Assembly: GCA_021790195.1 (NCBI GenBank)
Contig: JAJYIF010000022.1
Span: 1-59,773 of the forward strand
DNA length: 59,773 nucleotides
DNA from: Nitrospirota bacterium
Lineage (GTDB): Bacteria; Nitrospirota; Thermodesulfovibrionia; Thermodesulfovibrionales; UBA9159
Direction: 5' to 3'
Position 1 is the first letter of the stretch. Each line of letters starts with the position of its first letter. Shown here in pieces: positions 1 to 59,773 of this stretch. A program made the position numbers and the translations under genes. Under the pieces are notes generated by a model. That model worked only from the letters and a program-made list of their open reading frames with translations, made no database searches and was not told the DNA's origin.

Positions 1-31
1 CCTTGAAATCAAGTTTGCTAACCTTCTTCAT
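1..31 (-). CDS. 5' end of an unidentified gene running out of the window
   Basis: An ATG at 31-29 on the minus strand opens a frame beginning MKKVSKLDFK and continues past the window edge. A strong Shine-Dalgarno AGGAGGA lies at 38-44, with six bases between it and the ATG, which is why I accept this as a real start. Ten residues are too few to name a product. Confidence 0.5.
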   Translation of the reverse strand, partial: MKKVSKLDFK

Positions 32-281
32 GGCAAGTCCTCCTCTCGATTTGTTGAATCTGTCCCGATACAACATACTCGATCGGGGGACTTGTCTTCT
101 ACCTTTTAATCATAGGGTCTGGATGAACATCACATCCAATATCATTCCCGTCTGTGCGGAATTCTCCCGGCATTCGTAAGTGCAGCAATTCTTGCACACT
201 GAGATGTCGGCGGTGTTATCCGCAAAATAGCTATGCGCTGTACAGGGTGAAAACAACGCCTAGTGGTGTCAATAATATGTT

Positions 282-800
282 CTATTTCTCCTGCCATACC
301 TGGCAGAATCTCAGCGGAATAGCTGGCAGGAATGAATCGGAATCGGTGGCAGATTTGCCGGAACAGGTGGCAGGTTTGTAGCGGAATGAGTGGCAGATTT
401 CACCGGAATAAGCAGGTCTGCGGTCATGATCAAATCCAAGGATCCTTCCTGTGGGCTCACATTGCCCCGGGAGTCTTGAGTCTTCGCACTCATATAGCGG
501 TGTCGGCCGGGCATGTCTCCTGATGAGGCACTTTGGGCATGGCACATACGCCGGAATCCTGTCGGCTGGGTACCAGAGGAACTTCAAAAAGTTATAGCCT
601 CTCCCGGTCCAGGACTTATACATGGCGTGTCGTCGCCAGCGCGTAATGTAAAACTCTACACAGCAGGCGGGAATATTACTGTGAATACCACACCTCCGGT
701 AAGCATCGTCTAACCTTTCCTCAAGGGGTTTCTTCAAGTAATCATGCAGTTTTTGTAATTCTCGCTTATACTCGTCCGATTCAAAATAAGGTACTTTTCT
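282..800 (-). pseudogene. Cys-rich hypothetical protein remnant running into the repeat array
   Basis: The frame is open from 800 to 282 on the minus strand but has no ATG or GTG with a ribosome site; the first usable start is a TTG at 737. The middle part reads like a real protein (CGIHSNIPACC followed by a CPKC motif), while its C-terminal third is translated from the tandem repeats at 301-412. I infer a gene of unknown function whose 3' end was replaced by the repeat-bearing element and whose 5' end was replaced by an integrase remnant. Function unknown. Confidence 0.3.
301..412. repeat. five tandem ~22-bp repeats, insertion-sequence-end-like
   Basis: Five imperfect direct copies of 21-23 bases start at 301, 324, 347, 368 and 391. 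Each opens with TGGCAG and contains CGGAA near its 3' end. Such short, spaced, degenerate copies resemble the multiple transposase-binding repeats at the ends of IS21-type elements. No istA or istB gene is present nearby, so this is probably a solitary end or a deletion remnant. The element assignment is inference. Confidence 0.5.
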
Positions 801-855
801 TTACGGTGTTCTTCTGATGCTTTGCAAAGAGATCTATGGCTTCTTGTATCTTCAT
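781..855 (-). pseudogene. N-terminal remnant of a tyrosine recombinase (phage-type integrase)
   Basis: A 24-residue frame begins MKIQEAIDLFAKHQKNTVKK and stops at 783-781. It has a good Shine-Dalgarno (GGAGGT, about 861-867). The sequence resembles the first residues of the SAM-like DNA-binding N-domain of XerC/integron-type recombinases. The rest of a recombinase (about 300 residues with the R-H-R-Y catalytic residues) is absent, so only the promoter-proximal end survives. It supports past mobility of this region. The homology call is by eye on a short stretch. Confidence 0.4.
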
Positions 856-1132
856 GCTTAACCTCCATCTTGTTAAGGTTTGGCGTTTACAGGGGCCTGC
901 ATGATTTAAGTGTATGCCAAAATCAGAATGGCCACAGCGGCAGAAAAGAGTTCTAATGTGATGTGGGCTCCACCGACTACTCCTCGTGCTGCAGATTATT
1001 GCAACTGTGGAGATTTTCGAAAGAATTACGCAGAACAGATAGTTGATACGCCGGGGAAACCAGCTTTTGCGAAAACCTCAAGGGCTATTCCCGGTCGCCG
1101 TCGAGCCTGTTGTTATGAATCCTTTGGCTCTA
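856..1132. other. no gene recognised
   Basis: A plus-strand frame of 89 codons exists at 910-1179, but it has no ribosome site, a non-protein-like composition, and overlaps the better-supported minus-strand gene that follows. I see no RNA gene or clear repeat here. Confidence 0.4.
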
Positions 1133-1414
1133 TTAATTATTTCCCGTTACCGTCTTGCCTTTTTTCCAGTGATCAGTAAATAGTCTATAAAGCCAGTGAT
1201 AGAATAAGGCGCTGACATTTCCCAAAAAACCAAATAACGCCCATTCCACTTTATTCTTTTTTTCTTTCTTATGCAGATAGCGCGAGCAGAGTACGCTCGC
1301 AGCAAGCAGAAATATGGTCCCTAGTATGTCTTTGATTCCAATTGGACTTGACAACAGCGCGCCAAAGTAGCAACCATAGACGATGAGGATCAATATGATC
1401 AGTATGTATTTCAT
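1133..1414 (-). CDS. small membrane protein of unknown function
   Basis: 93 residues. The first 40 or so residues form two hydrophobic segments (MKYILIILILIVYGCYF and a second ending AASVLC), followed by a basic loop (HKKEKKNK) and a third semi-hydrophobic stretch around FGFLGNVSALFYHWL. This suggests an inner-membrane protein with two or three spanning segments. No family recognised. The ribosome site is weak (AT-rich leader). It lies alone in the accessory region, on the same strand as the toxin-antitoxin pair upstream of it. Confidence 0.5.
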   Translation of the reverse strand: MKYILIILILIVYGCYFGALLSSPIGIKDILGTIFLLAASVLCSRYLHKKEKKNKVEWALFGFLGNVSALFYHWLYRLFTDHWKKGKTVTGNN

Positions 1415-1489
1415 TTATTTTGATTTACAAGTGTCTTTTATTTTCTTCAATCCTTGCAGCATTATATTACCTCAAAATAGGGGTGTCAA

Positions 1490-1519
1490 TCAGAAATGAT
1501 TGCATCAGAAATGATTACA
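1490..1519. repeat. tandem 15-bp direct repeat
   Basis: TCAGAAATGATTGCA at 1490-1504 is followed directly by TCAGAAATGATTACA at 1505-1519, one mismatch in 15. It lies in the intergenic stretch between the small membrane protein and the antitoxin gene. It may be a regulator site or a slippage duplication. Confidence 0.5.
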
Positions 1520-1645
1520 CCTTGATCAGTAATTCACTGTTAATTATCTAGGGGACTACACGGTTCCGGGTGCAAGTCGTTCCGTGAGGTGTACAGGAAG
1601 GAACATGTCGTGCACGTTTTGCAACAAGCCCTTGCCGGTGATAGA

Positions 1646-1933
1646 TTATTTATGCTGGAACTTGATGACCAGCCGGGTATCTAATGCCTTCGCTATCTTA
1701 TTGAGAGTCTCGACAGTCGCTTTTTTAAAGCCGCCTCTTTCGAGCCTCGATAGGGCTGGCTGTTTGGTCCCTATTTTTTTTGCCAGTTGCTCTTGCGTGA
1801 GTCCCGCCTCTTCCCGTGCCTTTATCATGCTTTCCAGAAGTTCAAATTCGGCGTCGAGATCGTGCCATGCCTTCTTGAATTGAGGGTCTCTCATCTTCTC
1901 TCTAATATGCTCCTTCAACGTTCTTCCTCTCAT
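1646..1933 (-). CDS. higA: HigA-type antitoxin, XRE-family helix-turn-helix
   Basis: 95 residues. The C-terminal half is a Cro/C1-type helix-turn-helix: LTQEQLAKKIGTKQPALSRL at about residues 44-63, followed by the typical VETLNKIAKALDTRLVIKF tail. It binds and neutralises the RelE/ParE-like toxin encoded just upstream and, by family precedent, represses the operon. Its ATG overlaps the toxin stop by four bases (ATGA), so translation is coupled and the toxin is encoded first, the usual HigBA order. The palindrome at 2307-2320 is the likely operator. Confidence 0.85.
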   Translation of the reverse strand: MRGRTLKEHIREKMRDPQFKKAWHDLDAEFELLESMIKAREEAGLTQEQLAKKIGTKQPALSRLERGGFKKATVETLNKIAKALDTRLVIKFQHK

Positions 1934-2286
1934 TTTTTGCCTCCATATCTTTGAAGGAAATCGTTCATCCTTCTTTCTGCAATCTCAATTTCCTTTTCCG
2001 GTGTTTTATCTGACTTCTTAATGAAACCGTGCAAGAGAACAAATCGCCTGCCCGTGAATGTGAAATATAGGATCCTGACTGCTCCTCGGTTATCGCTAAT
2101 CCTGATCTCCCGTATCTTATCCCTTATCTGTTTAGTATAGGGTTCCTTTAGCAGAACTCCATAATCTCCGAGTAAGTCGATTAATCTTAAAATCTTTGTC
2201 TGTGTTCCTATAGGAAGAGAATCAATAAAATCTGCGACAGGTTCTTTCCCGTTATGATCTTTATAATATTCTACGGACCAGTTCAT
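1930..2286 (-). CDS. higB: HigB-type toxin (RelE/ParE superfamily, Gp49-like)
   Basis: 118 residues, usual length for the phage-derived Gp49-like HigB group. Recognisable parts are PVADFIDSLP near residue 17, the KEPYTKQIRDKIREIRI strand, the VRILYFTFTGRRFVLLHGF core and the KKSDKTP tail. Family members are ribosome-dependent mRNA endonucleases. The ATG at 2286 has no Shine-Dalgarno; the promoter -10 box ends eight bases upstream, so the message should be leaderless or nearly so. It forms a two-gene operon with the antitoxin that overlaps its 3' end. Confidence 0.85.
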   Translation of the reverse strand: MNWSVEYYKDHNGKEPVADFIDSLPIGTQTKILRLIDLLGDYGVLLKEPYTKQIRDKIREIRISDNRGAVRILYFTFTGRRFVLLHGFIKKSDKTPEKEIEIAERRMNDFLQRYGGKK

Positions 2287-2294
2287 CTGTTTGG

Positions 2295-2324
2295 AGTATA
2301 ACCTATATGTTATATAACATTCAA
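2295..2324 (-). promoter_or_regulatory. higBA promoter with 14-bp palindromic operator
   Basis: Reading the minus strand: -35 TTGAAT (2324-2319), 18-bp spacer, -10 TATACT (2300-2295). The spacer carries a perfect 14-bp palindrome ATGTTATATAACAT at 2307-2320, well placed for autorepression by the antitoxin. The predicted transcription start is about 2288, two bases before the toxin ATG. Confidence 0.65.
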
Positions 2325-2574
2325 GATATACCCGTCTTGACCGTTGGATACCAAGAATAACCGACGACGTCCGCTATCATGCTGGAAGTTCGAGAAGAAA
2401 AATGGCATAGATCTAACTAAAATTGGGTCGTGCGTGGTATGGGACGAAATCTTTGTCAGTTGCATCGCTTGAGATCTGTTGGCTCTCAGCATGGTGGAGA
2501 CCGCAAAATGCCGAAAAGTAGTGCAGAAGAAAGTGGTAGCGATGGAATAAAAGGATTTATTGCTATTATAGGGT

Positions 2575-3468
2575 ATGATTCACGTTGGGACATGCTCATG
2601 GACAGAGAAGACACTCGTTCAGAGCGGGGAGTTCTATCCTAAGGATGTTAGGACCGCAGAGTCTCGATTACAGTTTTATGCCAGCCGATTCGATACTGTG
2701 GAGGTCGATTCCACCTATTATGCCATTCCCACAAAGAGCAATGCGTACCTATGGGCTCAAAGGACACCGGCAAATTTCCTTTTTCATATCAAGGTCTATG
2801 GAGCACTGACGGGTCACGGGATAGATCCGCGAACTTTGCCTCCGGATATCCACAACGAGCTCCCTGAGAAGGACAAAGCACAGAAACAAATATTCGTAAA
2901 AGAACCTGCTCTCATCAGGATGATCGCGGATAAATTCATGGATGCTCTCTATACTCTTGCAAACGTCGATAAACTCGGCCTGATGGTGTTTCAGTTCCCA
3001 CCCTGGTTTACTTACAAAACCGAAAACATTGATGTTATTCTTAAGTACAAGGCTATGATTGGAAGAAATCTCATGGCAGTTGAGTTTCGCCATGGCAGCT
3101 GGTACGTTGATACAGTGCGCGAGAAGGTGTTTCACTTCTTACTGAAGAATCATATAACTCACATTATAGCAGACGAACCGCAATACGGCACTCTTGCGAC
3201 TGTTCCCTTTGTACCGCAGACGACGGCGGAAATCGCATACTATCGGCTACATGGCAGGAACAAGGACACTTGGCTGAAGAAAGGCATAGCAACTTCTCTG
3301 AGATACGCCTACTTGTACTCCGAAGAGGAACTGAAGGAATTTATCCCCCATGTCCAGACCTCGGCGAAGAGGACAAAGGAAACCTATGTGATGCTTAATA
3401 ACTGTTATGGAGGGTTTGCGACGCGAAATGCAGGGAGAATAAAGGAACTGATAGAACCGGGGCAGTAG
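2575..3468 (+). CDS. DUF72 (YecE-like) protein
   Basis: 297 residues with DUF72 hallmarks: the HVGTCSWTEKT N-terminus, FDTVEVDSTYYAIP around residue 40, FHIKVYGALTGHG, LVFQFPPWF-type strand (here LMVFQFPPWF), AVEFRHGSWY and the C-terminal YVMLNNCYGG. The family is a TIM-barrel of unconfirmed activity, distantly related to endonuclease IV-like folds. The start is the ATG at 2575, five bases after a TATTAT box at 2564-2569 preceded by TG (an extended -10), with no Shine-Dalgarno: probably leaderless. A terminator follows at 3496. A decayed C-terminus of a second DUF72 gene lies at 24.7 kb. Confidence 0.85.
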   Translation: MIHVGTCSWTEKTLVQSGEFYPKDVRTAESRLQFYASRFDTVEVDSTYYAIPTKSNAYLWAQRTPANFLFHIKVYGALTGHGIDPRTLPPDIHNELPEKDKAQKQIFVKEPALIRMIADKFMDALYTLANVDKLGLMVFQFPPWFTYKTENIDVILKYKAMIGRNLMAVEFRHGSWYVDTVREKVFHFLLKNHITHIIADEPQYGTLATVPFVPQTTAEIAYYRLHGRNKDTWLKKGIATSLRYAYLYSEEELKEFIPHVQTSAKRTKETYVMLNNCYGGFATRNAGRIKELIEPGQ

Positions 3469-3495
3469 GCTATCTATTCTCAAATTGCACAATTC

Positions 3496-3516
3496 CGGGG
3501 CACGCCCCGTTTTTTT
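3496..3516 (+). terminator. intrinsic terminator after the DUF72 gene
   Basis: Stem CGGGG / CCCCG with a four-base loop at 3496-3509, followed by seven T. It lies 28 bases after the stop of the DUF72 gene. Confidence 0.7.
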
Positions 3517-3694
3517 GTTCTTCGGCAAATGAGAAATCCCGGTGCAATGTTTCCGCAAATCATCATTCCCAGCGATACGCTGAGACTAAAGAGTATTAGT
3601 TCCCCACAACGTAAACTCCTCCGCGTATTTGTAACTACGAGGCTTCGATGGTAAGATATCACGAACAGCATTATAAGTCGTGTGCCGGAGTATA

Positions 3695-5167
3695 ATGACA
3701 AGCAGCGCAGCAAGTCATCGAGACATTCTTAGAAAGATTGCCCGCCGAGCGATGATCGAGCGGGGGCTGCTCCCGGAGTATTCACCCAAGGTATTTGCTG
3801 AACTGGACAGAATCCATGTAGCTACAACCGAAGCTCAAGGCTCGGTCCGTGATCTAAGGCATCTTTCCTGGTGCTCTATCGACAATGATGATTCCCGTGA
3901 TCTAGACCAACTTACCGTTGCAGAGTCTGTATCAACAGGCGAGGTAAAAATCTACGTCGCTATTGCTGATGTTGACGCTACTGTAAAAATAAATACCGCC
4001 ATAGACGATCATGCAAGGCACAACACAACCTCGATCTATACTGCTGCCGAGATATTCCCTATGCTGCCAGAGAAATTATCGACTGACCTTACCTCCCTAA
4101 ACTACAATGCAGATCGTCTTTCTCTTGTCATGGAAATGGTGATCGGAAGGGATGGATCATTACAGGATTCATACATGTATAGAGCACTTGTTCACAATCA
4201 GGCGAAGCTTGCATACAACAGCGTTGCTGCATGGTTGGATGGTCAGGGTGAGGCGCCTGCAGGAGTCGGCGCGGTAGAAGGACTGGCAGAAAATCTGCGG
4301 ATTCAGGATAAGGTCGCCCGGACTATGAAAACGTTTCGGCATATACATGGAGCACTGACGCTCGAAACAATAGAGTCGCGTCCTGTATTTGAAGAGGACA
4401 ACCTTATGGATCTCGAAAGGGAAAAGAAAAACCGTGCGAAGGATATCATAGAAGACTTCATGATCGCAGCCAATGGAATAACGGCGAGATATCTGAACTC
4501 AAAGATGTTTCCATCTTTGCGGCGTGTTGTCCACATACCCAAACGATGGGACCGAATCGTCGAAATCGCTGCCGAAACTGGGTTCACATTGCCGGCAGCT
4601 CCGGATCCCATAGCGCTGGAACAATTTCTTACCAAACAAAAGGATATCGATCCCCTTGGCTTCCCGGATTTGTCCCTTAGTGTTATAAAACTGCTCGGTC
4701 CAGGGGAATACCTGGCAGAATTCCCTGGTGAAACTGATAAAGGGCACTTCGGTCTGGCAGTCAAGGATTATACCCACTCCACTGCTCCGAATCGCCGATA
4801 TCCTGACCTCATAACGCAACGTTTGCTCAAGGCTGCGCTTGCAGGAGACCCAGTGCCCTATGAGAAGGATGAGTTGACGGCATTGGCCACACATTGTACT
4901 GATGAAGAGGACGCAGTGAAAAAAGTTGAGCGGCAGGTCGAAAAATCTGCAGCAGCCATGCTTTTAGAGTCGAGAATCGGGGAGCAATTCGACGGCATTA
5001 TTACGGGTGCGGCATCCAAAGGCACATGGGTACGCCTTCTCCATCCGCCTATTGAGGGGAAACTGGTCCAAGGCTTTGGAGGAGCTGATGTTGGCCACAG
5101 AATCCGGGTGCAGCTCGTTCATACAGATGTCGAACGAGGATTCATCGACTTCAAAAGAGTCCGTTAA
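3695..5167 (+). CDS. RNase II/R-family exoribonuclease (RNB domain), short form
   Basis: 490 residues from the ATG at 3695, chosen because GGAG lies just upstream; a GTG 15 bases earlier is possible. The RNB catalytic region begins near residue 60 with SIDNDDSRDLDQL, which holds the metal-binding aspartates, and continues through YVAIADVDATV, a TSIYTAAEIFPMLPEKLSTDLTSL-type segment, and HSTAPNRRYPDLITQRLL near residue 370. A C-terminal S1-like barrel is indicated by FDGIITGAASKGTWVRLLHPP. It lacks the long N-terminal cold-shock domains of E. coli RNase II and R, so it belongs to the compact RNB group. Predicted role: 3' to 5' RNA degradation in the cytoplasm. It stands alone. Confidence 0.85.
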   Translation: MTSSAASHRDILRKIARRAMIERGLLPEYSPKVFAELDRIHVATTEAQGSVRDLRHLSWCSIDNDDSRDLDQLTVAESVSTGEVKIYVAIADVDATVKINTAIDDHARHNTTSIYTAAEIFPMLPEKLSTDLTSLNYNADRLSLVMEMVIGRDGSLQDSYMYRALVHNQAKLAYNSVAAWLDGQGEAPAGVGAVEGLAENLRIQDKVARTMKTFRHIHGALTLETIESRPVFEEDNLMDLEREKKNRAKDIIEDFMIAANGITARYLNSKMFPSLRRVVHIPKRWDRIVEIAAETGFTLPAAPDPIALEQFLTKQKDIDPLGFPDLSLSVIKLLGPGEYLAEFPGETDKGHFGLAVKDYTHSTAPNRRYPDLITQRLLKAALAGDPVPYEKDELTALATHCTDEEDAVKKVERQVEKSAAAMLLESRIGEQFDGIITGAASKGTWVRLLHPPIEGKLVQGFGGADVGHRIRVQLVHTDVERGFIDFKRVR

Positions 5168-5481
5168 ATCAAGAAGCTGATACATAGAGATTGAAGGAAG
5201 TCGCAGTTCCGCAACAGCTGGCAACATGTGTAAATCGGCATACAATTTTGACCCATCATCGGCGTCGAATGCTGAACCGCCCATGCCATTAACTATGCGA
5301 CTTAGCGAGGTCTTGGTGGGTCAACCAGATGCCGACGCAGGGTTAAACTTGCAAGTCGGTCAACAATCTACTTTTTCGTCTTTCTCACCTTCCCGGAAAC
5401 CGAAGGAGTTGCATCATAGGTGGAAAGACCCAAGGCCCTCCTATTTTCAGCTTGTCTATTGTTCTAATGGTGAATGGTCGG
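5168..5481. other. gene-free stretch with a short inverted repeat
   Basis: TTGACCCA at 5248-5255 is matched by its inverse TGGGTCAA at 5317-5324, and neighbouring bases (ATCATCGGCG against GATGCCGACG-like sequence) extend the match imperfectly. This could be a decayed insertion-sequence end. A 126-codon plus-strand frame here has no ribosome site and overlaps the methyltransferase, so I do not call it. Confidence 0.3.
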
Positions 5482-6189
5482 CTATTTCTGCAGCTGTGGC
5501 ACGGCAGGTATCCGAGTTAACCAGAAAACTAGCCCTGGAAGGGCAGTGTCTGGATCCCGCCCCTGATGCCGATCCAGGTAAGTCTCCGAAACCCTTTCAA
5601 ACGTAAAAACCCCTGCAAAGGCTTTGCTAACCCACGATATTTGCCGTTGTCTTTCGGCCAGATCGCCAAATGGTTGACCGTTTCGAAAAGCCTTGACGAA
5701 CAGCAACATTCTTGCACTCGGTCCAGCAACTTGCGCAACGTTTCGAACGTAATTTGGAATTTCCTCGCGAGGGATCTGATGCAGGCAGCCGCGATCGATA
5801 AGAATGCCGTATTGTCTGTCAGGTGGTCGCGCCGCGCAGATGTCCAACACAATTAACTCAGGTGGAGAAGACAAGTGCTTGTGCTTCATGCGACCCTTGC
5901 GAACAGCCGACTTGGAGATATCAATGGCTACAGTCGTATAGGCGCGCTCCGAAAACCAGGCGGCAACCTCGCCCAGCCCGCAGCCAATGTCGAGGACTGC
6001 GCCGTGTGCCGGTAACCAACCTGTTTCCATCGCTTCCACAATTTCCGGAGACACACCGCGATTACTCCATTTTGGTGCGAAATTGCTGCGACGCCAAGAA
6101 ACTTCCCAGCATAGCCCCCTCAGGTGCTGCATAGCGGATGGAAACAAAAATCGCAAAAGTCGGCTACATAAATCTCTCAAATGACTCAT
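5482..6189 (-). CDS. class I SAM-dependent methyltransferase
   Basis: 235 residues. Motif I is VLDIGCGLGEVAAWF at about residues 65-79, followed by TTVAIDISKSAVRKGR (acidic residue after strand 2) and LIVLDICAA (motif II). The upstream WEVSWRRSNFAPKWSNRGVSPEIVE resembles the TehB/thiopurine-methyltransferase group. Substrate unknown. It converges with nothing obvious and has about 750 gene-free bases upstream, so it appears monocistronic. A weak point is the N-terminal 20 residues, which are unusually basic; the true start could be the internal Met at residue 20. Confidence 0.75.
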   Translation of the reverse strand: MSHLRDLCSRLLRFLFPSAMQHLRGLCWEVSWRRSNFAPKWSNRGVSPEIVEAMETGWLPAHGAVLDIGCGLGEVAAWFSERAYTTVAIDISKSAVRKGRMKHKHLSSPPELIVLDICAARPPDRQYGILIDRGCLHQIPREEIPNYVRNVAQVAGPSARMLLFVKAFRNGQPFGDLAERQRQISWVSKAFAGVFTFERVSETYLDRHQGRDPDTALPGLVFWLTRIPAVPQLQK

Positions 6190-6944
6190 AAGTTAATGTA
6201 TCTTTTCCGGACTATTCTTATAGTACATGGGCATGCACTTAAAATACAAAGATTCAGCCGAGCAATCCTATTCCCCTGCTTTAGCAGGCCGCTAAAAAGC
6301 TTGCCTCTAATACGGCTCAGCCCGCATGCCTAATGTTGGCTTGTTAAGGCCACCGGGTCAAGCTGCTGGGGTCCGAACTAAGGACAGACAGTCAGAAGGC
6401 ACGTCAGCAAATACGCCGCATAAAGTGGCGGTACAAGATAAAGACTGAAAGTTTAGAGGCTGACGAGGGATATGCAACCGGTGAGTTTATACACAATCCT
6501 TCACCTCTTCTTCTCCCGTAACCTCGGTACGCTGAGCAAGAAAATGCCAAAGAACAATGGGTAACGTACTCGTGATACTACAGCGGCTTCAAAGATGTCG
6601 ACTGTCACCATCCAGACTACGAACCCACGACTTCAAACACATGATTAAGGTGATAGCGCCTTCATTGATGAAGGCTGTCTGCTCATAGAAGTTTGGGTTT
6701 TATTTCGGCCCTACGATCTGTCGTGTTTTTAGTGGCAGCCTTGCGATTGCGGCTAATTGTTGGGAAGCAGGGAGCTTCCAGTCTTTCTTGCGATGAGTAA
6801 TGCCTCAGGCTTATCAAAAAAAACCACGACTACGTTTGTTATAATGTCAAAGGCAATCGAAATTATTCCCGGTTATTCAACATGCTTATAGGCGTCGTAG
6901 TTGGCGATGAGCTCCAAATCCTTGAAAAGGAACAATAAGCGGAA
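6190..6944. other. 755-bp region without a gene
   Basis: No frame here looks coding on either strand. Visible structure: a small hairpin GCCTTC-attgat-GAAGGC near 6660-6680, another GGAAGC / GAGCTTCC type near 6763-6780, and the extended -10 promoter at 6837-6845 that probably drives the next operon. The rest may be decayed sequence from the insertion that brought in the downstream operon. Confidence 0.4.
6837..6845 (+). promoter_or_regulatory. extended -10 promoter of the larA-like operon
   Basis: TGTTATAAT (TGn plus a consensus TATAAT at 6840-6845) precedes the operon with no convincing -35. Predicted start about 6852, giving a leader of roughly 93 bases. Confidence 0.45.
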
Positions 6945-8240
6945 ATGAACACTCATAGGATTAAGTATGGTTTGCGAGAGGTTGAGTTCTCTATGCAACC
7001 GGGGAGACTCATTTCTTGTTTGAAGCCGGACATACACTCTCCTTTCTCTGCCGAAGAACTCATTTATAACAGTCTCAGACAACCCCTTGGGTCGAGTTCT
7101 TTAATGGAGATTGCTTCAGGGAAACACTCGGCTGCAATATTAATACCGGGGAAGGCCCGTCTAGCCGGAACTCGTGATTATGTCCCGATGCTGCTTGCCG
7201 AGTTGAATGAGGCCGGCATGTCCGACGATGAAGTGGAAATCTTTCTGGCCGATGGAACACATGAGCAACATCTAAAGAGCGATGTCGAGCACTTGCTCGG
7301 GGAAGAAGTTGCAGCACGGATTCGTTGTCTTGGGCACGACTGTCACGCGCAGGATCATCTGGTAAACTTAGGCACTACAAAGTTCGGAACGCCGGTACTC
7401 CTCAATCGCAGAGTCTTTGAGGCTGAGGTGAAGATACTGACCGGCAGGATCGTGCCTCACTATTTTGCCGGCTTCAGCGGCGGAAGAAAAGCACTGATAC
7501 CAGGCGTTGCGGGATTTCCGACTATCATTGCCAACCACCGACTGACCCTTGCGGGGCATCGTGGAATTCATTCCGGGGCGCGAACGTGTTCCCTTACGAC
7601 AAATCCCGTTCACCTGGATATGCTCGAGGGCGCCCGGATGGTCAAGCCGGATTTTCTGCTTAATACTTTGCTGAATACGGATCACCAGATAGTAAGCGTA
7701 GTGGCGGGGGACTTTGAAGCCGCCCATGATGAAGGCTGCCGAAGAGCCGCACAATTTTTTCGTATGACAATCGATGAGCCTGTAGATGTGGTCATTACAA
7801 GCGCAGGCGGCTATCCCTATGACACTAACTTCATGCAATCTCTTAAGGCGGTGTTCAACGTCCAGGAGATCGTTCGTCCTGGCGGCTTGATCTTATGGGT
7901 CGCTGAATGCGCATCCGGAATTCATCAGGGATTTCTGAAATGGGCGGAGATAACGTCAGATGAACAGTTGAACAAGAGTGTTCGTGCCCGATATGATCTC
8001 ACCGGTCATAATTCAATAATGCTGCGTAATCTCGTGAGGAAAGCAGAGGTCATTCTTTTCAGTGCGCTCCCTTCAGATAATGTCCGCGCTCTGGGATTGC
8101 ACCCGGTTGCTTCTCTTGCTGAGGGTTTGCTACGGATACATGAAAGATTTCCCTTTGAATTCACGTATGCCGTAGTGCCTTACGCAAATGTGATGTGCGC
8201 CGGGACGAAACGAACGGGTTCTGCCCCGGGCACTGAATGA
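6945..8240 (+). CDS. LarA-family nickel-pincer enzyme (lactate racemase-like, DUF2088)
   Basis: 431 residues. The catalytic set of LarA is complete by motif: H106 (ADGTHEQ), H172 and K182 in PHYFAGFSGGRKALIPG, and H198 (IIANHRL). From memory the Lactobacillus LarA residues are H108, H174, K184 and H200, an exact two-residue offset. Lys182 would hold the nickel pincer nucleotide and the histidines act in hydride transfer. LarA homologues racemise or epimerise 2-hydroxy acids. The cofactor genes larB, larC and larE are not in this window. The stop is 19 bases before the PLP-enzyme start, and the third operon gene is an acid-activating synthetase, so a 2-hydroxy acid may feed that pathway. Confidence 0.85.
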   Translation: MNTHRIKYGLREVEFSMQPGRLISCLKPDIHSPFSAEELIYNSLRQPLGSSSLMEIASGKHSAAILIPGKARLAGTRDYVPMLLAELNEAGMSDDEVEIFLADGTHEQHLKSDVEHLLGEEVAARIRCLGHDCHAQDHLVNLGTTKFGTPVLLNRRVFEAEVKILTGRIVPHYFAGFSGGRKALIPGVAGFPTIIANHRLTLAGHRGIHSGARTCSLTTNPVHLDMLEGARMVKPDFLLNTLLNTDHQIVSVVAGDFEAAHDEGCRRAAQFFRMTIDEPVDVVITSAGGYPYDTNFMQSLKAVFNVQEIVRPGGLILWVAECASGIHQGFLKWAEITSDEQLNKSVRARYDLTGHNSIMLRNLVRKAEVILFSALPSDNVRALGLHPVASLAEGLLRIHERFPFEFTYAVVPYANVMCAGTKRTGSAPGTE

Positions 8241-8259
8241 GGCGTGGCAGGAGAGTGTA

Positions 8260-9504
8260 ATGTACGGAAAATCCAAAGTACGCCATGAATGTGTGAAATG
8301 CGGAAAGGTCTTTCCCCATTCCTTCATAACGTTCTGTGACGTATGTAACGCAATGATCGATGTCCAGTATGATCTCAGGAAGGTAGTCCTTAACAATTCT
8401 GAAAATACCTTGGAGCGCTTTTTCGATCTCCTGCCTGTCGAGGACTCAGCGCTGCTCCTTAAACAGAAAATGAGCTACACCCCCTGCATCCATGCGAAGA
8501 AGCTCGGAACTCTCTTGGGAATGCCGAAGCTCTATTTCAAGGATGAGAGTGTTCTTCCGACGGGCACTACAAAGGACAGAATGGCTGTTGTTTCGCTCGC
8601 TTTCCTGGCCGAGTGCGGGGTCAGCGCGTTCTGCACTTCATCAACGGGCAACAGTTCTTCGGCCTATGCCCGGGCAATTCAGGGATATCCGGCGCTGAGG
8701 ATGTATCTCTTTACAGCTGAAGATTTCCTGGACAGAGTGCAATTTCAAGCAAGTGACCAGATAGTCCCCTTTGTGTTGAGGGATGCAAGTTTTGTGGAGG
8801 CCTTCAGCTGCGCTGGGATGTTTGCAAAACGTCATCAGTTTGTCTCTGAACGCGGCTTCTTTAATCCGGGCCGACGTGAGGGCCTGAAGCTGACCTTTCT
8901 GGAATCGGTAGAGCAAATACCCGGACAGATCGACTGGTATGTCCAGGCGGTTTCGAGTGCGATGGGGGTGTACGGTGTTTATAAGGGAGCCCGTGAACTC
9001 CTTCTTTTGCGTCGCTTATCCAGCTTGCCTCATCTTTTGTGTGTGCAGCAGGATACCTGCGCACCTATGGTTCGGGCGTTCCACGATGAATCCGAGGTAA
9101 TTCGAAGGGAGGATATCGTCCAGAAGCCGTCCGGCATTGCGAAGGCGATCCTGCGCGGCGATCCCTCCAGGGTTTACCCATACATACGTAAGATTGTCAT
9201 CGAAAGCAACGGGACTTTTGTGGTTGTGAGCGAATCGGAGATACGGGATGCGCGGCGAATGCTGGAAGAGTACGAAGGGCTGTCTCCAAGTTTCTCGGCT
9301 TCCGCCGCCTTTGCGGGCCTTTTGCAGAAGGTCAAAACAGGGACCTTTCCCCGCAGCGATACCGTGCTCGTCAATCTCACCGGAGGGAATCGGCAGCCGT
9401 TTGACGCTGCACTGAATGTGCACTGGCTGCGTCGGTCAGGCGACAGTTGGGAGCCCGAGGATCTTCACGACCTTGTGGCGCAGCAACTGTGGAAAGAACA
9501 TTGA
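8260..9504 (+). CDS. threonine synthase-like PLP-dependent enzyme (fold type II)
   Basis: 414 residues. An N-terminal zinc ribbon (C11, C14, C26, C29) leads into the tryptophan-synthase-beta fold: LYFKDESVLPTGTTKDRMA places the Schiff-base lysine at K105, CTSSTGNSSSAYA near residue 128 is the phosphate-binding loop, and the C-terminal VNLTGGNRQP ends the active site. Threonine synthases convert phosphohomoserine to threonine; several sequence departures (for example STGNSSSA) and its place between a LarA-like gene and an adenylating synthetase suggest a specialised beta- or gamma-replacement in a secondary pathway. It is the middle gene of a tight operon (gaps of 19 and 13 bases). Confidence 0.8.
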   Translation: MYGKSKVRHECVKCGKVFPHSFITFCDVCNAMIDVQYDLRKVVLNNSENTLERFFDLLPVEDSALLLKQKMSYTPCIHAKKLGTLLGMPKLYFKDESVLPTGTTKDRMAVVSLAFLAECGVSAFCTSSTGNSSSAYARAIQGYPALRMYLFTAEDFLDRVQFQASDQIVPFVLRDASFVEAFSCAGMFAKRHQFVSERGFFNPGRREGLKLTFLESVEQIPGQIDWYVQAVSSAMGVYGVYKGARELLLLRRLSSLPHLLCVQQDTCAPMVRAFHDESEVIRREDIVQKPSGIAKAILRGDPSRVYPYIRKIVIESNGTFVVVSESEIRDARRMLEEYEGLSPSFSASAAFAGLLQKVKTGTFPRSDTVLVNLTGGNRQPFDAALNVHWLRRSGDSWEPEDLHDLVAQQLWKEH

Positions 9505-9517
9505 GGAAAAGGCGGAA

Positions 9518-12184
9518 ATGACCTCGAACGGCTTTAAGGATCCGCGGCAAGAGATGCCCGATGATTGGCGCATCCGCACCGCAATCGCCTCAGACTTATT
9601 CGCAGAAGAGGACATTGAACAGTCTATTTCGTCTCGTTTTGAGAAAATAGCAGACACATATTCCGGCCGCACTGCAGCCTTCAGCGCGCATGGTGAAATG
9701 AGCTACGATGCCCTTAATAGTCTGGCGAACCGGATTGCGTGGGCAGTAATTTCACAGTCTACCCAAGAGGCCAACCGGGTCGCGCTGCTCTTTAAACATG
9801 ATATCACTTCTCTATCGGCGATGATTGGAGTACTGAAGTCCGGCAATGCCTATGTCCCGATAGACCCTTCCTATCCCGCGCAAAGGATACGCTACATCCT
9901 GGAAGATTCTCAGGCGACATTAATTCTTAGCCAGGGAAATACCCTTGCGCTTGCTGAAAGTCTTGCTGCGGGGAGCTGTAGGGTTCTAAATGTCGACGCT
10001 TTGTGCAGCACTCTGTCAGATAGAAACCCTTGCCAGCATGTCTCTCCTGATTCTATCGCCTACATTATTTATACGTCAGGCTCAACCGGCAAGCCCAAAG
10101 GGGTGATCCAGACTCATCGCAACCTGCTCCACTTTATCAGCAGTTACAGCAACAGCATCGGCATCACCCCGGCTGACCGTCTATCTCTTTTGCCTTCGCT
10201 GAGCTTCAGCGCATCCCTAATGGACATCTATGGAACCCTGCTGAACGGTGCAAGTGTTCATCCATACAACGTCAAAGAAGAAGGCTTGGCAGGACTTGCC
10301 CATTGGCTCGCGAAGGAAAAGATCACAGTTTACCATTCGGTTCCGACGCTGTTCCGCCATTTCACGGACACTCTGAGTCGTGATCAACTTTTTCCGAATC
10401 TCCGGCTGATCGATTTAGGAGGCGAGCCCGTTTCCAAGAAGGACGTGGACCGCTTCAAGAAGCATTTTTTCAGGGATTGCGTTCTTGTCAACCATATGGC
10501 GTTCACTGAGGCGAGTGTTGCAGCCCAGTACTTTATTGATCACCGATCTGAAATATCCGGTGCCATAGTGCCAGCGGGATACCCGGCCAAAGGAATAGAG
10601 CTATCTTTGATCGACGAAACAGGCCGGAAGATCGGAATCGGTGAAGTCGGTGAGATTACGGTCAAGAGCAAATACGTAAGCCCCGGGTACTGGCGAAATC
10701 CGGAGCTGACTTCGAAATGCTTTCACCAGGACCCTGACGGGACAGGGGAGCGTGTATACCTGACCGGGGACCTGGGTAGGAAGAATAAGGGCGGCCTTCT
10801 CAAACATGCCGGACGGAAAGACCATCGCATCAAGATGCGGGGACATAGCATAGAACCCCTCGAAGTTGAGGCGGTGATTTCAGAGATCGCTTCTGTGAAG
10901 GAAACAGTCGTGGTAAGTCAGCCCGGTCGTCACGACGGTTCTCTCTTGATTGCATATGTCGTCTTGTTCCCAGAGGAGACAGCGTCAGCGAATGAGCTTC
11001 GAGCCCATCTTAAAGAGAACCTCCCTGATTACATGATTCCCTCGCGGTTTATTTTCCTCGGCGCCATGCCGACCACGCCGAGCGGTAAAATCGACAGAAG
11101 TGCTTTACCGGCGCCAGAGCATGAACTGCCGGAATCAGGAGAGGTGTTGACACTGCCGAGGAGTCCACTAGAAATCAGACTTGCAGAAATGTGGACCGAT
11201 GTCCTGGGGGTGAAGTGTTCCGGCGTCAAGGATGACTTTTTCGATTTAGGTGGGGATTCGCTGGCAGCGACCATCCTTTGCATAATGATCGAGGAGGAAT
11301 ACGGACAAAGACTCTCGCCTGCAATTCTTTATCAGTCGCCTACCATCGAACAGCTTGCAGCTGTCATTGCAGGAGGCAGCGAGTCAGGATCCGGTACCGG
11401 TGTAATCCCCCTCAGGCGAGGAGGCCATAGGCCCCCCCTATTCCTTCTTTCGAGTGTCGAAGGTGATTCCATCATGTTCAGGCATCTTGTAAGGTACATA
11501 GACTCAGAACAACCCATTTATGGAGTTAATATTTCGGCAGATGACTTTCACGCGACAATGGACGATGTGGTATCGCGTTATATGGGCGAGATCTGTAGAA
11601 TCTCACCGGCTGGCCCTTTCTTTCTTAGTGGTTTTTCATCTGGAGGGGTTGTTGCTTTTGAAATTGCCCGACGGCTTCGCGCACAGCATTATGAGGTAAG
11701 ATTCCTGTCGATGCTAGATACAGTCTGCCCAACATATTCTAAAAGACTGCATCCTTTGTGGAATATCATTACGGTAAGCAACTTTCTTACAAATCTGCCG
11801 TTCTGGTTCTATTACAGGTTGATCGCAACTGGCGAAAAGAAGCTGAAAATGCGGCGTCTCTTTAAAGACTTTATCGCCCGCAGACCCGGAATTAGCAACG
11901 AGTCCTGCAATGCGTCGCGCAATGTAGTTCAGGAAAGTATTAGGTGGCTGCGAGATTATATTATTGCGCCCTATGACGGACGCATTGTATTCTATCGGGC
12001 GAGGGCAAGACTGTTAACGGTAGTCTCAGATCTTGACAGAGAGTGGGAAAAGTATTCACAAGGGGTGGATGTCCATACTGTTCCGGGGTCTCATCTTGAC
12101 ATATTAAGAGAGCCCTATGTCAGGGTGCTCGCTGAGAAAATCAATGCAGAACTTCAAAGGTTTTTTGAAAATCACAGACAGTGA
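9518..12184 (+). CDS. single-module NRPS-like protein: adenylation, carrier, thioesterase
   Basis: 888 residues from the ATG at 9518, which follows a GAGGAAAAGGCGGA ribosome region; a longer frame from 9416 would overlap the previous gene. Adenylation domain about 40-535: A3 YTSGSTGKPKG 185-195, A8 region GRKDHRIKMRGHSIEP, catalytic lysine K524. Carrier domain about 550-620 with phosphopantetheine serine S581 in FFDLGGDSLA. Type I thioesterase about 640-888 with nucleophile S707 (GFSSGG), D734 and a C-terminal PGSHLD histidine. There is no condensation domain. In the A4 motif, where amino-acid-activating domains have FDxS with the amino-binding Asp, this protein has FSAS (S231), so the substrate is probably not an alpha-amino acid. 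A-T-TE proteins are known to join activated alpha-keto acids. Confidence 0.85.
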   Translation: MTSNGFKDPRQEMPDDWRIRTAIASDLFAEEDIEQSISSRFEKIADTYSGRTAAFSAHGEMSYDALNSLANRIAWAVISQSTQEANRVALLFKHDITSLSAMIGVLKSGNAYVPIDPSYPAQRIRYILEDSQATLILSQGNTLALAESLAAGSCRVLNVDALCSTLSDRNPCQHVSPDSIAYIIYTSGSTGKPKGVIQTHRNLLHFISSYSNSIGITPADRLSLLPSLSFSASLMDIYGTLLNGASVHPYNVKEEGLAGLAHWLAKEKITVYHSVPTLFRHFTDTLSRDQLFPNLRLIDLGGEPVSKKDVDRFKKHFFRDCVLVNHMAFTEASVAAQYFIDHRSEISGAIVPAGYPAKGIELSLIDETGRKIGIGEVGEITVKSKYVSPGYWRNPELTSKCFHQDPDGTGERVYLTGDLGRKNKGGLLKHAGRKDHRIKMRGHSIEPLEVEAVISEIASVKETVVVSQPGRHDGSLLIAYVVLFPEETASANELRAHLKENLPDYMIPSRFIFLGAMPTTPSGKIDRSALPAPEHELPESGEVLTLPRSPLEIRLAEMWTDVLGVKCSGVKDDFFDLGGDSLAATILCIMIEEEYGQRLSPAILYQSPTIEQLAAVIAGGSESGSGTGVIPLRRGGHRPPLFLLSSVEGDSIMFRHLVRYIDSEQPIYGVNISADDFHATMDDVVSRYMGEICRISPAGPFFLSGFSSGGVVAFEIARRLRAQHYEVRFLSMLDTVCPTYSKRLHPLWNIITVSNFLTNLPFWFYYRLIATGEKKLKMRRLFKDFIARRPGISNESCNASRNVVQESIRWLRDYIIAPYDGRIVFYRARARLLTVVSDLDREWEKYSQGVDVHTVPGSHLDILREPYVRVLAEKINAELQRFFENHRQ

Positions 12185-12210
12185 TATGGCAACACACTTT
12201 ACTTGATATT

Positions 12211-12226
12211 ACATCAATATTGATGT
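12211..12226. repeat. perfect 16-bp palindrome at the truncation junction
   Basis: ACATCAATATTGATGT is its own reverse complement. It sits 27 bases after the synthetase stop, and its minus-strand reading supplies the stop codon of the truncated universal stress protein. It may mark an integration point or be a site left by deletion. Confidence 0.5.
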
Positions 12227-12444
12227 TTAAGGATTTCCAGGGCCGAATCGATTATCTTCGGCGCGAGATCCCTCTTTATTTCCTTCAGGGTATCGTAATA
12301 GAATTCCTTGTCGTACATAAAGGGGATCCAATACAGGGCATGAAATATGGAGATTTCATCTTCCAAAGACAGATTCAGGCGTGTCAGGAAAGCAGCCGCC
12401 CTCGTTGAGTATTCGGAACCGTCGGTTGCGAGCAATATCTTCAT
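12214..12444 (-). pseudogene. universal stress protein (UspA family), 3' truncated
   Basis: 76 residues where family members have about 140-150. The N-terminus is typical: MKILLATDGSEYSTRAAAFL, with the ATP-binding Asp at residue 8, then SLEDEISIFHAL. The frame ends at HQY-stop inside the palindrome at 12211-12226. The C-terminal half, including the G-2x-G-9x-G(S/T) nucleotide loop, is missing, and no continuation is visible beyond the junction. I infer that the neighbouring synthetase operon, or the island carrying it, replaced the 3' half of this gene. It may still be transcribed but is unlikely to fold as a complete Usp. Confidence 0.75.
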
Positions 12445-12602
12445 TTGTGTCGCCGCAAGAAAAAATGTGACCCCGCCGCCCGTCTAATGTCCAAGGGTCT
12501 CTTAATTAAAGATTACTATAAGCTAGGCAAGATGTCGACAGGGTCGTAAGATAATAGTACCAACGCAAACTTATTCGTTCACGGAAGCGCTCGCGGGATA
12601 AC

Positions 12603-12631
12603 TTGTCACTCCATATTTTTCGATATATGAT
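12603..12631 (+). promoter_or_regulatory. promoter of the hibernation factor / cold-shock gene
   Basis: -35 TTGTCA (12603-12608), 17-bp spacer, -10 TATGAT (12626-12631). Leader of about 42 bases ending in AAGGAG before the ATG at 12680. Confidence 0.55.
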
Positions 12632-12679
12632 GAGGATGACGGCAATCGACAAAGAATTTTAGCCGAAAAGGAGATGCAT

Positions 12680-13264
12680 ATGTCGGCAGAGCTGGAAATT
12701 GTACTTCGGGATGTAGAACCTTACGAAGAGCCGGTCAGGGCCGCTATAAACGAGAAGTTTGCGAAGCTCGAAAGATTCAGCGGCGATATTATGGGATGCC
12801 GTGTCGTAGTGGAGGCCCCGCACCGGCACCGCCGGGAGGGCAGGCTCTTCCATGTAAGGATAGACCTGACGCTGCCCGGCAAGGTGGTCGTAGTGGACCG
12901 GGAGCCCCATGCGCATGTCGCCCATGAAGATATCCATGTGGCTGTCAGGGACGCCTTTCGCGCTGCGCGGCGCAAACTCGAGGACAGGGTGCGCCTCCTG
13001 CGCAGGGAGGTCAAACTGCACGAGACGCCTCCGCAGGGCTTTGTTTCCAAGATCTTCCCGAAAGACGGCTACGGCTTCATCGGGACGCCGGACGGGAGAG
13101 AGATCTACTTTCACAAGAACAGCGTCCTCGATGACGCATTTGCAAGGCTCGCAGCGGGACGCAAGGTCTCTTTCTTCGAGGAGGAAGGCGAGAAGGGGCC
13201 CCAGGCCAGCACGGTCAGGCTGCTTAAGAGGGGCCGCTCCAGGAAAGTTACAGAGCAAACCTGA
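12680..13264 (+). CDS. ribosome hibernation factor (HPF/RaiA, S30AE) fused to a cold-shock domain
   Basis: 194 residues. The ATG at 12680 is chosen because AAGGAG at 12668-12673 leaves six bases; an ATG at 12674 would abut it. Residues 1-110 match the S30AE domain (EPVRAAINEKFAKLERF, then the basic VEAPHRHRREGRLFHVRIDL strand pair and AVRDAFRAARRKLEDRV helix), which blocks the ribosome decoding site in resting cells. Residues about 117-185 are a cold-shock domain: GFVSKIFPKDGYGFI is RNP1-like and EIYFHKNSVL is RNP2-like. The fusion points to ribosome silencing plus RNA binding under stress or cold. It stands alone with its own promoter, beside the broken stress-protein gene. Confidence 0.9.
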   Translation: MSAELEIVLRDVEPYEEPVRAAINEKFAKLERFSGDIMGCRVVVEAPHRHRREGRLFHVRIDLTLPGKVVVVDREPHAHVAHEDIHVAVRDAFRAARRKLEDRVRLLRREVKLHETPPQGFVSKIFPKDGYGFIGTPDGREIYFHKNSVLDDAFARLAAGRKVSFFEEEGEKGPQASTVRLLKRGRSRKVTEQT

Positions 13265-13308
13265 AGAGAACTGCAGATCGCGTTAGGGTGAACTGTCTTC
13301 TTAATAAT

Positions 13309-14253
13309 TCATCCTCGTACACACCGCGGGTCAGGGGCGTCGAGGTCTCCACTGACCAGGAGGCTCACCGCGGGACATCCCCCCCGGCAGAAGGAATGTA
13401 GACGACATCTGGCGACCGGGCAGTTGTTCTTCCGGAATTCCCTGAAATAACTCAGGACCGGACTTCTCATGATTGTCCCGAAATCTTCTGTGAGGATATT
13501 TCCGAGCATGAATTCCCTGTTCCGGATGAACAGATAGCAGGGATAGACGGAGCCGTCAGGGAGTATCGAAACCTTGGTTGCACCGGCAGGACATCTCGCA
13601 TGTTCAGGAAGCGGCCGGTCTTCTCCGGAGATGAAGCCCTGACAATATACGCCATCCAGGTTCGGGTATCTGTTCTTCAGGGTCTGAAGCCGCATGAAGA
13701 ATTCGTGGAACGGGACCGTGGTGATGAGATCGCTGCGAAAGACCGCGTCCCGGTATAAGAGGCGGTACTCCATACCCGATTCGACATACTCCCTGGCGGT
13801 CCCGGGGACATTTACGTTTTCGGTGCATACACTCTTCAGGAGCGGACGACAGCTTGTGATAAATTCGTGAAGCGCCCGCGGGACCTCTCCATGGAGGGAT
13901 ACGCCGATCACAAGGACTTCGGTCCCGTATGATCTTGCAAGATGTGTCAACAACCCGGTGTTCGAACCGTTCGAGCTGAGAAAGACCTTGATGCCGCGCC
14001 CTGTAGCGAGTCCGATTAGGCGGGTGAGATCGGGGTGGAGGGTCGGCTCTCCTCCGAGGATATCGAGCTCGCGGACCCCCGCGCCCGCAATCGCTTCGAT
14101 GAGTCTTTGGTAATTGGAGACGGATATGTCAGGATCGGACCGATATCCCCTGTTGAAACAGAAATCACAAGACCTGTTGCACTCTGTAGTGGGAAGAAGC
14201 TGCACGAACTTTGGATAGTCAAAAGACTCTGTCAAGAACATCTCTGATCTCAT
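13309..14253 (-). CDS. radical SAM / SPASM-type protein
   Basis: 314 residues. CNRSCDFC (C25, C29, C32) binds the radical SAM [4Fe-4S] cluster; DILGGEPTLHP is the SAM-binding GGEP loop. The C-terminal third has a SPASM-like cysteine set: ARCPAG, VYPCYLF, NCPVARCRLHSFCRGGCPAV and PRCVRG. Such proteins modify peptides or act as oxidoreductases. Its start overlaps the end of the Cys-rich gene upstream by 35 bases, so the two are cotranslated. An alternative ATG lies 12 bases downstream (MFLTES). It is divergent from a second radical SAM gene with a precursor peptide, so the pair may serve one pathway; that link is inference. Confidence 0.85.
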   Translation of the reverse strand: MRSEMFLTESFDYPKFVQLLPTTECNRSCDFCFNRGYRSDPDISVSNYQRLIEAIAGAGVRELDILGGEPTLHPDLTRLIGLATGRGIKVFLSSNGSNTGLLTHLARSYGTEVLVIGVSLHGEVPRALHEFITSCRPLLKSVCTENVNVPGTAREYVESGMEYRLLYRDAVFRSDLITTVPFHEFFMRLQTLKNRYPNLDGVYCQGFISGEDRPLPEHARCPAGATKVSILPDGSVYPCYLFIRNREFMLGNILTEDFGTIMRSPVLSYFREFRKNNCPVARCRLHSFCRGGCPAVSLLVSGDLDAPDPRCVRG

Positions 14254-14569
14254 CCATAGTGACCGTCTCTGTGCGTAGAAGGGCGCTCAGCGCAAGGAAG
14301 CCGCCGCAGGGCGGGGCGTCGCCCTCTTTGAGGATATAGTCGCAATCCCCCGGATGGAAAGGGCAGCGCAGGCACACCGTCTCCACAAGCAGCTCCTCAT
14401 CATCAGCCGCCCTTCCAGCGCCTTGTGAAAATACCGGATAGCCGCGCTTGGCGAACAATGCTTCAGCTACGAGAAATCCCAGGCATGAGAGGTCTTCGTT
14501 CTTCCCCGGCTTGTAATAGACGCAAAACTTTCGGCAGAGTTCCCTTGACCGAGCTCCCTTGTCTCCCAT
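14219..14569 (-). CDS. small Cys-rich protein, partner of the radical SAM protein
   Basis: 116 residues from the ATG at 14569; a TTG six bases upstream is the alternative. Seven cysteines: RELCRKFC, LSCLGF, TVCLRCPFHPGDC and PPCGGF, a spacing that suggests metal or iron-sulfur binding. No named family recognised. The -10 box TATAAT ends five bases before the ATG and there is no Shine-Dalgarno, so the transcript is probably leaderless. It overlaps the radical SAM gene downstream, which suggests a stable protein pair. Confidence 0.65.
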   Translation of the reverse strand: MGDKGARSRELCRKFCVYYKPGKNEDLSCLGFLVAEALFAKRGYPVFSQGAGRAADDEELLVETVCLRCPFHPGDCDYILKEGDAPPCGGFLALSALLRTETVTMDEIRDVLDRVF

Positions 14570-14574
14570 ACTCA

Positions 14575-14604
14575 ATTATACCAGCGAAGGCGATGACTTA
14601 TAAT
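14575..14604. promoter_or_regulatory. back-to-back divergent leaderless promoters
   Basis: Two consensus TATAAT boxes face away from each other: 14580-14575 on the minus strand and 14599-14604 on the plus strand. Each ends exactly five bases before its gene's ATG (14569 and 14610). Each box lies where the other promoter would have its -35 region, so both probably compete for one polymerase footprint. Neither gene has a Shine-Dalgarno. Confidence 0.6.
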
Positions 14605-14609
14605 AAGAG

Positions 14610-15737
14610 ATGATCTATTTCCTTTCTGAGAAGTCGGTCCTCAGGCGGATCGAGAGCCCGTCTGTGTACCATATAAAAAAAGACGAGCTTTACGAGCTCG
14701 ACGAAGAGGGCCTTTCGTTTTTGAGCAGATGCGCCTCCCCTTCCGGCTGCAGTTCAGAAAGAAATGAATTCATCGACTACTGCCTCTCGGAGGGGATATT
14801 GACTACAGAGCCGGTCTTGGCGCGGCGTCCCCCTCTCATGCAGTCTTTATTCCCTTCACTCAGATATCTAGAGCTCCAGATCACGGATAAGTGCAACCTC
14901 AGTTGCCGGCACTGTTATATCGGCGGCAGAGGGAAGTCGGAGCTCCCGGCTGCGCAGATAGGAAAGGCGCTTGCGGAATTCGAAGAGATGCAGGGGCTGA
15001 GGGTCCTGATCACAGGCGGTGAGCCCCTTTTGCACAGCAGGTTCCGCGAGATCAATGAGCTTCTGAGCGGCTTCTGTGTGAGGAAGGTCCTTTTTACAAA
15101 CGGGACGATGCCGGACAAAAGGGTCATTCGCGACCTTCACGTGGACGAGGTCCAGGTCAGTATCGACGGCCTCGAAAGGGCCCATGAGGCGTTGAGGGGC
15201 AGAGGGACCTTCGGGGCCGCAATCGAATCACTGAGACTCGCGCGGGATTCGGGGTTGGAGGTTTCGGTCTCCACGATGGTCCATCCCGGCAACCTTCAGG
15301 ACTTTGACGGGATGGAGGAGCTCTTTCAAGAACTGGGGGTGAAAGACTGGACAGTCGATATCCCGTGCGTTACAGGGAACCTGAAAGACAATGCCGAATT
15401 CCAGGTAGCCCCGCAGGAGGGCGGAAGGTTTCTAGCCTATGGTTCCTCAGGGGGCATACATGGGAGCGCCCCGGGCTTCGGCTGCGGCCTTCATCTGATG
15501 TGCGTCACGTCCGGCGGATTCGCGGCGAAATGCACCTTTTACGGCGACAGACCGCTCGGCAGAATTGAGGAGGGTCTCGGTGTGTGCCGCGCGAGAATGA
15601 GACCGGTCAGGCTCGGGGATTTGAAATGCGACTGCGCGCACATAGAGAGCTGCAGGGGCGGATGCAGGTTCAGGGCCGAGCTTCTGGGCGATCCGCTGGG
15701 CAAGGACCTCTACAGGTGCAAAATGCTGCTGTCGTGA
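14610..15737 (+). CDS. radical SAM/SPASM peptide maturase with N-terminal PqqD-like recognition domain
   Basis: 375 residues. Residues 1-70 resemble a PqqD-type precursor-binding domain (VLRRIESPSVYHIKKDELYEL, then EEGLSFLSRC and EGIL). The radical SAM core follows: CNLSCRHC (C95, C99, C102), LITGGEPLL and SIDGLERAHEALRG. The C-terminus carries a SPASM cysteine set (GFGCGL, LMCVTS, AKCTFY, KCDCAHIESCRGGCRF, YRCKML). Enzymes of this build bind a short precursor leader and crosslink or epimerise its core. A 20-residue Cys-rich peptide gene starts 55 bases after the stop and is the probable substrate. Leaderless start at 14610. Confidence 0.9.
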   Translation: MIYFLSEKSVLRRIESPSVYHIKKDELYELDEEGLSFLSRCASPSGCSSERNEFIDYCLSEGILTTEPVLARRPPLMQSLFPSLRYLELQITDKCNLSCRHCYIGGRGKSELPAAQIGKALAEFEEMQGLRVLITGGEPLLHSRFREINELLSGFCVRKVLFTNGTMPDKRVIRDLHVDEVQVSIDGLERAHEALRGRGTFGAAIESLRLARDSGLEVSVSTMVHPGNLQDFDGMEELFQELGVKDWTVDIPCVTGNLKDNAEFQVAPQEGGRFLAYGSSGGIHGSAPGFGCGLHLMCVTSGGFAAKCTFYGDRPLGRIEEGLGVCRARMRPVRLGDLKCDCAHIESCRGGCRFRAELLGDPLGKDLYRCKMLLS

Positions 15738-15743
15738 TATAAT
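15738..15743 (+). promoter_or_regulatory. internal -10 box before the precursor peptide gene
   Basis: TATAAT directly follows the maturase stop codon. No clear -35 is visible. It would give a leader of about 43 bases and let the small peptide be made in excess over its enzyme, as is common for such systems. Confidence 0.4.
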
Positions 15744-15792
15744 CTTTGTGATCATCGGATAAGACACACGGGCATGATGAAAGGAGGACACA

Positions 15793-15855
15793 ATGAAGAT
15801 AAAGAAGGTATCGAGAAAGCTTTCTCTGACCTGCAAGTGTAAGAGCTCCTGTTAA
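15793..15855 (+). CDS. 20-residue Cys-rich precursor peptide of a radical SAM-modified product
   Basis: The ATG at 15793 follows an excellent Shine-Dalgarno (AAGGAGG, 15781-15787) and the frame stops at 15853-15855. The product divides into a basic leader, MKIKKVSRKLSL, and a C-terminal core, TCKCKSSC, with cysteines at 14, 16 and 20. Its size, tail-end cysteines and position directly after a PqqD-SPASM radical SAM maturase match the general layout of ribosomally made, thioether- or otherwise crosslinked peptides. I recall short Cys-rich peptides paired with such maturases in Geobacter-type genomes, but cannot confirm membership. Export or protease genes are not adjacent. The mature function is unknown; a CxC metal-binding role is possible. 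Confidence 0.75.
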   Translation: MKIKKVSRKLSLTCKCKSSC

Positions 15856-15863
15856 GTAAGATC

Positions 15864-16148
15864 CTACCAGGACAGATAAAGGGCAAACCATAATAGACAG
15901 CCTGCCACTGCAAGGCCTTTCTCAAGACTGTTCAGTCTGTTCCCTTTAAAGATGAAATAAATGCTGAGCGGCGAGGTGAGAAAGCAGGCCGTAATATAAA
16001 CCCACTTAGGCAGGACGTCCCTTCTCTTCGCCTCCGGGAAAAGAGAGCAGAACGGACATTCGATCTCGTTTTCGAGCCGGTGTCCGCAGCGGACGCACCT
16101 GACTATTCCCAGAACCTCGTCGATCTTCTCCTCGTCCATGTCTTCCAT
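15864..16148 (-). CDS. zinc-ribbon membrane protein of unknown function
   Basis: 94 residues. An N-terminal zinc ribbon, CVRCGH then CPFC, is followed by two hydrophobic segments (VYITACFLTSPLSIYFIF and AVAGCLLWFALYL). The arrangement, a cytoplasmic zinc ribbon tethered to the membrane, is common and mostly uncharacterised. Its stop lies nine bases from the stop of the convergent peptide gene. A TATACT box is visible upstream, about 17 bases before the ATG. No function is claimed. Confidence 0.65.
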   Translation of the reverse strand: MEDMDEEKIDEVLGIVRCVRCGHRLENEIECPFCSLFPEAKRRDVLPKWVYITACFLTSPLSIYFIFKGNRLNSLEKGLAVAGCLLWFALYLSW

Positions 16149-16183
16149 CTTTGCTTAATCGATAGTATAACTTTTTGCGCAGG

Positions 16184-16846
16184 TCACTTCTTTACACCGT
16201 CAGGCAGGCGTTCTTTGAAAGCGTTTCCCACGGTTATTCCTATTCTCGTTCCTATGATCGCGCCTGCAACGAAATCCGAGAACCAGTGGATCGTCATAGA
16301 AACGCCCACGCCTACGTAAAGGGCATAGAGCAGGGCTAAGGTCCGCGCAGCCTTGCTGTCCGGATACAGCTTCCATATAGCAGCAGCGACTGCGCACGCC
16401 ACGGTGGTATGCGAAGACGGCCACCCGAAAAAGACCCCGCCCTTCAGGAACCCGAAATGAAACTCCTTGCTGGTATCGATCAGCGTGACAATCGCGTGTC
16501 TCGGCCCCGGCCTTCCTGTGAAGGCCTTGTAGAATGAAGAAATGAAAAGACCGATAATGGCTGCCTGGGCCGTAGAATAAGCGGCGCAGATCGCGCGCGG
16601 CTTCTTGCGAATAGAACCTGATAAATATAAGACCAGCGGAAGGACCATCGGCGTATACCATCCCACGATAACGGCCGGGAAGAGATACACGGCAAACGGT
16701 CTGGTAGCTTTAAGATATGCCCAGTCGAGGTCGGACCTGACGATAAATACCGTGGCGGCGATCGCAAGAACATGCCACGGCAGGTTGCGTCCCCAAAAGG
16801 ACCGGAGGATATTGCGCGGCAGCGTGCGGAAAAAGTACCGCATCAT
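16184..16846 (-). CDS. PAP2-family membrane phosphatase
   Basis: 220 residues with five or six membrane segments. The three phosphatase motifs are present: KAFTGRPGPR (KxxxxxxRP-like), WPSSHTT (PSGH variant) and VSMTIHWFSDFVAG (SRxxxxxHxxxD variant with Met for Arg-adjacent positions). The family dephosphorylates lipid phosphates such as undecaprenyl pyrophosphate or phosphatidic acid on the outer face of the inner membrane. Its ATG overlaps the stop of the small upstream gene by four bases (ATGA). Substrate not determinable from sequence. Confidence 0.85.
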   Translation of the reverse strand: MMRYFFRTLPRNILRSFWGRNLPWHVLAIAATVFIVRSDLDWAYLKATRPFAVYLFPAVIVGWYTPMVLPLVLYLSGSIRKKPRAICAAYSTAQAAIIGLFISSFYKAFTGRPGPRHAIVTLIDTSKEFHFGFLKGGVFFGWPSSHTTVACAVAAAIWKLYPDSKAARTLALLYALYVGVGVSMTIHWFSDFVAGAIIGTRIGITVGNAFKERLPDGVKK

Positions 16847-17058
16847 GAGAAAGCCCTCGACAGTCGAGTCGCTCCGCGCGCGAGGGCTGTCTTTTCGATG
16901 TCGAATAGACCCAAGAAAAGCAGCTTCGCGCCAAGTCGCAAAGAACGAAGAGTAAAGTCAAATGGTCTTGAAATCACGCGTTTCACCCAATTGTCTTTCT
17001 TCATCATATATCCTGCTTCCAGGACCCTGCGTGTTTGCGCTTGAATGTCTGTGTTCAT
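16843..17058 (-). CDS. small basic protein cotranslated with the PAP2 phosphatase
   Basis: 71 residues from the ATG at 17058 (MNTDIQAQTRRVLEAGYMM), chosen because the longer open frame to 17229 lacks a ribosome site and runs into the MFS promoter area. It has 12 or so Arg/Lys residues and one amphipathic or hydrophobic stretch (LGAKLLFLGLFDIEKTAL). Its stop overlaps the phosphatase start in ATGA, which supports it as a real operon member. No family recognised. Confidence 0.5.
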   Translation of the reverse strand: MNTDIQAQTRRVLEAGYMMKKDNWVKRVISRPFDFTLRSLRLGAKLLFLGLFDIEKTALARGATRLSRAFS

Positions 17059-17208
17059 ATCCCGAGTCTTATTATAAAAGATCGGAAGCTGCGATGACCC
17101 GAAAGATATCTTGGCGCTCATCGGTCTTTGCGTGATTCTGAAAGGACGGAGCGATCCATTATAATTAATGATATTCGCCGTCAGACCGGATGAGCTGATA
17201 AGAAACTT

Positions 17209-18420
17209 ATGAATGATACATTGAGGCATAAACCCTTTGCCCTGTTTCTGTGCTCCAGAATCCTGACCTCGGTCGCCTTCCAGATGCAGGCGGTTGCGGT
17301 GGGCTGGCAGATATATTCAATCTCGGGAAGCGCTTTGTATCTCGGGCTGGTCGGTCTCGCTCAATTTCTGCCGATGTTTATATTGACCCTCGCGGCCGGT
17401 CATGTGGCGGACCGCTATAGCCGGCGTAACGTCTCGCGTCTCTGTCAGGTCATGGAAGGCATTGCGGCTGTGGCGTTGGCTGTATTGAGCTTTGGCGGCT
17501 GGCAAACCAAGGAAAGCATACTCGGGATTATCTTTGTTGCGGGCGCTGCGCGAGCCTTCGAAGGGCCTGCCCTGCAGTCGCTCTTTCCCAGACTTGTTCC
17601 AGCCATGCTAATACCCAGGGCCGCGGCCTGGTCGGCTTCGGCCTTTGAGACCGCGGGCGTTGTTGGGCCCGCCGTGGGGGGACTTCTCTATGCCGCAGGC
17701 CCTGCAATGGTCTATTTAGCGGTAAGCGTCCTTTTCCTCGGGGCGGGCACATTCCTCACCCTCATCAGGACCGAACCGGCGGCGGTCAGGCGGCAAGAGA
17801 GGATCAGCATCGAATCGGTCTTTGCCGGCATCTCATTTATCCGCAGCCGTCCCGCGGTCCTCGGCGCAATCTCCCTCGATCTGTTTGCGGTGCTGCTCGG
17901 CGGCGCAACAGCGCTGCTGCCCGTCTATGCCAGGGACATATTGCTGACAGGTCCGTGGGGACTCGGTGTTCTCCGTTCAGCCCCGGCAGTCGGGGCCCTG
18001 GCGATGTCGGTATACCTTGCGCGCCGCCCTCTCCGGCGGCATGTGGGACGGGTCATGTTCGCCGCCGTAGCAGTCTTCGGCGCGGCCACCATAGTCTTCG
18101 GAGTATCGACCTCCTTCACCCTCTCACTCTCCATGCTGGTCATACTCGGCGCCGCGGACGCAATAAGCGTCGTGATACGCCATTCACTTGTACAGATCGA
18201 GACACCGGACGAGATGAGAGGACGCGTAAGCGCTGTCAATTCCATGTTCATCGGGACATCGAACCAGCTCGGCGAATTCGAGTCCGGTCTGACCGCGGCC
18301 TGGTTCGGCGCGGTCCCGGCTGTGGTCATAGGGGGTGCCGGGACTATCCTGGTTGTGCTGATCTGGGCGCGCCTCTTCCCGCAACTGACGAACGTCTATT
18401 CTCTGGAACCGCGAAAATAG
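17209..18420 (+). CDS. MFS efflux transporter (EntS/MFS_3-like)
   Basis: 403 residues with about 12 membrane segments. The motif A loop between helices 2 and 3 is GHVADRYSRRNV (residues about 63-74), and the equivalent loop later reads TPDEMRGRVSAVNSMFIGTSNQLGEFESG, typical of the enterobactin-exporter-like branch. These proteins extrude siderophores, drugs or small metabolites by proton antiport. A TATAAT lies about 45 bases upstream; there is no good Shine-Dalgarno. It is divergent from the PAP2 pair. The substrate is unknown; export of the modified peptide made 1.4 kb away is possible but unsupported. Confidence 0.85.
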   Translation: MNDTLRHKPFALFLCSRILTSVAFQMQAVAVGWQIYSISGSALYLGLVGLAQFLPMFILTLAAGHVADRYSRRNVSRLCQVMEGIAAVALAVLSFGGWQTKESILGIIFVAGAARAFEGPALQSLFPRLVPAMLIPRAAAWSASAFETAGVVGPAVGGLLYAAGPAMVYLAVSVLFLGAGTFLTLIRTEPAAVRRQERISIESVFAGISFIRSRPAVLGAISLDLFAVLLGGATALLPVYARDILLTGPWGLGVLRSAPAVGALAMSVYLARRPLRRHVGRVMFAAVAVFGAATIVFGVSTSFTLSLSMLVILGAADAISVVIRHSLVQIETPDEMRGRVSAVNSMFIGTSNQLGEFESGLTAAWFGAVPAVVIGGAGTILVVLIWARLFPQLTNVYSLEPRK

Positions 18421-18453
18421 GGCGCAGACAGAGCTGAACTTGTCAACTTCCCC

Positions 18454-19041
18454 TTAAAGCGGCTCTTTGATGCTTATGGCCCCTCTTAAGTCGCCGAGTT
18501 TATACCCCGTGGCCTTGTCGTGCGGATAACGCTCTTTGAGGATAGCCCTGACCGAAGGCGCTATCTGTTCCCCGGCGCCGTGACAGGCGAGGCAGGGCTG
18601 CTTTATCGAGACCGCCTTCATGTACCGGAAGAACTTGCCGGCCGGCTCGCTTACGACCTCCGAGAAGCTCATCTTATCGATGTCCTCGCCCTTTGCCGCG
18701 CGCTTTTCAAAATTCAGGAGCACTTTCTGTTCCCAGGCGTCGGGCATCCCCAGGAGGGGATTGCGGACCTTGGTGCTGACCCTCGTGACGCGCCAGCCCG
18801 TATCGCGGGATATCTTGCCAGCAATCGAGGGAGCGAGATCACTGCAGACATTTACGGCCCCCGCGGGCCCTCCGGCCGCCATTTCTTTCTTCAGGGCAGA
18901 AAGAAGTTCCTGCATAAAACCCATTACGGTTTTCTTAGCGGCCGCCTCCCTGTCGCCCAGAGGTTCTCCGCCATAGGCGACACCTACAAACAGCCATACA
19001 ATGCAGACAAGCGCTGCCGATACTCCGACATATCTTTTCAT
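18454..19041 (-). CDS. periplasmic c-type heme protein, DUF3365
   Basis: 195 residues with a signal peptide ([24 protein letters not shown]). One heme c site, CLACH, lies near residue 149, and the C-terminal [12 protein letters not shown] ending is characteristic of DUF3365 (Tll0287-like) sensor domains. The N-terminal half contains [16 protein letters not shown], also typical of the family. Probably a periplasmic redox or gas sensor, or an electron-transfer protein. Strong Shine-Dalgarno AGGAGGT before the ATG. It lies 17 bases downstream of the rhodanese gene on the same strand, so they are likely cotranscribed. Confidence 0.85.
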
Positions 19042-19058
19042 AAGACCTCCTATAGATA

Positions 19059-19565
19059 CTATTGTTCTACCGGATAATGCTTCCTTGCGGCATTATCGAT
19101 TATGCCCAGGACCATATCGGTCGGCTTCTCTTTCTTCCAGGCGATATAGCCGAATTTCAAGGCAAAAGCCCTGTAGCCGAGCATGCGCAATACCGTCATT
19201 ACCTTGCTCTCTTCATGCCCGCTGTTACAGTAGAGCAGGATGTCCTTGTCCATGGGCAGTTTCGCGAGATTCTCCTTCTTTGCGATATCTTTGTAGTTGA
19301 TGTAGATCGCACCGGGTATATGGCCGGCCTCATATTTCTTGACCGTCTCCCGCACATCGACTATCAGAAAATCTCTCTTCCCGGATTCGATCCTCTTCAT
19401 GAGGTCGTCGGCGGAAATATAGTAGCCGTTGTCGGGCATACTGCTTAAGTACTCATTCGCGATCTCCCTAGTTTTTTCGAGATCACTGCCTGTGACGGCA
19501 AATGAAGGACCGCCCGAAACAAGCGCGACGAGCATGAAAGACATAATGATCGCAAACTTCTTCAT
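19059..19565 (-). CDS. exported rhodanese-like sulfurtransferase
   Basis: 168 residues from the ATG at 19565, chosen because it begins a clean signal peptide ([23 protein letters not shown]) and has an AGGAGAAAAG-type ribosome site; the frame is open further upstream without one. The rhodanese domain spans about residues 50-150: [21 protein letters not shown] and the active-site loop [10 protein letters not shown], with catalytic cysteine. Periplasmic rhodaneses handle sulfane sulfur or act as electron-acceptor sulfurtransferases, fitting a sulfur-metabolising host. It is followed by the DUF3365 heme protein and preceded by a DUF2892 gene, a domain often linked to rhodaneses. Confidence 0.85.
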
Positions 19566-19625
19566 TTCACTTTTCTCCTTGTGCACTAAAGAATAACCAA
19601 TGGAATTTGTCCTGACAATTTTTTT

Positions 19626-19653
19626 CCCCCCGCCTGCCTGCGCGGGCGAGGGG
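19626..19653. repeat. GC-rich hairpin element
   Basis: Stem GCCTGC / GCGGGC with a CTGC loop, extended by CCCC / GGGG around one mismatch. Neither strand has a T-run after the stem, so it is not a standard terminator. It may be a dispersed extragenic palindrome. Confidence 0.45.
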
Positions 19654-19714
19654 AAGTTATGCAGACCTGACTGTCCTGCGACAAAAGTGCAGGGATACGG
19701 ACGTTCTTTCGGAC

Positions 19715-19906
19715 CTACTTGCAGCTCTTGCAGGTAGATATACCCAAAAGGGCGTAAGGGGGACACCATCCAATAAGGCCTGTAGCCAAAGGGATGACCC
19801 CCAGATATGCCCAGGGGGAATGCGGACCTACAAAAGCCATCGAGATGATTCCGAGGCCTGCAAGCACCCTAATGATTCGTTCCGTCGAACCGATGTTCTT
19901 CTTCAT
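19715..19906 (-). CDS. DUF2892 small membrane protein
   Basis: 63 residues from the ATG at 19906, which has a strong AGGAGGT Shine-Dalgarno (19913-19919). It matches DUF2892: MKKNIGSTERIIRVLAGLGI, a hydrophobic hairpin, then TGLIGWCPPYALLGISTC. The family occurs alone or fused to rhodanese (YgaP). Two cysteines near the membrane exit (GWCPPY and STCKSC) are usual. Likely to work with the neighbouring rhodanese, though a 149-base gap separates them. Confidence 0.85.
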   Translation of the reverse strand: MKKNIGSTERIIRVLAGLGIISMAFVGPHSPWAYLGVIPLATGLIGWCPPYALLGISTCKSCK

Positions 19907-20004
19907 CTTCTTACCTCCTGAAGCGAATTCATACTCATTGAATAAAATATAATCGCTCGCAGGGGAGGTTGTATGTGACAAAGTTACAAATCTCCCGGAA
20001 AGAG

Positions 20005-20553
20005 CTATTCCTCCGGAGGAGGCGGACCGGGATAAGGAGTTGAAGAGTCGGGTGGCGCATACCTGAGGTCCGGAGGGGGAGGGGGCGTCCTACGAACGCG
20101 GCGACGGACCCTCATGCCCGGGACTTCGTTCCCTTTTGCGTACATGCACTGAATGTAAGCGATGTCATATCTGCGCTGCGCCTGCCAGCCGTAATACTGA
20201 CCTGCATTGGCGCCCGAGGCAGTCCCGGCGAGAAGCCCACTTGCAGCACCGATCGCCGCCCCGGCGCCGGCGCTGCCGGAAGCCGAGCCGATTGCCGCGC
20301 CCAGACCAGCTCCGATGGCGGTGCCTACAACAGCACCTGTGGCGGTATTCTGATTGGCCGTCTCCTGCGGAGACAGACCTATCTGCTCCGAGGCCCACTG
20401 TCTGCAATCTGCGTCGTCGATCCTGAACTGCTCGAAGGACTTTCCGGGAGGCGGCAGGACCATGACGCTGGGGCCTGTGGGTATGGTCGCACATCCGCCG
20501 AGCGCAAACAGCGCAACGACCGAAAGAATCCCAATGTCTCTTAGCTTCATCAT
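20005..20553 (-). CDS. lipoprotein with glycine-zipper segment
   Basis: 182 residues from the ATG at 20553 (a second ATG is adjacent), after a GGAGGGAG ribosome site. A type II signal peptide ends in the lipobox LGGC at about residue 20. Residues about 80-125 are a glycine zipper, GAVVGTAIGAGLGAAIGSAS, that can insert into or bridge the outer membrane. The C-terminus is Pro/Arg-rich. Similar lipoproteins are abundant in Nitrospirota and Desulfobacterota, and their role is not established. It follows the secreted Pro/Tyr-rich gene by four bases, so the two form an operon. Confidence 0.75.
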   Translation of the reverse strand: MMKLRDIGILSVVALFALGGCATIPTGPSVMVLPPPGKSFEQFRIDDADCRQWASEQIGLSPQETANQNTATGAVVGTAIGAGLGAAIGSASGSAGAGAAIGAASGLLAGTASGANAGQYYGWQAQRRYDIAYIQCMYAKGNEVPGMRVRRRVRRTPPPPPDLRYAPPDSSTPYPGPPPPEE

Positions 20554-20557
20554 ATGC

Positions 20558-20926
20558 TCACTCCCTCCAGTCCGGCGGTGTCTGAGGAGGAACAACCTTC
20601 AGCCAGCCGCTCGGGCATTTTTTCACATATGGATAATAGTTTCTGTAATCCGGACAAAAATACCAGTAATCATCCTCTTCCTGCTGAGGAGACGGCTCCA
20701 CATATACCGGGCTCTGCGGCTCTACCACAACGGGCGGCTGGGGATACTGGGGATAATAGTATGGATAGGCCGGAGGACCCCACCACGAAGGGCCCCAGCC
20801 CGGACCGATCCAGATACCTCCCCTGAAGGAGTAGTGACCGTGTCCCCCGTGCCAGGCATAAACGGGCGGGACGACCAGGATTGACAGCGCTATGACGACA
20901 AGGACAATACAGATGATCTTTTTCAT
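20558..20926 (-). CDS. secreted Pro/Tyr-rich protein
   Basis: 122 residues with a signal peptide (MKKIICIVLVVIALSILVVPPVYA) and an AGGAG ribosome site. The mature part starts WHGGHGHYSFRGG, then a long Pro/Tyr/Trp-rich stretch, and ends with a two-cysteine module (YFCPDYRNYYPYVKKCPSGW) that I recognise from many short envelope proteins. Probably a surface or periplasmic structural protein. First gene of a pair with the lipoprotein, four bases away. Confidence 0.65.
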   Translation of the reverse strand: MKKIICIVLVVIALSILVVPPVYAWHGGHGHYSFRGGIWIGPGWGPSWWGPPAYPYYYPQYPQPPVVVEPQSPVYVEPSPQQEEDDYWYFCPDYRNYYPYVKKCPSGWLKVVPPQTPPDWRE

Positions 20927-21312
20927 TTCCGTTCTCCTTTGCACTAACACACACAAGGAATATTCTGCGCCGCCATCGGGCGGCAGCCGGCAATATCTCC
21001 TCTTCCTTATATTATAAAAGACGGCAAGGACCTGCGCACGGTTACAAATGAGTTTTGAGCCGTCTGTTATAAAAAAGCGCGCATCTCTTGCGTTGAGAAT
21101 CTGGAGTGCTATTATATGAAAATGAAGAAGACTATTGTTTTGCGGGTCTTGGACATAACAGAATCTATCGGCTGTAAAGCGGCAAAAGGGGGGATATTAC
21201 GTCTGTTGAAGAGCGTATAGAGCATAGTGGGCGGCGTACCGGTTCTCTTTTTTGGAGCGGAATAAAACATATTCTGACTCCTCTCGATCCGGAAGCACTG
21301 CTGTCGGTTTCA

Positions 21313-22437
21313 ATGAGGAAGACAGGGCTCGAAGACTTCGGCGATCCGCGGTGCGAAGAGGCGCTGAGGGTCCTTGTCGACTCATGCAATTCAGAGTCGG
21401 ACCTCAATCTATTCGGCCATTTTGCTGCCGGACGGCACCTGACCGACCTGCTCTGCACAAGGCTTAGGCTCCGGAGTTTCTGGCATCAGACGCCGGAGGT
21501 ACAGGAACAGGAGATCCGTGAGCCCCTCTTCATTACGGGCATGCCGAGGAGCGGCACCACTTTTCTTCACGATCTGTTTGCGCAGGACCCTGGTAATCGC
21601 GTCCCGAGGACGTGGGAGGTGATGTTTCCCTATCCTCCGCCGACCCGCGAAGAGATGGATTCGGACCCGCGCATTTCAAAGACCGAAGGCAGGCTCCGTT
21701 GGCTCAGGTGGACCTGTCCGGAGATCGCCAAGGCGCATCCTGTCGGCGCCTGTCTGCCCCAGGAATGCATTGCGATTACAAGTTATTCGCTCCGGTCGGA
21801 TGAATTCCTCGAGATGTTCCACATCCCTTTCTATGAGAAGTGGCTGAGAAGACAGGACATGGGACCTGTCTACCGGTTCCACCGCCGCTTTCTCAATCAT
21901 CTGCAATGGCGCTGCGCAGGGGCCCGCTGGGTGCTCAAGGCCCCGGACCATGTCCATTCACTCAGGGAGCTTGTTCAGGAATATCCCGATGCCCGCATAG
22001 TCTTTATGCATAGGGACCCGGTCAAGGTCGTGGGATCCGTAGCAAGCCTTACGGCGATGTTAAGGGGGGCCTTCTGCCGCGGTGCCGACCCGCATGTGCT
22101 GGGCGCCGAGGAGGCACGCATTCTGGCCGACAAGGCCGTTAAGATGATTGAGTTCCACGACAGCCACAGGCAGCTTTCGGACCGGTTTATTGATATCCGC
22201 TACCTGGATCTCGTGCGGGACCCGCTCGGAACGATGAAAAAAATCTATGGCTCCTTTGGGTTTGTCTTTTCGAGCGAAGCCGAGGCGAGGATGCGGGGCT
22301 TTGTTGCTTCATTCCGCAGCAAGAGACGCCCCAGGCACACCTACCGGCTTTCGGACTTCGGACTCGATCCTCATCACGAAGACGCCCGTTTCGCCTCGTA
22401 CCGTGATCAATTCTCTATCGAGCGAGAACCCCTTTGA
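21313..22437 (+). CDS. sulfotransferase family protein
   Basis: 374 residues from the first ATG. The PAPS 5'-phosphosulfate loop is PLFITGMPRSGTTFLHDLFA near residue 73, and the 3'-phosphate region is RIVFMHRDPVKVVGSVASL near residue 228. Protein-like sequence matching the family N-terminus (LTPLDPEALLSVSMRKTGL) continues in frame upstream of this ATG to a stop at about 21175, with no ATG, GTG or TTG and no ribosome site. The true start may be a rare codon, or the N-terminus may be frameshifted from a 34-codon frame at 21116-21220. The family transfers sulfate from PAPS to hydroxyl or amino groups; substrate unknown. Confidence 0.8.
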   Translation: MRKTGLEDFGDPRCEEALRVLVDSCNSESDLNLFGHFAAGRHLTDLLCTRLRLRSFWHQTPEVQEQEIREPLFITGMPRSGTTFLHDLFAQDPGNRVPRTWEVMFPYPPPTREEMDSDPRISKTEGRLRWLRWTCPEIAKAHPVGACLPQECIAITSYSLRSDEFLEMFHIPFYEKWLRRQDMGPVYRFHRRFLNHLQWRCAGARWVLKAPDHVHSLRELVQEYPDARIVFMHRDPVKVVGSVASLTAMLRGAFCRGADPHVLGAEEARILADKAVKMIEFHDSHRQLSDRFIDIRYLDLVRDPLGTMKKIYGSFGFVFSSEAEARMRGFVASFRSKRRPRHTYRLSDFGLDPHHEDARFASYRDQFSIEREPL

Positions 22438-22449
22438 TTTTCGCCTGAG

Positions 22450-23460
22450 CTATCTCGATCTGGACAGCTCCCAGAGCAGCCGGCCTTCAAACCCCTGCCA
22501 GACAAGAAGACCGGGTATGCCCGCAAACACATCTCCTAATCTCTTTACCAGCGACAGCGCCAACCCGATCTCGGCGGGTATCCCGAAGAGTCCGCCGATC
22601 ACCATGTAGGCCGCCTCCTGGGCGCCGAGCGCCGCAGGCATTATGAAGGCTGCGGTGCATATAACCTGTGACAAGCTCTCGACGATAAAGGCCTCTGCCC
22701 AGCCGGTCTCACGCCCCATAAAATATAAGGCGACCCAGATCTGGACTACGCCGAGGACCCAGCCGAAGGTGTGTAGAAGCGTTGCCGCAGCCAGCCTGCG
22801 ATAATCTCCGTACATCTCCCAGACAGTTTCGTGAACGCTCATGCCGCCGTTGCTGCAATCTACGCCGCACTTCCCGGCAAGCTTTTGAACTGCCTTTTCA
22901 ACGGCCCTGAGCAGGCCCCAGCGCTGTGCTGCAAGGAAGATTAACAGGACCGCGGCTATCGCGCAGAGACCAAGGATCACAGGATAAAGAAAATCGTTGC
23001 CGCTGTCCCGCTCCACAAAAAGAAAAACCCCGGCCACGGCAAAAAGAAACTGTGAAAGCACCTCTACGGTCCTGTCCGCCACGACGCTGGCGCTCGCGAG
23101 GTTAATGTCCGTCCCGCGTGTCACAAGCAGCCGCACGCCTATTATGTCTCCGCCGATGCGGACCACCGGAAGCAGGGTATTGACGGACTCGCGCACCCAG
23201 CGAAGGATTATGAGGAGTTTTGTATCGGCAGTCCATCCGGAACGGAACAGAGCGCGCCACGCTATACCGCAGGAGACGACGGCGGTCAGATGGACCGCGA
23301 CGATCAGGACCAGACCCCATCCTATGCGCCATACCGCTTCACCGACAGAAGCAAAACTGTGGTAGGCGATAAGGGCAGCGCTTGATGTCAGTCCGGCCAG
23401 CAAGGCCGCAACGGCCCAGATTCGCACGGTCTTACCGCTTCGATTGACGGATTTTTCCAT
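22450..23460 (-). CDS. lysylphosphatidylglycerol-synthase-TM-like membrane protein (HpnL-like)
   Basis: 336 residues with about eight membrane segments. Family features include the SCGIAWRALFRSG loop, RWVRESVNTLLPVVRIGGDIIGVRLL, ASVVADRTVEVLSQ and IMPAALGAQEAAYMVIGGLFGIP. This is the UPF0104 group that includes the hopanoid-locus protein HpnL and bacterial lipid flippases. No hopanoid genes are adjacent. The ATG is preceded at seven bases by TATAAT with TTGTTA 17 bases further up, and no Shine-Dalgarno, so the mRNA is probably nearly leaderless. It converges on the sulfotransferase gene 12 bases away. Confidence 0.8.
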   Translation of the reverse strand: MEKSVNRSGKTVRIWAVAALLAGLTSSAALIAYHSFASVGEAVWRIGWGLVLIVAVHLTAVVSCGIAWRALFRSGWTADTKLLIILRWVRESVNTLLPVVRIGGDIIGVRLLVTRGTDINLASASVVADRTVEVLSQFLFAVAGVFLFVERDSGNDFLYPVILGLCAIAAVLLIFLAAQRWGLLRAVEKAVQKLAGKCGVDCSNGGMSVHETVWEMYGDYRRLAAATLLHTFGWVLGVVQIWVALYFMGRETGWAEAFIVESLSQVICTAAFIMPAALGAQEAAYMVIGGLFGIPAEIGLALSLVKRLGDVFAGIPGLLVWQGFEGRLLWELSRSR

Positions 23461-23467
23461 GCCATAG

Positions 23468-23496
23468 ATTATAGCGGGCTTTCGTCCTCATAACAA
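23468..23496 (-). promoter_or_regulatory. promoter of the HpnL-like gene, near-leaderless
   Basis: Minus strand: -35 TTGTTA (23496-23491), 17-bp spacer, -10 TATAAT (23473-23468), ATG at 23460. Confidence 0.6.
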
Positions 23497-23556
23497 GCGA
23501 GGCGGCCCCTTTGACCGCCCCGAAAACCGCGTACAAATGGATTGTTCGGAAACGTG

Positions 23557-24234
23557 CTATTTCCTGAGAGTGCCTTTTATCCTGGCGATTATCGCAGTGC
23601 CGTTCAGAAAACTGCTCAGGCCGACGATCAGCAGGGCCCCGAGGGTCGCAGTTACAGGCGACATCCCCGTAAGGGCGACAATGCCAAGAATGCCTGCGCC
23701 CATGCCGAACAGGAATTCGGCCCCGGTTGCTGCGGACACGGCCTCGCAAAACAGCCTCGTTACGCAGACCGGCGCGCCGGAACTTTCATCTTCGAGGTCA
23801 TTCAGACGCGCAGTAAGTCCGCTGCCGAATATCAAGGCGCTTCCATATGCGATGACGACAACCGGTACCATGACCAGAGGCCGCCACCCAAGAAGCGCCA
23901 GGAAACCAAGCAACACGCCCGTTGTCCCCGCTATGAATTCCGCAGTGACGCCGACGTGCGGCTGCTCTCCGCTAAGTTCGTCTTTAGGCAAATTCCCAAG
24001 CAGCCTCAAAATACGTACCGAGATGCTCTTGCTTTCGAGCAAGAAAGCCACACCCATTACGATCGCAGAGACAGGAAGCATCAACTCAGGCGCAAGGTTA
24101 AACAACCCGACGAGAGAGAGTACGACCACGACGCCTCCCGCGATGCCTTCAGCCAATGAGTCGCTCAGGACCGTCTTTGCCGATCTTCTTTCCTGCTTTA
24201 TTTGTTCCATTAAGGTTTGTTGTGCAGTATCCAT
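23557..24234 (-). CDS. polytopic membrane protein of unknown function
   Basis: 225 residues with about six hydrophobic segments arranged as two similar halves (IAGGVVVVLSLVGLFNLAPEL and IAGTTGVLLGFLALLGWRPLV). The starting ATG has a GGAGGT ribosome site at normal distance. An N-terminal cytoplasmic helix (TLMEQIKQERRSAK) precedes the membrane part. No family recognised. It lies between the HpnL-like gene and a zinc-ribbon gene on the same strand. Confidence 0.7.
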   Translation of the reverse strand: MDTAQQTLMEQIKQERRSAKTVLSDSLAEGIAGGVVVVLSLVGLFNLAPELMLPVSAIVMGVAFLLESKSISVRILRLLGNLPKDELSGEQPHVGVTAEFIAGTTGVLLGFLALLGWRPLVMVPVVVIAYGSALIFGSGLTARLNDLEDESSGAPVCVTRLFCEAVSAATGAEFLFGMGAGILGIVALTGMSPVTATLGALLIVGLSSFLNGTAIIARIKGTLRK

Positions 24235-24461
24235 CTAGTACCTCCTTCGACGCCTTCAACCATGCGTCGCGCGGCAAATCCAACTATCTCTACTATATTT
24301 TAGAATATAATGGCGACTAGGGAATCGGAAAATGTCCGTACGGCTTATAGGTATTCATCTGAGTTTTTTGTAAGGTTTCCGCTTATATGAAACAACGGAC
24401 GCAGACAGGTCCGGACCTCCATTAAGCCCGGCGGGGGTCGTATCTTCTAAATTCTACGAAT

Positions 24462-24629
24462 CTATGACTTTTTGCTCGTCTTTGCGAAGAAACCCGAAAT
24501 CGCCCTTTCGACATGATCGCTATTGCAGTGTGGACATTTAATCTTCGGGTGCTCTTCATACTCCTTGATTGAAAGAAAAACCGTGAACTCTTTACCGCAG
24601 TCTTTGCAGACATATTCGTATGCAGGCAT
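24462..24629 (-). CDS. FmdB-type zinc-ribbon protein
   Basis: 55 residues, with a strong AGGAGGG ribosome site before the ATG at 24629. It begins MPAYEYVCKDCGKEFTVF and has a second CPHC pair, giving a four-cysteine zinc ribbon of the FmdB/regulatory type. The lysine-rich tail ends SGFFAKTSKKS, usual for the family. These small proteins are of uncertain role, though some are proposed regulators of formamidase or amidase genes. It precedes the polytopic membrane protein on the same strand with a gap of about 230 bases that holds nothing recognisable. Confidence 0.8.
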   Translation of the reverse strand: MPAYEYVCKDCGKEFTVFLSIKEYEEHPKIKCPHCNSDHVERAISGFFAKTSKKS

Positions 24630-24697
24630 AGAGGTCCCTCCTGTTTTCTTTTACCTTAATTGAAGTCTATAACATCAGGGGCGAGTCTGCAACCTTG

Positions 24698-24835
24698 TCA
24701 CATCTCTGACGGCCGGAGAAGCTCCCGGAAATGCATCGCCATTTCCGGTCCTGCTGCCTCATCTTCGTGTTTGAAGAAGACAAAGGCCTTTTGCCGTTTC
24801 TGAGAACGGATTCTCTTGAGCCATTCCGAACAAGT
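24698..24835 (-). pseudogene. C-terminal relic of a DUF72 gene
   Basis: The last 45 or so residues of a minus-strand frame read EWLKRIRSQ, KAFVFFKHEDEAAGPEMA and HFRELL, the standard C-terminus of DUF72 proteins (aromatic strand ending in HEDEA-x-GP). Upstream of about 24835 the frame no longer resembles the family, so about 200 residues have been lost. An intact but divergent DUF72 gene is at 2575-3468. Confidence 0.7.
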
Positions 24836-24850
24836 GGCCAAAGGTCGAAA

Positions 24851-24946
24851 GACGGGATTCTGTTTTTCAAGACCGCCAAAGAAAAAGACCTCGAGGGGAT
24901 AATGGCAAAGCATTCGGGCAGTCACTACCGGATCGGCGAGAGAAGC
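24851..24946 (+). pseudogene. relic of an ATP-dependent DNA ligase (LigD-like)
   Basis: About 31 codons on the plus strand read DGILFFKTAKEKDLEGIMAK followed by HSGSHYRIGERS. This matches the conserved ligase segment (E-K-x-LEG-I-x-AK ... Y-x-x-GxRS) just before the second catalytic lysine motif, but that motif has decayed and no other part of a ligase is present. It abuts the DUF72 relic in opposite orientation. Confidence 0.65.
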
Positions 24947-25010
24947 GGTAAAGGAAATTTGAACTGCGGCGGCGAATACGTAAAATATTGACCGACGCAG
25001 CCACAACGAG

Positions 25011-25799
25011 TCACTTCGCCGCAACCCTCCTCTTTCGGCGCAGGTAATAAAGCGCCGCTCCCGCGAGTATCATGCAGGAGCTCAGTATCTGTCCCATCGT
25101 CAGGAAGCCGATCACGAATCCGACCTGCGGGTCCGGCTGCCTGAAGAACTCGACGGAGAACCGGAACAGACCATAGAGGATGATGAAAAGTGATGTAAGA
25201 ACGCCGCTGCTGAGGCCACGGTCCTTCGCCCTCCAGAGGATGATAAAAAGCAAAACGCCTTCAAGGAGGAACTCGTAAAGCTGCGAAGGATGTCTCGGCA
25301 GAGGCCCTCCTTCCGGAAAGACCATTGCCCACGGCACATTCGAGACCCTGCCGAAAAGCTCGCCGTTTATAAAGTTCCCGAGCCTCCCCAGGCCGAGCCC
25401 TATAGGGGCTGTCACGATCACCAGGTCAGCGGTCTGCCAGAAATCGACACCGGTCTTTCTGCAGAATAGAATGCCGGCCACCAATGCGCCGACAAGTCCC
25501 CCGTGAAAGGACATGCCGCCGTGCCAGACCGCGAAGACTTCAAGAGGTTTCCTGATATAGACGGACAGATCGTAGAAGATCACATAGCCGAGACGGGCCC
25601 CGATCAGCAGGCCGGCAATGAGATAGGAATAAAGCGAGCCTTCGAAATCGACAGGGACGTCAAGCCCCTTCCTCCTGATCTGCAGCCTCACGAGAAGGTA
25701 CGATGATGCAAACCCCAGCAGGTACATCATCCCGTACCATCTGACTGCGAGGGGGCCTATTCTTACGATCTCCGGGTCTATCTTCGGGTATGGAATCAA
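25011..25799 (-). CDS. lgt: prolipoprotein diacylglyceryl transferase
   Basis: 262 residues with seven membrane segments. Family signatures: GLGRLGNFINGELFGRV at about 140, RHPSQLYE at about 180, and the early SFHGGLVGALVAG loop. It transfers diacylglycerol from phosphatidylglycerol to the lipobox cysteine of prelipoproteins in the inner membrane, the first step of lipoprotein maturation (several substrates lie in this window). The start appears to be a TTG at 25799, seven bases after GGAG; no ATG fits as well. Stand-alone gene. Confidence 0.95.
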   Translation of the reverse strand: MIPYPKIDPEIVRIGPLAVRWYGMMYLLGFASSYLLVRLQIRRKGLDVPVDFEGSLYSYLIAGLLIGARLGYVIFYDLSVYIRKPLEVFAVWHGGMSFHGGLVGALVAGILFCRKTGVDFWQTADLVIVTAPIGLGLGRLGNFINGELFGRVSNVPWAMVFPEGGPLPRHPSQLYEFLLEGVLLFIILWRAKDRGLSSGVLTSLFIILYGLFRFSVEFFRQPDPQVGFVIGFLTMGQILSSCMILAGAALYYLRRKRRVAAK

Positions 25800-25901
25800 A
25801 TCTCTTCTCCTTCGCGAATTTCTTTCTTATTCAATCTATCATATCAGGGGACCCAAAAGCAGCAACTGTGCAGGAAAAGCGAGAAATACGGAGCCGAAGC
25901 T

Positions 25902-26552
25902 TCAAGTCTTCAGGAGGGTGATCTCGCTTCGCGAGAGTGCGACAACACCCTTGCGTTCGAGATCTTTGAGCAGTCTGCTCACCACTTCTCTCGAAGTCCC
26001 GAGGTCTCCTGCTATCTTCTGATGGGTCGTCCTGAGGACTTCGTGTTCCGCTTTTTCGGAAAGATATTCCCTCAGTCTGAGGTCCATCCGTCCGAAGGCC
26101 ACCTCTTCCACCAGGGCCATGAGTGTCGAAAGACGCCTGCTCATAACGCCGAAGACAAAATGTCTTACTTCCTCGCTCGTCTCCATCAGCCTGCGAAAAT
26201 CTACGGCGGGAATCAGAAGCATAGTCCCGTCCTTCGCGGAGACTGCATTCGCCGGATACGACGTATTCGCAAGGACGCAGGAGGCGTTGAGGATACAGGT
26301 CTCCCCTCTGCCGATTTCATATAGCGTTATCTCGCGCCCGGTCTCCGCAGATTTGTAAACGCGAATTTCGCCCGAAAGCAGGAAGGCCACGGCCGAGCAG
26401 GCGTCGCCTTCGGAATAGACAAGCATTCCCGCAGGGAACGACCTGACCACGGCTTTGGAGAGGATGTCCCGCACAAGCTGCTCAGGCGCGCTGCGAAGAA
26501 CCGGGAATGTCTCGATGAGCTCGCGGTCCGATATAGTCATCCTGAGCTTCAT
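25902..26552 (-). CDS. CRP/FNR-family transcription regulator
   Basis: 216 residues from the ATG at 26552, preceded by an AGGTG ribosome site; a 9-residue longer form is possible. Residues about 15-130 form the cyclic-nucleotide-binding-like barrel (SFPAGMLVYSEGDACSAVAFLLSGEIRVYK), followed by the dimer helix and a C-terminal winged helix (HQKIAGDLGTSREVVSRLLKDLERKG). The N-terminus lacks the FNR cluster cysteines; single cysteines occur in CSAVAF and ILNASCVL, so a redox or ligand role cannot be decided. Likely senses a small ligand and controls anaerobic or stress genes. Its targets are not apparent from position. Confidence 0.9.
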   Translation of the reverse strand: MKLRMTISDRELIETFPVLRSAPEQLVRDILSKAVVRSFPAGMLVYSEGDACSAVAFLLSGEIRVYKSAETGREITLYEIGRGETCILNASCVLANTSYPANAVSAKDGTMLLIPAVDFRRLMETSEEVRHFVFGVMSRRLSTLMALVEEVAFGRMDLRLREYLSEKAEHEVLRTTHQKIAGDLGTSREVVSRLLKDLERKGVVALSRSEITLLKT

Positions 26553-26656
26553 ACTACACCTGCAATCTCGATGCGTCAATCTCAGCTGCGCGTTTCAGAA
26601 ACAAGACAGATGCGCCGGGAACACCGGTTATGGCCGGCCATCTGTAGAAAGTCCGA

Positions 26657-28021
26657 CTATCTTGCCGCCAGCTCAGCCGACCCGCTGAACTTTACCCGGA
26701 CAAGAATCGCCTCGGGCCCTGCAAAGACTGCTGCTCCCTGCGCGTCTTTCAGTCCCACATTCAACTCCAGATGGTCCGACACCTTGCGATTGAGCGCGTC
26801 CTGAAGTTTAGCCCTGGCCTGGTTTATCGCCTCCATTGCGTCGAACCTGGCCATGGGCTCCAAAAAGGCTATCAGCTTCCCCTGATCAAGCCAGCCGGCC
26901 TTCTTAAGGAGGAGGTCCCTTGAATATGTATCAAGCCTCAGATCGGACAAATATACGGCCTGCGCCGAGGGATCAAAGCCGGGTCTCCCCGTAAGATACA
27001 TCTTGCCGCTATTTGTCCCGTCAAAGGCAAGCGCCAGCACGACCCTGTCTTCACCGAGGCTGTAAACAGAGGCGCTCCGGATCTCGATATACTCTCGGCT
27101 ATCGACATTGTATTTCTGTCCTTTGAGCGCATCGTTGAGAGTTTTCGATATTTCCGCGTATTTCAGAGGGGCGTCAAGGACGAGACTGAAACCGCCTTCT
27201 GCCGGAACTCCCTTGAGCTGACGGAGCGCCTCGGGCCCGCTCTCAGGTCTTTGTCCGTGGGAGATGACCGGCTGCGCAGCAGCCAGGAAAACGGCCTTGA
27301 CCGCAAGATCAGAACCCTCAAACCCGGAGAGGCTAAGTCCCTGCGGGTTCATAGCAAGCCATGCATCGCCGTAAATATTGATCGGCTCGCGAAGTACCGC
27401 CCATGCGCGCTCCGCATCCGTCCTGAAGCTCATGCTGTTCAATCTGTTCACAAAATTGTTGATTCCTCCGTTCAGAAACAAAAGGGCCCTGTCTCTCAGA
27501 AGGTCCCCCGCGTCGCCTGCGCCGACATAGCCCAACGCACAACTGTCAAGCATATTTACATCGCGCCCCGTGAGCCTGGCAATAATTCCATAATCAGGCG
27601 CAGGACTAATCGTCACTTTAGCCCAAAGTTTTGCCTTACGGGGCCACTCCGCCCCCTGTCCGCAGGAGACTTCCTTGCCGAGGACGGTTCTGACGCCGAG
27701 TTTATAGCGAACATCTGTCGAGGTGATCACTACATTGTCTTTTATATCCATATTGAAGGGTTTTCTCTCAACGAGGTACTTGAAGCATGGGGTGCGGGAA
27801 CAATCATAGACCCCCCACATATTCAGACTCGAAGGCAGAGAGGCCTCAAGCCGCTCTTTTTCCTGTGACAGGTCTATTCGCGCAGGAACGGTGATAGTTG
27901 AATCAATTCCTCCCGAAGCAGGAATCTCTGTCGGAGACAAAGGGTCTGGTACGTGGGGATTGATAGCGCAGCTCGACAATATGAAGGCTGATATACATAG
28001 GACCACAGCATAGAATCGCAT
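26657..28021 (-). CDS. DUF4403 lipoprotein
   Basis: 454 residues from the ATG at 28021 (GGAGGGAAA ribosome site). A lipoprotein signal peptide ends LSSC. The DUF4403 pattern follows: STITVPARIDL near residue 40, then ERKPFNMDIKDNVVITSTDVRYKLGV, later YLTGRPGFDPSAQAVYLSDLRLDTYSR and a C-terminal FLEPMARFDAMEAINQARAKLQDALN helix. The fold is thought to be a lipid-binding TULIP-like module; the function is unknown. It is probably anchored in the outer membrane facing the periplasm. Single gene. Confidence 0.85.
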   Translation of the reverse strand: MRFYAVVLCISAFILSSCAINPHVPDPLSPTEIPASGGIDSTITVPARIDLSQEKERLEASLPSSLNMWGVYDCSRTPCFKYLVERKPFNMDIKDNVVITSTDVRYKLGVRTVLGKEVSCGQGAEWPRKAKLWAKVTISPAPDYGIIARLTGRDVNMLDSCALGYVGAGDAGDLLRDRALLFLNGGINNFVNRLNSMSFRTDAERAWAVLREPINIYGDAWLAMNPQGLSLSGFEGSDLAVKAVFLAAAQPVISHGQRPESGPEALRQLKGVPAEGGFSLVLDAPLKYAEISKTLNDALKGQKYNVDSREYIEIRSASVYSLGEDRVVLALAFDGTNSGKMYLTGRPGFDPSAQAVYLSDLRLDTYSRDLLLKKAGWLDQGKLIAFLEPMARFDAMEAINQARAKLQDALNRKVSDHLELNVGLKDAQGAAVFAGPEAILVRVKFSGSAELAAR

Positions 28022-28153
28022 TTTCCCTCCATAAAAAGCGTTTATCAAGATAGTACTGCAAGGATGCGATGATCAAAAAAATTAACAGAGTCGCCATTAT
28101 TTGTCAAGATTTTTTCATGCGAATTGAGGGAGACGGCATCCGACCGATCGCCC

Positions 28154-28636
28154 TCATTCCGGCAAAAACCCTTTCACCTTGACCACTCGCCAGTTCATCC
28201 TTCCTTTTTCGAGTATGAATCTCAGGTGAACCGGCTCTTTCGGATCCCCCAGGATATACCCTGTTTCAGTACCCATCGTAGCAACCACCCTCACATCGGC
28301 CTCGGCTATCGCCCGCTTTGTGCCGCCTTCTTCTTTCGGACTCTCATCCTTCAACACCTTAACCTGCAGGTTGTCGAATTCGATATGCGGCTCGGAGATC
28401 CGCTCGAACTCCCTTCTCAGGGTCTCTTTCAGGTATATGTAGGTCATTCCATAGTCATCCCGATAATTATATGAGAACTTCGACATTACACCGTCGAGGT
28501 CCCTGGACTCTGCCGCCGCAACTCCTTCCTTAAACAACTTTCTTATCCTTTTTTCGTCTGAGGGCCAGAAAAATAGGAGGACCGCTGCCGCGACCGCCAG
28601 GAAGAGAAATCCAGCTACGAGTTTTTTGCTCATCAT
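28154..28636 (-). CDS. membrane-anchored NTF2-like protein
   Basis: 160 residues. One N-terminal membrane segment (LVAGFLFLAVAAAVLLFFW) anchors a periplasmic domain with a pattern of NTF2-like folds: EKRIRKLFKEGVAAAESRDLDGVMSKFSYNY at the front and a C-terminal strand pair (VHLRFILEKGRMNWRVVKVKGF). No catalytic residues identifiable. Divergent from the HD-GYP gene 66 bases away. No Shine-Dalgarno seen; a TAAGAT lies seven bases before the ATG. Confidence 0.7.
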   Translation of the reverse strand: MMSKKLVAGFLFLAVAAAVLLFFWPSDEKRIRKLFKEGVAAAESRDLDGVMSKFSYNYRDDYGMTYIYLKETLRREFERISEPHIEFDNLQVKVLKDESPKEEGGTKRAIAEADVRVVATMGTETGYILGDPKEPVHLRFILEKGRMNWRVVKVKGFLPE

Positions 28637-28666
28637 CGGTCAAATCTTAGCAGAAGTCCCGTAAAA

Positions 28667-28695
28667 TTGACATTCCCCAGGGGTTAATGTAAATT
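28667..28695 (+). promoter_or_regulatory. leaderless promoter of the HD-GYP operon
   Basis: Perfect -35 TTGACA (28667-28672), 17-bp spacer, -10 TAAATT (28690-28695), then six bases to the GTG start at 28702. There is no room for a Shine-Dalgarno. Confidence 0.7.
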
Positions 28696-28701
28696 GATAC
28701 A

Positions 28702-29997
28702 GTGGCTAAGGAGAATGTCAAGCGGACTACGGAGGAGATCCGGAGCAGCATAAGGCTGCTGAACCTCATAGCACTCTTTATTGTAATTTCCCTCCTCGTT
28801 GTGATCCTGAGATACCTTTCTCCGCCTGTGCAGCATCTGCTGAGCTTTCTGCCGCACACTTCTATCGCAATAATATTGGTTGCCGTTGTGGCGCTAGCCG
28901 TTGGGGGGCTGCTCTTTTCGAGCGCCCTGTCGCGTAAGATCGTGCACAAGATCGAGGACCATAATGAACGTCTCGATAAGATCCTTGCTATCACCCGGGA
29001 CATAAAGGAAGAGATATACGGAGACGTGCTGCTCGAAAAGCTAATAAATTTTTCCCTGGCCATCACTAAGTCAGACGCCGGCTCGATACTTCTTCTTCAA
29101 GATGACAACCTCGTATACAAGACCGCAAAGGGACGGGAGGCCAAGGGTCTCGCCGGGAAGGAGATCCCGAAAGACAAGGGCATTGCCGGCTGGGTCCTGG
29201 AGCACGGAGAGCCTGTGATGATCGGGGACGTGAGAAAGGACAAGAGGTATGACCCCTCTCTGGACGCGTTTGCCGGATATCGGCCTGTCTCGCTACTATG
29301 TATGCCGCTGAAGACGAAGGCCTCAACGCTCGGGATCATCAAGATACTTAGCGACAAAGAAGGGTTCTACGGCGAAAGGGACATGGAGGTTATACGATAC
29401 CTGGCGGACCAGGCCGCCACTTCGATAGAGAAGACAAGTTTTTACGACGACCAGAAGAACTACGAGATACATCTTACGGACATGCTGCTCGATGCGATCG
29501 ACCGTTTCATGTCAGAGAAGAGGGGCCACTCAAGGAGGGTGGCGCGATATTCCAATATCATTGCAAAGGCTGTAAACATGCCGGAGGACAAGAAGAGGAG
29601 GCTCTATTTTGCCAGTCTCCTGCACGATATAGGTTTCCTCCGGATATCTCCCGAAAGCACCTTCGAAAAAGACTCCTTCACCCTCCACCCGGTCATAGGA
29701 TATGAGATGCTGCACCCTATAACCTTCTACCGGGATATCGCGCCCTATGTCCTTTATCACCACGAGAGATATGACGGTAAAGGATATCCCGAAAAGCTGG
29801 AGGGAACTAAGATCCCGCTCGAGTCGAGGATTATCGCCATAGCGGAGGCCTTCGACTCGATGGTGAGCAGGGTCTCCTACAAGGTTTCCGTGAATTTCGA
29901 TGTCGCAATAGATGAACTGCTGAAGAACAAGGGGACCCAGTTCGACGCAGAGCTTGTCGACCTCTTCGTGAGGGACGTCACCAAGCCCCTGGACTGA
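28702..29997 (+). CDS. membrane GAF / HD-GYP signalling protein
   Basis: 431 residues, GTG start. Two N-terminal membrane helices (about 18-40 and 53-75), a GAF sensor domain (about 105-255, with DKGIAGWVLEHGEPVMIGDV and PLKTKASTLGIIKI), then an HD-GYP phosphodiesterase domain: LLHDIGFLRI, HPVIGYEML, HHERYDGKGYPEKLEGTKIPLESRI. HD-GYP domains cut cyclic di-GMP to GMP; the GYP triplet appears here as KGYP. First gene of a four-gene run with IMPase-like, HAD and acetolactate-synthase-like genes. Confidence 0.9.
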   Translation: MAKENVKRTTEEIRSSIRLLNLIALFIVISLLVVILRYLSPPVQHLLSFLPHTSIAIILVAVVALAVGGLLFSSALSRKIVHKIEDHNERLDKILAITRDIKEEIYGDVLLEKLINFSLAITKSDAGSILLLQDDNLVYKTAKGREAKGLAGKEIPKDKGIAGWVLEHGEPVMIGDVRKDKRYDPSLDAFAGYRPVSLLCMPLKTKASTLGIIKILSDKEGFYGERDMEVIRYLADQAATSIEKTSFYDDQKNYEIHLTDMLLDAIDRFMSEKRGHSRRVARYSNIIAKAVNMPEDKKRRLYFASLLHDIGFLRISPESTFEKDSFTLHPVIGYEMLHPITFYRDIAPYVLYHHERYDGKGYPEKLEGTKIPLESRIIAIAEAFDSMVSRVSYKVSVNFDVAIDELLKNKGTQFDAELVDLFVRDVTKPLD

Positions 29998-30024
29998 ACG
30001 CTCAGCGCCTGTCGGTTATCTTTT

Positions 30025-30810
30025 ATGTATCTTGGTATCTTTCAAAGAATCAGAGAGAGGCTCTTAAGCAGGATTTCCAAGGAGCGTCCGAGACCTTTTG
30101 CGCAAAAGGCGATAGGGGTAGGCGCCGGCGGAGACAAGACCTTCCCGGTTGACAAGGTTGCCGAAGACATTATTATATCCGAGCTTGAGTCTTCAGGCCT
30201 CCCCTTGTCGATTGTCTCGGAGGAATACGGATTGAAAGAGGTAAACGGCGGCGGCAGCAAGGTCATCATCGACCCTATCGACGGAAGCAAGAACGCTATT
30301 TCGGGGATACCCTTCTTTTGTACGTCGATAGCGGTCGCTGAAGGGGCGACTGTCGGCAGCATTACAACTGCCTACGTAGTAAACCTGATCAACGGCGACG
30401 AGTTCCGGGCCGAGAAAGATAAAGGGACCTTCATGAACGGGGAAAGGGTCTACAGCCAGAAGGACGAGGAATTCTACCTGGTCTCATACGAGGCCCAGAC
30501 CCCCGGCAGGGACATTACTCGGATACTTCCCCTCCTTGCGAGGTCGCGCAAGACGAGGTGTCTTGGGGCCACCGCCCTTGACCTTGCCTATCTCTCGTGC
30601 GGCTCGATTAGCGTGTTCGTGACCCCTTCTCTTTCGAGGAGCTTTGACTTTGCGGGCGGATGGCTCCTTGTCAGGGAGGCCGGAGGTGTCTGTACGGACC
30701 TGAAGGGCAAGGCGCTTGACGATATCGACCTGGGACTCAGCAAGAGCGCCCCGATCCTTTCATCCGGAAATGAAAGGCTGCATGAAAAGGCCCTGGAGAT
30801 TCTCGGATGA
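30025..30810 (+). CDS. inositol monophosphatase-family phosphatase
   Basis: 261 residues. Metal and substrate motifs: SIVSEEYGL (Glu of motif 1 region), IDPIDGSKNAISGIPFFCTSIAVAE (DPxDGT/S motif) and the C-terminal RSFDFAGGWLLVREAGGVC. These magnesium-dependent enzymes dephosphorylate inositol monophosphate, fructose-1,6-bisphosphate or PAP. A sulfur-metabolising cell could need PAP clearance for PAPS-using enzymes, but substrate cannot be read from sequence. Stop overlaps the next start by four bases (ATGA). Confidence 0.85.
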   Translation: MYLGIFQRIRERLLSRISKERPRPFAQKAIGVGAGGDKTFPVDKVAEDIIISELESSGLPLSIVSEEYGLKEVNGGGSKVIIDPIDGSKNAISGIPFFCTSIAVAEGATVGSITTAYVVNLINGDEFRAEKDKGTFMNGERVYSQKDEEFYLVSYEAQTPGRDITRILPLLARSRKTRCLGATALDLAYLSCGSISVFVTPSLSRSFDFAGGWLLVREAGGVCTDLKGKALDDIDLGLSKSAPILSSGNERLHEKALEILG

Positions 30811-31484
30811 AGAGACCAATCCTTGAGCAGATCCCTCTCTGGGGGCCGGAGATCAAGTCGGTCCTTCTCGACATGGACGGCACGCTCCTCGATAAGTACT
30901 TCGACGATTATTTCTGGGAGCACCTCGTCCCGGAAAAGTACTCGGAGAAACACGGCGTGACCTTCGGCAGGGCAAAGGAGGAACTGATGACTAAATACAA
31001 ACACCACGAGGGCACGCTGAACTGGACCGACATCGATTTCTGGTCAAGGGAACTCCGTCTTGACATACCCGCGCTCAAGGAGCAGATTAAGCATCTGATA
31101 GAGGTCCATCCGCATGTGGAGGATTTTCTCAGGATGCTCCGCAGGCACAAGAAGAAAGTGTTCCTCGTCACGAACGCGCACTTCAAGGTGCTTGACCTGA
31201 AGATGAAGAAGACGAACATGGGAAGATATTTTGATATGTGCATCACCTCTTTTGAGATGGGCCATCCCAAGGAAGATATCGGGTTCTGGGAAAAGGCGGA
31301 GAAGATACTCGGGTTTGACAAGGAAAGTTCGCTCTTTATCGACGATACGGAAGAGATACTGCGGACAGCGCGCAAATTCGGGATAAGGTATATAGCCTTT
31401 AAGGCAAAGGCGACCTCGAAGAAGAGTCCCGGAGCTTCGAAGGATTTCCCTACGATAATGGATTTCAGCGAGTTCTGCAGGTGA
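30807..31484 (+). CDS. HAD-superfamily phosphatase (YrfG-like nucleotidase)
   Basis: 225 residues. HAD motif I LLDMDGTLLD (residues about 20-29), motif II VTNAHFKVL, motif III lysine in MGHPKEDIGFW, motif IV LFIDDTEEILRTA. The distribution and the HEGTLNWTDIDFWS cap resemble the GMP/IMP 5'-nucleotidase YrfG group. It overlaps both neighbours by four bases (ATGA upstream, GTGA downstream), so it is translationally coupled with the IMPase-like and ThDP-enzyme genes. Confidence 0.8.
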   Translation: MKRPILEQIPLWGPEIKSVLLDMDGTLLDKYFDDYFWEHLVPEKYSEKHGVTFGRAKEELMTKYKHHEGTLNWTDIDFWSRELRLDIPALKEQIKHLIEVHPHVEDFLRMLRRHKKKVFLVTNAHFKVLDLKMKKTNMGRYFDMCITSFEMGHPKEDIGFWEKAEKILGFDKESSLFIDDTEEILRTARKFGIRYIAFKAKATSKKSPGASKDFPTIMDFSEFCR

Positions 31485-33100
31485 AGGCGTCCGAACTCAT
31501 CATGCGTTGTCTCGAAAGCGAGGGCGTCAGATATATCTTCGGCCTTCCGGGAGAGGAGAACATAGATCTATTGGAGGCGGCGATTTCGTCGGGGGTCGAG
31601 TTCGTGCTGACAAGGGACGAGCGCGGCGCTTCCTTCATGGCGAACGTCTGGGGAAGGCTGTCCGGGAACCCCGGGGTCTGCTGCTCCACGCTCGGACCGG
31701 GTGCGACAAACATGACGACGGGCATTGCCGACGCATACCTTGATTTTGCCCCCGTGGTCGCACTTACGGCCCAGAAGGCTACCAAAGATCTTCACAAGGA
31801 GTCCCACCAGTATATAAATACGGTGTCGATGTTCAGGCCGATAACGAAATGGAACACGAGGCTCGAGGTGCCGGACAGGATCCCTGAAATCGTACGCAAG
31901 GCCTTCAAGATTTCGTCCATGGAAAAGCCCGGGCCGGTTCATATAGAGTTCCCCGAGAATATCGCCTCTCTGCCCCTTGACGGGGAACCGCTGAAGTACG
32001 CGGCTTTCAGTTATCCGGCTCCGTCTGCCAAGGCGATCGAGCGCGCTATTTCAGCCATCAAGAAAGCGCGGCAGCCGCTTATATTGGCGGGCAACGGCGT
32101 TATCAGGGGGAAGGCGACAGCGCAGCTTACTCGGTTTTCAAAGAAACTGAGGATACCCGTGACGACAACATTCATGGGGATGGGCGCCGTCCCTGCGGAC
32201 AACGAATTGTTTGTCTCCACAACCGGACTCCAGACAAGGGACTATATATCCTGCGGCTTCGACAGGGCCGATCTCGTCATCACCGTAGGCTATGACCCGG
32301 TGGAGTTCAATCCCGAATACTGGAGCGGCGACAAACAGTGCATTCACATAAATTTCACCGCTGCCGAGGTAGACAAGAATTACAGGGCCATAGAGGTGGT
32401 CGGGGATATCAGAGACACGCTTTCGATCCTCACCCACTCCCTTTCCGTGGAAAAGGACCCTTCATATTTCATTAAGCTCAAAGGCCATTCTGAAAGGCTG
32501 CTGCAATGCCCTCAGAAAGGTTTTCCCCTGAAACCCCTGCGTATCATAAGAGAGATGCGAAACGCCCTCGGCAGGGACGATATCCTCATCAGCGACGTGG
32601 GCGCCCACAAGATCTGGATAGCGAGGTTTTACCCGGCCTTTAAGGGAAATACGGTCGTCATTTCGAACGGCCTCGCCTCCATGGGTTTCGGACTCCCGGC
32701 CGCCATATCCACAAAATTGCTGTTCCCCGAAAGAAAGGTACTGGCGGCGGTGGGCGACGGCGGCTTTATGATGTCCGCGGCAGAGCTCGAAACCGCGGTC
32801 AGGGTCGGCACTCCGTTTGTCTGTCTCATTTTCAATGACGGAGGCCTCGGGCTCATAGAATGGAAACAGCTTTTGAAATACGAAAAGTCTTTCTTTGTGA
32901 AGTTTAATAATCCCGACTTCGTAAAGCTGGGGGAATCCTTCGGGGCTAAAGGCTATCGCGTGAGCGCCGAAGACGAACTTGCTCCGATACTAAGAGATGC
33001 CCTTGCGCAAAAGGTCCCGGCAATCATCGACTGCCCGGTCGATTATTCCGAGAACGTCCGTCTTTCGAAAAGGCTCGGGAAACTGATCTGTCCGATGTGA
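31481..33100 (+). CDS. acetolactate synthase-like ThDP enzyme (catabolic AlsS type)
   Basis: 539 residues, GTG start overlapping the HAD gene. ThDP-enzyme features: LTRDERGASFMANVWGRL with the cofactor-activating Glu near residue 48, STLGPGATNMTTGIADAYLD, and the Mg/ThDP motif VGDGGFMMSAAELETAV ... NDGG near 420-450. In the middle domain the FAD-contact motif of anabolic enzymes is replaced by VGYDPVEFNPEYWS, as in the FAD-independent catabolic acetolactate synthases. Predicted reaction: two pyruvate to acetolactate. No acetolactate decarboxylase or small subunit is adjacent, so a related 2-keto-acid decarboxylation is also possible. Confidence 0.8.
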   Translation: MKASELIMRCLESEGVRYIFGLPGEENIDLLEAAISSGVEFVLTRDERGASFMANVWGRLSGNPGVCCSTLGPGATNMTTGIADAYLDFAPVVALTAQKATKDLHKESHQYINTVSMFRPITKWNTRLEVPDRIPEIVRKAFKISSMEKPGPVHIEFPENIASLPLDGEPLKYAAFSYPAPSAKAIERAISAIKKARQPLILAGNGVIRGKATAQLTRFSKKLRIPVTTTFMGMGAVPADNELFVSTTGLQTRDYISCGFDRADLVITVGYDPVEFNPEYWSGDKQCIHINFTAAEVDKNYRAIEVVGDIRDTLSILTHSLSVEKDPSYFIKLKGHSERLLQCPQKGFPLKPLRIIREMRNALGRDDILISDVGAHKIWIARFYPAFKGNTVVISNGLASMGFGLPAAISTKLLFPERKVLAAVGDGGFMMSAAELETAVRVGTPFVCLIFNDGGLGLIEWKQLLKYEKSFFVKFNNPDFVKLGESFGAKGYRVSAEDELAPILRDALAQKVPAIIDCPVDYSENVRLSKRLGKLICPM

Positions 33101-33176
33101 GAGACTTGCCCTCCGATTGCCGATCAGACCATACTCATGCAGAAGGGTACCTAACGGAGCTTACTTCGGGCGCAAT

Positions 33177-33911
33177 CTAGTTACGGGTCCCACTGAAGAT
33201 CGTGGCAACGCCCATTGAGAGAGAAGACGCCCTCACTTCCGAAAAACCGCAGGACTTCATCACACCCTTGAATTCTTCCGGAGAATAGAAGACCTCTATG
33301 GACCTCGGAAGGTAGGCATAGGGAAGCGAGTTCCTTGTGATAATCTTTGCCACAGAAGGCATAATCTTGAAAACATAAAACTTATAGAACGGGATGAAAC
33401 AAGGTCTCTGAGGTCTCGTGAGTTCAAGGCAGTAGAATCTTCCGCCGGGCCTCAAAACGCGTCTTATCTCTTTGAGGGCGGCAACAGTATCGGGGACGTT
33501 CCTTATGCCGAAGGATACCGTGACCGCGTCAAAACTGCCGTCTGGAAACGGCAGCTCCCTTGCGTCTGAAACAATGAGTGAGAGGTTGGCCGGAATCGGC
33601 TCCATCTTCTTCCTCGCGATCTGGAGCATGTCCTCGCAGAAATCGACGCCGGCAAGCGAACCCTCAGGGCCGACTCTTTTCAGGATCAATTTTGCCAGCT
33701 CCCCTGTGCCCGTGCATATGTCAAGTACATGCTTTCCCCTGCCGATACGTGAACTGACCTTTCTGCGCCAGACATGACAGAGCCCGAAGCTGAAGGCCGT
33801 ATCCAGCGGATCAATATAAGGAGCTATGCTCGAAAAAATGTCCTTTACTGCGGTCGCCCTTTTTGTATGAGGCATATCTAATATCTGTGATGCGGCACGA
33901 CGCTGGTCCAT
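33177..33911 (-). CDS. ubiE: demethylmenaquinone / ubiquinone C-methyltransferase
   Basis: 244 residues from the ATG at 33911 after GGAGG; a TTG three bases upstream is a less likely start. Family signatures: FSSIAPYIDPLDTAFSFG at the N-terminus, motif I HVLDICTGTGELAKLIL, DARELPFPDGSFDAVTVSFGIRNVPD and KEIRRVLRPGGRFYCLEL. It methylates demethylmenaquinone to menaquinone at the inner membrane, supplying the quinone that DsrMKJOP and other anaerobic chains use. An alternative name is menG. It converges with the acetolactate-synthase-like gene. Confidence 0.9.
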   Translation of the reverse strand: MDQRRAASQILDMPHTKRATAVKDIFSSIAPYIDPLDTAFSFGLCHVWRRKVSSRIGRGKHVLDICTGTGELAKLILKRVGPEGSLAGVDFCEDMLQIARKKMEPIPANLSLIVSDARELPFPDGSFDAVTVSFGIRNVPDTVAALKEIRRVLRPGGRFYCLELTRPQRPCFIPFYKFYVFKIMPSVAKIITRNSLPYAYLPRSIEVFYSPEEFKGVMKSCGFSEVRASSLSMGVATIFSGTRN

Positions 33912-33994
33912 CAAACCTCCGAATAAGGTCTCTCCTGATACCTTGTAACTATTATCAAATAAACGGAGTTTTTGTCAAGAAAATCTCAGACCGC

Positions 33995-35347
33995 TTATTG
34001 GAATATCTTTCCGGGATTCAATATGTTCTTGGGATCAAAGAGCCTCTTTATTCCCTTCATCAGATCGAGCTCGCTCTTTCTTATCTCCATTCCGATATAG
34101 GGCGCCTTGGTCATCCCGACCCCGTGCTCCCCTGAAATGGTCCCCCCGAGCCCGAGCGTCATTTCGAATATCGATCTGATAAGGGCTTCCGCTTTGCGGG
34201 ATTCTTCCTCGTCGGACCTGTCCACCATCAGATTAACATGAATGTTGCCGTCTCCGGCGTGGCCGAAATTGATTATATCGATGCCTGTCTCTTCGGAGAG
34301 TCTCTTCAGACCCCCGAGCATCTCGGGGACCCTGTTCCTCGGCACGACGATATCTTCACTGATCTTCCGCGGACTCATATTATACAGGGCGGGTGATATC
34401 CGCCTTCTGCATTCCCACAACCTGTTTCTTGCGGTCTCGTCTTTGGCCATACTGACGTCCGCGCCGAACTTCGTACAGATGTCGGCGACCTTTTCAGCTT
34501 CCTTTCTGATGGACCCCGCCTGCCCGTCTATCTCTATCAGAAGGAGCGCTCCGACATTCCCGGCGAGTCCGAGCGGCTGCAATTTCTCCACTGCGGCGAT
34601 CGCCCCCTTGTCCATAAACTCCAGGGTCCTCGGAACTATCCTCGAGGCTATTATCTTCGAGACGGACTTGCCCGCCGCCTCCGCGTCTGCGAAAAGGGCA
34701 AGGAGGGTGACAACGTCGTCAGGCAGCGGAAGAAGCCTCAGCCGTATCTTCGTCATTACCGCGAGTGTGCCTTCAGAGCCCACGAGCAGTCTTGCGATGT
34801 CATAACCTACAACGCCCTTGTGAGTCCTGACACCGGCAGTGATAAGGTCGCCGCTCGGGAGAACGGCCTCAATCTCCATTACATAATCTTTCGTAACGCC
34901 GTATTTTAGCGCCCTTGGACCCCCGGCATTTTCCGCAACATTGCCGCCGATTGTGCAAAAATTCATGCTTGCCGGGTCGGGAGGGTAAAAAAGTCCGAGG
35001 TCTTCCACTTCCCTCTGTAGCCTGCCGTTTATCAGTCCCGGCTCGACGAGCGCCGTGAGGTTCTCCCCGTCAAGATCGATTATCCTGTTCATCTTCTCCA
35101 TGCTCAGGACGAGCGAGCCCTTGACAGGCACCGCGCCACCGGTCATGCCCGTGCCCGCGCCCCTCGGAACCACGGATATTTCATTGTCGTACGCATATTT
35201 CATTATCCTCGCCACGTCTTCTGCGTTTTCGGGCCAGACGACCGCCGAGGGGACCTCCTCGAGTCCGCAGGCGTCGAAACCGTAACAGATCAGGTCTTCC
35301 GGGGCCGTGGAAAATTTTATTTGGGGCAATGAGTCGAAAAGCTTCAT
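33995..35347 (-). CDS. FAD-linked 2-hydroxyacid oxidase (GlcD / D-lactate dehydrogenase type)
   Basis: 450 residues. FAD-binding PCMH-type domain: VVPRGAGTGMTGGAVPVKGSLVLSMEKMNRI, FYPPDPASMNFCTIGGNVAENAGGPRALKYG. C-terminal FAD-linked oxidase domain: INFGHAGDGNIHVNLM and GTISGEHGVGMTKAPYI, with a closing RLFDPKNILNPGKIF. Oxidises glycolate or D-lactate to the keto acid, passing electrons to an Fe-S partner; no GlcF-type partner is adjacent. It follows smc by 40 bases on the same strand; the imperfect palindrome at 35364-35383 sits between them. Confidence 0.9.
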   Translation of the reverse strand: MKLFDSLPQIKFSTAPEDLICYGFDACGLEEVPSAVVWPENAEDVARIMKYAYDNEISVVPRGAGTGMTGGAVPVKGSLVLSMEKMNRIIDLDGENLTALVEPGLINGRLQREVEDLGLFYPPDPASMNFCTIGGNVAENAGGPRALKYGVTKDYVMEIEAVLPSGDLITAGVRTHKGVVGYDIARLLVGSEGTLAVMTKIRLRLLPLPDDVVTLLALFADAEAAGKSVSKIIASRIVPRTLEFMDKGAIAAVEKLQPLGLAGNVGALLLIEIDGQAGSIRKEAEKVADICTKFGADVSMAKDETARNRLWECRRRISPALYNMSPRKISEDIVVPRNRVPEMLGGLKRLSEETGIDIINFGHAGDGNIHVNLMVDRSDEEESRKAEALIRSIFEMTLGLGGTISGEHGVGMTKAPYIGMEIRKSELDLMKGIKRLFDPKNILNPGKIFQ

Positions 35348-35363
35348 AGGTCTGATTCGTCCG

Positions 35364-35383
35364 ATAGGTCCTATAGAACCTAT
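35364..35383. repeat. imperfect 20-bp palindrome between smc and the GlcD gene
   Basis: ATAGGTCC-TATA-GAACCTAT style inverted repeat with one mismatched pair, ending about 17 bases before the GlcD-type ATG. Possibly a regulator site for the oxidase gene. Confidence 0.4.
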
Positions 35384-35387
35384 TATT

Positions 35388-38300
35388 CTACGATTCCGAA
35401 AGCTGCATGGAGATTACCTTTGAGACGCCCGGCTCCTCCATCGTGACTCCGTACAGATGGTGGGCCGCTTCCATCGTCACCCTGTTGTGAGTGACCACTA
35501 TAAACTGAATTCCACTCGACAGTTCCCTCACCATGCCGGCGAAGCGCCCGATGTTGGACTCGTCCAGGGCGGCATCGACCTCATCGAGGATGCAGAGAGG
35601 AGACGGCTTTATGAGAAAACTCGCAAACAGAAGCGAAAGGGCGGTAAGGGCCTTTTCTCCTCCCGAGAGGAGAGTGATGTTCTGGAGCTTCTTGCCGGGA
35701 GGCTGTACTACAATGTCAATGCCGCAATCGAGGATGTTGTTTTCGTCGGTCATGACGAGCTCCGCCTTTCCCCCTCCGAAGAGATGCAGAAAGACTTCCC
35801 CGAACTTGGCGTTGAGCTGCTCAAAGGCCTCTCTCAGCTTTTTCCGGGTAGTGCTGTTGATCTTCGTTATAGCCTCCTCGAGTTCCGATATGGACTTATT
35901 CAGGTCTTCCTGCTGCTTTGTGAGGAATTCATAGCGCGTCTTCAGCTCCTCATATTCGTCGAGGGTGCCGAGATTGACCAATCCGAGTTCCTGGATCTTC
36001 GCCCGTATTTCGAAGAGGCGCTCCTCGTCTTCCGCAAGCAGGGGCCCAGAATCATAGGAGGCTATCTCTATATCGAAATTCTGTCTGGTATTCGTTACGA
36101 GGTTCTCGATCTTCAGCCTGTGCTCCGCCAATGACACGTCCGCTTCGCTCAGGGCGGACACAAGTGAATCTACCCTCCCCCGGAGTGTCTTTATCTGCTG
36201 TTCAGAAAAGACGAGCTCTTCGGATTCGCTGCGGACCGTCTCCTTGCTCCTTGCAATATCCGTTCTGAGATCGTCGGCCTTCAGCACGAGTCCTTTCAAA
36301 GTCTCGTTATTCTTCCTGATCTCCTCTGCGCATTGAAGGATCCTTGCCTCTATGTCCGACTTTTCCCGGAGAAGCGTCTTCCGGGTTTCCGAAAGCTCTG
36401 ACAGCGCTTCCGCAGAACTCTCCATCTCTTTTCCGAGAGACTCCAGGCGCTCCTTGGCCGAGTTCAGAGAAAGGCGCAATTCCGTTATGGAAGAACGCTC
36501 CTTTTCATAGCGCTGCCTGTCTTCTGCCACGGTATTCTGGAGTTCGGACAAAAGCCGCTCGGCCTCGTTTTTCCTCGCAGCCAACGCTTCCTTCTCCCTT
36601 TCCTTGTCCGCGGCGGCCGTTCTTAAAGATTCCTCTTCCTTCTTCAGTTCCTCTCTCTCTATGTTCAGGTAGGCGAGCTTCCGGCTTATCTTCTCCGTCT
36701 CCTCTTTCATGTTTTCGGCGGTCAGCCTCAGAAGCGAGATCTCCTTTTCCGCATGAACTATGGACGCCTCCGTATCTCTTAACGCGCCCTGTTTTTCCTC
36801 AAGGGAGGTCTCTATGTCTGCAAGGGTCTCTTCAAAGCGTTTCATCTCGGCCCTCTTGAGCCCGGCAAGAACTTCCAGCTCGCGTATCTCCCTTTTCCTT
36901 CTCAGGACCCCTTTGCCTACCCCCACTGTAACTGCGCCGGAGGGCTCAACGGTTTCGCCTTCCAGGGTCACGAATGTCGGCCTGCCTGACGCGGAATCAC
37001 GGCCGGACTCGGAAAGAAGCGCGAAGGCGGCGGAGAGATCCTTCACGACGACCGCATCCCCAAGGATATCCTTTATGACCGGATAAAGAGATTCCCTGCC
37101 CGGGTCGATCCTGATAAGATCGGTCGCTTTTCCTATGACGGAATCATGATTGAAGGACAGGCGCTGCGCGGACTCGTCCGGAGCAGCCGGGCGCAGATCC
37201 ATAGGCACAAAGACCGTTCGCCCGATCCCCTTCTCCTTCAGGATCGGCGAGGCCGCGGAGACCTCCCCGAATGTCTCCACGACGAAGCCCTTTATCTTTT
37301 CCGACAACGCACTCTCAACGGCCTTTTCATACGCCTCATCGACCTCGATTATTTCGCCGACAGAAGCTATGACGCGAAGATGTTCGGAAGAGAAATCCCT
37401 CGAGAACTCTTCATGCATCATTTCAGAAAGAGAGTCGAGGCGGGACGATGCGGAGGCAAGCTCCTCGCGCGTTCTGAAGAGGGCGTTCCGAGTCTGCTCC
37501 AGGGTCGCCTTGTGTCCCTCGGTCTGGACAAGGAGCTCTTCTTTCCTATCCTTATAAAGAAGAAGCTCTTTATTCCTGACGACGACACCTTCGCCGGTGT
37601 CTTTCAGACCGGCTTCCACGATCCTCAGCTGTTCGTCGGCCGTCTCCGAATCCTTTAAGGATGAGGCGCGCCTTCTTTCGAGGTTCTCGATGGAGGTCAG
37701 CAACTTGCCGATTTCGTTGTTCACCCGACTCATTTCTTCGGCTGTCCTGAAGATTTCCCTTCTCTTCGATTCCATCAGCTCCTCTTTGCCGGAAAGCTCG
37801 GACTCCAATGCGCGGACCGACTCGCCCAGCGCCGATATTTCCTCCCTGAGCCCGTCCATCTCGGTCGTGAGACTGCTCTCGATGGAGCCCAACTCCTTCC
37901 TGCGGTTTTCGATGCCCCCGATCTTCTGGACAATGTCGGCCTCCTGCTGGACGAGTCTCGTCAGATACTCCGACAGGTTGGCGCTTTCGGTATTTGATAC
38001 CGCTATCACCCTCTCCGCCTCCGCCATTTCCCTTTCGAGCCCCTGGAGCTCCGACATGAGCGCATCCACAGACTTTTCCTTGTCGAGCAGCCCGACGCGT
38101 TTCGTCTCGGCAACGTTTTCCAGTCTGTTAAGCTCTGCCCTGACAAGGGCCTCTTCTTCCTTTAGTCCGTTGTGAGAGGCGACGATCTTCTCCAGCGAGC
38201 CGTTCAAAGCAACAAAGTCTCTCCTGGCCATCTTCAATTCGATGGACCTTATCTCTGCGGACAGTTTCTTGTACCTCTCCGCCTTCCTGACCTGTCTGTC

Positions 38301-38921
38301 GAGGGAGTTGATCTGCCTTTTCACCTCAAGGACAATGTCATTTATTCTCTGGAGGTTCAGCCTTGAGGATTCGAGCTTCGAGACCGCCTCTGCCTTTCTT
38401 ACCTTATACTTCATTACGCCCGCCACCTCTTCGATGAGGAACCTTCTGTCCTGGGGCTTTGAGTTAAGTATCTCGCCTATCCTCCCCTGCTCCAGGATCG
38501 AATAGCTCTTTATTTCGAGTCCCGTATCGAGGAAGAGGTCCTTTATGTCCCTGAGCCTGCATTGGCTCTTGTTGATGAGATATTCGCTTTCACCCGACCT
38601 GTAGAGCCTCCTCGAAACGGTAGTGACGGTCTGGGAGTTGCCGTTGCCCTGCTCGGCGGAATCGAAGGACAGCAAGAGGTTCACCTCCGACATCCCCCTC
38701 GGCTTCTTTGAGGCCGAGCCGTTGAATATGACCTCTTCCATCTTCTCACCCCGCAGGCTCTTGGCGCTCTGCTCCCCCAGGACCCATCTAAAGGAGTCCA
38801 CGATGTTGCTCTTCCCTGCCCCATTGGGGCCCACGATGCAGGTTATCCCCGGATGGAGGAGGAAGACGGTCCTTTCCGCAAACGACTTAAAGCCTATTAG
38901 TTCGATCTTTTCAACGCGCAT
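35388..38921 (-). CDS. smc: chromosome segregation ATPase SMC
   Basis: 1177 residues, full length. N-terminal Walker A GPNGAGKSNIVDSFRWVLGEQ (about 32-52); two long coiled coils (about 170-480 and 680-1010) flanking a hinge near 500-660 (SEHLRVIASVGEIIEVDEAYEKAVE and FVTLEGETVEPSGAVTVG); C-terminal signature LLSGGEKALTALSLLFASF and Walker B LCILDEVDAALDESN. Forms the condensin ring with ScpA and ScpB, not encoded here. The upstream 283 bases separate it from divergent dsrA. Confidence 0.97.
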   Translation of the reverse strand: MRVEKIELIGFKSFAERTVFLLHPGITCIVGPNGAGKSNIVDSFRWVLGEQSAKSLRGEKMEEVIFNGSASKKPRGMSEVNLLLSFDSAEQGNGNSQTVTTVSRRLYRSGESEYLINKSQCRLRDIKDLFLDTGLEIKSYSILEQGRIGEILNSKPQDRRFLIEEVAGVMKYKVRKAEAVSKLESSRLNLQRINDIVLEVKRQINSLDRQVRKAERYKKLSAEIRSIELKMARRDFVALNGSLEKIVASHNGLKEEEALVRAELNRLENVAETKRVGLLDKEKSVDALMSELQGLEREMAEAERVIAVSNTESANLSEYLTRLVQQEADIVQKIGGIENRRKELGSIESSLTTEMDGLREEISALGESVRALESELSGKEELMESKRREIFRTAEEMSRVNNEIGKLLTSIENLERRRASSLKDSETADEQLRIVEAGLKDTGEGVVVRNKELLLYKDRKEELLVQTEGHKATLEQTRNALFRTREELASASSRLDSLSEMMHEEFSRDFSSEHLRVIASVGEIIEVDEAYEKAVESALSEKIKGFVVETFGEVSAASPILKEKGIGRTVFVPMDLRPAAPDESAQRLSFNHDSVIGKATDLIRIDPGRESLYPVIKDILGDAVVVKDLSAAFALLSESGRDSASGRPTFVTLEGETVEPSGAVTVGVGKGVLRRKREIRELEVLAGLKRAEMKRFEETLADIETSLEEKQGALRDTEASIVHAEKEISLLRLTAENMKEETEKISRKLAYLNIEREELKKEEESLRTAAADKEREKEALAARKNEAERLLSELQNTVAEDRQRYEKERSSITELRLSLNSAKERLESLGKEMESSAEALSELSETRKTLLREKSDIEARILQCAEEIRKNNETLKGLVLKADDLRTDIARSKETVRSESEELVFSEQQIKTLRGRVDSLVSALSEADVSLAEHRLKIENLVTNTRQNFDIEIASYDSGPLLAEDEERLFEIRAKIQELGLVNLGTLDEYEELKTRYEFLTKQQEDLNKSISELEEAITKINSTTRKKLREAFEQLNAKFGEVFLHLFGGGKAELVMTDENNILDCGIDIVVQPPGKKLQNITLLSGGEKALTALSLLFASFLIKPSPLCILDEVDAALDESNIGRFAGMVRELSSGIQFIVVTHNRVTMEAAHHLYGVTMEEPGVSKVISMQLSES

Positions 38922-39085
38922 ACAAATTCCCCGGAGTGAAGAAATTGAATTTTTTTAGTATAACCTCTGGTCTCCGATTATGACAAGACTATAATGGAGA
39001 TAGCCACTGCATGGCCCCTATCGGGCCTATAACTACAATTATTAGATTAATAAACAAATATGATTTGCCGATTAATTTTTTTAAT

Positions 39086-39112
39086 TTGACCGTAAACTTC
39101 AGCTTGTATTAC
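39086..39112 (+). promoter_or_regulatory. dsrAB promoter, shared design with dsrC
   Basis: TTGACC (39086-39091), 15-bp spacer ending in CTTG, then TATTAC (39107-39112), in an AT-rich context that could act as an UP element. The dsrC promoter at 44429 has the same TTGACCG...TTGTATTA layout and the same 15-bp spacing. The leader to the ATG is about 86 bases and contains a CTTTAT / ATAAAG hairpin near 39145-39164 and a CGTAA / TTACG hairpin just before the ribosome site. Confidence 0.6.
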
Positions 39113-39204
39113 CCTTTAACAATTTTCATTTCCAGGCCTATTCTTTATCTTTAAAAATAAAGGGTCGGAGACGCGTAAAAAAATTACGGGAAAAAGGAGG
39201 ATTT

Positions 39205-40386
39205 ATGCCAAAGAAGTATGACACTCCGTTGCTGGATCAACTCGAAAAAGGCTCTTATCCGAGTTTTGTGACGGAGATCAAGAAGGCCGCTGCGAAGAAT
39301 GAACAGGCGAACGACCTTTTGGGTGCGCTCGAGCAGTGTTACAAGGACAAGAAGACCCACTGGAAGCACGGCGGAATCGTCGGCGTAAGAGGATACGGAG
39401 GCGGTGTCATAGGAAGGTATTCCGACATCCCCGACCAGTTCCCCGGTGTCGCACATTTCCATACGGTAAGAATCAACCAGCCGAGCGGTTTTTTCTACAA
39501 TTCAAAGGCATTGCGTGAGCTCATGGGCCTTTGGGACCAGTACGGCAGCGGTCTCACGAACTTCCACGGTTCCACAGGTGACCTGGTTCTCCTCGGGACA
39601 AAGACCGAGCACCTCGAACCCCTCTTTGCCGAAGTCTCTTCAAGAGGGTGGGACTTGGGCGGTTCGGGCTCTGCCATGAGAACACCGAGCTGCTGCGTCG
39701 GCCCAGGCCGCTGCGAGTGGTCGAACATCGATACTCTTGATATAACATACAACATTACCCAGGAATTCCAGGACGAGATGCATAGGCCCGCGTTCCCTTA
39801 CAAGTTCAAGTTTAAGACCTCGGGCTGCGCGGTGGACTGCATCGCGTCCATCGCCCGTGCGGACTGTTCCATTATCGGCACATGGAAGGGAGATATCCGG
39901 ATCGATCAGGACGCCGTCAAGTGGTACGCGAAGAACGGAATGGACATCAACGCCGAAATCATAAACCGCTGCCCGACAAGGTGCATGAGTTATGACGGAA
40001 AAGAGATCAAGATCGCAAACGAAGACTGCAGCAGGTGTATGCATTGCATAGCCAAGATGACGAAGGCCCTCAGGCCGGGCAAGGAAAAGGGAGCCACCAT
40101 ACTTATCGGGAGCAAGGCGCCCTTTGTCGTCGGTGCACTCCTTTCCTGGGTCATCGTGCCCTTCATGAAGATGGAGCCGCCTTACACCGAGCTCAAGGAG
40201 CTTACGAGGAAGATCTGGGAATGGTGGGATGAGCACGGCAAGAATAGAGAGAGGACAGGTGAATTGATAGAGCGCAAGGGCATGAGGAATTTCCTTGAGT
40301 TCATAGGAGTTAATCCGCAGCCGGCCATGATCAAGGAGCCGAGAAGAGACCCGTTCTATTTCTGGCAGCCTGACGAGTTGAAATAA
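39205..40386 (+). CDS. dsrA: dissimilatory sulfite reductase subunit alpha
   Basis: 393 residues, ribosome site AAGGAGG. Siroheme-[4Fe-4S] ligands: C164-x5-C170 (CCVGPGRC) and C208-x3-C212 (GCAVDC). A ferredoxin insert holds CPTRC and CSRCMHC (C275, C278, C281). With DsrB it forms the alpha2beta2 enzyme that reduces sulfite by up to four electrons and leaves zero-valent sulfur on DsrC as a trisulfide, in the cytoplasm. The subunit is shorter than in Desulfovibrio (about 437 by recollection), as in Nitrospirota enzymes. dsrD nearby favours the reductive direction. Confidence 0.97.
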
Positions 40387-40418
40387 GAATTCAATAATAT
40401 ATAAAGGAGGAAATAGTT

Positions 40419-41489
40419 ATGTCAGCACCTCAGAGAAAAACAGATATCGGCCCGCCGCATTTCAAGCAGTTCCTGCCGCCCGTGATTCAGAAGAATTACG
40501 GGAGCTGGAAATACCATGAGGTCCTGCGTCCCGGAACCATGGTCCATGTTGCTGAGAGCGGCGACAAGGTGTGGAGCGTGAGGATGGCCTCCCCGAGGCT
40601 CATCAGCACGGACTTCGTAAGGGACATATGCGACGTAGCGGACAAGTATTGCGACGGTTTTTTCCGCTTCACCTCGAGACACAACGTGGAGTTCCTCGTT
40701 TCTGATGAGAGTAAGGTGAAGCCGCTCGAAGACGACCTCAAGAAGAGGGGCATGGTGATGGGCGGCATTGGTTCGAGGGTGAGCAACATCGTGCACACTC
40801 AGGGATGGGTCCACTGCCATTCCGCCGCCACCGACGCCTCTGGTCTCGTAAAGATAATCATGGACGAGTTCATTGATTACTTTACTACGAAGGAGCTGCC
40901 TAACAAGGTGAGGTTTGCGGTTGCGTGCTGTACGAATATGTGCGGCGCGGTCCACTGTTCAGACATAGCTCTGGTGGGCGTCCACAGAAAGCCGCCGATC
41001 CCTGATCATGCAAGAATCCCCAATACCTGCGAAGTCCCTTCGACGATTGCTTCCTGCCCGACGGGCGCAATAAGCCCCGATCCGGCAAAAAAGAGCGTCA
41101 AGATAAACAATGACAAATGCATGTATTGCGGCAACTGCTACTCGGTCTGCCCGGCGCTGCCGATCTCGGACCCGGTGAACGACGGAGTTGCGATCGTCGT
41201 AGGCGGAAAGGTCACCAACCTGAGGACCGCTCCTAAGTTCTCGAAGCTCGTATACCCCTGGCTCCCGAATAACCCCCCGAAGTGGCCTGAGGTCACCAAT
41301 GCGATCAAGGGCATCCTAGAGGCTTATGCCAAGGGCGCCCAGAAGCATGAAAGGGTCGGCGAGTGGATAGACAGGATAGGCTGGGAAAAATTCTTCAAGG
41401 TGACGAAGATCCCGTTCACATTCCAGCACATCGACGACTTTACCTTCGCGAGGGAGACATTCAGGACTACCGCTGCATTCAAGTGGTAA
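40419..41489 (+). CDS. dsrB: dissimilatory sulfite reductase subunit beta
   Basis: 356 residues, ribosome site AAAGGAGG, 32 bases after dsrA. Cluster ligands: ACCTNMCGAVHC (C170, C171, C175) with a ferredoxin domain CMYCGNCYSVCP (C234, C237, C240, C244). The motif CPTGAISP precedes the ferredoxin domain. Carries the catalytically active siroheme in known DsrAB. Followed by a strong stem-loop at 41514-41539 that lacks a T-run and separates it from dsrD. Confidence 0.97.
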   Translation: MSAPQRKTDIGPPHFKQFLPPVIQKNYGSWKYHEVLRPGTMVHVAESGDKVWSVRMASPRLISTDFVRDICDVADKYCDGFFRFTSRHNVEFLVSDESKVKPLEDDLKKRGMVMGGIGSRVSNIVHTQGWVHCHSAATDASGLVKIIMDEFIDYFTTKELPNKVRFAVACCTNMCGAVHCSDIALVGVHRKPPIPDHARIPNTCEVPSTIASCPTGAISPDPAKKSVKINNDKCMYCGNCYSVCPALPISDPVNDGVAIVVGGKVTNLRTAPKFSKLVYPWLPNNPPKWPEVTNAIKGILEAYAKGAQKHERVGEWIDRIGWEKFFKVTKIPFTFQHIDDFTFARETFRTTAAFKW

Positions 41490-41513
41490 GAGACGCGGTA
41501 ATATAGAGAACGC

Positions 41514-41539
41514 GGGGAGGGATCTTCGGATCCCTCCCC
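41514..41539 (+). other. stem-loop with cUUCGg tetraloop between dsrB and dsrD
   Basis: An 11-bp perfect stem (GGGGAGGGATC / GATCCCTCCCC) is capped by TTCG closed by C-G, an exceptionally stable RNA tetraloop. No T-run follows (TTACTAAT), so it is not a standard terminator. It may protect the 3' end of a processed dsrAB message or lower read-through into dsrD. Confidence 0.7.
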
Positions 41540-41579
41540 TTACTAATATTAACCTAACACTTTTAAGCGAGGTGGCAGA

Positions 41580-41795
41580 ATGGACAAAGAAGAAGTTAAG
41601 AAGAAAATATACGCTTTGGTTGAGAAGTCCGTGGGCAAGAAGAAGCTGAAATCTTCTGATATCCAGAAGACCATATCTGCAGAGCTGGGAATTTCAAGAG
41701 ACGAAGTCAAGGAAGCATTGAAAGACCTGGTTGACTCCGGTACGCTCATTTATACCTATTTCGGCGGCAGCTTCGTGGAGATTCCGCCTAAATAG
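41580..41795 (+). CDS. dsrD: DsrD, sulfite reductase activator
   Basis: 71 residues with a winged-helix pattern: EVKKKIYALVEKSVGKKKLKSSDIQKTIS, GISRDEVKEALKDLVDSGTLIY, and a C-terminal beta wing GGSFVEIPP. DsrD is found in sulfite/sulfate reducers and disproportionators and is missing from typical Dsr sulfur oxidisers; it is reported to raise DsrAB activity. GAGGTGG ribosome site. A terminator follows at 41819, so dsrABD is one transcription unit. Confidence 0.95.
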   Translation: MDKEEVKKKIYALVEKSVGKKKLKSSDIQKTISAELGISRDEVKEALKDLVDSGTLIYTYFGGSFVEIPPK

Positions 41796-41818
41796 CCTTA
41801 CTCTTAAACTCTTTGCGT

Positions 41819-41854
41819 AAAAAGGCAGCCCATCTGGAAGGACTGCCTTTTTTG
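41819..41854 (+). terminator. intrinsic terminator after dsrD
   Basis: Arms AAAAAGGCAG (41819-41828) and CTGCCTTTTT (41843-41852) around a 14-base loop, running into further T. Ends the dsrABD unit. Confidence 0.75.
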
Positions 41855-41901
41855 TGCAACTCACATCCCGTCGCTTTCCGAATAAATCCGTGCGCATACG
41901 T

Positions 41902-41907
41902 TATAAT
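41902..41907 (+). promoter_or_regulatory. -10 box of the dsrN gene, leaderless start
   Basis: TATAAT ends five bases (AAAAA) before the ATG at 41913; no Shine-Dalgarno is possible in that space and the -35 is weak. Same spacing as at 14569, 14610 and 2575. Confidence 0.55.
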
Positions 41908-41912
41908 AAAAA

Positions 41913-43343
41913 ATGTCCTGTTATCCGAGACTGGTCATCGCAGGCCTTAAAGGCGGTTCCGGCAAGACCACTCTTTCGCTTGGCCTGATCCGGGCGCTGA
42001 AAGAAGACGGCTTTAAGGTCGCCCCCTACAAGAAGGGGCCGGACTACATCGATGCCGGGTGGCTTGCGAGCGCATCGGGGTGCGCCTGCTATAATCTCGA
42101 CCCTTTTCTTATAGGCAGCGAACGCCTCTTGTCTTCCTTTCTGAATCATTCCCTGGGCTCGGATATCTCGGTTATAGAGGGGAACCGGGGACTCTTCGAC
42201 GGAATGGACGAAATCGGCTCATACAGCACGGCCGAAGTAGCGAAGACCTTAACAGCCCCAGTCATCGTCATTATAGATTGCACAAAGGTCACGCGCACTG
42301 TTGCGGCTATGGTCCTCGGCGCCCGGAGATTCGATCCCGAAGTGGATGTAAAAGGGGTTGTGCTTAACCAGCTAGCCGGAAGCAGACATGAATCAGTGAT
42401 ACGCAAGTCGATCGAACGTTATTGCGAAGTACCTGTCCTGGGGGCTATTCCAAGACTGGCGGAAGCCGCGTTCCCGGAGAGGCACATGGGGTTGACCCCG
42501 CATCAGGAACACCCCCAAACGGAAAAGGCTATTTCATTTGCCGGAGAAACGGCGCGGTCTTATCTCGATATGGAAAAGATAGTGCGCATAGCGCGCGGGG
42601 CGACGCCGATAATGAATGAGACGGAGACACGGAGACCCGGTGACGCGGTGAACGCGGAATCGTTTCCCCGCGTCGCTTCCGTCGTCAGGATCGGTGCTGT
42701 CAGGGACTCCGCGTTCCAGTTCTACTACCCCGAGAACTTCGAAGAATTAAAGAGACTGGGGGCCGATATAATAGAATTCAGCGCCATCACCGAGGGACTT
42801 CCTTCCGACATCGACGCCCTCTATATAGGGGGAGGCTTTCCCGAGACCCACGCCATCGCCCTTGCCGGGAATGCCCGTCTCCGCGAATCCTTGAGGAACG
42901 CCGTTATGGACGGCCTCCCGGTCTATGCTGAATGCGGAGGGCTCATGTACCTTGGCGAAGGACTTCTGCTGGAAGGCAAGACATATCCTATGACAGGCAT
43001 CTTCCCTCTTCTATTTTCACTCGAAAAAAGACCGCAGGCCCATGGCTACTCCTCGGTCGAGGTTGTCGGGGGTAACCCATTTTTTGCAAAAGGCACGGTA
43101 CTTAAGGGACATGAATTCCATTATTCCAGGCCGGTCAACGCCGGCGAGCTGAAAGAGTTTACCTTTGCCTTCAGGATGAAGCGGGGCCGGGGACTGCACG
43201 AAGGGATGGACGGGATCTGCTATAAGAATGTCCTTGCCACCTACACTCACATTCATGCATACGGTGCAAGTGAGTGGGCCGGGGGGGTGCTGAGGCGCGC
43301 CTTGGAATTCAGGGAGAAGAGACGCACTATGCGGGAGGCATGA
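41913..43343 (+). CDS. dsrN: DsrN / CbiA-type cobyrinate a,c-diamide synthase
   Basis: 476 residues. N-terminal P-loop KGGSGKTTLSLGLIRAL and KKGPDYIDAGWLASASG; VIEGNRGLFDG and the VVLNQLAG segment; C-terminal class I glutamine amidotransferase with nucleophile cysteine in VYAECGGLMYLGEG and histidine in THIHAY. CbiA amidates the a and c carboxylates of cobyrinate; within dsr loci the same family is called DsrN and is thought to make siroheme amide, the sulfite reductase prosthetic group. Location directly after dsrABD favours DsrN here. Leaderless start. Confidence 0.9.
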   Translation: MSCYPRLVIAGLKGGSGKTTLSLGLIRALKEDGFKVAPYKKGPDYIDAGWLASASGCACYNLDPFLIGSERLLSSFLNHSLGSDISVIEGNRGLFDGMDEIGSYSTAEVAKTLTAPVIVIIDCTKVTRTVAAMVLGARRFDPEVDVKGVVLNQLAGSRHESVIRKSIERYCEVPVLGAIPRLAEAAFPERHMGLTPHQEHPQTEKAISFAGETARSYLDMEKIVRIARGATPIMNETETRRPGDAVNAESFPRVASVVRIGAVRDSAFQFYYPENFEELKRLGADIIEFSAITEGLPSDIDALYIGGGFPETHAIALAGNARLRESLRNAVMDGLPVYAECGGLMYLGEGLLLEGKTYPMTGIFPLLFSLEKRPQAHGYSSVEVVGGNPFFAKGTVLKGHEFHYSRPVNAGELKEFTFAFRMKRGRGLHEGMDGICYKNVLATYTHIHAYGASEWAGGVLRRALEFREKRRTMREA

Positions 43344-43395
43344 CTCAGAATGAAGACGCCTATATGCAGTGTAAACCGCGCGGCCTGCATTTGAT

Positions 43396-44037
43396 ATGAA
43401 TAGTTTCCCTCGCATAAAGGAAGAGATAAGGAACGCGCTTCTGTCTGCGGACTTTGAGAAGATCGCGCAACTTTCTCTTGACGACAGGAAGGTGTTCAGC
43501 ATATTGATCTCCCTCGCCTATGATAAAGAAGACGTCCTGTGCTGGAGGGCGATTGAGGCCGTCGGAAAGGCCGCCTCGGCCGTGGCCGCAGAGGACCCGG
43601 CGTCGGTCAGGAATATCGTCCGGAGGCTGCTCTGGTCTACGAGCGACGAATCAGGGGGAATGGCCTGGAGCGCGCCTGAGATGCTTGCGGAGATAGTGGT
43701 GAATACCGCTCTTTTATGTATGGATATACCGCCCATCATCCTTTCACTCGAAGAGGAAGAGATATTCTTGAAGGGTGTTCTCTGGGCGATGGGGCGGGTC
43801 CTTCGAGCGGGGATCGATGTCGAAGGCGCCAGGGATATAGCGCTTCAGTCTCTGGGCCATAAGGATCCCGCGGTAAGAGGCCTCGCGTTGTATGTGCTGT
43901 CCGGAGACAAGAGCGCCGGGTTTGCGGGCAGGATCACGTGCCTGGTGCATGACGAGGGACGGTTCAGGATATACCGGAACCATGAATTGATTGAGACGAC
44001 TGTCGGCGATGCTGCGAAGGAGGCCCTTAAATGTTGA
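43396..44037 (+). CDS. HEAT-like helical protein of dsr loci (DVU0298-like)
   Basis: 213 residues, mostly paired helices: DDRKVFSILISLAYDKEDVLCWRAIEAVGKAASAV and SVRNIVRRLLWSTSDESGGMAWSAPEMLAEIV are HEAT-repeat units, with another near ARDIALQSLGHKDPAVRGLALYVL. I recognise the pattern from a conserved protein of sulfate reducers (annotated after Desulfovibrio DVU0298). Function unknown; a scaffold or assembly factor for DsrC or sirohaem enzymes is plausible. Its stop overlaps the next gene start by seven bases. Confidence 0.75.
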   Translation: MNSFPRIKEEIRNALLSADFEKIAQLSLDDRKVFSILISLAYDKEDVLCWRAIEAVGKAASAVAAEDPASVRNIVRRLLWSTSDESGGMAWSAPEMLAEIVVNTALLCMDIPPIILSLEEEEIFLKGVLWAMGRVLRAGIDVEGARDIALQSLGHKDPAVRGLALYVLSGDKSAGFAGRITCLVHDEGRFRIYRNHELIETTVGDAAKEALKC

Positions 44038-44396
44038 AACGTCGCGTTAGAGAGGAAAAGGATGAAATGGCAAGATGTCCTTTTTGCCGCGCTCTTCTGA
44101 ATGTTCCCGAGGACATAAGGACTGCCTCCGGGGACTTCCTGGGCGGGCGGTGCGAGTGCGGCGCCGTTTATGTCTGCGACCCTACCGGTCACAATGTAGG
44201 GCAGGGCTATCTTGATGCGCTCGCATATGCCTGCGGAGACGACTGGGACAAGCTCAACTCGCTTAATTCCGGCAGGGATTACAGTGAAGCGGTTCTTAAC
44301 TATGACGTCAGGACGCACAGGCTGCTGGAGATCGAGGATATACGCAGGAACTTCTTAGGGAAAATGATTTTTATCAGACTTGCCCGAAATGAATAA
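44031..44396 (+). CDS. zinc-ribbon-like conserved protein paired with the HEAT-like protein
   Basis: 121 residues from the ATG at 44031, which has GGAGG seven bases upstream and overlaps the previous stop. Another ATG at 44067 (MARCPFC) is possible. Two cysteine pairs, CPFC and CECGAVYVC, suggest a metal site near residues 16-47. The rest (GHNVGQGYLDALAYACGDDWDKLNSL) is conserved-looking, with no named function that I know. Cotranslated with the HEAT-like protein between dsrN and dsrC. Confidence 0.7.
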   Translation: MLKRRVREEKDEMARCPFCRALLNVPEDIRTASGDFLGGRCECGAVYVCDPTGHNVGQGYLDALAYACGDDWDKLNSLNSGRDYSEAVLNYDVRTHRLLEIEDIRRNFLGKMIFIRLARNE

Positions 44397-44428
44397 ACTA
44401 CACAAATTAATAAATAAGTTATTTTTAT

Positions 44429-44455
44429 TTGACCGCGTAACTAATATTGTATTAT
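44429..44455 (+). promoter_or_regulatory. dsrC promoter, same layout as dsrAB promoter
   Basis: TTGACC (44429-44434), 15-bp spacer ending ATTG, TATTAT (44450-44455). A second possible promoter overlaps it downstream: TTGTGT (44455-44460), 17 bp, TATAAT (44478-44483). The leader is about 120 bases (or 90 from the second). Confidence 0.6.
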
Positions 44456-44580
44456 TGTGTATAACTTCAATTTGGTTTATAATTTGAATTTTCGGGTTGA
44501 AAACATTAGAATACAAAGTTGCTCAAAGTGCACGCTTTCAATAATCAGAATCAAATAAAAGGGAAAGGAGGAGTTTGAGT

Positions 44581-44916
44581 ATGCCAACGATGGATTTTCA
44601 GGGGAAACAAATCGAGATTGACGAGGACGGCTATATTGTCAACCTCGACGACTGGACGAAGGAACTCGCTGATCACATAGCGAAGATAGAAGGCATTGAC
44701 ATGACCGAGTCTCACTGGGAGGTCGTTAACTTCCTCAGGGACTATTACCAGAAATATCAGATCGCTCCGATGATCAAGATCCTGGTCAAAGAGATCGGCA
44801 AAGTCATGGGCCCGGAAAAAGGCAACACAAAATATCTGTACGAGCTTTATCCGGGCGGACCTGCAAAGCAGGCCTGCAAGATCGCCGGGCTTCCGAAGCC
44901 GACGGGATGTGTATAA
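44581..44916 (+). CDS. dsrC: DsrC, sulfur carrier protein
   Basis: 111 residues from the ATG at 44581 (GGAGGA seven bases upstream). The flexible C-terminal arm carries both redox cysteines, C99 (KQACKIAGLPKP) and the penultimate C110 (TGCV), so this is a true DsrC rather than a TusE- or RspA-like paralogue. It receives the sulfite-derived sulfur as a trisulfide from DsrAB and is reduced by DsrK of the DsrMKJOP complex. Monocistronic layout with its own strong promoter fits the high DsrC demand. Confidence 0.97.
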   Translation: MPTMDFQGKQIEIDEDGYIVNLDDWTKELADHIAKIEGIDMTESHWEVVNFLRDYYQKYQIAPMIKILVKEIGKVMGPEKGNTKYLYELYPGGPAKQACKIAGLPKPTGCV

Positions 44917-44930
44917 CATAATCAGAAAAC

Positions 44931-45022
44931 AAGAAGTAGGAAAAAGGAAGTTTCTTAGGTCTCATCTCTCATCGGCCGAACGTGGTTTCACATTGCTGGC
45001 AGCTTCAATTTTCCTACTTCTT
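44931..45022 (+). repeat. 14-bp perfect inverted repeat after dsrC, 64-base loop
   Basis: AAGAAGTAGGAAAA at 44931-44944 is the exact reverse complement of TTTTCCTACTTCTT at 45009-45022. It begins 15 bases after the dsrC stop. It could form a long-range stem that ends or stabilises the dsrC message, or be a pair of sites. A few T follow the second arm. Confidence 0.6.
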
Positions 45023-45048
45023 TATTCTCGCTTTTGGGGGAGTAGGGC

Positions 45049-45558
45049 ATGGCGCTGAAGGATTTCCTGTCAAGGAACAAATCAGCCATTCTGGAGAGGT
45101 GGTTCGAAAAGGCATTAGAGTCTTATCCCGCTGACACAACGGGTTTCCTGAAACAGCGAAGAAGGCAGTTTGCAAACCCGGTCGGATATACTACCGAAAA
45201 AGCGCTCGAAAGCATCTTCGACTGGCTTCTCCAGGACAAGGGGTTCGATGAAGTAACTCCCCATATCGATGACATTGTCAGAATCAGGGCTATTCAGGAC
45301 TTAGCCCCCTCACAGGCCTTGGTCTTTCTGTTCCACCTCAAGAGTCTTATCAGGGAGCGGGTAGCGGGCGAGTTGCAGGCGTTCTCCGCCGAGCTGCGCG
45401 ATCTTGATTCCAGGATAGACGCCCTCTCGTTGATATCTTTTGACATCTATATGAAATGCAGGGAAAAGGTCTATGAACTCAAGGCGAACGAGGTGAAGAA
45501 CAGGACTTACAGACTTTTGCAGATGGCAAATCTGGTGTGTGAGGTTGACGAGGGGTAG
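45049..45558 (+). CDS. RsbRD N-terminal-like helical protein
   Basis: 169 residues. The all-helical pattern LKDFLSRNKSAILERWFEKALESYP, then FANPVGYTTEKALESIFDWLL and SQALVFLFHLKSLIRERV, matches the globin-like N-terminal domain of RsbR-type stressosome proteins. The C-terminal STAS domain is absent; the protein ends in a helix. Free-standing copies of this domain recur before dsrM in several dsr loci, so a sensor or assembly role for the membrane complex is possible. Its start is 26 bases after the inverted repeat; dsrM follows 53 bases later. Confidence 0.75.
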   Translation: MALKDFLSRNKSAILERWFEKALESYPADTTGFLKQRRRQFANPVGYTTEKALESIFDWLLQDKGFDEVTPHIDDIVRIRAIQDLAPSQALVFLFHLKSLIRERVAGELQAFSAELRDLDSRIDALSLISFDIYMKCREKVYELKANEVKNRTYRLLQMANLVCEVDEG

Positions 45559-45611
45559 GCAGATCCGTAGCAGTTAGCAATGCCGTTCAACTTTAAAAAT
45601 GAGGTAAGAAA

Positions 45612-46616
45612 ATGGGACCCATATTTGCTTTGTTTGCAGTGATAGCACTCGTGCTCGTCGCTTTCGTAGGCGCCGGGGTGGCAAACCTGCACTTCCTTTT
45701 CGGAGTCGTCATTCCCTATGCCGCCTTTGCGATATTCATTGTGGGCTTCATCTACCGAGTTCTCATATGGTGGGGGAGTTCGCCCGTGCCTTTTTGCATA
45801 ACCACGACCTGCGGACAACAGGAGACCCTTCCGTGGATCAAGCAGAGCAAGCTCGAAAACCCCTCAAGCACTTCCGGCGTTATCGGGAGGATGGCCCTTG
45901 AGGTGCTGCTCTTCCGCTCCCTCTTCAGAAACCTGAAGACGCAGATGGTGGAGGGCACCAAACTCGTCTATGGCGAGGCGAAGTGGCTCTGGCTGGCCGC
46001 CCTTGCATTCCATTGGTCATTTCTCGTTATCGTAGTCAGACATCTGAGGTTCTTCATACAGAACATTCCCGCCCCCCTTAAGGCCATCGAGGGCCTTGAC
46101 AGCTTCCTGCAGGTGGGCGCTCCGCTTCTGTATATCTCAGATGCGGTGATTCTCCTGGCCGTGACTTATCTCTTCCTGCGAAGGGTCTTTATCCCGCAGG
46201 TGAAGTACATTTCACTTGCCGCCGACTACTTCGCGCTCTTCCTGATTCTGAGCATAGCCGGCACAGGCGTGCTCATGAGGTACTTCCTGAAGGTCGATGT
46301 CGTCGGAGTAAAGGAATTGGCCATGGGTTTGATCGGTTTCAATCCGGTAGAGGCGAAGAAGATGCAGGAAATCGGCGTCCTCTTTTATATCCATCTCTTC
46401 CTCGTCAGCAGTCTCCTTATGTACTTTCCCTTCAGCAAGCTGGTGCACATGGGAGGGGTCTTCCTGAGTCCCACGAGGAACATGACGGCCAACAGCCGCA
46501 TGAAGAGGCACATCAACCCGTGGAACTATCCCGTTCATGTCCACACATATGAAGAATATGAAAATGATTTCAGGGAAAAGATGAAAGGCGCCGGGATACC
46601 GGTTGAAAAGGAGTAA
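45612..46616 (+). CDS. dsrM: DsrM, cytochrome b subunit of DsrMKJOP
   Basis: 334 residues with about six membrane segments; NarI-like domain with conserved histidines (AFHWSFLVIVVRHLRFF and FYIHLFLVSSLLMYFPFSKLVHMGGVF). It binds two b hemes and exchanges electrons with menaquinol, passing them to DsrK. Ribosome site GAGGTAAG. Two bases separate its stop from the dsrK start. Confidence 0.95.
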   Translation: MGPIFALFAVIALVLVAFVGAGVANLHFLFGVVIPYAAFAIFIVGFIYRVLIWWGSSPVPFCITTTCGQQETLPWIKQSKLENPSSTSGVIGRMALEVLLFRSLFRNLKTQMVEGTKLVYGEAKWLWLAALAFHWSFLVIVVRHLRFFIQNIPAPLKAIEGLDSFLQVGAPLLYISDAVILLAVTYLFLRRVFIPQVKYISLAADYFALFLILSIAGTGVLMRYFLKVDVVGVKELAMGLIGFNPVEAKKMQEIGVLFYIHLFLVSSLLMYFPFSKLVHMGGVFLSPTRNMTANSRMKRHINPWNYPVHVHTYEEYENDFREKMKGAGIPVEKE

Positions 46617-46618
46617 CT

Positions 46619-48232
46619 ATGGCAAAATTTACGGCAAAACCTGATGAACTTTCAAAGATAGACTTTACTCCTCCCCGGACGAGATGGATGGAGACACCCG
46701 TCGAGATCAGGGAGCATATGTTCTGCCACGCAGCAAAGCCCAAGGAGCTTGATGTTGTCGGTTTCCCGAACGGACATGAGTGGAGACCTCAGGATGAAGA
46801 CTGGAAACTTCCCGAGAACTGGGAAAGGATGCTTCTCGAAAAGATGAGCGACCTGCTGGGTAAATACCGCTCCTTCAAGGTCTTTATGGACATCTGCGTG
46901 AGATGCGGCGCCTGCGCCGACAAGTGCCACTTCTTTATCGGCACAGGGGACCCCAAGAACATGCCTGTCCTCAGGGCGGAGTTGATGAGGTCCGTGTACA
47001 GGAAGAATTTCACGGCAGCCGGAAAGATACTGAGGAAGATAGCCGGGGCCAGAGACCTTACCGTAAATGTTCTGAAGGAGTGGTGGTACTACTTCTACCA
47101 GTGCACGGAATGCCGGCGTTGCTCGGTCTTCTGTCCCTACGGCATAGACCAGGCCGAGATCACCATGATGGGGCGCGAGCTCACGAACCTTTTGGGGCTG
47201 AACATCGGCTGGATTGCCGGCCCCGTGGCCGCCTGCTACATGAAGGGCAACCACCTCGGCCTCGAACCTCACACCATAACATCGAGCGTCGAGTTTTTCC
47301 TTGACGACATAGAGACGATAACTGGCATCAGAATAAATCCTTCGTTTAACAGGAAGGGGGCGGAGATACTCTTTGTCACTCCTTCCGGCGACCTGTTCGC
47401 AAACCCAGGCACTTACACCGCTATGGGCTACCTGATGCTGTTCCATGAGCTCGGACTCGACTACACCTGGAGCACGTATGCGTCTGAGGGCGGAAACTTC
47501 GGTTTCTTTACTACGAATGAAATGGCGAAGAGGTTGAATTCCAAGATATACGCGGAGGCGAAAAGGCTCGGAGTAAAGTGGGTCCTCGGCGGGGAATGCG
47601 GCCACATGTGGAGGGTCCTCCACCAATATATGGATACCTGGAACGGACCGGCCGATTTCCTTGAGGTCCCGAAGTCGCCTATCACGGGTACCGTCTTCGA
47701 AAACGCAAAATCCACAAAGATGGTGCACATAACCGAGTTTACTGCGGACCTGATCAAGAACGGAAAGCTTAAACTCGACCCGAGCAGGAACGATCATCTG
47801 AAGGTGACCTTCCACGACTCCTGCAACACAGCCCGCGGCATGGGGATCTTTGAAGAGCCCCGCTATGTCATCAAGAACGTCTGCAAGCACTTCTACGAGA
47901 TGCCGGAAGACACCATAAGAGAAAAGACCTTCTGCTGCGGCAGCGGCACGGGATTGAACGCCTCTGAAAATATGGAGCTGAGACTGAGGGGCGGATTTGC
48001 GAGGGCTAATGCCGTCAGGTTCGTGCATGAGCACTATGGAGTGAACATGCTTGCGAATGTCTGCGCTATCGACCGGGCCACACTTTCTACCTCGATGGAT
48101 TACTGGGTGCCCGGTGTCGGAGTGACCGGGGTGCATGAGCTCGTGGGCAATGCCCTCATCATGAAAGGCGAGAAGGAAAGAACAATCGATCTGAGGATGG
48201 AACCCCTTCCGGGGAAGGAGGGCGCTCAATAA
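46619..48232 (+). CDS. dsrK: DsrK, HdrD-like catalytic subunit
   Basis: 537 residues. Two ferredoxin clusters: CVRCGACADKCHFF near residue 96 and CTECRRCSVFCPYG near 161. Two CCG-type domains: GECGHMW, then FHDSCNTARG and TFCCGSGTGLN, which bind the special [4Fe-4S] that reduces the DsrC trisulfide. Faces the cytoplasm. Overlaps dsrJ by one base. A 525-codon antisense frame spans the whole gene and is a shadow. Confidence 0.97.
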   Translation: MAKFTAKPDELSKIDFTPPRTRWMETPVEIREHMFCHAAKPKELDVVGFPNGHEWRPQDEDWKLPENWERMLLEKMSDLLGKYRSFKVFMDICVRCGACADKCHFFIGTGDPKNMPVLRAELMRSVYRKNFTAAGKILRKIAGARDLTVNVLKEWWYYFYQCTECRRCSVFCPYGIDQAEITMMGRELTNLLGLNIGWIAGPVAACYMKGNHLGLEPHTITSSVEFFLDDIETITGIRINPSFNRKGAEILFVTPSGDLFANPGTYTAMGYLMLFHELGLDYTWSTYASEGGNFGFFTTNEMAKRLNSKIYAEAKRLGVKWVLGGECGHMWRVLHQYMDTWNGPADFLEVPKSPITGTVFENAKSTKMVHITEFTADLIKNGKLKLDPSRNDHLKVTFHDSCNTARGMGIFEEPRYVIKNVCKHFYEMPEDTIREKTFCCGSGTGLNASENMELRLRGGFARANAVRFVHEHYGVNMLANVCAIDRATLSTSMDYWVPGVGVTGVHELVGNALIMKGEKERTIDLRMEPLPGKEGAQ

Positions 48233-48636
48233 TGAAAATCTATGACGGCGGGAAAATAATCGTAGGACTGATCGTCTTTGTAGGTTTGTTCACATTCCCC
48301 TTTGTCTATAACATTGGCAAGGCGAACGTGATGCCTGAACCCAAGATCAACACTCCGGCGATAAACGAACTGACTGAAAAGAAGTGCGTGGAGTCAAAGC
48401 AGTTCATGAGGGCCGAGCACATGCAGCTGCTCAATCAGTGGAGAGACTGGGCTGTCCGCAAGGGTGAGAGAGTCTATGTCAATTCGGAGGGGAAGCCCTA
48501 TACGATCAGCCTTCAGAATACCTGCATGCACTGCCATTCGAACAAGAAGGAGTTCTGCGACCAGTGCCACAACTATATGGCGGTGAATCCCTATTGCTGG
48601 AATTGCCACATAGCGCCGAAGGAGAAAGAGTCATGA
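48232..48636 (+). CDS. dsrJ: DsrJ, triheme cytochrome c
   Basis: 134 residues. An uncleaved or signal-type N-terminal helix (GKIIVGLIVFVGLFTFPFVY) and three heme c sites: CMHCH (98-102), CDQCH (109-113), CWNCH (122-126). C52 in KKCVESK is the candidate distal cysteine ligand for the His/Cys heme known in this protein. Periplasmic member of DsrMKJOP. Its stop overlaps the dsrO start (ATGA). Confidence 0.95.
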   Translation: MKIYDGGKIIVGLIVFVGLFTFPFVYNIGKANVMPEPKINTPAINELTEKKCVESKQFMRAEHMQLLNQWRDWAVRKGERVYVNSEGKPYTISLQNTCMHCHSNKKEFCDQCHNYMAVNPYCWNCHIAPKEKES

Positions 48637-49463
48637 GCATGAACCGAAGACAGTTTTTAAAAATAGCAGGAATGTCCACCGTTCTTGGACTCGGCGGCGT
48701 GCCGGTCATCAATCTGCTCAAGGGCGACAAGTCGGAGGCCTCACACGTATTCGTAAACGAGAAGGCACTGACCGCCAAGCGCTGGGGCATGGCCATCGAC
48801 GTAAGCAAGTTCAGGACGGACGACGACTATAAGAAAGTCATACACGCTTGTAACAGCATCCACAATATCCCCGATTTCGGCAACTCGAAGGACCAGATCA
48901 AATGGATATGGACCGACACCTACGAACACACGTTTCCCACTCAGCCGAATGAGTTCATCGAGGAGAGCGTCAAGGAAAAGCCGTTCGTGCTCCTCTGCAA
49001 TCATTGCGAAAACCCCCCGTGCGTGAGGGTCTGTCCCACCAAGGCGACGTTCAAGAGGAAAGACGGCATTGTCATGATGGACCAGCACCGCTGCATAGGC
49101 TGCAGGTTCTGCATGGCCGCCTGTCCCTTCGGAGCGAGGAGCTTTAATTACAAAGACCCGAGGCTCGGTCTTAAGCCCGAGGACGAGAATACGCAATATC
49201 CCACGCGCACGATCGGTGTCGTCGAAAAATGCACCTTCTGCGCAGAACGCCTGTCGAAGGGACTCATCCCGGCGTGCGTCGAGGCATCCCAGCAGATAGC
49301 CAAGGACGCGGGCACTGAGGCGGCGATGTATTTCGGCGACCTTGACGACCCGAGCTCCGATGTGAGGAAAGTCTTGGCCGGCCGCTATTCCATTCGCAGA
49401 AAACCGGAACTCGGCACAGGTCCCAGTGTTTTCTACATAATAGGAGGAGATAAAAATGCTTGA
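48633..49463 (+). CDS. dsrO: DsrO, periplasmic ferredoxin-like subunit
   Basis: 276 residues from the ATG at 48633, selected for the overlap with dsrJ and the twin-arginine signal [18 protein letters not shown] immediately after. Cluster motifs: [26 protein letters not shown] and [18 protein letters not shown], making several [4Fe-4S] sites. Exported by Tat and docked on DsrP, with DsrJ, on the periplasmic side. Its stop overlaps the dsrP start by eight bases. Confidence 0.95.
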
Positions 49464-50628
49464 GAAGGCGCTGCAAGGCAGTCGAAAATACTGGACATGG
49501 ATTTTCTTCTTGCTTCTGATCGTCGGCAACGGGTTCATTAACTATCTCTATCAGTTCAAGCACGGCTTGGGAATCACGGGCATGAGCAGGGACGTTTCAT
49601 GGGGACTCTACATCGGCCAGTTCACTTTCCTCGTGGGCGTGGCCGCCTCAGCGGTCATGCTGGTCATACCGCATTACCTCCACGATTTCAAGAAATTCGG
49701 GAAGATCGTGATACTCGGGGAGTTCCTTGCCGTAGCAGCCGTTACGATGTGCGTGACCTTTATATTTGTCGACCTGGGACAGCCGATGAGGGTCTTGAAC
49801 GTGATATTGCATCCGACGCCCAATTCTATCCTGTTCTGGGACGCGGTCGTACTTAACGGTTATCTTGGGCTGAACATTGTCATAGGGTGGATGACGCTGA
49901 GTGCGGACCGCAAAGGGATCAAACCGCCCGCTTGGGTAAAACCGTTGATCTATGTGTCGATCCCCTGGGCGTTCAGCATTCATACCGTCACGGCCTTTCT
50001 CTACGCAGGCTTGCCGGGTAGGCATTTCTGGCTGAGCGCAATAATGGCGGCCCGCTTCCTCGCATCGGCGTTTGCAGGCGGTCCGGCCCTCTTGATCATC
50101 CTTTCTCTGATCGTGAGGAAGCTGACCAAGTTCGATCCGGGCAAGGAGCCTATCCAGGCGGTCGGGAAGATCGTGACTTACGCCATGATCGCGAACGTCT
50201 TCCTCCTGGGACTCGAATTCTTTACCGCCTTCTACAGCCAGATACCGGGCGAGATGAACTCTTTCAAATATCTCTATGTCGGCTTTGAAGGTCATGACAA
50301 GCTCGTTCCTCTTATGTGGACGTCGAGCATCCTCGCCATCGTATCGCTTCCGCTCCTCATAGTTCCGTCCTGGCGCAAGAAAGAGGGAGTCCTGGCGACG
50401 GCCTGTGTCGCGCTTTTTATCTCACTATGGATTGACAAGGGATTCGGCCTTGTAATAGGCGGTTTCGTTCCTAACCCCTTTGAAGGTGTAACCGAATACT
50501 GGCCGACGCTCCGCGAGGCCTCAATCGCGCTCGGTGTATGGGCCCTGGGGTTCCTGGTCCTGACGCTCCTTTACAAGATCGCTATCACCGTGAGAGAACA
50601 GACGGCCGGAATAGAAATAGAACACTGA
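49456..50628 (+). CDS. dsrP: DsrP, NrfD/PsrC-like membrane subunit
   Basis: 390 residues with about ten membrane helices; NrfD-family landmarks [42 protein letters not shown] and [23 protein letters not shown]. Quinone-interacting partner of DsrO. Last gene of dsrMKJOP; a 13-bp stem terminator follows 33 bases after the stop. Confidence 0.95.
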
Positions 50629-50660
50629 CCCGGCGGACTACCGCTTGGAATAATGTGGAA

Positions 50661-50695
50661 AGGGCCTATTCCCTGATAGGGAATAGGCCCTTTTT
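50661..50695 (+). terminator. intrinsic terminator of dsrMKJOP
   Basis: Perfect 13-bp stem AGGGCCTATTCCC / GGGAATAGGCCCT with a five-base loop and a T-run. Confidence 0.9.
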
Positions 50696-50731
50696 ATGAT
50701 ATTTGAAAACAGTAAAAGATAAGACTGTAAA

Positions 50732-50761
50732 TTGACTTCCAGACAAGTTTTTAATTAGAAT
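50732..50761 (+). promoter_or_regulatory. promoter of the ferredoxin gene
   Basis: -35 TTGACT (50732-50737), 18-bp spacer, -10 TAGAAT (50756-50761). Leader of about 25 bases with AGGAGGTGA. Confidence 0.65.
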
Positions 50762-50792
50762 AAATGAATAAGAAATTCAGGAGGTGATTTAT

Positions 50793-50978
50793 ATGTACAT
50801 GGTATCAGTAAACGCGGCAACATGCGACGGCTGCGAGGAGTGCGTGAATGTCTGTCCACAAGGGGTATTTCAGTTGACCGATAAGAAATCGGACCCGTAT
50901 CAGACTTCTGAATGCGTCTTCTGCGAGAGCTGCCTCGGCGTGTGTCCTACGAATTCCATAACGATAACCGAGATGTAG
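50793..50978 (+). CDS. 2[4Fe-4S] ferredoxin
   Basis: 61 residues from the ATG at 50793; a GTG at 50784 overlaps the Shine-Dalgarno and is unlikely. Two cluster motifs: CDGCEECVNVCP and CVFCESCLGVCP, the standard bacterial 2[4Fe-4S] type. It sits between dsrP and the TusA/DsrE operon with its own promoter and terminator. A likely electron donor or acceptor for DsrAB or for oxidoreductases of the sulfate pathway; the partner is inferred. Confidence 0.9.
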   Translation: MYMVSVNAATCDGCEECVNVCPQGVFQLTDKKSDPYQTSECVFCESCLGVCPTNSITITEM

Positions 50979-51003
50979 GATCAAGAGGGATTAGCACTAA
51001 TAA

Positions 51004-51037
51004 AAATAGGGGATGCCTTTGGCATCCCCTATTTTTT
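51004..51037. terminator. bidirectional terminator between ferredoxin and tusA
   Basis: Stem AAATAGGGGATGCC / GGCATCCCCTATTT with a three-base loop and T-runs on both strands. Serves the ferredoxin gene (plus) and the tusA operon (minus). Confidence 0.85.
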
Positions 51038-51091
51038 TCTCCACCGCCTACCGGTATTTCAACTCCGGCTACAGGCGCAAGAACGGCGCTG

Positions 51092-51343
51092 CTATTTCTT
51101 CTGGATGTAAAGTTCCCAGTAGCCCTTGTCTTCGAGCTTTATCGACTCAAACTTGAAACCCTGTTTTTCACAGTAGCGCGGTATCGAGTCTTCAGCCGAG
51201 GCAGGCGCATCACACAGGACCTTGAGCAATGCTCCGCTCCCCATCTTCTCGATGGTCTTCTTCGTCAATACCAAAGGGTAAGGACATACCCTTCCGAGGA
51301 CATCCAGTGTCTCCGTCGGTGACATGCTGCTCAATTCTCCCAT
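51092..51343 (-). CDS. tusA: TusA-family sulfur carrier
   Basis: 83 residues. The CPYP motif holds the sulfur-carrying cysteine C20 (LDVLGRVCPYPLVLTKKTIEKM). Typical TusA fold pattern through VLCDAPASAEDSIPRYCEKQG. In Dsr oxidisers TusA hands persulfide sulfur to DsrEFH and DsrC. Last gene of a minus-strand operon (dsrH-, dsrE-, dsrF-like, tusA). Ribosome site AGGAGGAAGAT. Confidence 0.9.
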   Translation of the reverse strand: MGELSSMSPTETLDVLGRVCPYPLVLTKKTIEKMGSGALLKVLCDAPASAEDSIPRYCEKQGFKFESIKLEDKGYWELYIQKK

Positions 51344-51353
51344 ATCTTCCTCC

Positions 51354-51767
51354 TTAAAAGAATAAGAGATGGTTAGTCGAATCCATCTCCTTCATAATCT
51401 CACTGAAAGGCGCAATGTTGGCCTTCGTCTCTCCCCCGATATCCTCCGCGTCCATTATAAGGGCGTCTTCCGAAAGGCCCAGCTTTTCCATATCCTCTTT
51501 ACAGATCAGAACTCTCATGTCAAGCAGCAGGGAATTCTTAAGATGCTGCTCAAGGCTCGTTACTCCGTACATATTCATGGCCTTCTGATTCTTGAGACAG
51601 TTTAACACACCGTCTCCGATAAATGCCACAACCGGCTCGACCATGTCGCCGTCTTCGAGATATATCTCGACGGTCTGGCTCGCAATTGCGTGCGTCAGGG
51701 CAAGCCGGGAGGCCTCCGTCTTATAAGGGAGACTCTTAACAATGAATCCGAGTTTTACCGTAGCCAT
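51354..51767 (-). CDS. DsrF/TusC-like protein
   Basis: 137 residues from the ATG at 51767 with AGGAGGTGA upstream. DsrE-family fold: KLGFIVKSLPYKTEASRLALTHAIA, an acidic LEDGDMVEPVVAFIGDGVLNCLKNQ and ...LDMRVLICKEDMEKLGLSEDALI. Two cysteines (VLNC, LIC) occur in the core, with no obvious catalytic counterpart to DsrE C78. Starts one base after the dsrE-like stop. By position the F subunit of a DsrEFH-like complex. Confidence 0.75.
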   Translation of the reverse strand: MATVKLGFIVKSLPYKTEASRLALTHAIASQTVEIYLEDGDMVEPVVAFIGDGVLNCLKNQKAMNMYGVTSLEQHLKNSLLLDMRVLICKEDMEKLGLSEDALIMDAEDIGGETKANIAPFSEIMKEMDSTNHLLFF

Positions 51768-51768
51768 A

Positions 51769-52131
51769 TTAATCACCTCCTATATGAAGGACTCTGTCTG
51801 CGCTGAAGGTGCTCGCCAGATACCAGTCCATGCTATGGCGCTTCCAGCCCTCCATGGTATCTTCCTTGTGGAAGCCCCTCGCCTCCGCGCAAGCTTCGCA
51901 TGCGGTGGCCTGGAAACTGCCGGAAGCAAACATCTCATGCAGCTTCTTCTCGAGGGCCGAATAGTCTTTAAACGCCCTTTGCCCTTTCTTGGAGAGCATC
52001 GTGGCGTTGCCGGATACCCACATATCCACTTTATGGCCCTTCTTGATCGCGGCATCGGCCAGCTTGACCGCAAAGTCCAGCGACAACGAGCCAACAAGGG
52101 ACGAAAAAACACCGATTGTCAATTTGCCCAT
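51769..52131 (-). CDS. DsrE/TusD-like sulfurtransferase subunit
   Basis: 120 residues. GKLTIGVFSSLVGSLSLDFAVKLADAAIKKGH starts the DsrE fold, and QATACEACAEARG carries C78 and C81; C78 coincides in number with the active-site cysteine of A. vinosum DsrE as I recall it. Probably accepts persulfide sulfur from TusA and passes it on. Middle gene of the operon. Confidence 0.8.
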   Translation of the reverse strand: MGKLTIGVFSSLVGSLSLDFAVKLADAAIKKGHKVDMWVSGNATMLSKKGQRAFKDYSALEKKLHEMFASGSFQATACEACAEARGFHKEDTMEGWKRHSMDWYLASTFSADRVLHIGGD

Positions 52132-52140
52132 GATAGCCTC

Positions 52141-52437
52141 CTATATCCAGATCGTTTTGTCGTAGTCATTGAATATCACGTCCACCAGATCGCTGTATGT
52201 GACGGGCTTCACCCTGCTGTCGATCTGGACCTCCGAAAAACCTCTTGATTGCAGGTCCTCGGTAAGGACATACATATTCGGAGATTTCTCCAATAGAGGG
52301 GATTTCTTGCCGCCTTCTTTCGTGGCCGTGTGGTAGACGCCGTTACTGACAAAAATGACTCCAAGCTTGTCCGCTTTCAGGCGCGAAAGCGTCTCATCCA
52401 TATTCCTGAAGTCGCTGACAATAACGCCTAATCTCAT
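52141..52437 (-). CDS. DsrH/TusB-like protein lacking cysteine
   Basis: 98 residues with a DsrE-superfamily pattern (RLGVIVSDFRNMDETLSRLKADKLGVIFVSNGVYHTA) and the TusB-style ending VDVIFNDYDKTIWI. No cysteine at all, unlike A. vinosum DsrH, which has one. Probably a structural H subunit. AGGAGGTGTTTC ribosome site; first gene of the operon. Confidence 0.7.
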   Translation of the reverse strand: MRLGVIVSDFRNMDETLSRLKADKLGVIFVSNGVYHTATKEGGKKSPLLEKSPNMYVLTEDLQSRGFSEVQIDSRVKPVTYSDLVDVIFNDYDKTIWI

Positions 52438-52479
52438 GAAACACCTCCTGGGATAATAATTTGGGGAGTGTAATCCTGT

Positions 52480-52514
52480 TTTATATCACTTAAACCGCCG
52501 CGTTGTAAATACAA
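52480..52514 (-). promoter_or_regulatory. promoter of the dsrH/E/F-tusA operon with inverted repeat
   Basis: Minus strand: -35 TTTACA (52509-52504), 18-bp spacer, -10 TATAAA (52485-52480). The -35 is embedded in TTGTA-AA-TACAA (52503-52514), an inverted repeat able to bind a regulator. The same 124 bases also contain the start region of the divergent hydrolase gene. Confidence 0.5.
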
Positions 52515-52561
52515 AATCCTTTATAAATTCATTAACATTTGTTATAACTTTTATATACATT

Positions 52562-53572
52562 ATGGACTACGATATAACGGCTCTTAAAGGAGACGACGGA
52601 AAGCCTGCCGTCTTCTTTATACACGGTCTCGGTATGGACAAGAAGATCTGGGTATCACCCGATGATTCCACGATTCTCGGCGGGCAGTTCCCCCTCGGAC
52701 TCATCCTGGCCCGGAAGCCGGCAACGCAAGTGAAAGACGCGGAGGAAGACCCGGATATGTCGAGGGGGCTTTCACTTGGACTTCCGCCCCGGAATCTTTC
52801 GACCTTGTTTCATCTTCTTAGGGACCGCGGCTACCCCGTTATTGCATGGAGTCAGAAGCGTCCCTCTGCCCGCATAGGAGTTGCCGTTTCAGAGCTTAGA
52901 GACGTAACAGCCCATTATAGAAAGTATTGTAAAGCAGGGGCGATCCTTATCGGACATAGCAGGGGCGGACTCGTAGCGAGAGAATACCTCAGAGACGCGA
53001 ACGTCCGCGTCAAGGCCTTGATCACGCTCGCCACACCCCATAGAGGAAGCGGCCTGGCACGATGGACGAAATATGTGGCGCCGCTCGTCGCCTTTCTCGG
53101 TCCCCTTCTCCCTGATTCGGAAAAGGGGACTTTAAGATATGCGGTAAGACGTCTCTTTGATTTCCTTCAAAGCCCGGCCGTTAAGGAGCTCCTGCCGGAT
53201 TCCCAATTCTTCAAATCCCTCAGGGACGGGCCCTCGGATGGAACATGTTACATATCGGCAGGAGGGAGCGACCCCACGCTCCTTACCGTTTACAAGAAAG
53301 TGATCGAGAGGGCGGAGTACGGGGACAGAGAAAGATTCGTGGTGAGTGCGCAGACTCTTTTTTCCATACCAGAGGTCTTCGAGCGAATAATCCCGGAGAA
53401 GTTCTATCCCGAGGAGATGAAAAGGGGCAAGGGAGACGGCCTTGTCTCGGTTGAGAGTTCCAGGATTCCCTGGAGCCGCGACCACGCAGTTTATGACGTC
53501 AACCATGCAGGCATACTGTTTGACGAGGAGGCGAAGGCTGGGATAATGGAGGTCCTGAAGGAGATCGGATGA
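52562..53572 (+). CDS. alpha/beta hydrolase (lipase/esterase-like)
   Basis: 336 residues. Oxyanion region FFIHGLGMDKKIW, nucleophile S133 in LIGHSRGGLVAREYL, and a late DHAVYDVNHAGILFDEEA that holds a candidate catalytic histidine. The ITLATPHRGSGLARWTKYVAPLV segment is typical of cytosolic PGAP1/triacylglycerol-lipase-like enzymes. No signal peptide. Substrate unknown. A TATATA-like -10 lies within five bases of the ATG and no Shine-Dalgarno is seen. Divergent from the dsrE-family operon. Confidence 0.85.
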   Translation: MDYDITALKGDDGKPAVFFIHGLGMDKKIWVSPDDSTILGGQFPLGLILARKPATQVKDAEEDPDMSRGLSLGLPPRNLSTLFHLLRDRGYPVIAWSQKRPSARIGVAVSELRDVTAHYRKYCKAGAILIGHSRGGLVAREYLRDANVRVKALITLATPHRGSGLARWTKYVAPLVAFLGPLLPDSEKGTLRYAVRRLFDFLQSPAVKELLPDSQFFKSLRDGPSDGTCYISAGGSDPTLLTVYKKVIERAEYGDRERFVVSAQTLFSIPEVFERIIPEKFYPEEMKRGKGDGLVSVESSRIPWSRDHAVYDVNHAGILFDEEAKAGIMEVLKEIG

Positions 53573-53608
53573 CGATATCGCTGCGCTGTGAAGCAGAGCG
53601 GATATCGT
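53571..53608 (+). repeat. stem-loop right after the hydrolase stop
   Basis: ACGATATC-GCT... pairs with ...AGCG-GATATCGT around a GC-rich centre. No T-run follows. A TATAAT at 53610-53615 directly after it may be the promoter of the ferritin-like gene. Confidence 0.45.
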
Positions 53609-53687
53609 ATATAATGGAAAAAGTTATACCGGCTTTCGGGAGACTTGCATCCATCGGCCAGGCGGGAAAAAGGAAGGAGGCTTTCAT

Positions 53688-53966
53688 ATGATGTCGGGAA
53701 TACCGATAGACCCAGGAAAGGTGGGAAAAGGCCAGCTCGATAATGAGATACTCAGGGCGGGAATCATGGCGGAGCTTGACGCCATAAATCTCTATGAGCA
53801 GATGGCGGCGATGACGGAGAATAAGGATATAAAGACGATCCTTCTTGATATCGCAAGGGAGGAGAAGACCCATGTAGGAGAATTTCAGGCCCTGCTCCTC
53901 ATGAGGGACAGGGAGCAGGATGAAGAGCTGATCAAAGGCAGGAAGGAAGTCGAAGAGAAGTTATAG
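53688..53966 (+). CDS. half-length ferritin-like protein (EncFtn-like)
   Basis: 92 residues, GGAGG ribosome site. Two helices carry one set of iron ligands: AGIMAELDAINLYEQMAAM (Glu) and DIAREEKTHVGEFQALLLM (Glu and His). This half-ferritin pattern, needing a dimer to form a four-helix bundle, is typical of encapsulin-associated ferritin-like proteins. No encapsulin gene is in the window. Probably an iron or peroxide handling protein. First gene of a plus-strand oxygen-defence series. Confidence 0.75.
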   Translation: MMSGIPIDPGKVGKGQLDNEILRAGIMAELDAINLYEQMAAMTENKDIKTILLDIAREEKTHVGEFQALLLMRDREQDEELIKGRKEVEEKL

Positions 53967-54062
53967 AAATCCCTTAATAAATGTAGTAGTATGAAAAGTA
54001 AAGGCGCTTGCCTGTATCCAGGGCCGGTTTCCGGCCTGAATGCAGCACCTCGGAGGACCATC

Positions 54063-54482
54063 ATGGCGAGTAAGAAACTGGTGGACATGCTCAACGAAGC
54101 CATCGCGCGAGAGCTTCAGGTCAGTATCCAGTACATGTGGCAGCACGTTACCGTAAGGGGCATCAATGCAGAATCCGTAGGGGGCATCTTCAGGCAGATT
54201 GCGATGACCGAGATGAAACACGCAGAGCAGATCGCGGAGAGGCTCGACTATCTCGGCGGCAGGTTGACCACGAAGCCGACGCCGATCGATGTCGGGAAGA
54301 CTACGAAGGAGATGCTCGAAATAGACAGGAAGGCCGAGGAAGATGCGATAAGGCTCTACAAGGAGATCATTGTCCATTCCGGAAAACAGGGAGATGTTGT
54401 TACCAGGAAGCTCTTTGAGGAGATACTCTCGGCGGAAGAGGACCATCACAATACCTTCAGCACGCTGCTGGAAAAGGATTGA
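54063..54482 (+). CDS. bacterioferritin-like / DPS-like ferritin
   Basis: 139 residues from the ATG at 54063 (GGAGG six bases upstream). Four-helix ferritin signatures: LNEAIARELQVSIQYMWQHV, QIAMTEMKHAEQIAERLDYLGG, and LFEEILSAEEDHHNTFSTLLEK, giving the paired ExxH iron sites. Shorter than bacterioferritin (about 155) and without the heme-ligand Met being obvious. Oxidises and stores iron or consumes peroxide. Between the half-ferritin and the flavodiiron protein, on the same strand. Confidence 0.85.
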   Translation: MASKKLVDMLNEAIARELQVSIQYMWQHVTVRGINAESVGGIFRQIAMTEMKHAEQIAERLDYLGGRLTTKPTPIDVGKTTKEMLEIDRKAEEDAIRLYKEIIVHSGKQGDVVTRKLFEEILSAEEDHHNTFSTLLEKD

Positions 54483-54529
54483 CCCGGAAGAAGGAAGAGG
54501 TTGAGGGAAATTAGAGATTCGGAGGTTGG

Positions 54530-55744
54530 ATGAAGGCGGTTGAATTAAGAAAGGATATTTACTGGGTGGGAGCCATTGACTGGGCAATCAGGGATTTCCA
54601 TGGATACATGACCCCCCTCGGAACAACTTATAACAATTATCTCATTATGGACGATGAGATAACCCTTATCGATACGGTCAAGTACGATTTTTCCGACGTT
54701 ACGATCAAAGGTATAAGGAGCGTTGTCGACCCATCGAGGATAAAAAACGTCGTTATCAACCATATCGAGAACGACCATGCCACAAGCATCGACAAGATTA
54801 TGGAATTGGCTCCTTCTGCCACAATCTATATCACAGAGAAGGGCAGAAAAGGCCTTGAGAGATTCTTCGATCTGTCAAAATGGAACATGAAGACCGTGAA
54901 GTCCGGTGATACCCTGTCAATCGGCAGAAGGACGCTGCTCTTCATCGAGACCCCCATGCTCCACTGGCCCGATTCCATGATGACATACATAAAGGAAGAG
55001 AAGATCCTCGTCAGTCAGGACGGCTTCGGGCAGCACATCGCCTCTGCAGTGAGGTTCGATGACGAGTTTGTCACCTGTCAATCAGCGGCGGAACTGGAGG
55101 GCGCGGTTGTGGATTATTACGCAAACATCCTGATGCCCTTCGGGCAGATCATAAAGACAAAGATCTCCGAAATACAGAAGCTGGGCCTGGAGATAGAGAT
55201 GATCGCGCCCGACCATGGGATAATCTGGAGGACGAGTCCGGAAAAAGTGATGCAGATGTACCTTGACATGGCAAACGGCAAGTCCGACCTGAGCGTCTCC
55301 ATAATCTACGACACCATGTGGCACAGCACGGAAAAGATGTCCTTGCCTATAATGCAGGGAGTTAAAGACGAGGGAGTGGAGTGCAAGGTCATCAAGCTGC
55401 GGGCGACGCCAATGAGCGTGGCCGTCAAGGAATTCTGGAAGTCGAGGGGATGTCTTGTCGGCACGCCTACGCTCAATAACATAATGTATCCGACCGTGGC
55501 CGAGTTCCTGACCCACCTGAGGGGGCTGAGGCCGAAGGGCCGCATTGCGGGCGCCTTCGGGAGCTTTGGATGGGGCGGAGGGGCCGTCAAAGAGGCATAT
55601 GAAGAGTTCAAGAGGATGGGGCTTGAGACCTTCGAGCCCGGCCTGCAGATCCTTTACAAGCCATCTCTGGAAGATGAGACGAAATGTTACGACTTCGGCA
55701 GGGAATTCGCGAAGAAAGTCAAAGAATACCATCAGAGATTCTGA
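54530..55744 (+). CDS. flavodiiron protein (A-type, FprA)
   Basis: 404 residues. Beta-lactamase-like diiron domain: H78, E80, D82, H83 in NHIENDHAT, a histidine in TPMLHWPDSMMTY, and D/H in VSQDGFGQHI and PDHGIIWR. The C-terminal flavodoxin domain (about 255-400) has SIIYDTMWHSTEKMS and GSFGWGGGAVKE. There is no fused rubredoxin. These proteins reduce O2 to water or NO to N2O in the cytoplasm. GGAGG at four bases. Adjacent to rubrerythrin and ferritins, so oxygen or NO defence. Confidence 0.95.
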   Translation: MKAVELRKDIYWVGAIDWAIRDFHGYMTPLGTTYNNYLIMDDEITLIDTVKYDFSDVTIKGIRSVVDPSRIKNVVINHIENDHATSIDKIMELAPSATIYITEKGRKGLERFFDLSKWNMKTVKSGDTLSIGRRTLLFIETPMLHWPDSMMTYIKEEKILVSQDGFGQHIASAVRFDDEFVTCQSAAELEGAVVDYYANILMPFGQIIKTKISEIQKLGLEIEMIAPDHGIIWRTSPEKVMQMYLDMANGKSDLSVSIIYDTMWHSTEKMSLPIMQGVKDEGVECKVIKLRATPMSVAVKEFWKSRGCLVGTPTLNNIMYPTVAEFLTHLRGLRPKGRIAGAFGSFGWGGGAVKEAYEEFKRMGLETFEPGLQILYKPSLEDETKCYDFGREFAKKVKEYHQRF

Positions 55745-55845
55745 CGCTCAGAATATTATAGTATCGTTGGTAAACACTCTTCAGCACATCAGCCCTGCAT
55801 TGACAGGATGATTTCATTTATAAACCGAACAGCAGGAGGGCAGAG

Positions 55846-56340
55846 ATGTCAAAAGCAGAAAAAGATCTTCAGGAGGCGTTCGCCGGCGAGTCACAGGCGA
55901 ACAGGAAATATCTGGCGTTTGCGAAGAAGGCCGAGCAGGAGGGATTCAAGCAGGTCGCGAAGCTGTTCAGGGCCGCGGCCGAGGCGGAAACAGTCCATGC
56001 CCACAACCACCTTAAGGAACTCGGCGGAATAAAGGGCACCAGGGATAATCTGGAAGAGGCGATCAACGGAGAATCGTACGAGTTCCAGAAGATGTATCCG
56101 CAGATGATCGAGGATGCGAAGGCCGAAGCGAACAACGGCGCGCTCAGGACCTTCAGTTACGCCAACGACGTCGAGAAGGTCCATGCGGCCCTCTATAAGA
56201 AGGCCCTGGAGAACCTCGGCAAGAACCCCGATGTCGATTACTACGTGTGCCAGGTCTGCGGCTATACCGCGGAGGGCGGGATACCCGATGAATGCCCTGT
56301 GTGCAAGGCGAAGAAGCAGGCGTTCAAGAAGATCGAATAG
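55846..56340 (+). CDS. rbr: rubrerythrin
   Basis: 164 residues. N-terminal diiron four-helix bundle: EAFAGESQANRKYLAFAKKAEQEG, AEAETVHAHNHLKELGG, AINGESYEFQKMYPQM and ANDVEKVHAALYKKAL. C-terminal rubredoxin-type iron site: YVCQVCGYTAEGGIPDECPVCKA. Reduces hydrogen peroxide in anaerobes. AGGAGGG ribosome site. One gene down from the flavodiiron protein. Confidence 0.96.
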   Translation: MSKAEKDLQEAFAGESQANRKYLAFAKKAEQEGFKQVAKLFRAAAEAETVHAHNHLKELGGIKGTRDNLEEAINGESYEFQKMYPQMIEDAKAEANNGALRTFSYANDVEKVHAALYKKALENLGKNPDVDYYVCQVCGYTAEGGIPDECPVCKAKKQAFKKIE

Positions 56341-56428
56341 TCAGAGGGATACGGGCCGGAAGACGTCGGCTCGAGACGGAGCGGGTAAACTCCGGGTTTC
56401 AAGACCACACTTCAATGTAGGAGGGAAT

Positions 56429-57949
56429 ATGAGAGTTGCGGTAAGATATTTTCCCTGGTTTTTAGTGGCGATAACGCTCCTCACTTACGGGACAGTGTTT
56501 GCTTCAGAAGATGAAGAGATGAAGGATATAAAGCTGAGCCCGCAGACAGAGACCTGTATCGGCTGTCACAAAATATATACTCCGGGTATTGTCCAGGACT
56601 GGCTCACGAGCAGGCATTCGAGGACCCTGCCCGGCGAGGCGCTTAAGAAACCCGCGATCGAGAGAAGGATTTCAGCCGGCTCGGTAGATGAGAGTCTTTC
56701 AAAAAACGTTGTGGGCTGCTATGAATGCCACAGTCTGAATCCCGGAAGCCATGCCGACAATTTCGAGCACATGGGCTTTAAGATCAACGTGGTCGTCTCG
56801 CCGAATGACTGCAAGACCTGCCATCCCGTGGAGGTAAAACAATTCACAGGGAGCAAGAAGTTCAACGCCTACGGGAATCTGATGAAAAACCCCGTCTATC
56901 ATACGCTTGTAGCGAGCGTGACCGGCATGAAGAGGATAGAGAAGGGCGAGATAGTATCGGAGAGCCCCTCTGAAGGTACGCTTCACGAGACATGCCTCGG
57001 ATGTCACGGCACAAAGGTCACCGTAAAGGGCATGAAGAAGATCAGCACGAAGATGGGAGAGATAACGGTCCCTGATCTCACTAACTGGCCGAATCAGGGC
57101 GTAGGGAGGGTGAATCCCGACGGTAGCTTCGGCGCCTGCACTGCCTGTCACCCCAGGCACGGGTTCCTGATTGAGGTCGCGCGAAAACCCTACACATGCG
57201 GCCAGTGCCATGAGGAGCCGGATGTGCCGGCCCTTGACGTGTACGAGGAGAGCAAACATGGCGATATCTACGAGGCAAAGGCGGCCACGTGGGACTTTAA
57301 GGACGTGCCATGGAGAGTAGGGGTTGATTTCAAGGCCCCGACATGCGCCGCGTGCCACAACAGTCTTCTGGTTTCACCCGACGGAGAAGTGATAGCGGAA
57401 CGGACCCATGATTTCGGATCACGGCTGTGGGTGAGACTTTTTGGGCTTATCTATAGCCACCCTCAACCCAAGTCCGGAGACACAACCATAATAAAGAACA
57501 AGGATGGGCTTCCTTTACCGGTGACATTTAGCGGCGAGCTTGCAACTGAGTACCTTATTGACAAACCCGAGCAGGAAAGGCGTTTGAAGATCATGAAGGG
57601 CGTCTGTAACGGCTGCCACAACATCGACTGGATCAACGGCCATTTCGCCAAACTCGACAATACCATAAAAGAGACGGACGAAATGGTTATGGCGGCCACT
57701 AAACTCGTCTCGGAGGCATGGGAAACAGGCGTGGAGGACAAGAAGAATCCTTTTGATGAAACAATCGAGCAGATGTGGATAAAGCAATGGCTTTTCTATT
57801 CCAATTCGGTTCGCTACGCCTCTGCAATGACCGGCGCCCCTGATTATGCCGCTTTCAAGAACGGCTGGTGGTATCTGTCCGAGAACCTTCGGCAAATGAA
57901 AGACTGGCTCGATTTGAAGAAGAAGGCGAAGGGAAAAGTATCTCCATGA
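56429..57949 (+). CDS. octaheme cytochrome c, hydroxylamine-oxidoreductase-like
   Basis: 506 residues from the ATG at 56429 (GGAGGG). Signal peptide MRVAVRYFPWFLVAITLLTYGTVFAS. Eight heme c sites, all CxxCH: CIGCH, CYECH, CKTCH, CLGCH, CTACH, CGQCH, CAACH, CNGCH. The spacing and the long helical C-terminus (TIEQMWIKQWLFYSNSVRYAS, NGWWYLSEN) match the HAO/ONR octaheme family. Members oxidise hydroxylamine or reduce nitrite or hydroxylamine; the crosslinking tyrosine that separates the two groups cannot be placed by eye. Periplasmic. Its stop overlaps the next start in ATGA. Confidence 0.85.
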   Translation: MRVAVRYFPWFLVAITLLTYGTVFASEDEEMKDIKLSPQTETCIGCHKIYTPGIVQDWLTSRHSRTLPGEALKKPAIERRISAGSVDESLSKNVVGCYECHSLNPGSHADNFEHMGFKINVVVSPNDCKTCHPVEVKQFTGSKKFNAYGNLMKNPVYHTLVASVTGMKRIEKGEIVSESPSEGTLHETCLGCHGTKVTVKGMKKISTKMGEITVPDLTNWPNQGVGRVNPDGSFGACTACHPRHGFLIEVARKPYTCGQCHEEPDVPALDVYEESKHGDIYEAKAATWDFKDVPWRVGVDFKAPTCAACHNSLLVSPDGEVIAERTHDFGSRLWVRLFGLIYSHPQPKSGDTTIIKNKDGLPLPVTFSGELATEYLIDKPEQERRLKIMKGVCNGCHNIDWINGHFAKLDNTIKETDEMVMAATKLVSEAWETGVEDKKNPFDETIEQMWIKQWLFYSNSVRYASAMTGAPDYAAFKNGWWYLSENLRQMKDWLDLKKKAKGKVSP

Positions 57950-58521
57950 AGGTGGTCGCCTTTAACGGCAGCCCGCGGGTTGACGGAAACACCGATATCC
58001 TGTTGAGAGAGGCCCTGAAGGCGGTCGGGGAGACGGGCCACGAGGTAAGGCTCTTCAGGCTGAATTTCATGAACATCAAACCCTGCCAGGACTGCGGCGG
58101 ATGCGACAACACCGGTGAGTGCATCTTCTCCGACGATATGAATGAGATATACGCTGCGATCAGGGAGGCCGACAGGATCATCCTAGCCTCCCCGATCTTC
58201 TTCTTCGCCCTGAGCGCCCAGGCAAAGGCTATGATCGACAGGTGTCAGTCTTTTTGGTGCGAGAAGTATCTTCTGAAGAAGCCGATAGCTGGAGGTCCGC
58301 ACGGAAGGAAAGGACTCCTATTGCTGGTAGGCGGCATGAAGAAGGAGATCGGTGTGCAATGCTCCGAGGAGACCGCTAAGGCCTTTTTCAGGACCGTGAG
58401 CGTGCCGGAGCATAAGACGCTGAGTTTCCTGGGAGTGGACGCCAAGGGAGCGATAATGGAGCATCCCGCTGCGCTTAAGGACACCTTTGAGGCGGGAAGG
58501 GCGCTGGTCGAACTCAACTGA
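57946..58521 (+). CDS. NADPH-dependent FMN reductase / iron-sulfur flavoprotein-like
   Basis: 191 residues. Flavodoxin-like start VVAFNGSPRVDGNTDILLREAL binds FMN phosphate. A cysteine set, CQDCGGCDNTGEC (near residues 47-59), is the compact motif of Isf-type iron-sulfur flavoproteins. ASPIFFFALSAQAKAMIDRC follows. A predicted oxidoreductase of oxygen or peroxide defence in anaerobes. Translationally coupled to the octaheme cytochrome gene. Confidence 0.85.
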   Translation: MKVVAFNGSPRVDGNTDILLREALKAVGETGHEVRLFRLNFMNIKPCQDCGGCDNTGECIFSDDMNEIYAAIREADRIILASPIFFFALSAQAKAMIDRCQSFWCEKYLLKKPIAGGPHGRKGLLLLVGGMKKEIGVQCSEETAKAFFRTVSVPEHKTLSFLGVDAKGAIMEHPAALKDTFEAGRALVELN

Positions 58522-58539
58522 ATATCCAAAGATGCGCAG

Positions 58540-58573
58540 CGGAAGGGGAGCAAGCTGCTCCCCTTCCGGTTTT
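58540..58573 (+). terminator. intrinsic terminator of the oxygen-defence series
   Basis: 13-bp stem CGGAAGGGGAGCA / TGCTCCCCTTCCG with a three-base loop, followed by GTTTT. Confidence 0.85.
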
Positions 58574-58584
58574 GCCGTAAACCT

Positions 58585-59640
58585 CTAATACAACAAGGGG
58601 ACGTAGATCCGGTCAGCCGGAAAAATGGACAGGCTTTCCCTCAGGCAGACCTTAGGTTGCACCTTAAACGGAACAGGCAAAGGTAGTATGCAGCTGTCTA
58701 CATATGACCAAGCGAAAGTCGAAATATCAGAGGGCGTGTATATGGTATTATGCCCCAGGGCATCGGTCTCACTCACGACCAGATCGAACTTTGCAAAGCC
58801 CCTCTTCGGGAAGCCGCCCGGGAAGAGGCCGGCCGGTACGTAATCGCTGACATTATAGAAATTCAGGAGGTCGGCGACCGGCAGCGCCACGCTCAGACAA
58901 TTCTCGTTTTCGTCGCAGACCAACCCGTTCAGCCTTACCATCCTGGTCAAACCTGGAGACGTTGACGACTGGACCCCGGTCAAGACGATCCACCAATTCT
59001 TTGAAGCTGCATTGTCAATGGAGAAGCGCAGGATAAGACTCTTCGCGGTCACGGGCACAGGCACTTCTCCCGAGCCGTTTTCTGCAAACGGATGACGGTC
59101 ATAAGGCGGATTATAGTCGGACATTGCCAATCCCTGCTCTGCCTGAAAAGGCTTAAGGCCCGCGTCCGTTTCATTCTTTCTCAGGGTGATCCAGCCGGTG
59201 AACCGGTCCCGAACTGAAGGATCTTCAGAGAAGTTCTGCTCCTGGAAGAAGGCCAGGAAGCCGACGTAGTAATCGGCGCCGTCGATGGTCTTCTTGACAG
59301 CTGCCTTGCTGGAGGAGCTCAGTTGTTGTATGAGACTCTTGCAATTGCCTGTGACAACGTCATATGGGGTCCATGCAGCGATATAATCGAATATCGCGTT
59401 GCCCCGCGTGTTGTACAGCATGACCTCGGCGCGGGCCGCATTACCCATTAAATCAGTGGCTCCTCCCATAACATCAGAGATGGCCCATGAGGTATTCAGA
59501 GGAGCGGTCACCCCGCATATGACAGGAAAGAGGACGTCCTGGCCCGGCACATTGTCATCAACACCCAACACTGCCGACGCAGTGCCCTGAAAAAGGAACA
59601 AAAAAAACAGCGACACGAACAGCATTCCGAAGGTTTTCAT
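58585..59640 (-). CDS. secreted protein of unknown function
   Basis: 351 residues with a signal peptide (MKTFGMLFVSLFFLFLFQGTASA) and an AAGGAGG ribosome site. The mature part is rich in beta-prone, low-charge sequence and has a few well-spaced cysteines (VICGV, GNCKS, LVCDENENC, DSCIL, KVCLR). No family recognised. The content fits a surface or cell-envelope protein. Downstream it converges on the Isf-like gene. Confidence 0.6.
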   Translation of the reverse strand: MKTFGMLFVSLFFLFLFQGTASAVLGVDDNVPGQDVLFPVICGVTAPLNTSWAISDVMGGATDLMGNAARAEVMLYNTRGNAIFDYIAAWTPYDVVTGNCKSLIQQLSSSSKAAVKKTIDGADYYVGFLAFFQEQNFSEDPSVRDRFTGWITLRKNETDAGLKPFQAEQGLAMSDYNPPYDRHPFAENGSGEVPVPVTAKSLILRFSIDNAASKNWWIVLTGVQSSTSPGLTRMVRLNGLVCDENENCLSVALPVADLLNFYNVSDYVPAGLFPGGFPKRGFAKFDLVVSETDALGHNTIYTPSDISTFAWSYVDSCILPLPVPFKVQPKVCLRESLSIFPADRIYVPLLY

Positions 59641-59773
59641 CTTCCCCTCCTTCTTCGATAGCTGAAGTTACTTCTATGTTAAAAAGGCAAGTCTTTTCTT
59701 CTCCCGCACAGTATGCTGTACATATGTATATCAAGCACGATCTCCAAACCCAATCTTCTATAAGCAGACAGCC
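59641..59773. other. upstream region of the secreted-protein gene
   Basis: The last 133 bases hold no gene I can identify. They carry the ribosome site of the secreted protein and AT-rich sequence (TATGTTAAAAAGG) that may be its promoter. Confidence 0.3.

Follow-up and report, generated by a model that had tools for sequence, protein, structure and literature searches.

The described systems closest in fold to the enzyme reported here are the thioether-forming radical SAM/SPASM maturases, namely SkfB with its substrate SkfA, those of other sactipeptides, and CteB and the enzymes of the SCIFF peptides (ranthipeptides). Shared features include an N-terminal domain predicted to fold as a winged helix, a radical SAM core, a SPASM-type auxiliary region and a cysteine-containing precursor. 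However, SCIFF precursors are ~45 aa long with six cysteines, compared with 19-20 aa and three cysteines here, and the maturase does not reach the TIGR03974 cut-off. The precursor in the present system is also often encoded far from its enzyme, which differs from both sactipeptides and SCIFF peptides.

A second group, SuiB/SuiA (streptide) and PqqE/PqqD/PqqA, also combines a very short precursor with a SPASM radical SAM enzyme of similar overall fold. PqqE uses a separate PqqD (PMC8326336). The crosslinks of streptide and PQQ are carbon-carbon bonds between non-cysteine residues, whereas the conserved core here is cysteine-based. The SuiA and PqqA precursors are ~22-24 aa long. A preliminary description of the locus, made from the sequence alone, proposed that its product would be among the smallest of its class; the 19-20 aa of the family compare with those lengths. 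MNIO (DUF692) enzymes produce bufferins, methanobactins and oxazolins, which are cysteine-based modified copper peptides; a Sec signal peptide is present in bufferins (PMC12452194). The present system does not qualify as one of these, its enzyme being a radical SAM protein rather than an MNIO, and its peptide has no signal peptide. GeoRSP (TIGR04303) is likewise a family of radical SAM/SPASM proteins whose role in peptide modification is uncertain, but the maturase scores only 68 bits against its cut-off of 400.

The locus lies in a stretch of 59,773 nucleotides from a Nitrospirota bacterium, referred to below as the window. The enzyme gene and its parts are as follows.

14610-15737, forward strand: radical SAM/SPASM maturase, 375 aa (Pfam Radical_SAM, PF04055, E 1.6e-20, and fold)
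14610-14804, forward strand: N-terminal domain, residues 1-65, inferred RRE-like winged helix (AF2 secondary structure)
14892-14915, forward strand: radical SAM motif CxxxCxxC, C95/C99/C102, invariant in 55 orthologues
15483-15719, forward strand: SPASM-type auxiliary cluster region, C292-C308-C340-C342-C348-C352-C370, cysteines invariant or at least 90% conserved

Of 346 Nitrospirota genomes, 106 carry an orthologue of the maturase, with identities of 43-63%; in a set of 61 related genomes, 43 have one at E < 1e-100. PF04055 is matched by all 55 orthologues compared. The seven cysteines are conserved in SPASM order, although the Pfam SPASM model is only weakly detected, in three of the 55. 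The radical SAM/SPASM core proposed in the preliminary description therefore held. No NCBIfam or Pfam model is specific to the maturase, and filing it in a known NCBIfam equivalog family was rejected, as every cut-off was missed by a wide margin.

The AlphaFold2 model of the maturase (pLDDT 92.2, pTM 0.90) predicts the fold of a peptide maturase. The nearest PDB folds are SkfB (E 2.5e-14), SuiB (6e-13; structures by itself, bound to SAM and together with its peptide) and CteB (2.6e-11), all of them RiPP maturases, and structural alignments to the thioether-forming ones give 13-18% identity. In the model, residues 1-65 form strands at 2-5, 9-13, 17-21 and 26-29 and helices at 32-41 and 53-60, a predicted arrangement consistent with a leader-recognition winged helix. 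The label PqqD-like has only this predicted fold, and the whole-chain match to RRE-bearing enzymes, in its favour, with no support from sequence: Pfam PqqD matched none of the 55 orthologues, a phmmer search with the N-terminal domain alone found no PqqD similarity, and when the domain was compared by hhalign with 14 PqqD domains of related genomes the probability was ~1%. The enzyme-peptide complex was modelled as a read-through fusion across the maturase stop at another locus, L184, which carries a related maturase with its own peptide. The cysteine core was left unplaced (pLDDT ~39) and the leader half, at ~69, was given only weak to moderate placement. A short strand was predicted at peptide residues 3-5, its pairing partner not being resolved.

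Downstream of the maturase is a frame of 20 codons, with an ATG at 15793 and a stop codon (15853-15855) directly 3' of the final cysteine codon.

15793-15855, forward strand: precursor peptide MKIKKVSRKLSLTCKCKSSC, 20 residues; member of a family of 109 distinct CDS under codon-level purifying selection
15793-15828, forward strand: basic leader, residues 1-12, with I3 and K5 near-invariant in alignments
15829-15852, forward strand: core TCKCKSSC, residues 13-20, with C14, K15, C16, S19 and C20 invariant and a cysteine always last
15780-15787, forward strand: ribosome-binding site AAAGGAGG, 5 nt 5' of the ATG; an SD-like core is present at 110/110 family copies
15738-15743, forward strand: TATAAT, a possible -10 element directly 3' of the maturase stop, without a -35 partner and not above chance

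The short frame, ribosome site, basic leader, TCKCKSSC core and three cysteines of the preliminary description were all confirmed. Its internal -10 box after the maturase gene remains weak: the TATAAT is there, no -35 partner was found for it, and promoter-like matches were as frequent as expected from shuffled sequence. A search of the region 14000-17000 for RNA features gave no Rfam match.

Homologous coding sequences were collected into a set of 109 distinct CDS, encoding 103 distinct peptides. Their length is nearly always exactly 20 codons, with 19 codons in one lineage, and some genomes use a GTG start. The frame recurs after or near maturase orthologues and always ends in CKC[KH]x[S]C-stop. 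C14, K15, C16, S19 and C20 are invariant across the set, with I3 and K5 nearly so. Mean entropy at codon positions 1, 2 and 3 is 0.69, 0.62 and 1.42 bits. An SD-like core lies upstream of all 110 peptide copies examined, the background at random positions being 23%; a strict SD core precedes 100 of the copies, against a background of 7.7%. The variation at third positions, the invariant core and the upstream ribosome sites show that the gene at 15793-15855 is translated and subject to purifying selection.

The peptide is not represented by any model in NCBIfam or Pfam, and no description of the system was found in the open-access literature searched, which left most subscription journals out of scope. 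The family, found in more than 100 Nitrospirota genomes, appears to be undescribed. A scan of genome contigs for members outside Nitrospirota, which relied on single-sequence patterns, returned loci titled Nitrospirae, Nitrospira or Thermodesulfovibrionales and one 'uncultured bacterium'. Spread by mobile elements was rejected: plasmids carried neither the peptide nor a maturase orthologue, their best matches, at 24-36% identity, being other radical SAM proteins. Two pattern matches in IMG/VR lay behind an in-frame stop and outside the usual context, and were put down to chance. At eight loci (L082, L087, L100, L104-L107 and L109) a lone CKCK peptide adjoins a gene for a TPR-like protein followed by ispE; this neighbourhood, divergent in one case, is seen in several lineages and appears to be an old syntenic position.

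The preliminary description would have been refuted had the short frame not been conserved after orthologous maturases. This check was run and the refutation failed: of the first 50 loci with an orthologous maturase, ~30 have the peptide directly after it, and in most of the others it is encoded elsewhere in the genome. A peptide profile was searched over whole genomes, so that unlinked copies were counted, and located peptides distant from the maturase, in many cases on a separate contig. Among the 346 Nitrospirota genomes, 104 have both genes, 234 neither, two the maturase only and six the peptide only (table [[104,2],[6,234]]; Fisher p 3e-78, ignoring the relatedness of genomes). In the set of 61 relatives 58 genomes are concordant, a figure which label shuffles within families reach once in 20,000, and four families (f3, f4, f8 and f13) are each mixed, some of their genomes having both genes and others having neither.

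Exceptions to this pattern are few. A peptide without a detected maturase was recorded in G016, G019, G263 and G281, two of which (G019 and G263) have completeness ratings of 99-100%. Of the other peptide-only calls, that in G203 is a marginal match, and in G285 maturase fragments lie beside the peptide at a contig end. The maturase was found without a peptide in G273, in G089 (at a contig end) and in G001. The G285 contig (locus L133) carries two CKCK peptides 1.5 kb apart, each after a C-terminal fragment of the maturase, possibly a duplication or an assembly artefact at the contig end.

A small precursor genetically tied to its enzyme, with a leader and a conserved core, is what is expected of a radical SAM RiPP system, and is present here. 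The proposal that maturase and short peptide form the basic unit of a ribosomally made modified peptide is supported by conservation, co-occurrence and fold. We consider it likely that 15793-15855 encodes the precursor of such a peptide, that the upstream gene encodes its maturase, and that the product is an intracellular thiol ligand or redox peptide; translation, conservation, co-occurrence, fold class and copper context rest on the data, and the substrate relation, the crosslink chemistry and metal binding are inferred.

A second subtype of the peptide, CKCHxSC, escaped the preliminary description. It is a paralogue carried by some genomes, the window's own genome having the CKCK form only. 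Counting only copies with enough flanking sequence, 25/29 CKCH copies lie within 5 kb of copper-resistance genes, compared with 3/79 CKCK copies, which show no copper link (Fisher p 3e-17, relatedness ignored). Where flanks are complete, copper genes are near 12 of 14 CKCH copies but only 2 of the 40 windows used as controls (p 2e-8). The Pfam families beside CKCH copies include a copper-type P-type ATPase with YHS and HMBD domains, a multicopper oxidase, YtkA-like and outer-membrane efflux proteins and MerR, as well as a YHS-linked pyridine nucleotide-disulphide (thioredoxin-reductase-like) oxidoreductase and Met-rich secreted proteins. Nearly all CKCH-bearing genomes also have the maturase, G016 being the clear exception. 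Some CKCK loci lie amid genes for superoxide dismutase-like proteins, rubrerythrin and nitroreductase; this redox-island context (7/43 against 0/40 controls, p 0.012) is suggestive but weak.

Met-rich secreted proteins of a 'GMMGPGMM' type, mostly without a clear Pfam family, are encoded directly 3' of CKCH peptides at L101, L102, L110, L121 and other loci. At L129 two identical CKCH peptides (4970 and 6777, forward strand) share one copper cluster, each followed by a different Met-rich secreted protein.

The copper neighbourhood of the CKCH copies would also suit a rival explanation, in which the tiny peptide stays unmodified and works like a metallothionein, its CxCxxxC thiols binding Cu(I) or a different soft metal, while the maturase has another target in the same metal or redox pathway. 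A CxC pair with a third cysteine and an optional histidine is a natural set of ligands for soft metals. Nevertheless, we think this unlikely: maturase and peptide occur nearly one-to-one, within families too, the peptide directly adjoins the maturase in many genomes, and the enzyme has the fold of peptide maturases.

Alternatively, the frame could be a regulatory leader (uORF), in which translation of the cysteine codons or metal binding by the nascent chain controls a downstream gene, as in copper-sensing uORFs. In favour of this, a same-strand ORF lies within 250 bp downstream of 24/28 CKCH and 41/76 CKCK copies, and CKCH copies often precede Met-rich secreted proteins. In the window, however, the downstream gene (15864-16148) is on the opposite strand, convergent and 9 nt from the peptide gene, which makes the latter the last gene of its unit and not the leader of a downstream gene. 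A convergent gene follows 25/76 CKCK copies, the window's included, so the frame is not always upstream of a gene on its own strand as a leader should be. The downstream genes are unrelated between genomes, the strict dependence on the maturase is left unexplained, and I3 and K5 are conserved in the leader, far from the cysteine codons. A purely regulatory role is hence very unlikely.

Under the preferred reading, a modified precursor peptide, the N-terminal winged-helix domain of the enzyme would probably bind the basic leader (M1 to ~L12), and the radical SAM and SPASM iron-sulfur clusters would modify the invariant core TCKCK[S/G]SC. The most likely chemistry would be thioether formation at Cys14, Cys16, Cys20 or several of these, favoured because the nearest folds with cysteine substrates make thioethers. 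A sulfur-to-carbon crosslink like that of sactipeptides and ranthipeptides is inferred only from the cysteine core and the fold neighbours. No protease or exporter gene recurs beside the peptide, so the modified product probably remains in the cell, where it may serve as a compact thiol ligand for a metal or as a redox peptide. The CKCHxSC paralogue would probably be a copper-responsive version, with the same single maturase serving both. A role in metal or thiol redox handling is likely, supported by the copper context of the CKCH form; neither a modification nor metal binding has been observed.

A further rival is that the peptide is a scaffold on which a small cofactor or natural product is assembled by the maturase and later cut free, as for PQQ, mycofactocin and pearlins. 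The core-genome-like distribution, with one maturase per genome, recalls cofactor systems, and the C-terminal cysteine is invariant. Against this, no protease, oxidase or tailoring genes recur beside the peptide, and what is invariant is not a single residue but the entire CKCxxSC block. We rate this as very unlikely, without excluding it.

In a bolder reading of the precursor model, a single core-genome maturase of Nitrospirota makes two intracellular metallopeptides, the CKCK form for housekeeping and the CKCH form in copper islands. We rate this as less likely than not. If true, the system would be to radical SAM enzymes what the copper RiPPs are to MNIO enzymes, one enzyme would act in trans on products of unlinked genes, and the precursors, at 19-20 aa, would be among the smallest known.

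Radical SAM RiPPs are a known kind of system, and the present one differs in the size of its precursor, its frequently unlinked precursors, its core-genome-like spread in the phylum and its copper-linked paralogue. The family is an unannotated one in at least two classes of a phylum with apparently few described peptide natural products, and resembles core machinery, unlike a patchy antibiotic cluster. A gene of 19-20 codons, often unlinked, is likely to escape gene-cluster mining and ordinary gene calling, exposing a blind spot of the two; the earlier expectation that gene finders would skip it is thus judged likely to hold. Through the CKCH paralogue, peptide chemistry of the radical SAM kind is connected with copper handling, which the literature found links only to MNIO enzymes. 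Both enzyme and peptide are small enough for direct expression and testing.

On the other side of the maturase, a divergent gene encodes a candidate partner.

14219-14575, reverse strand: small Cys-rich protein, 118 aa, conserved beside the maturase

This protein occurs beside the maturase in ~20 distinct loci at 31-43% identity, with a conserved pattern of C-x3-C, C-x2-C, CD and CGG. It has no Pfam or NCBIfam match, and could possibly be a third component of the system. Also beside the maturase is a second radical SAM/SPASM protein of 314 aa (13309-14253, reverse strand). Copies ~50% identical to it adjoin the maturase at L006 and L008, and copies of ~33-36% identity lie near the peptide at L035, L038 and L081. 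Further upstream, a threonine-synthase-like gene (8260-9504, forward strand) precedes a gene for an NRPS-like protein (9416-12184, forward strand), whose adenylation, carrier and thioesterase-type parts were judged by eye; the two may form a separate small biosynthetic unit. They are followed at 12674-13264 (forward strand) by a gene whose product joins two domains, one like a ribosome hibernation factor (Pfam S30AE) and one of the cold-shock type (Pfam CSD).
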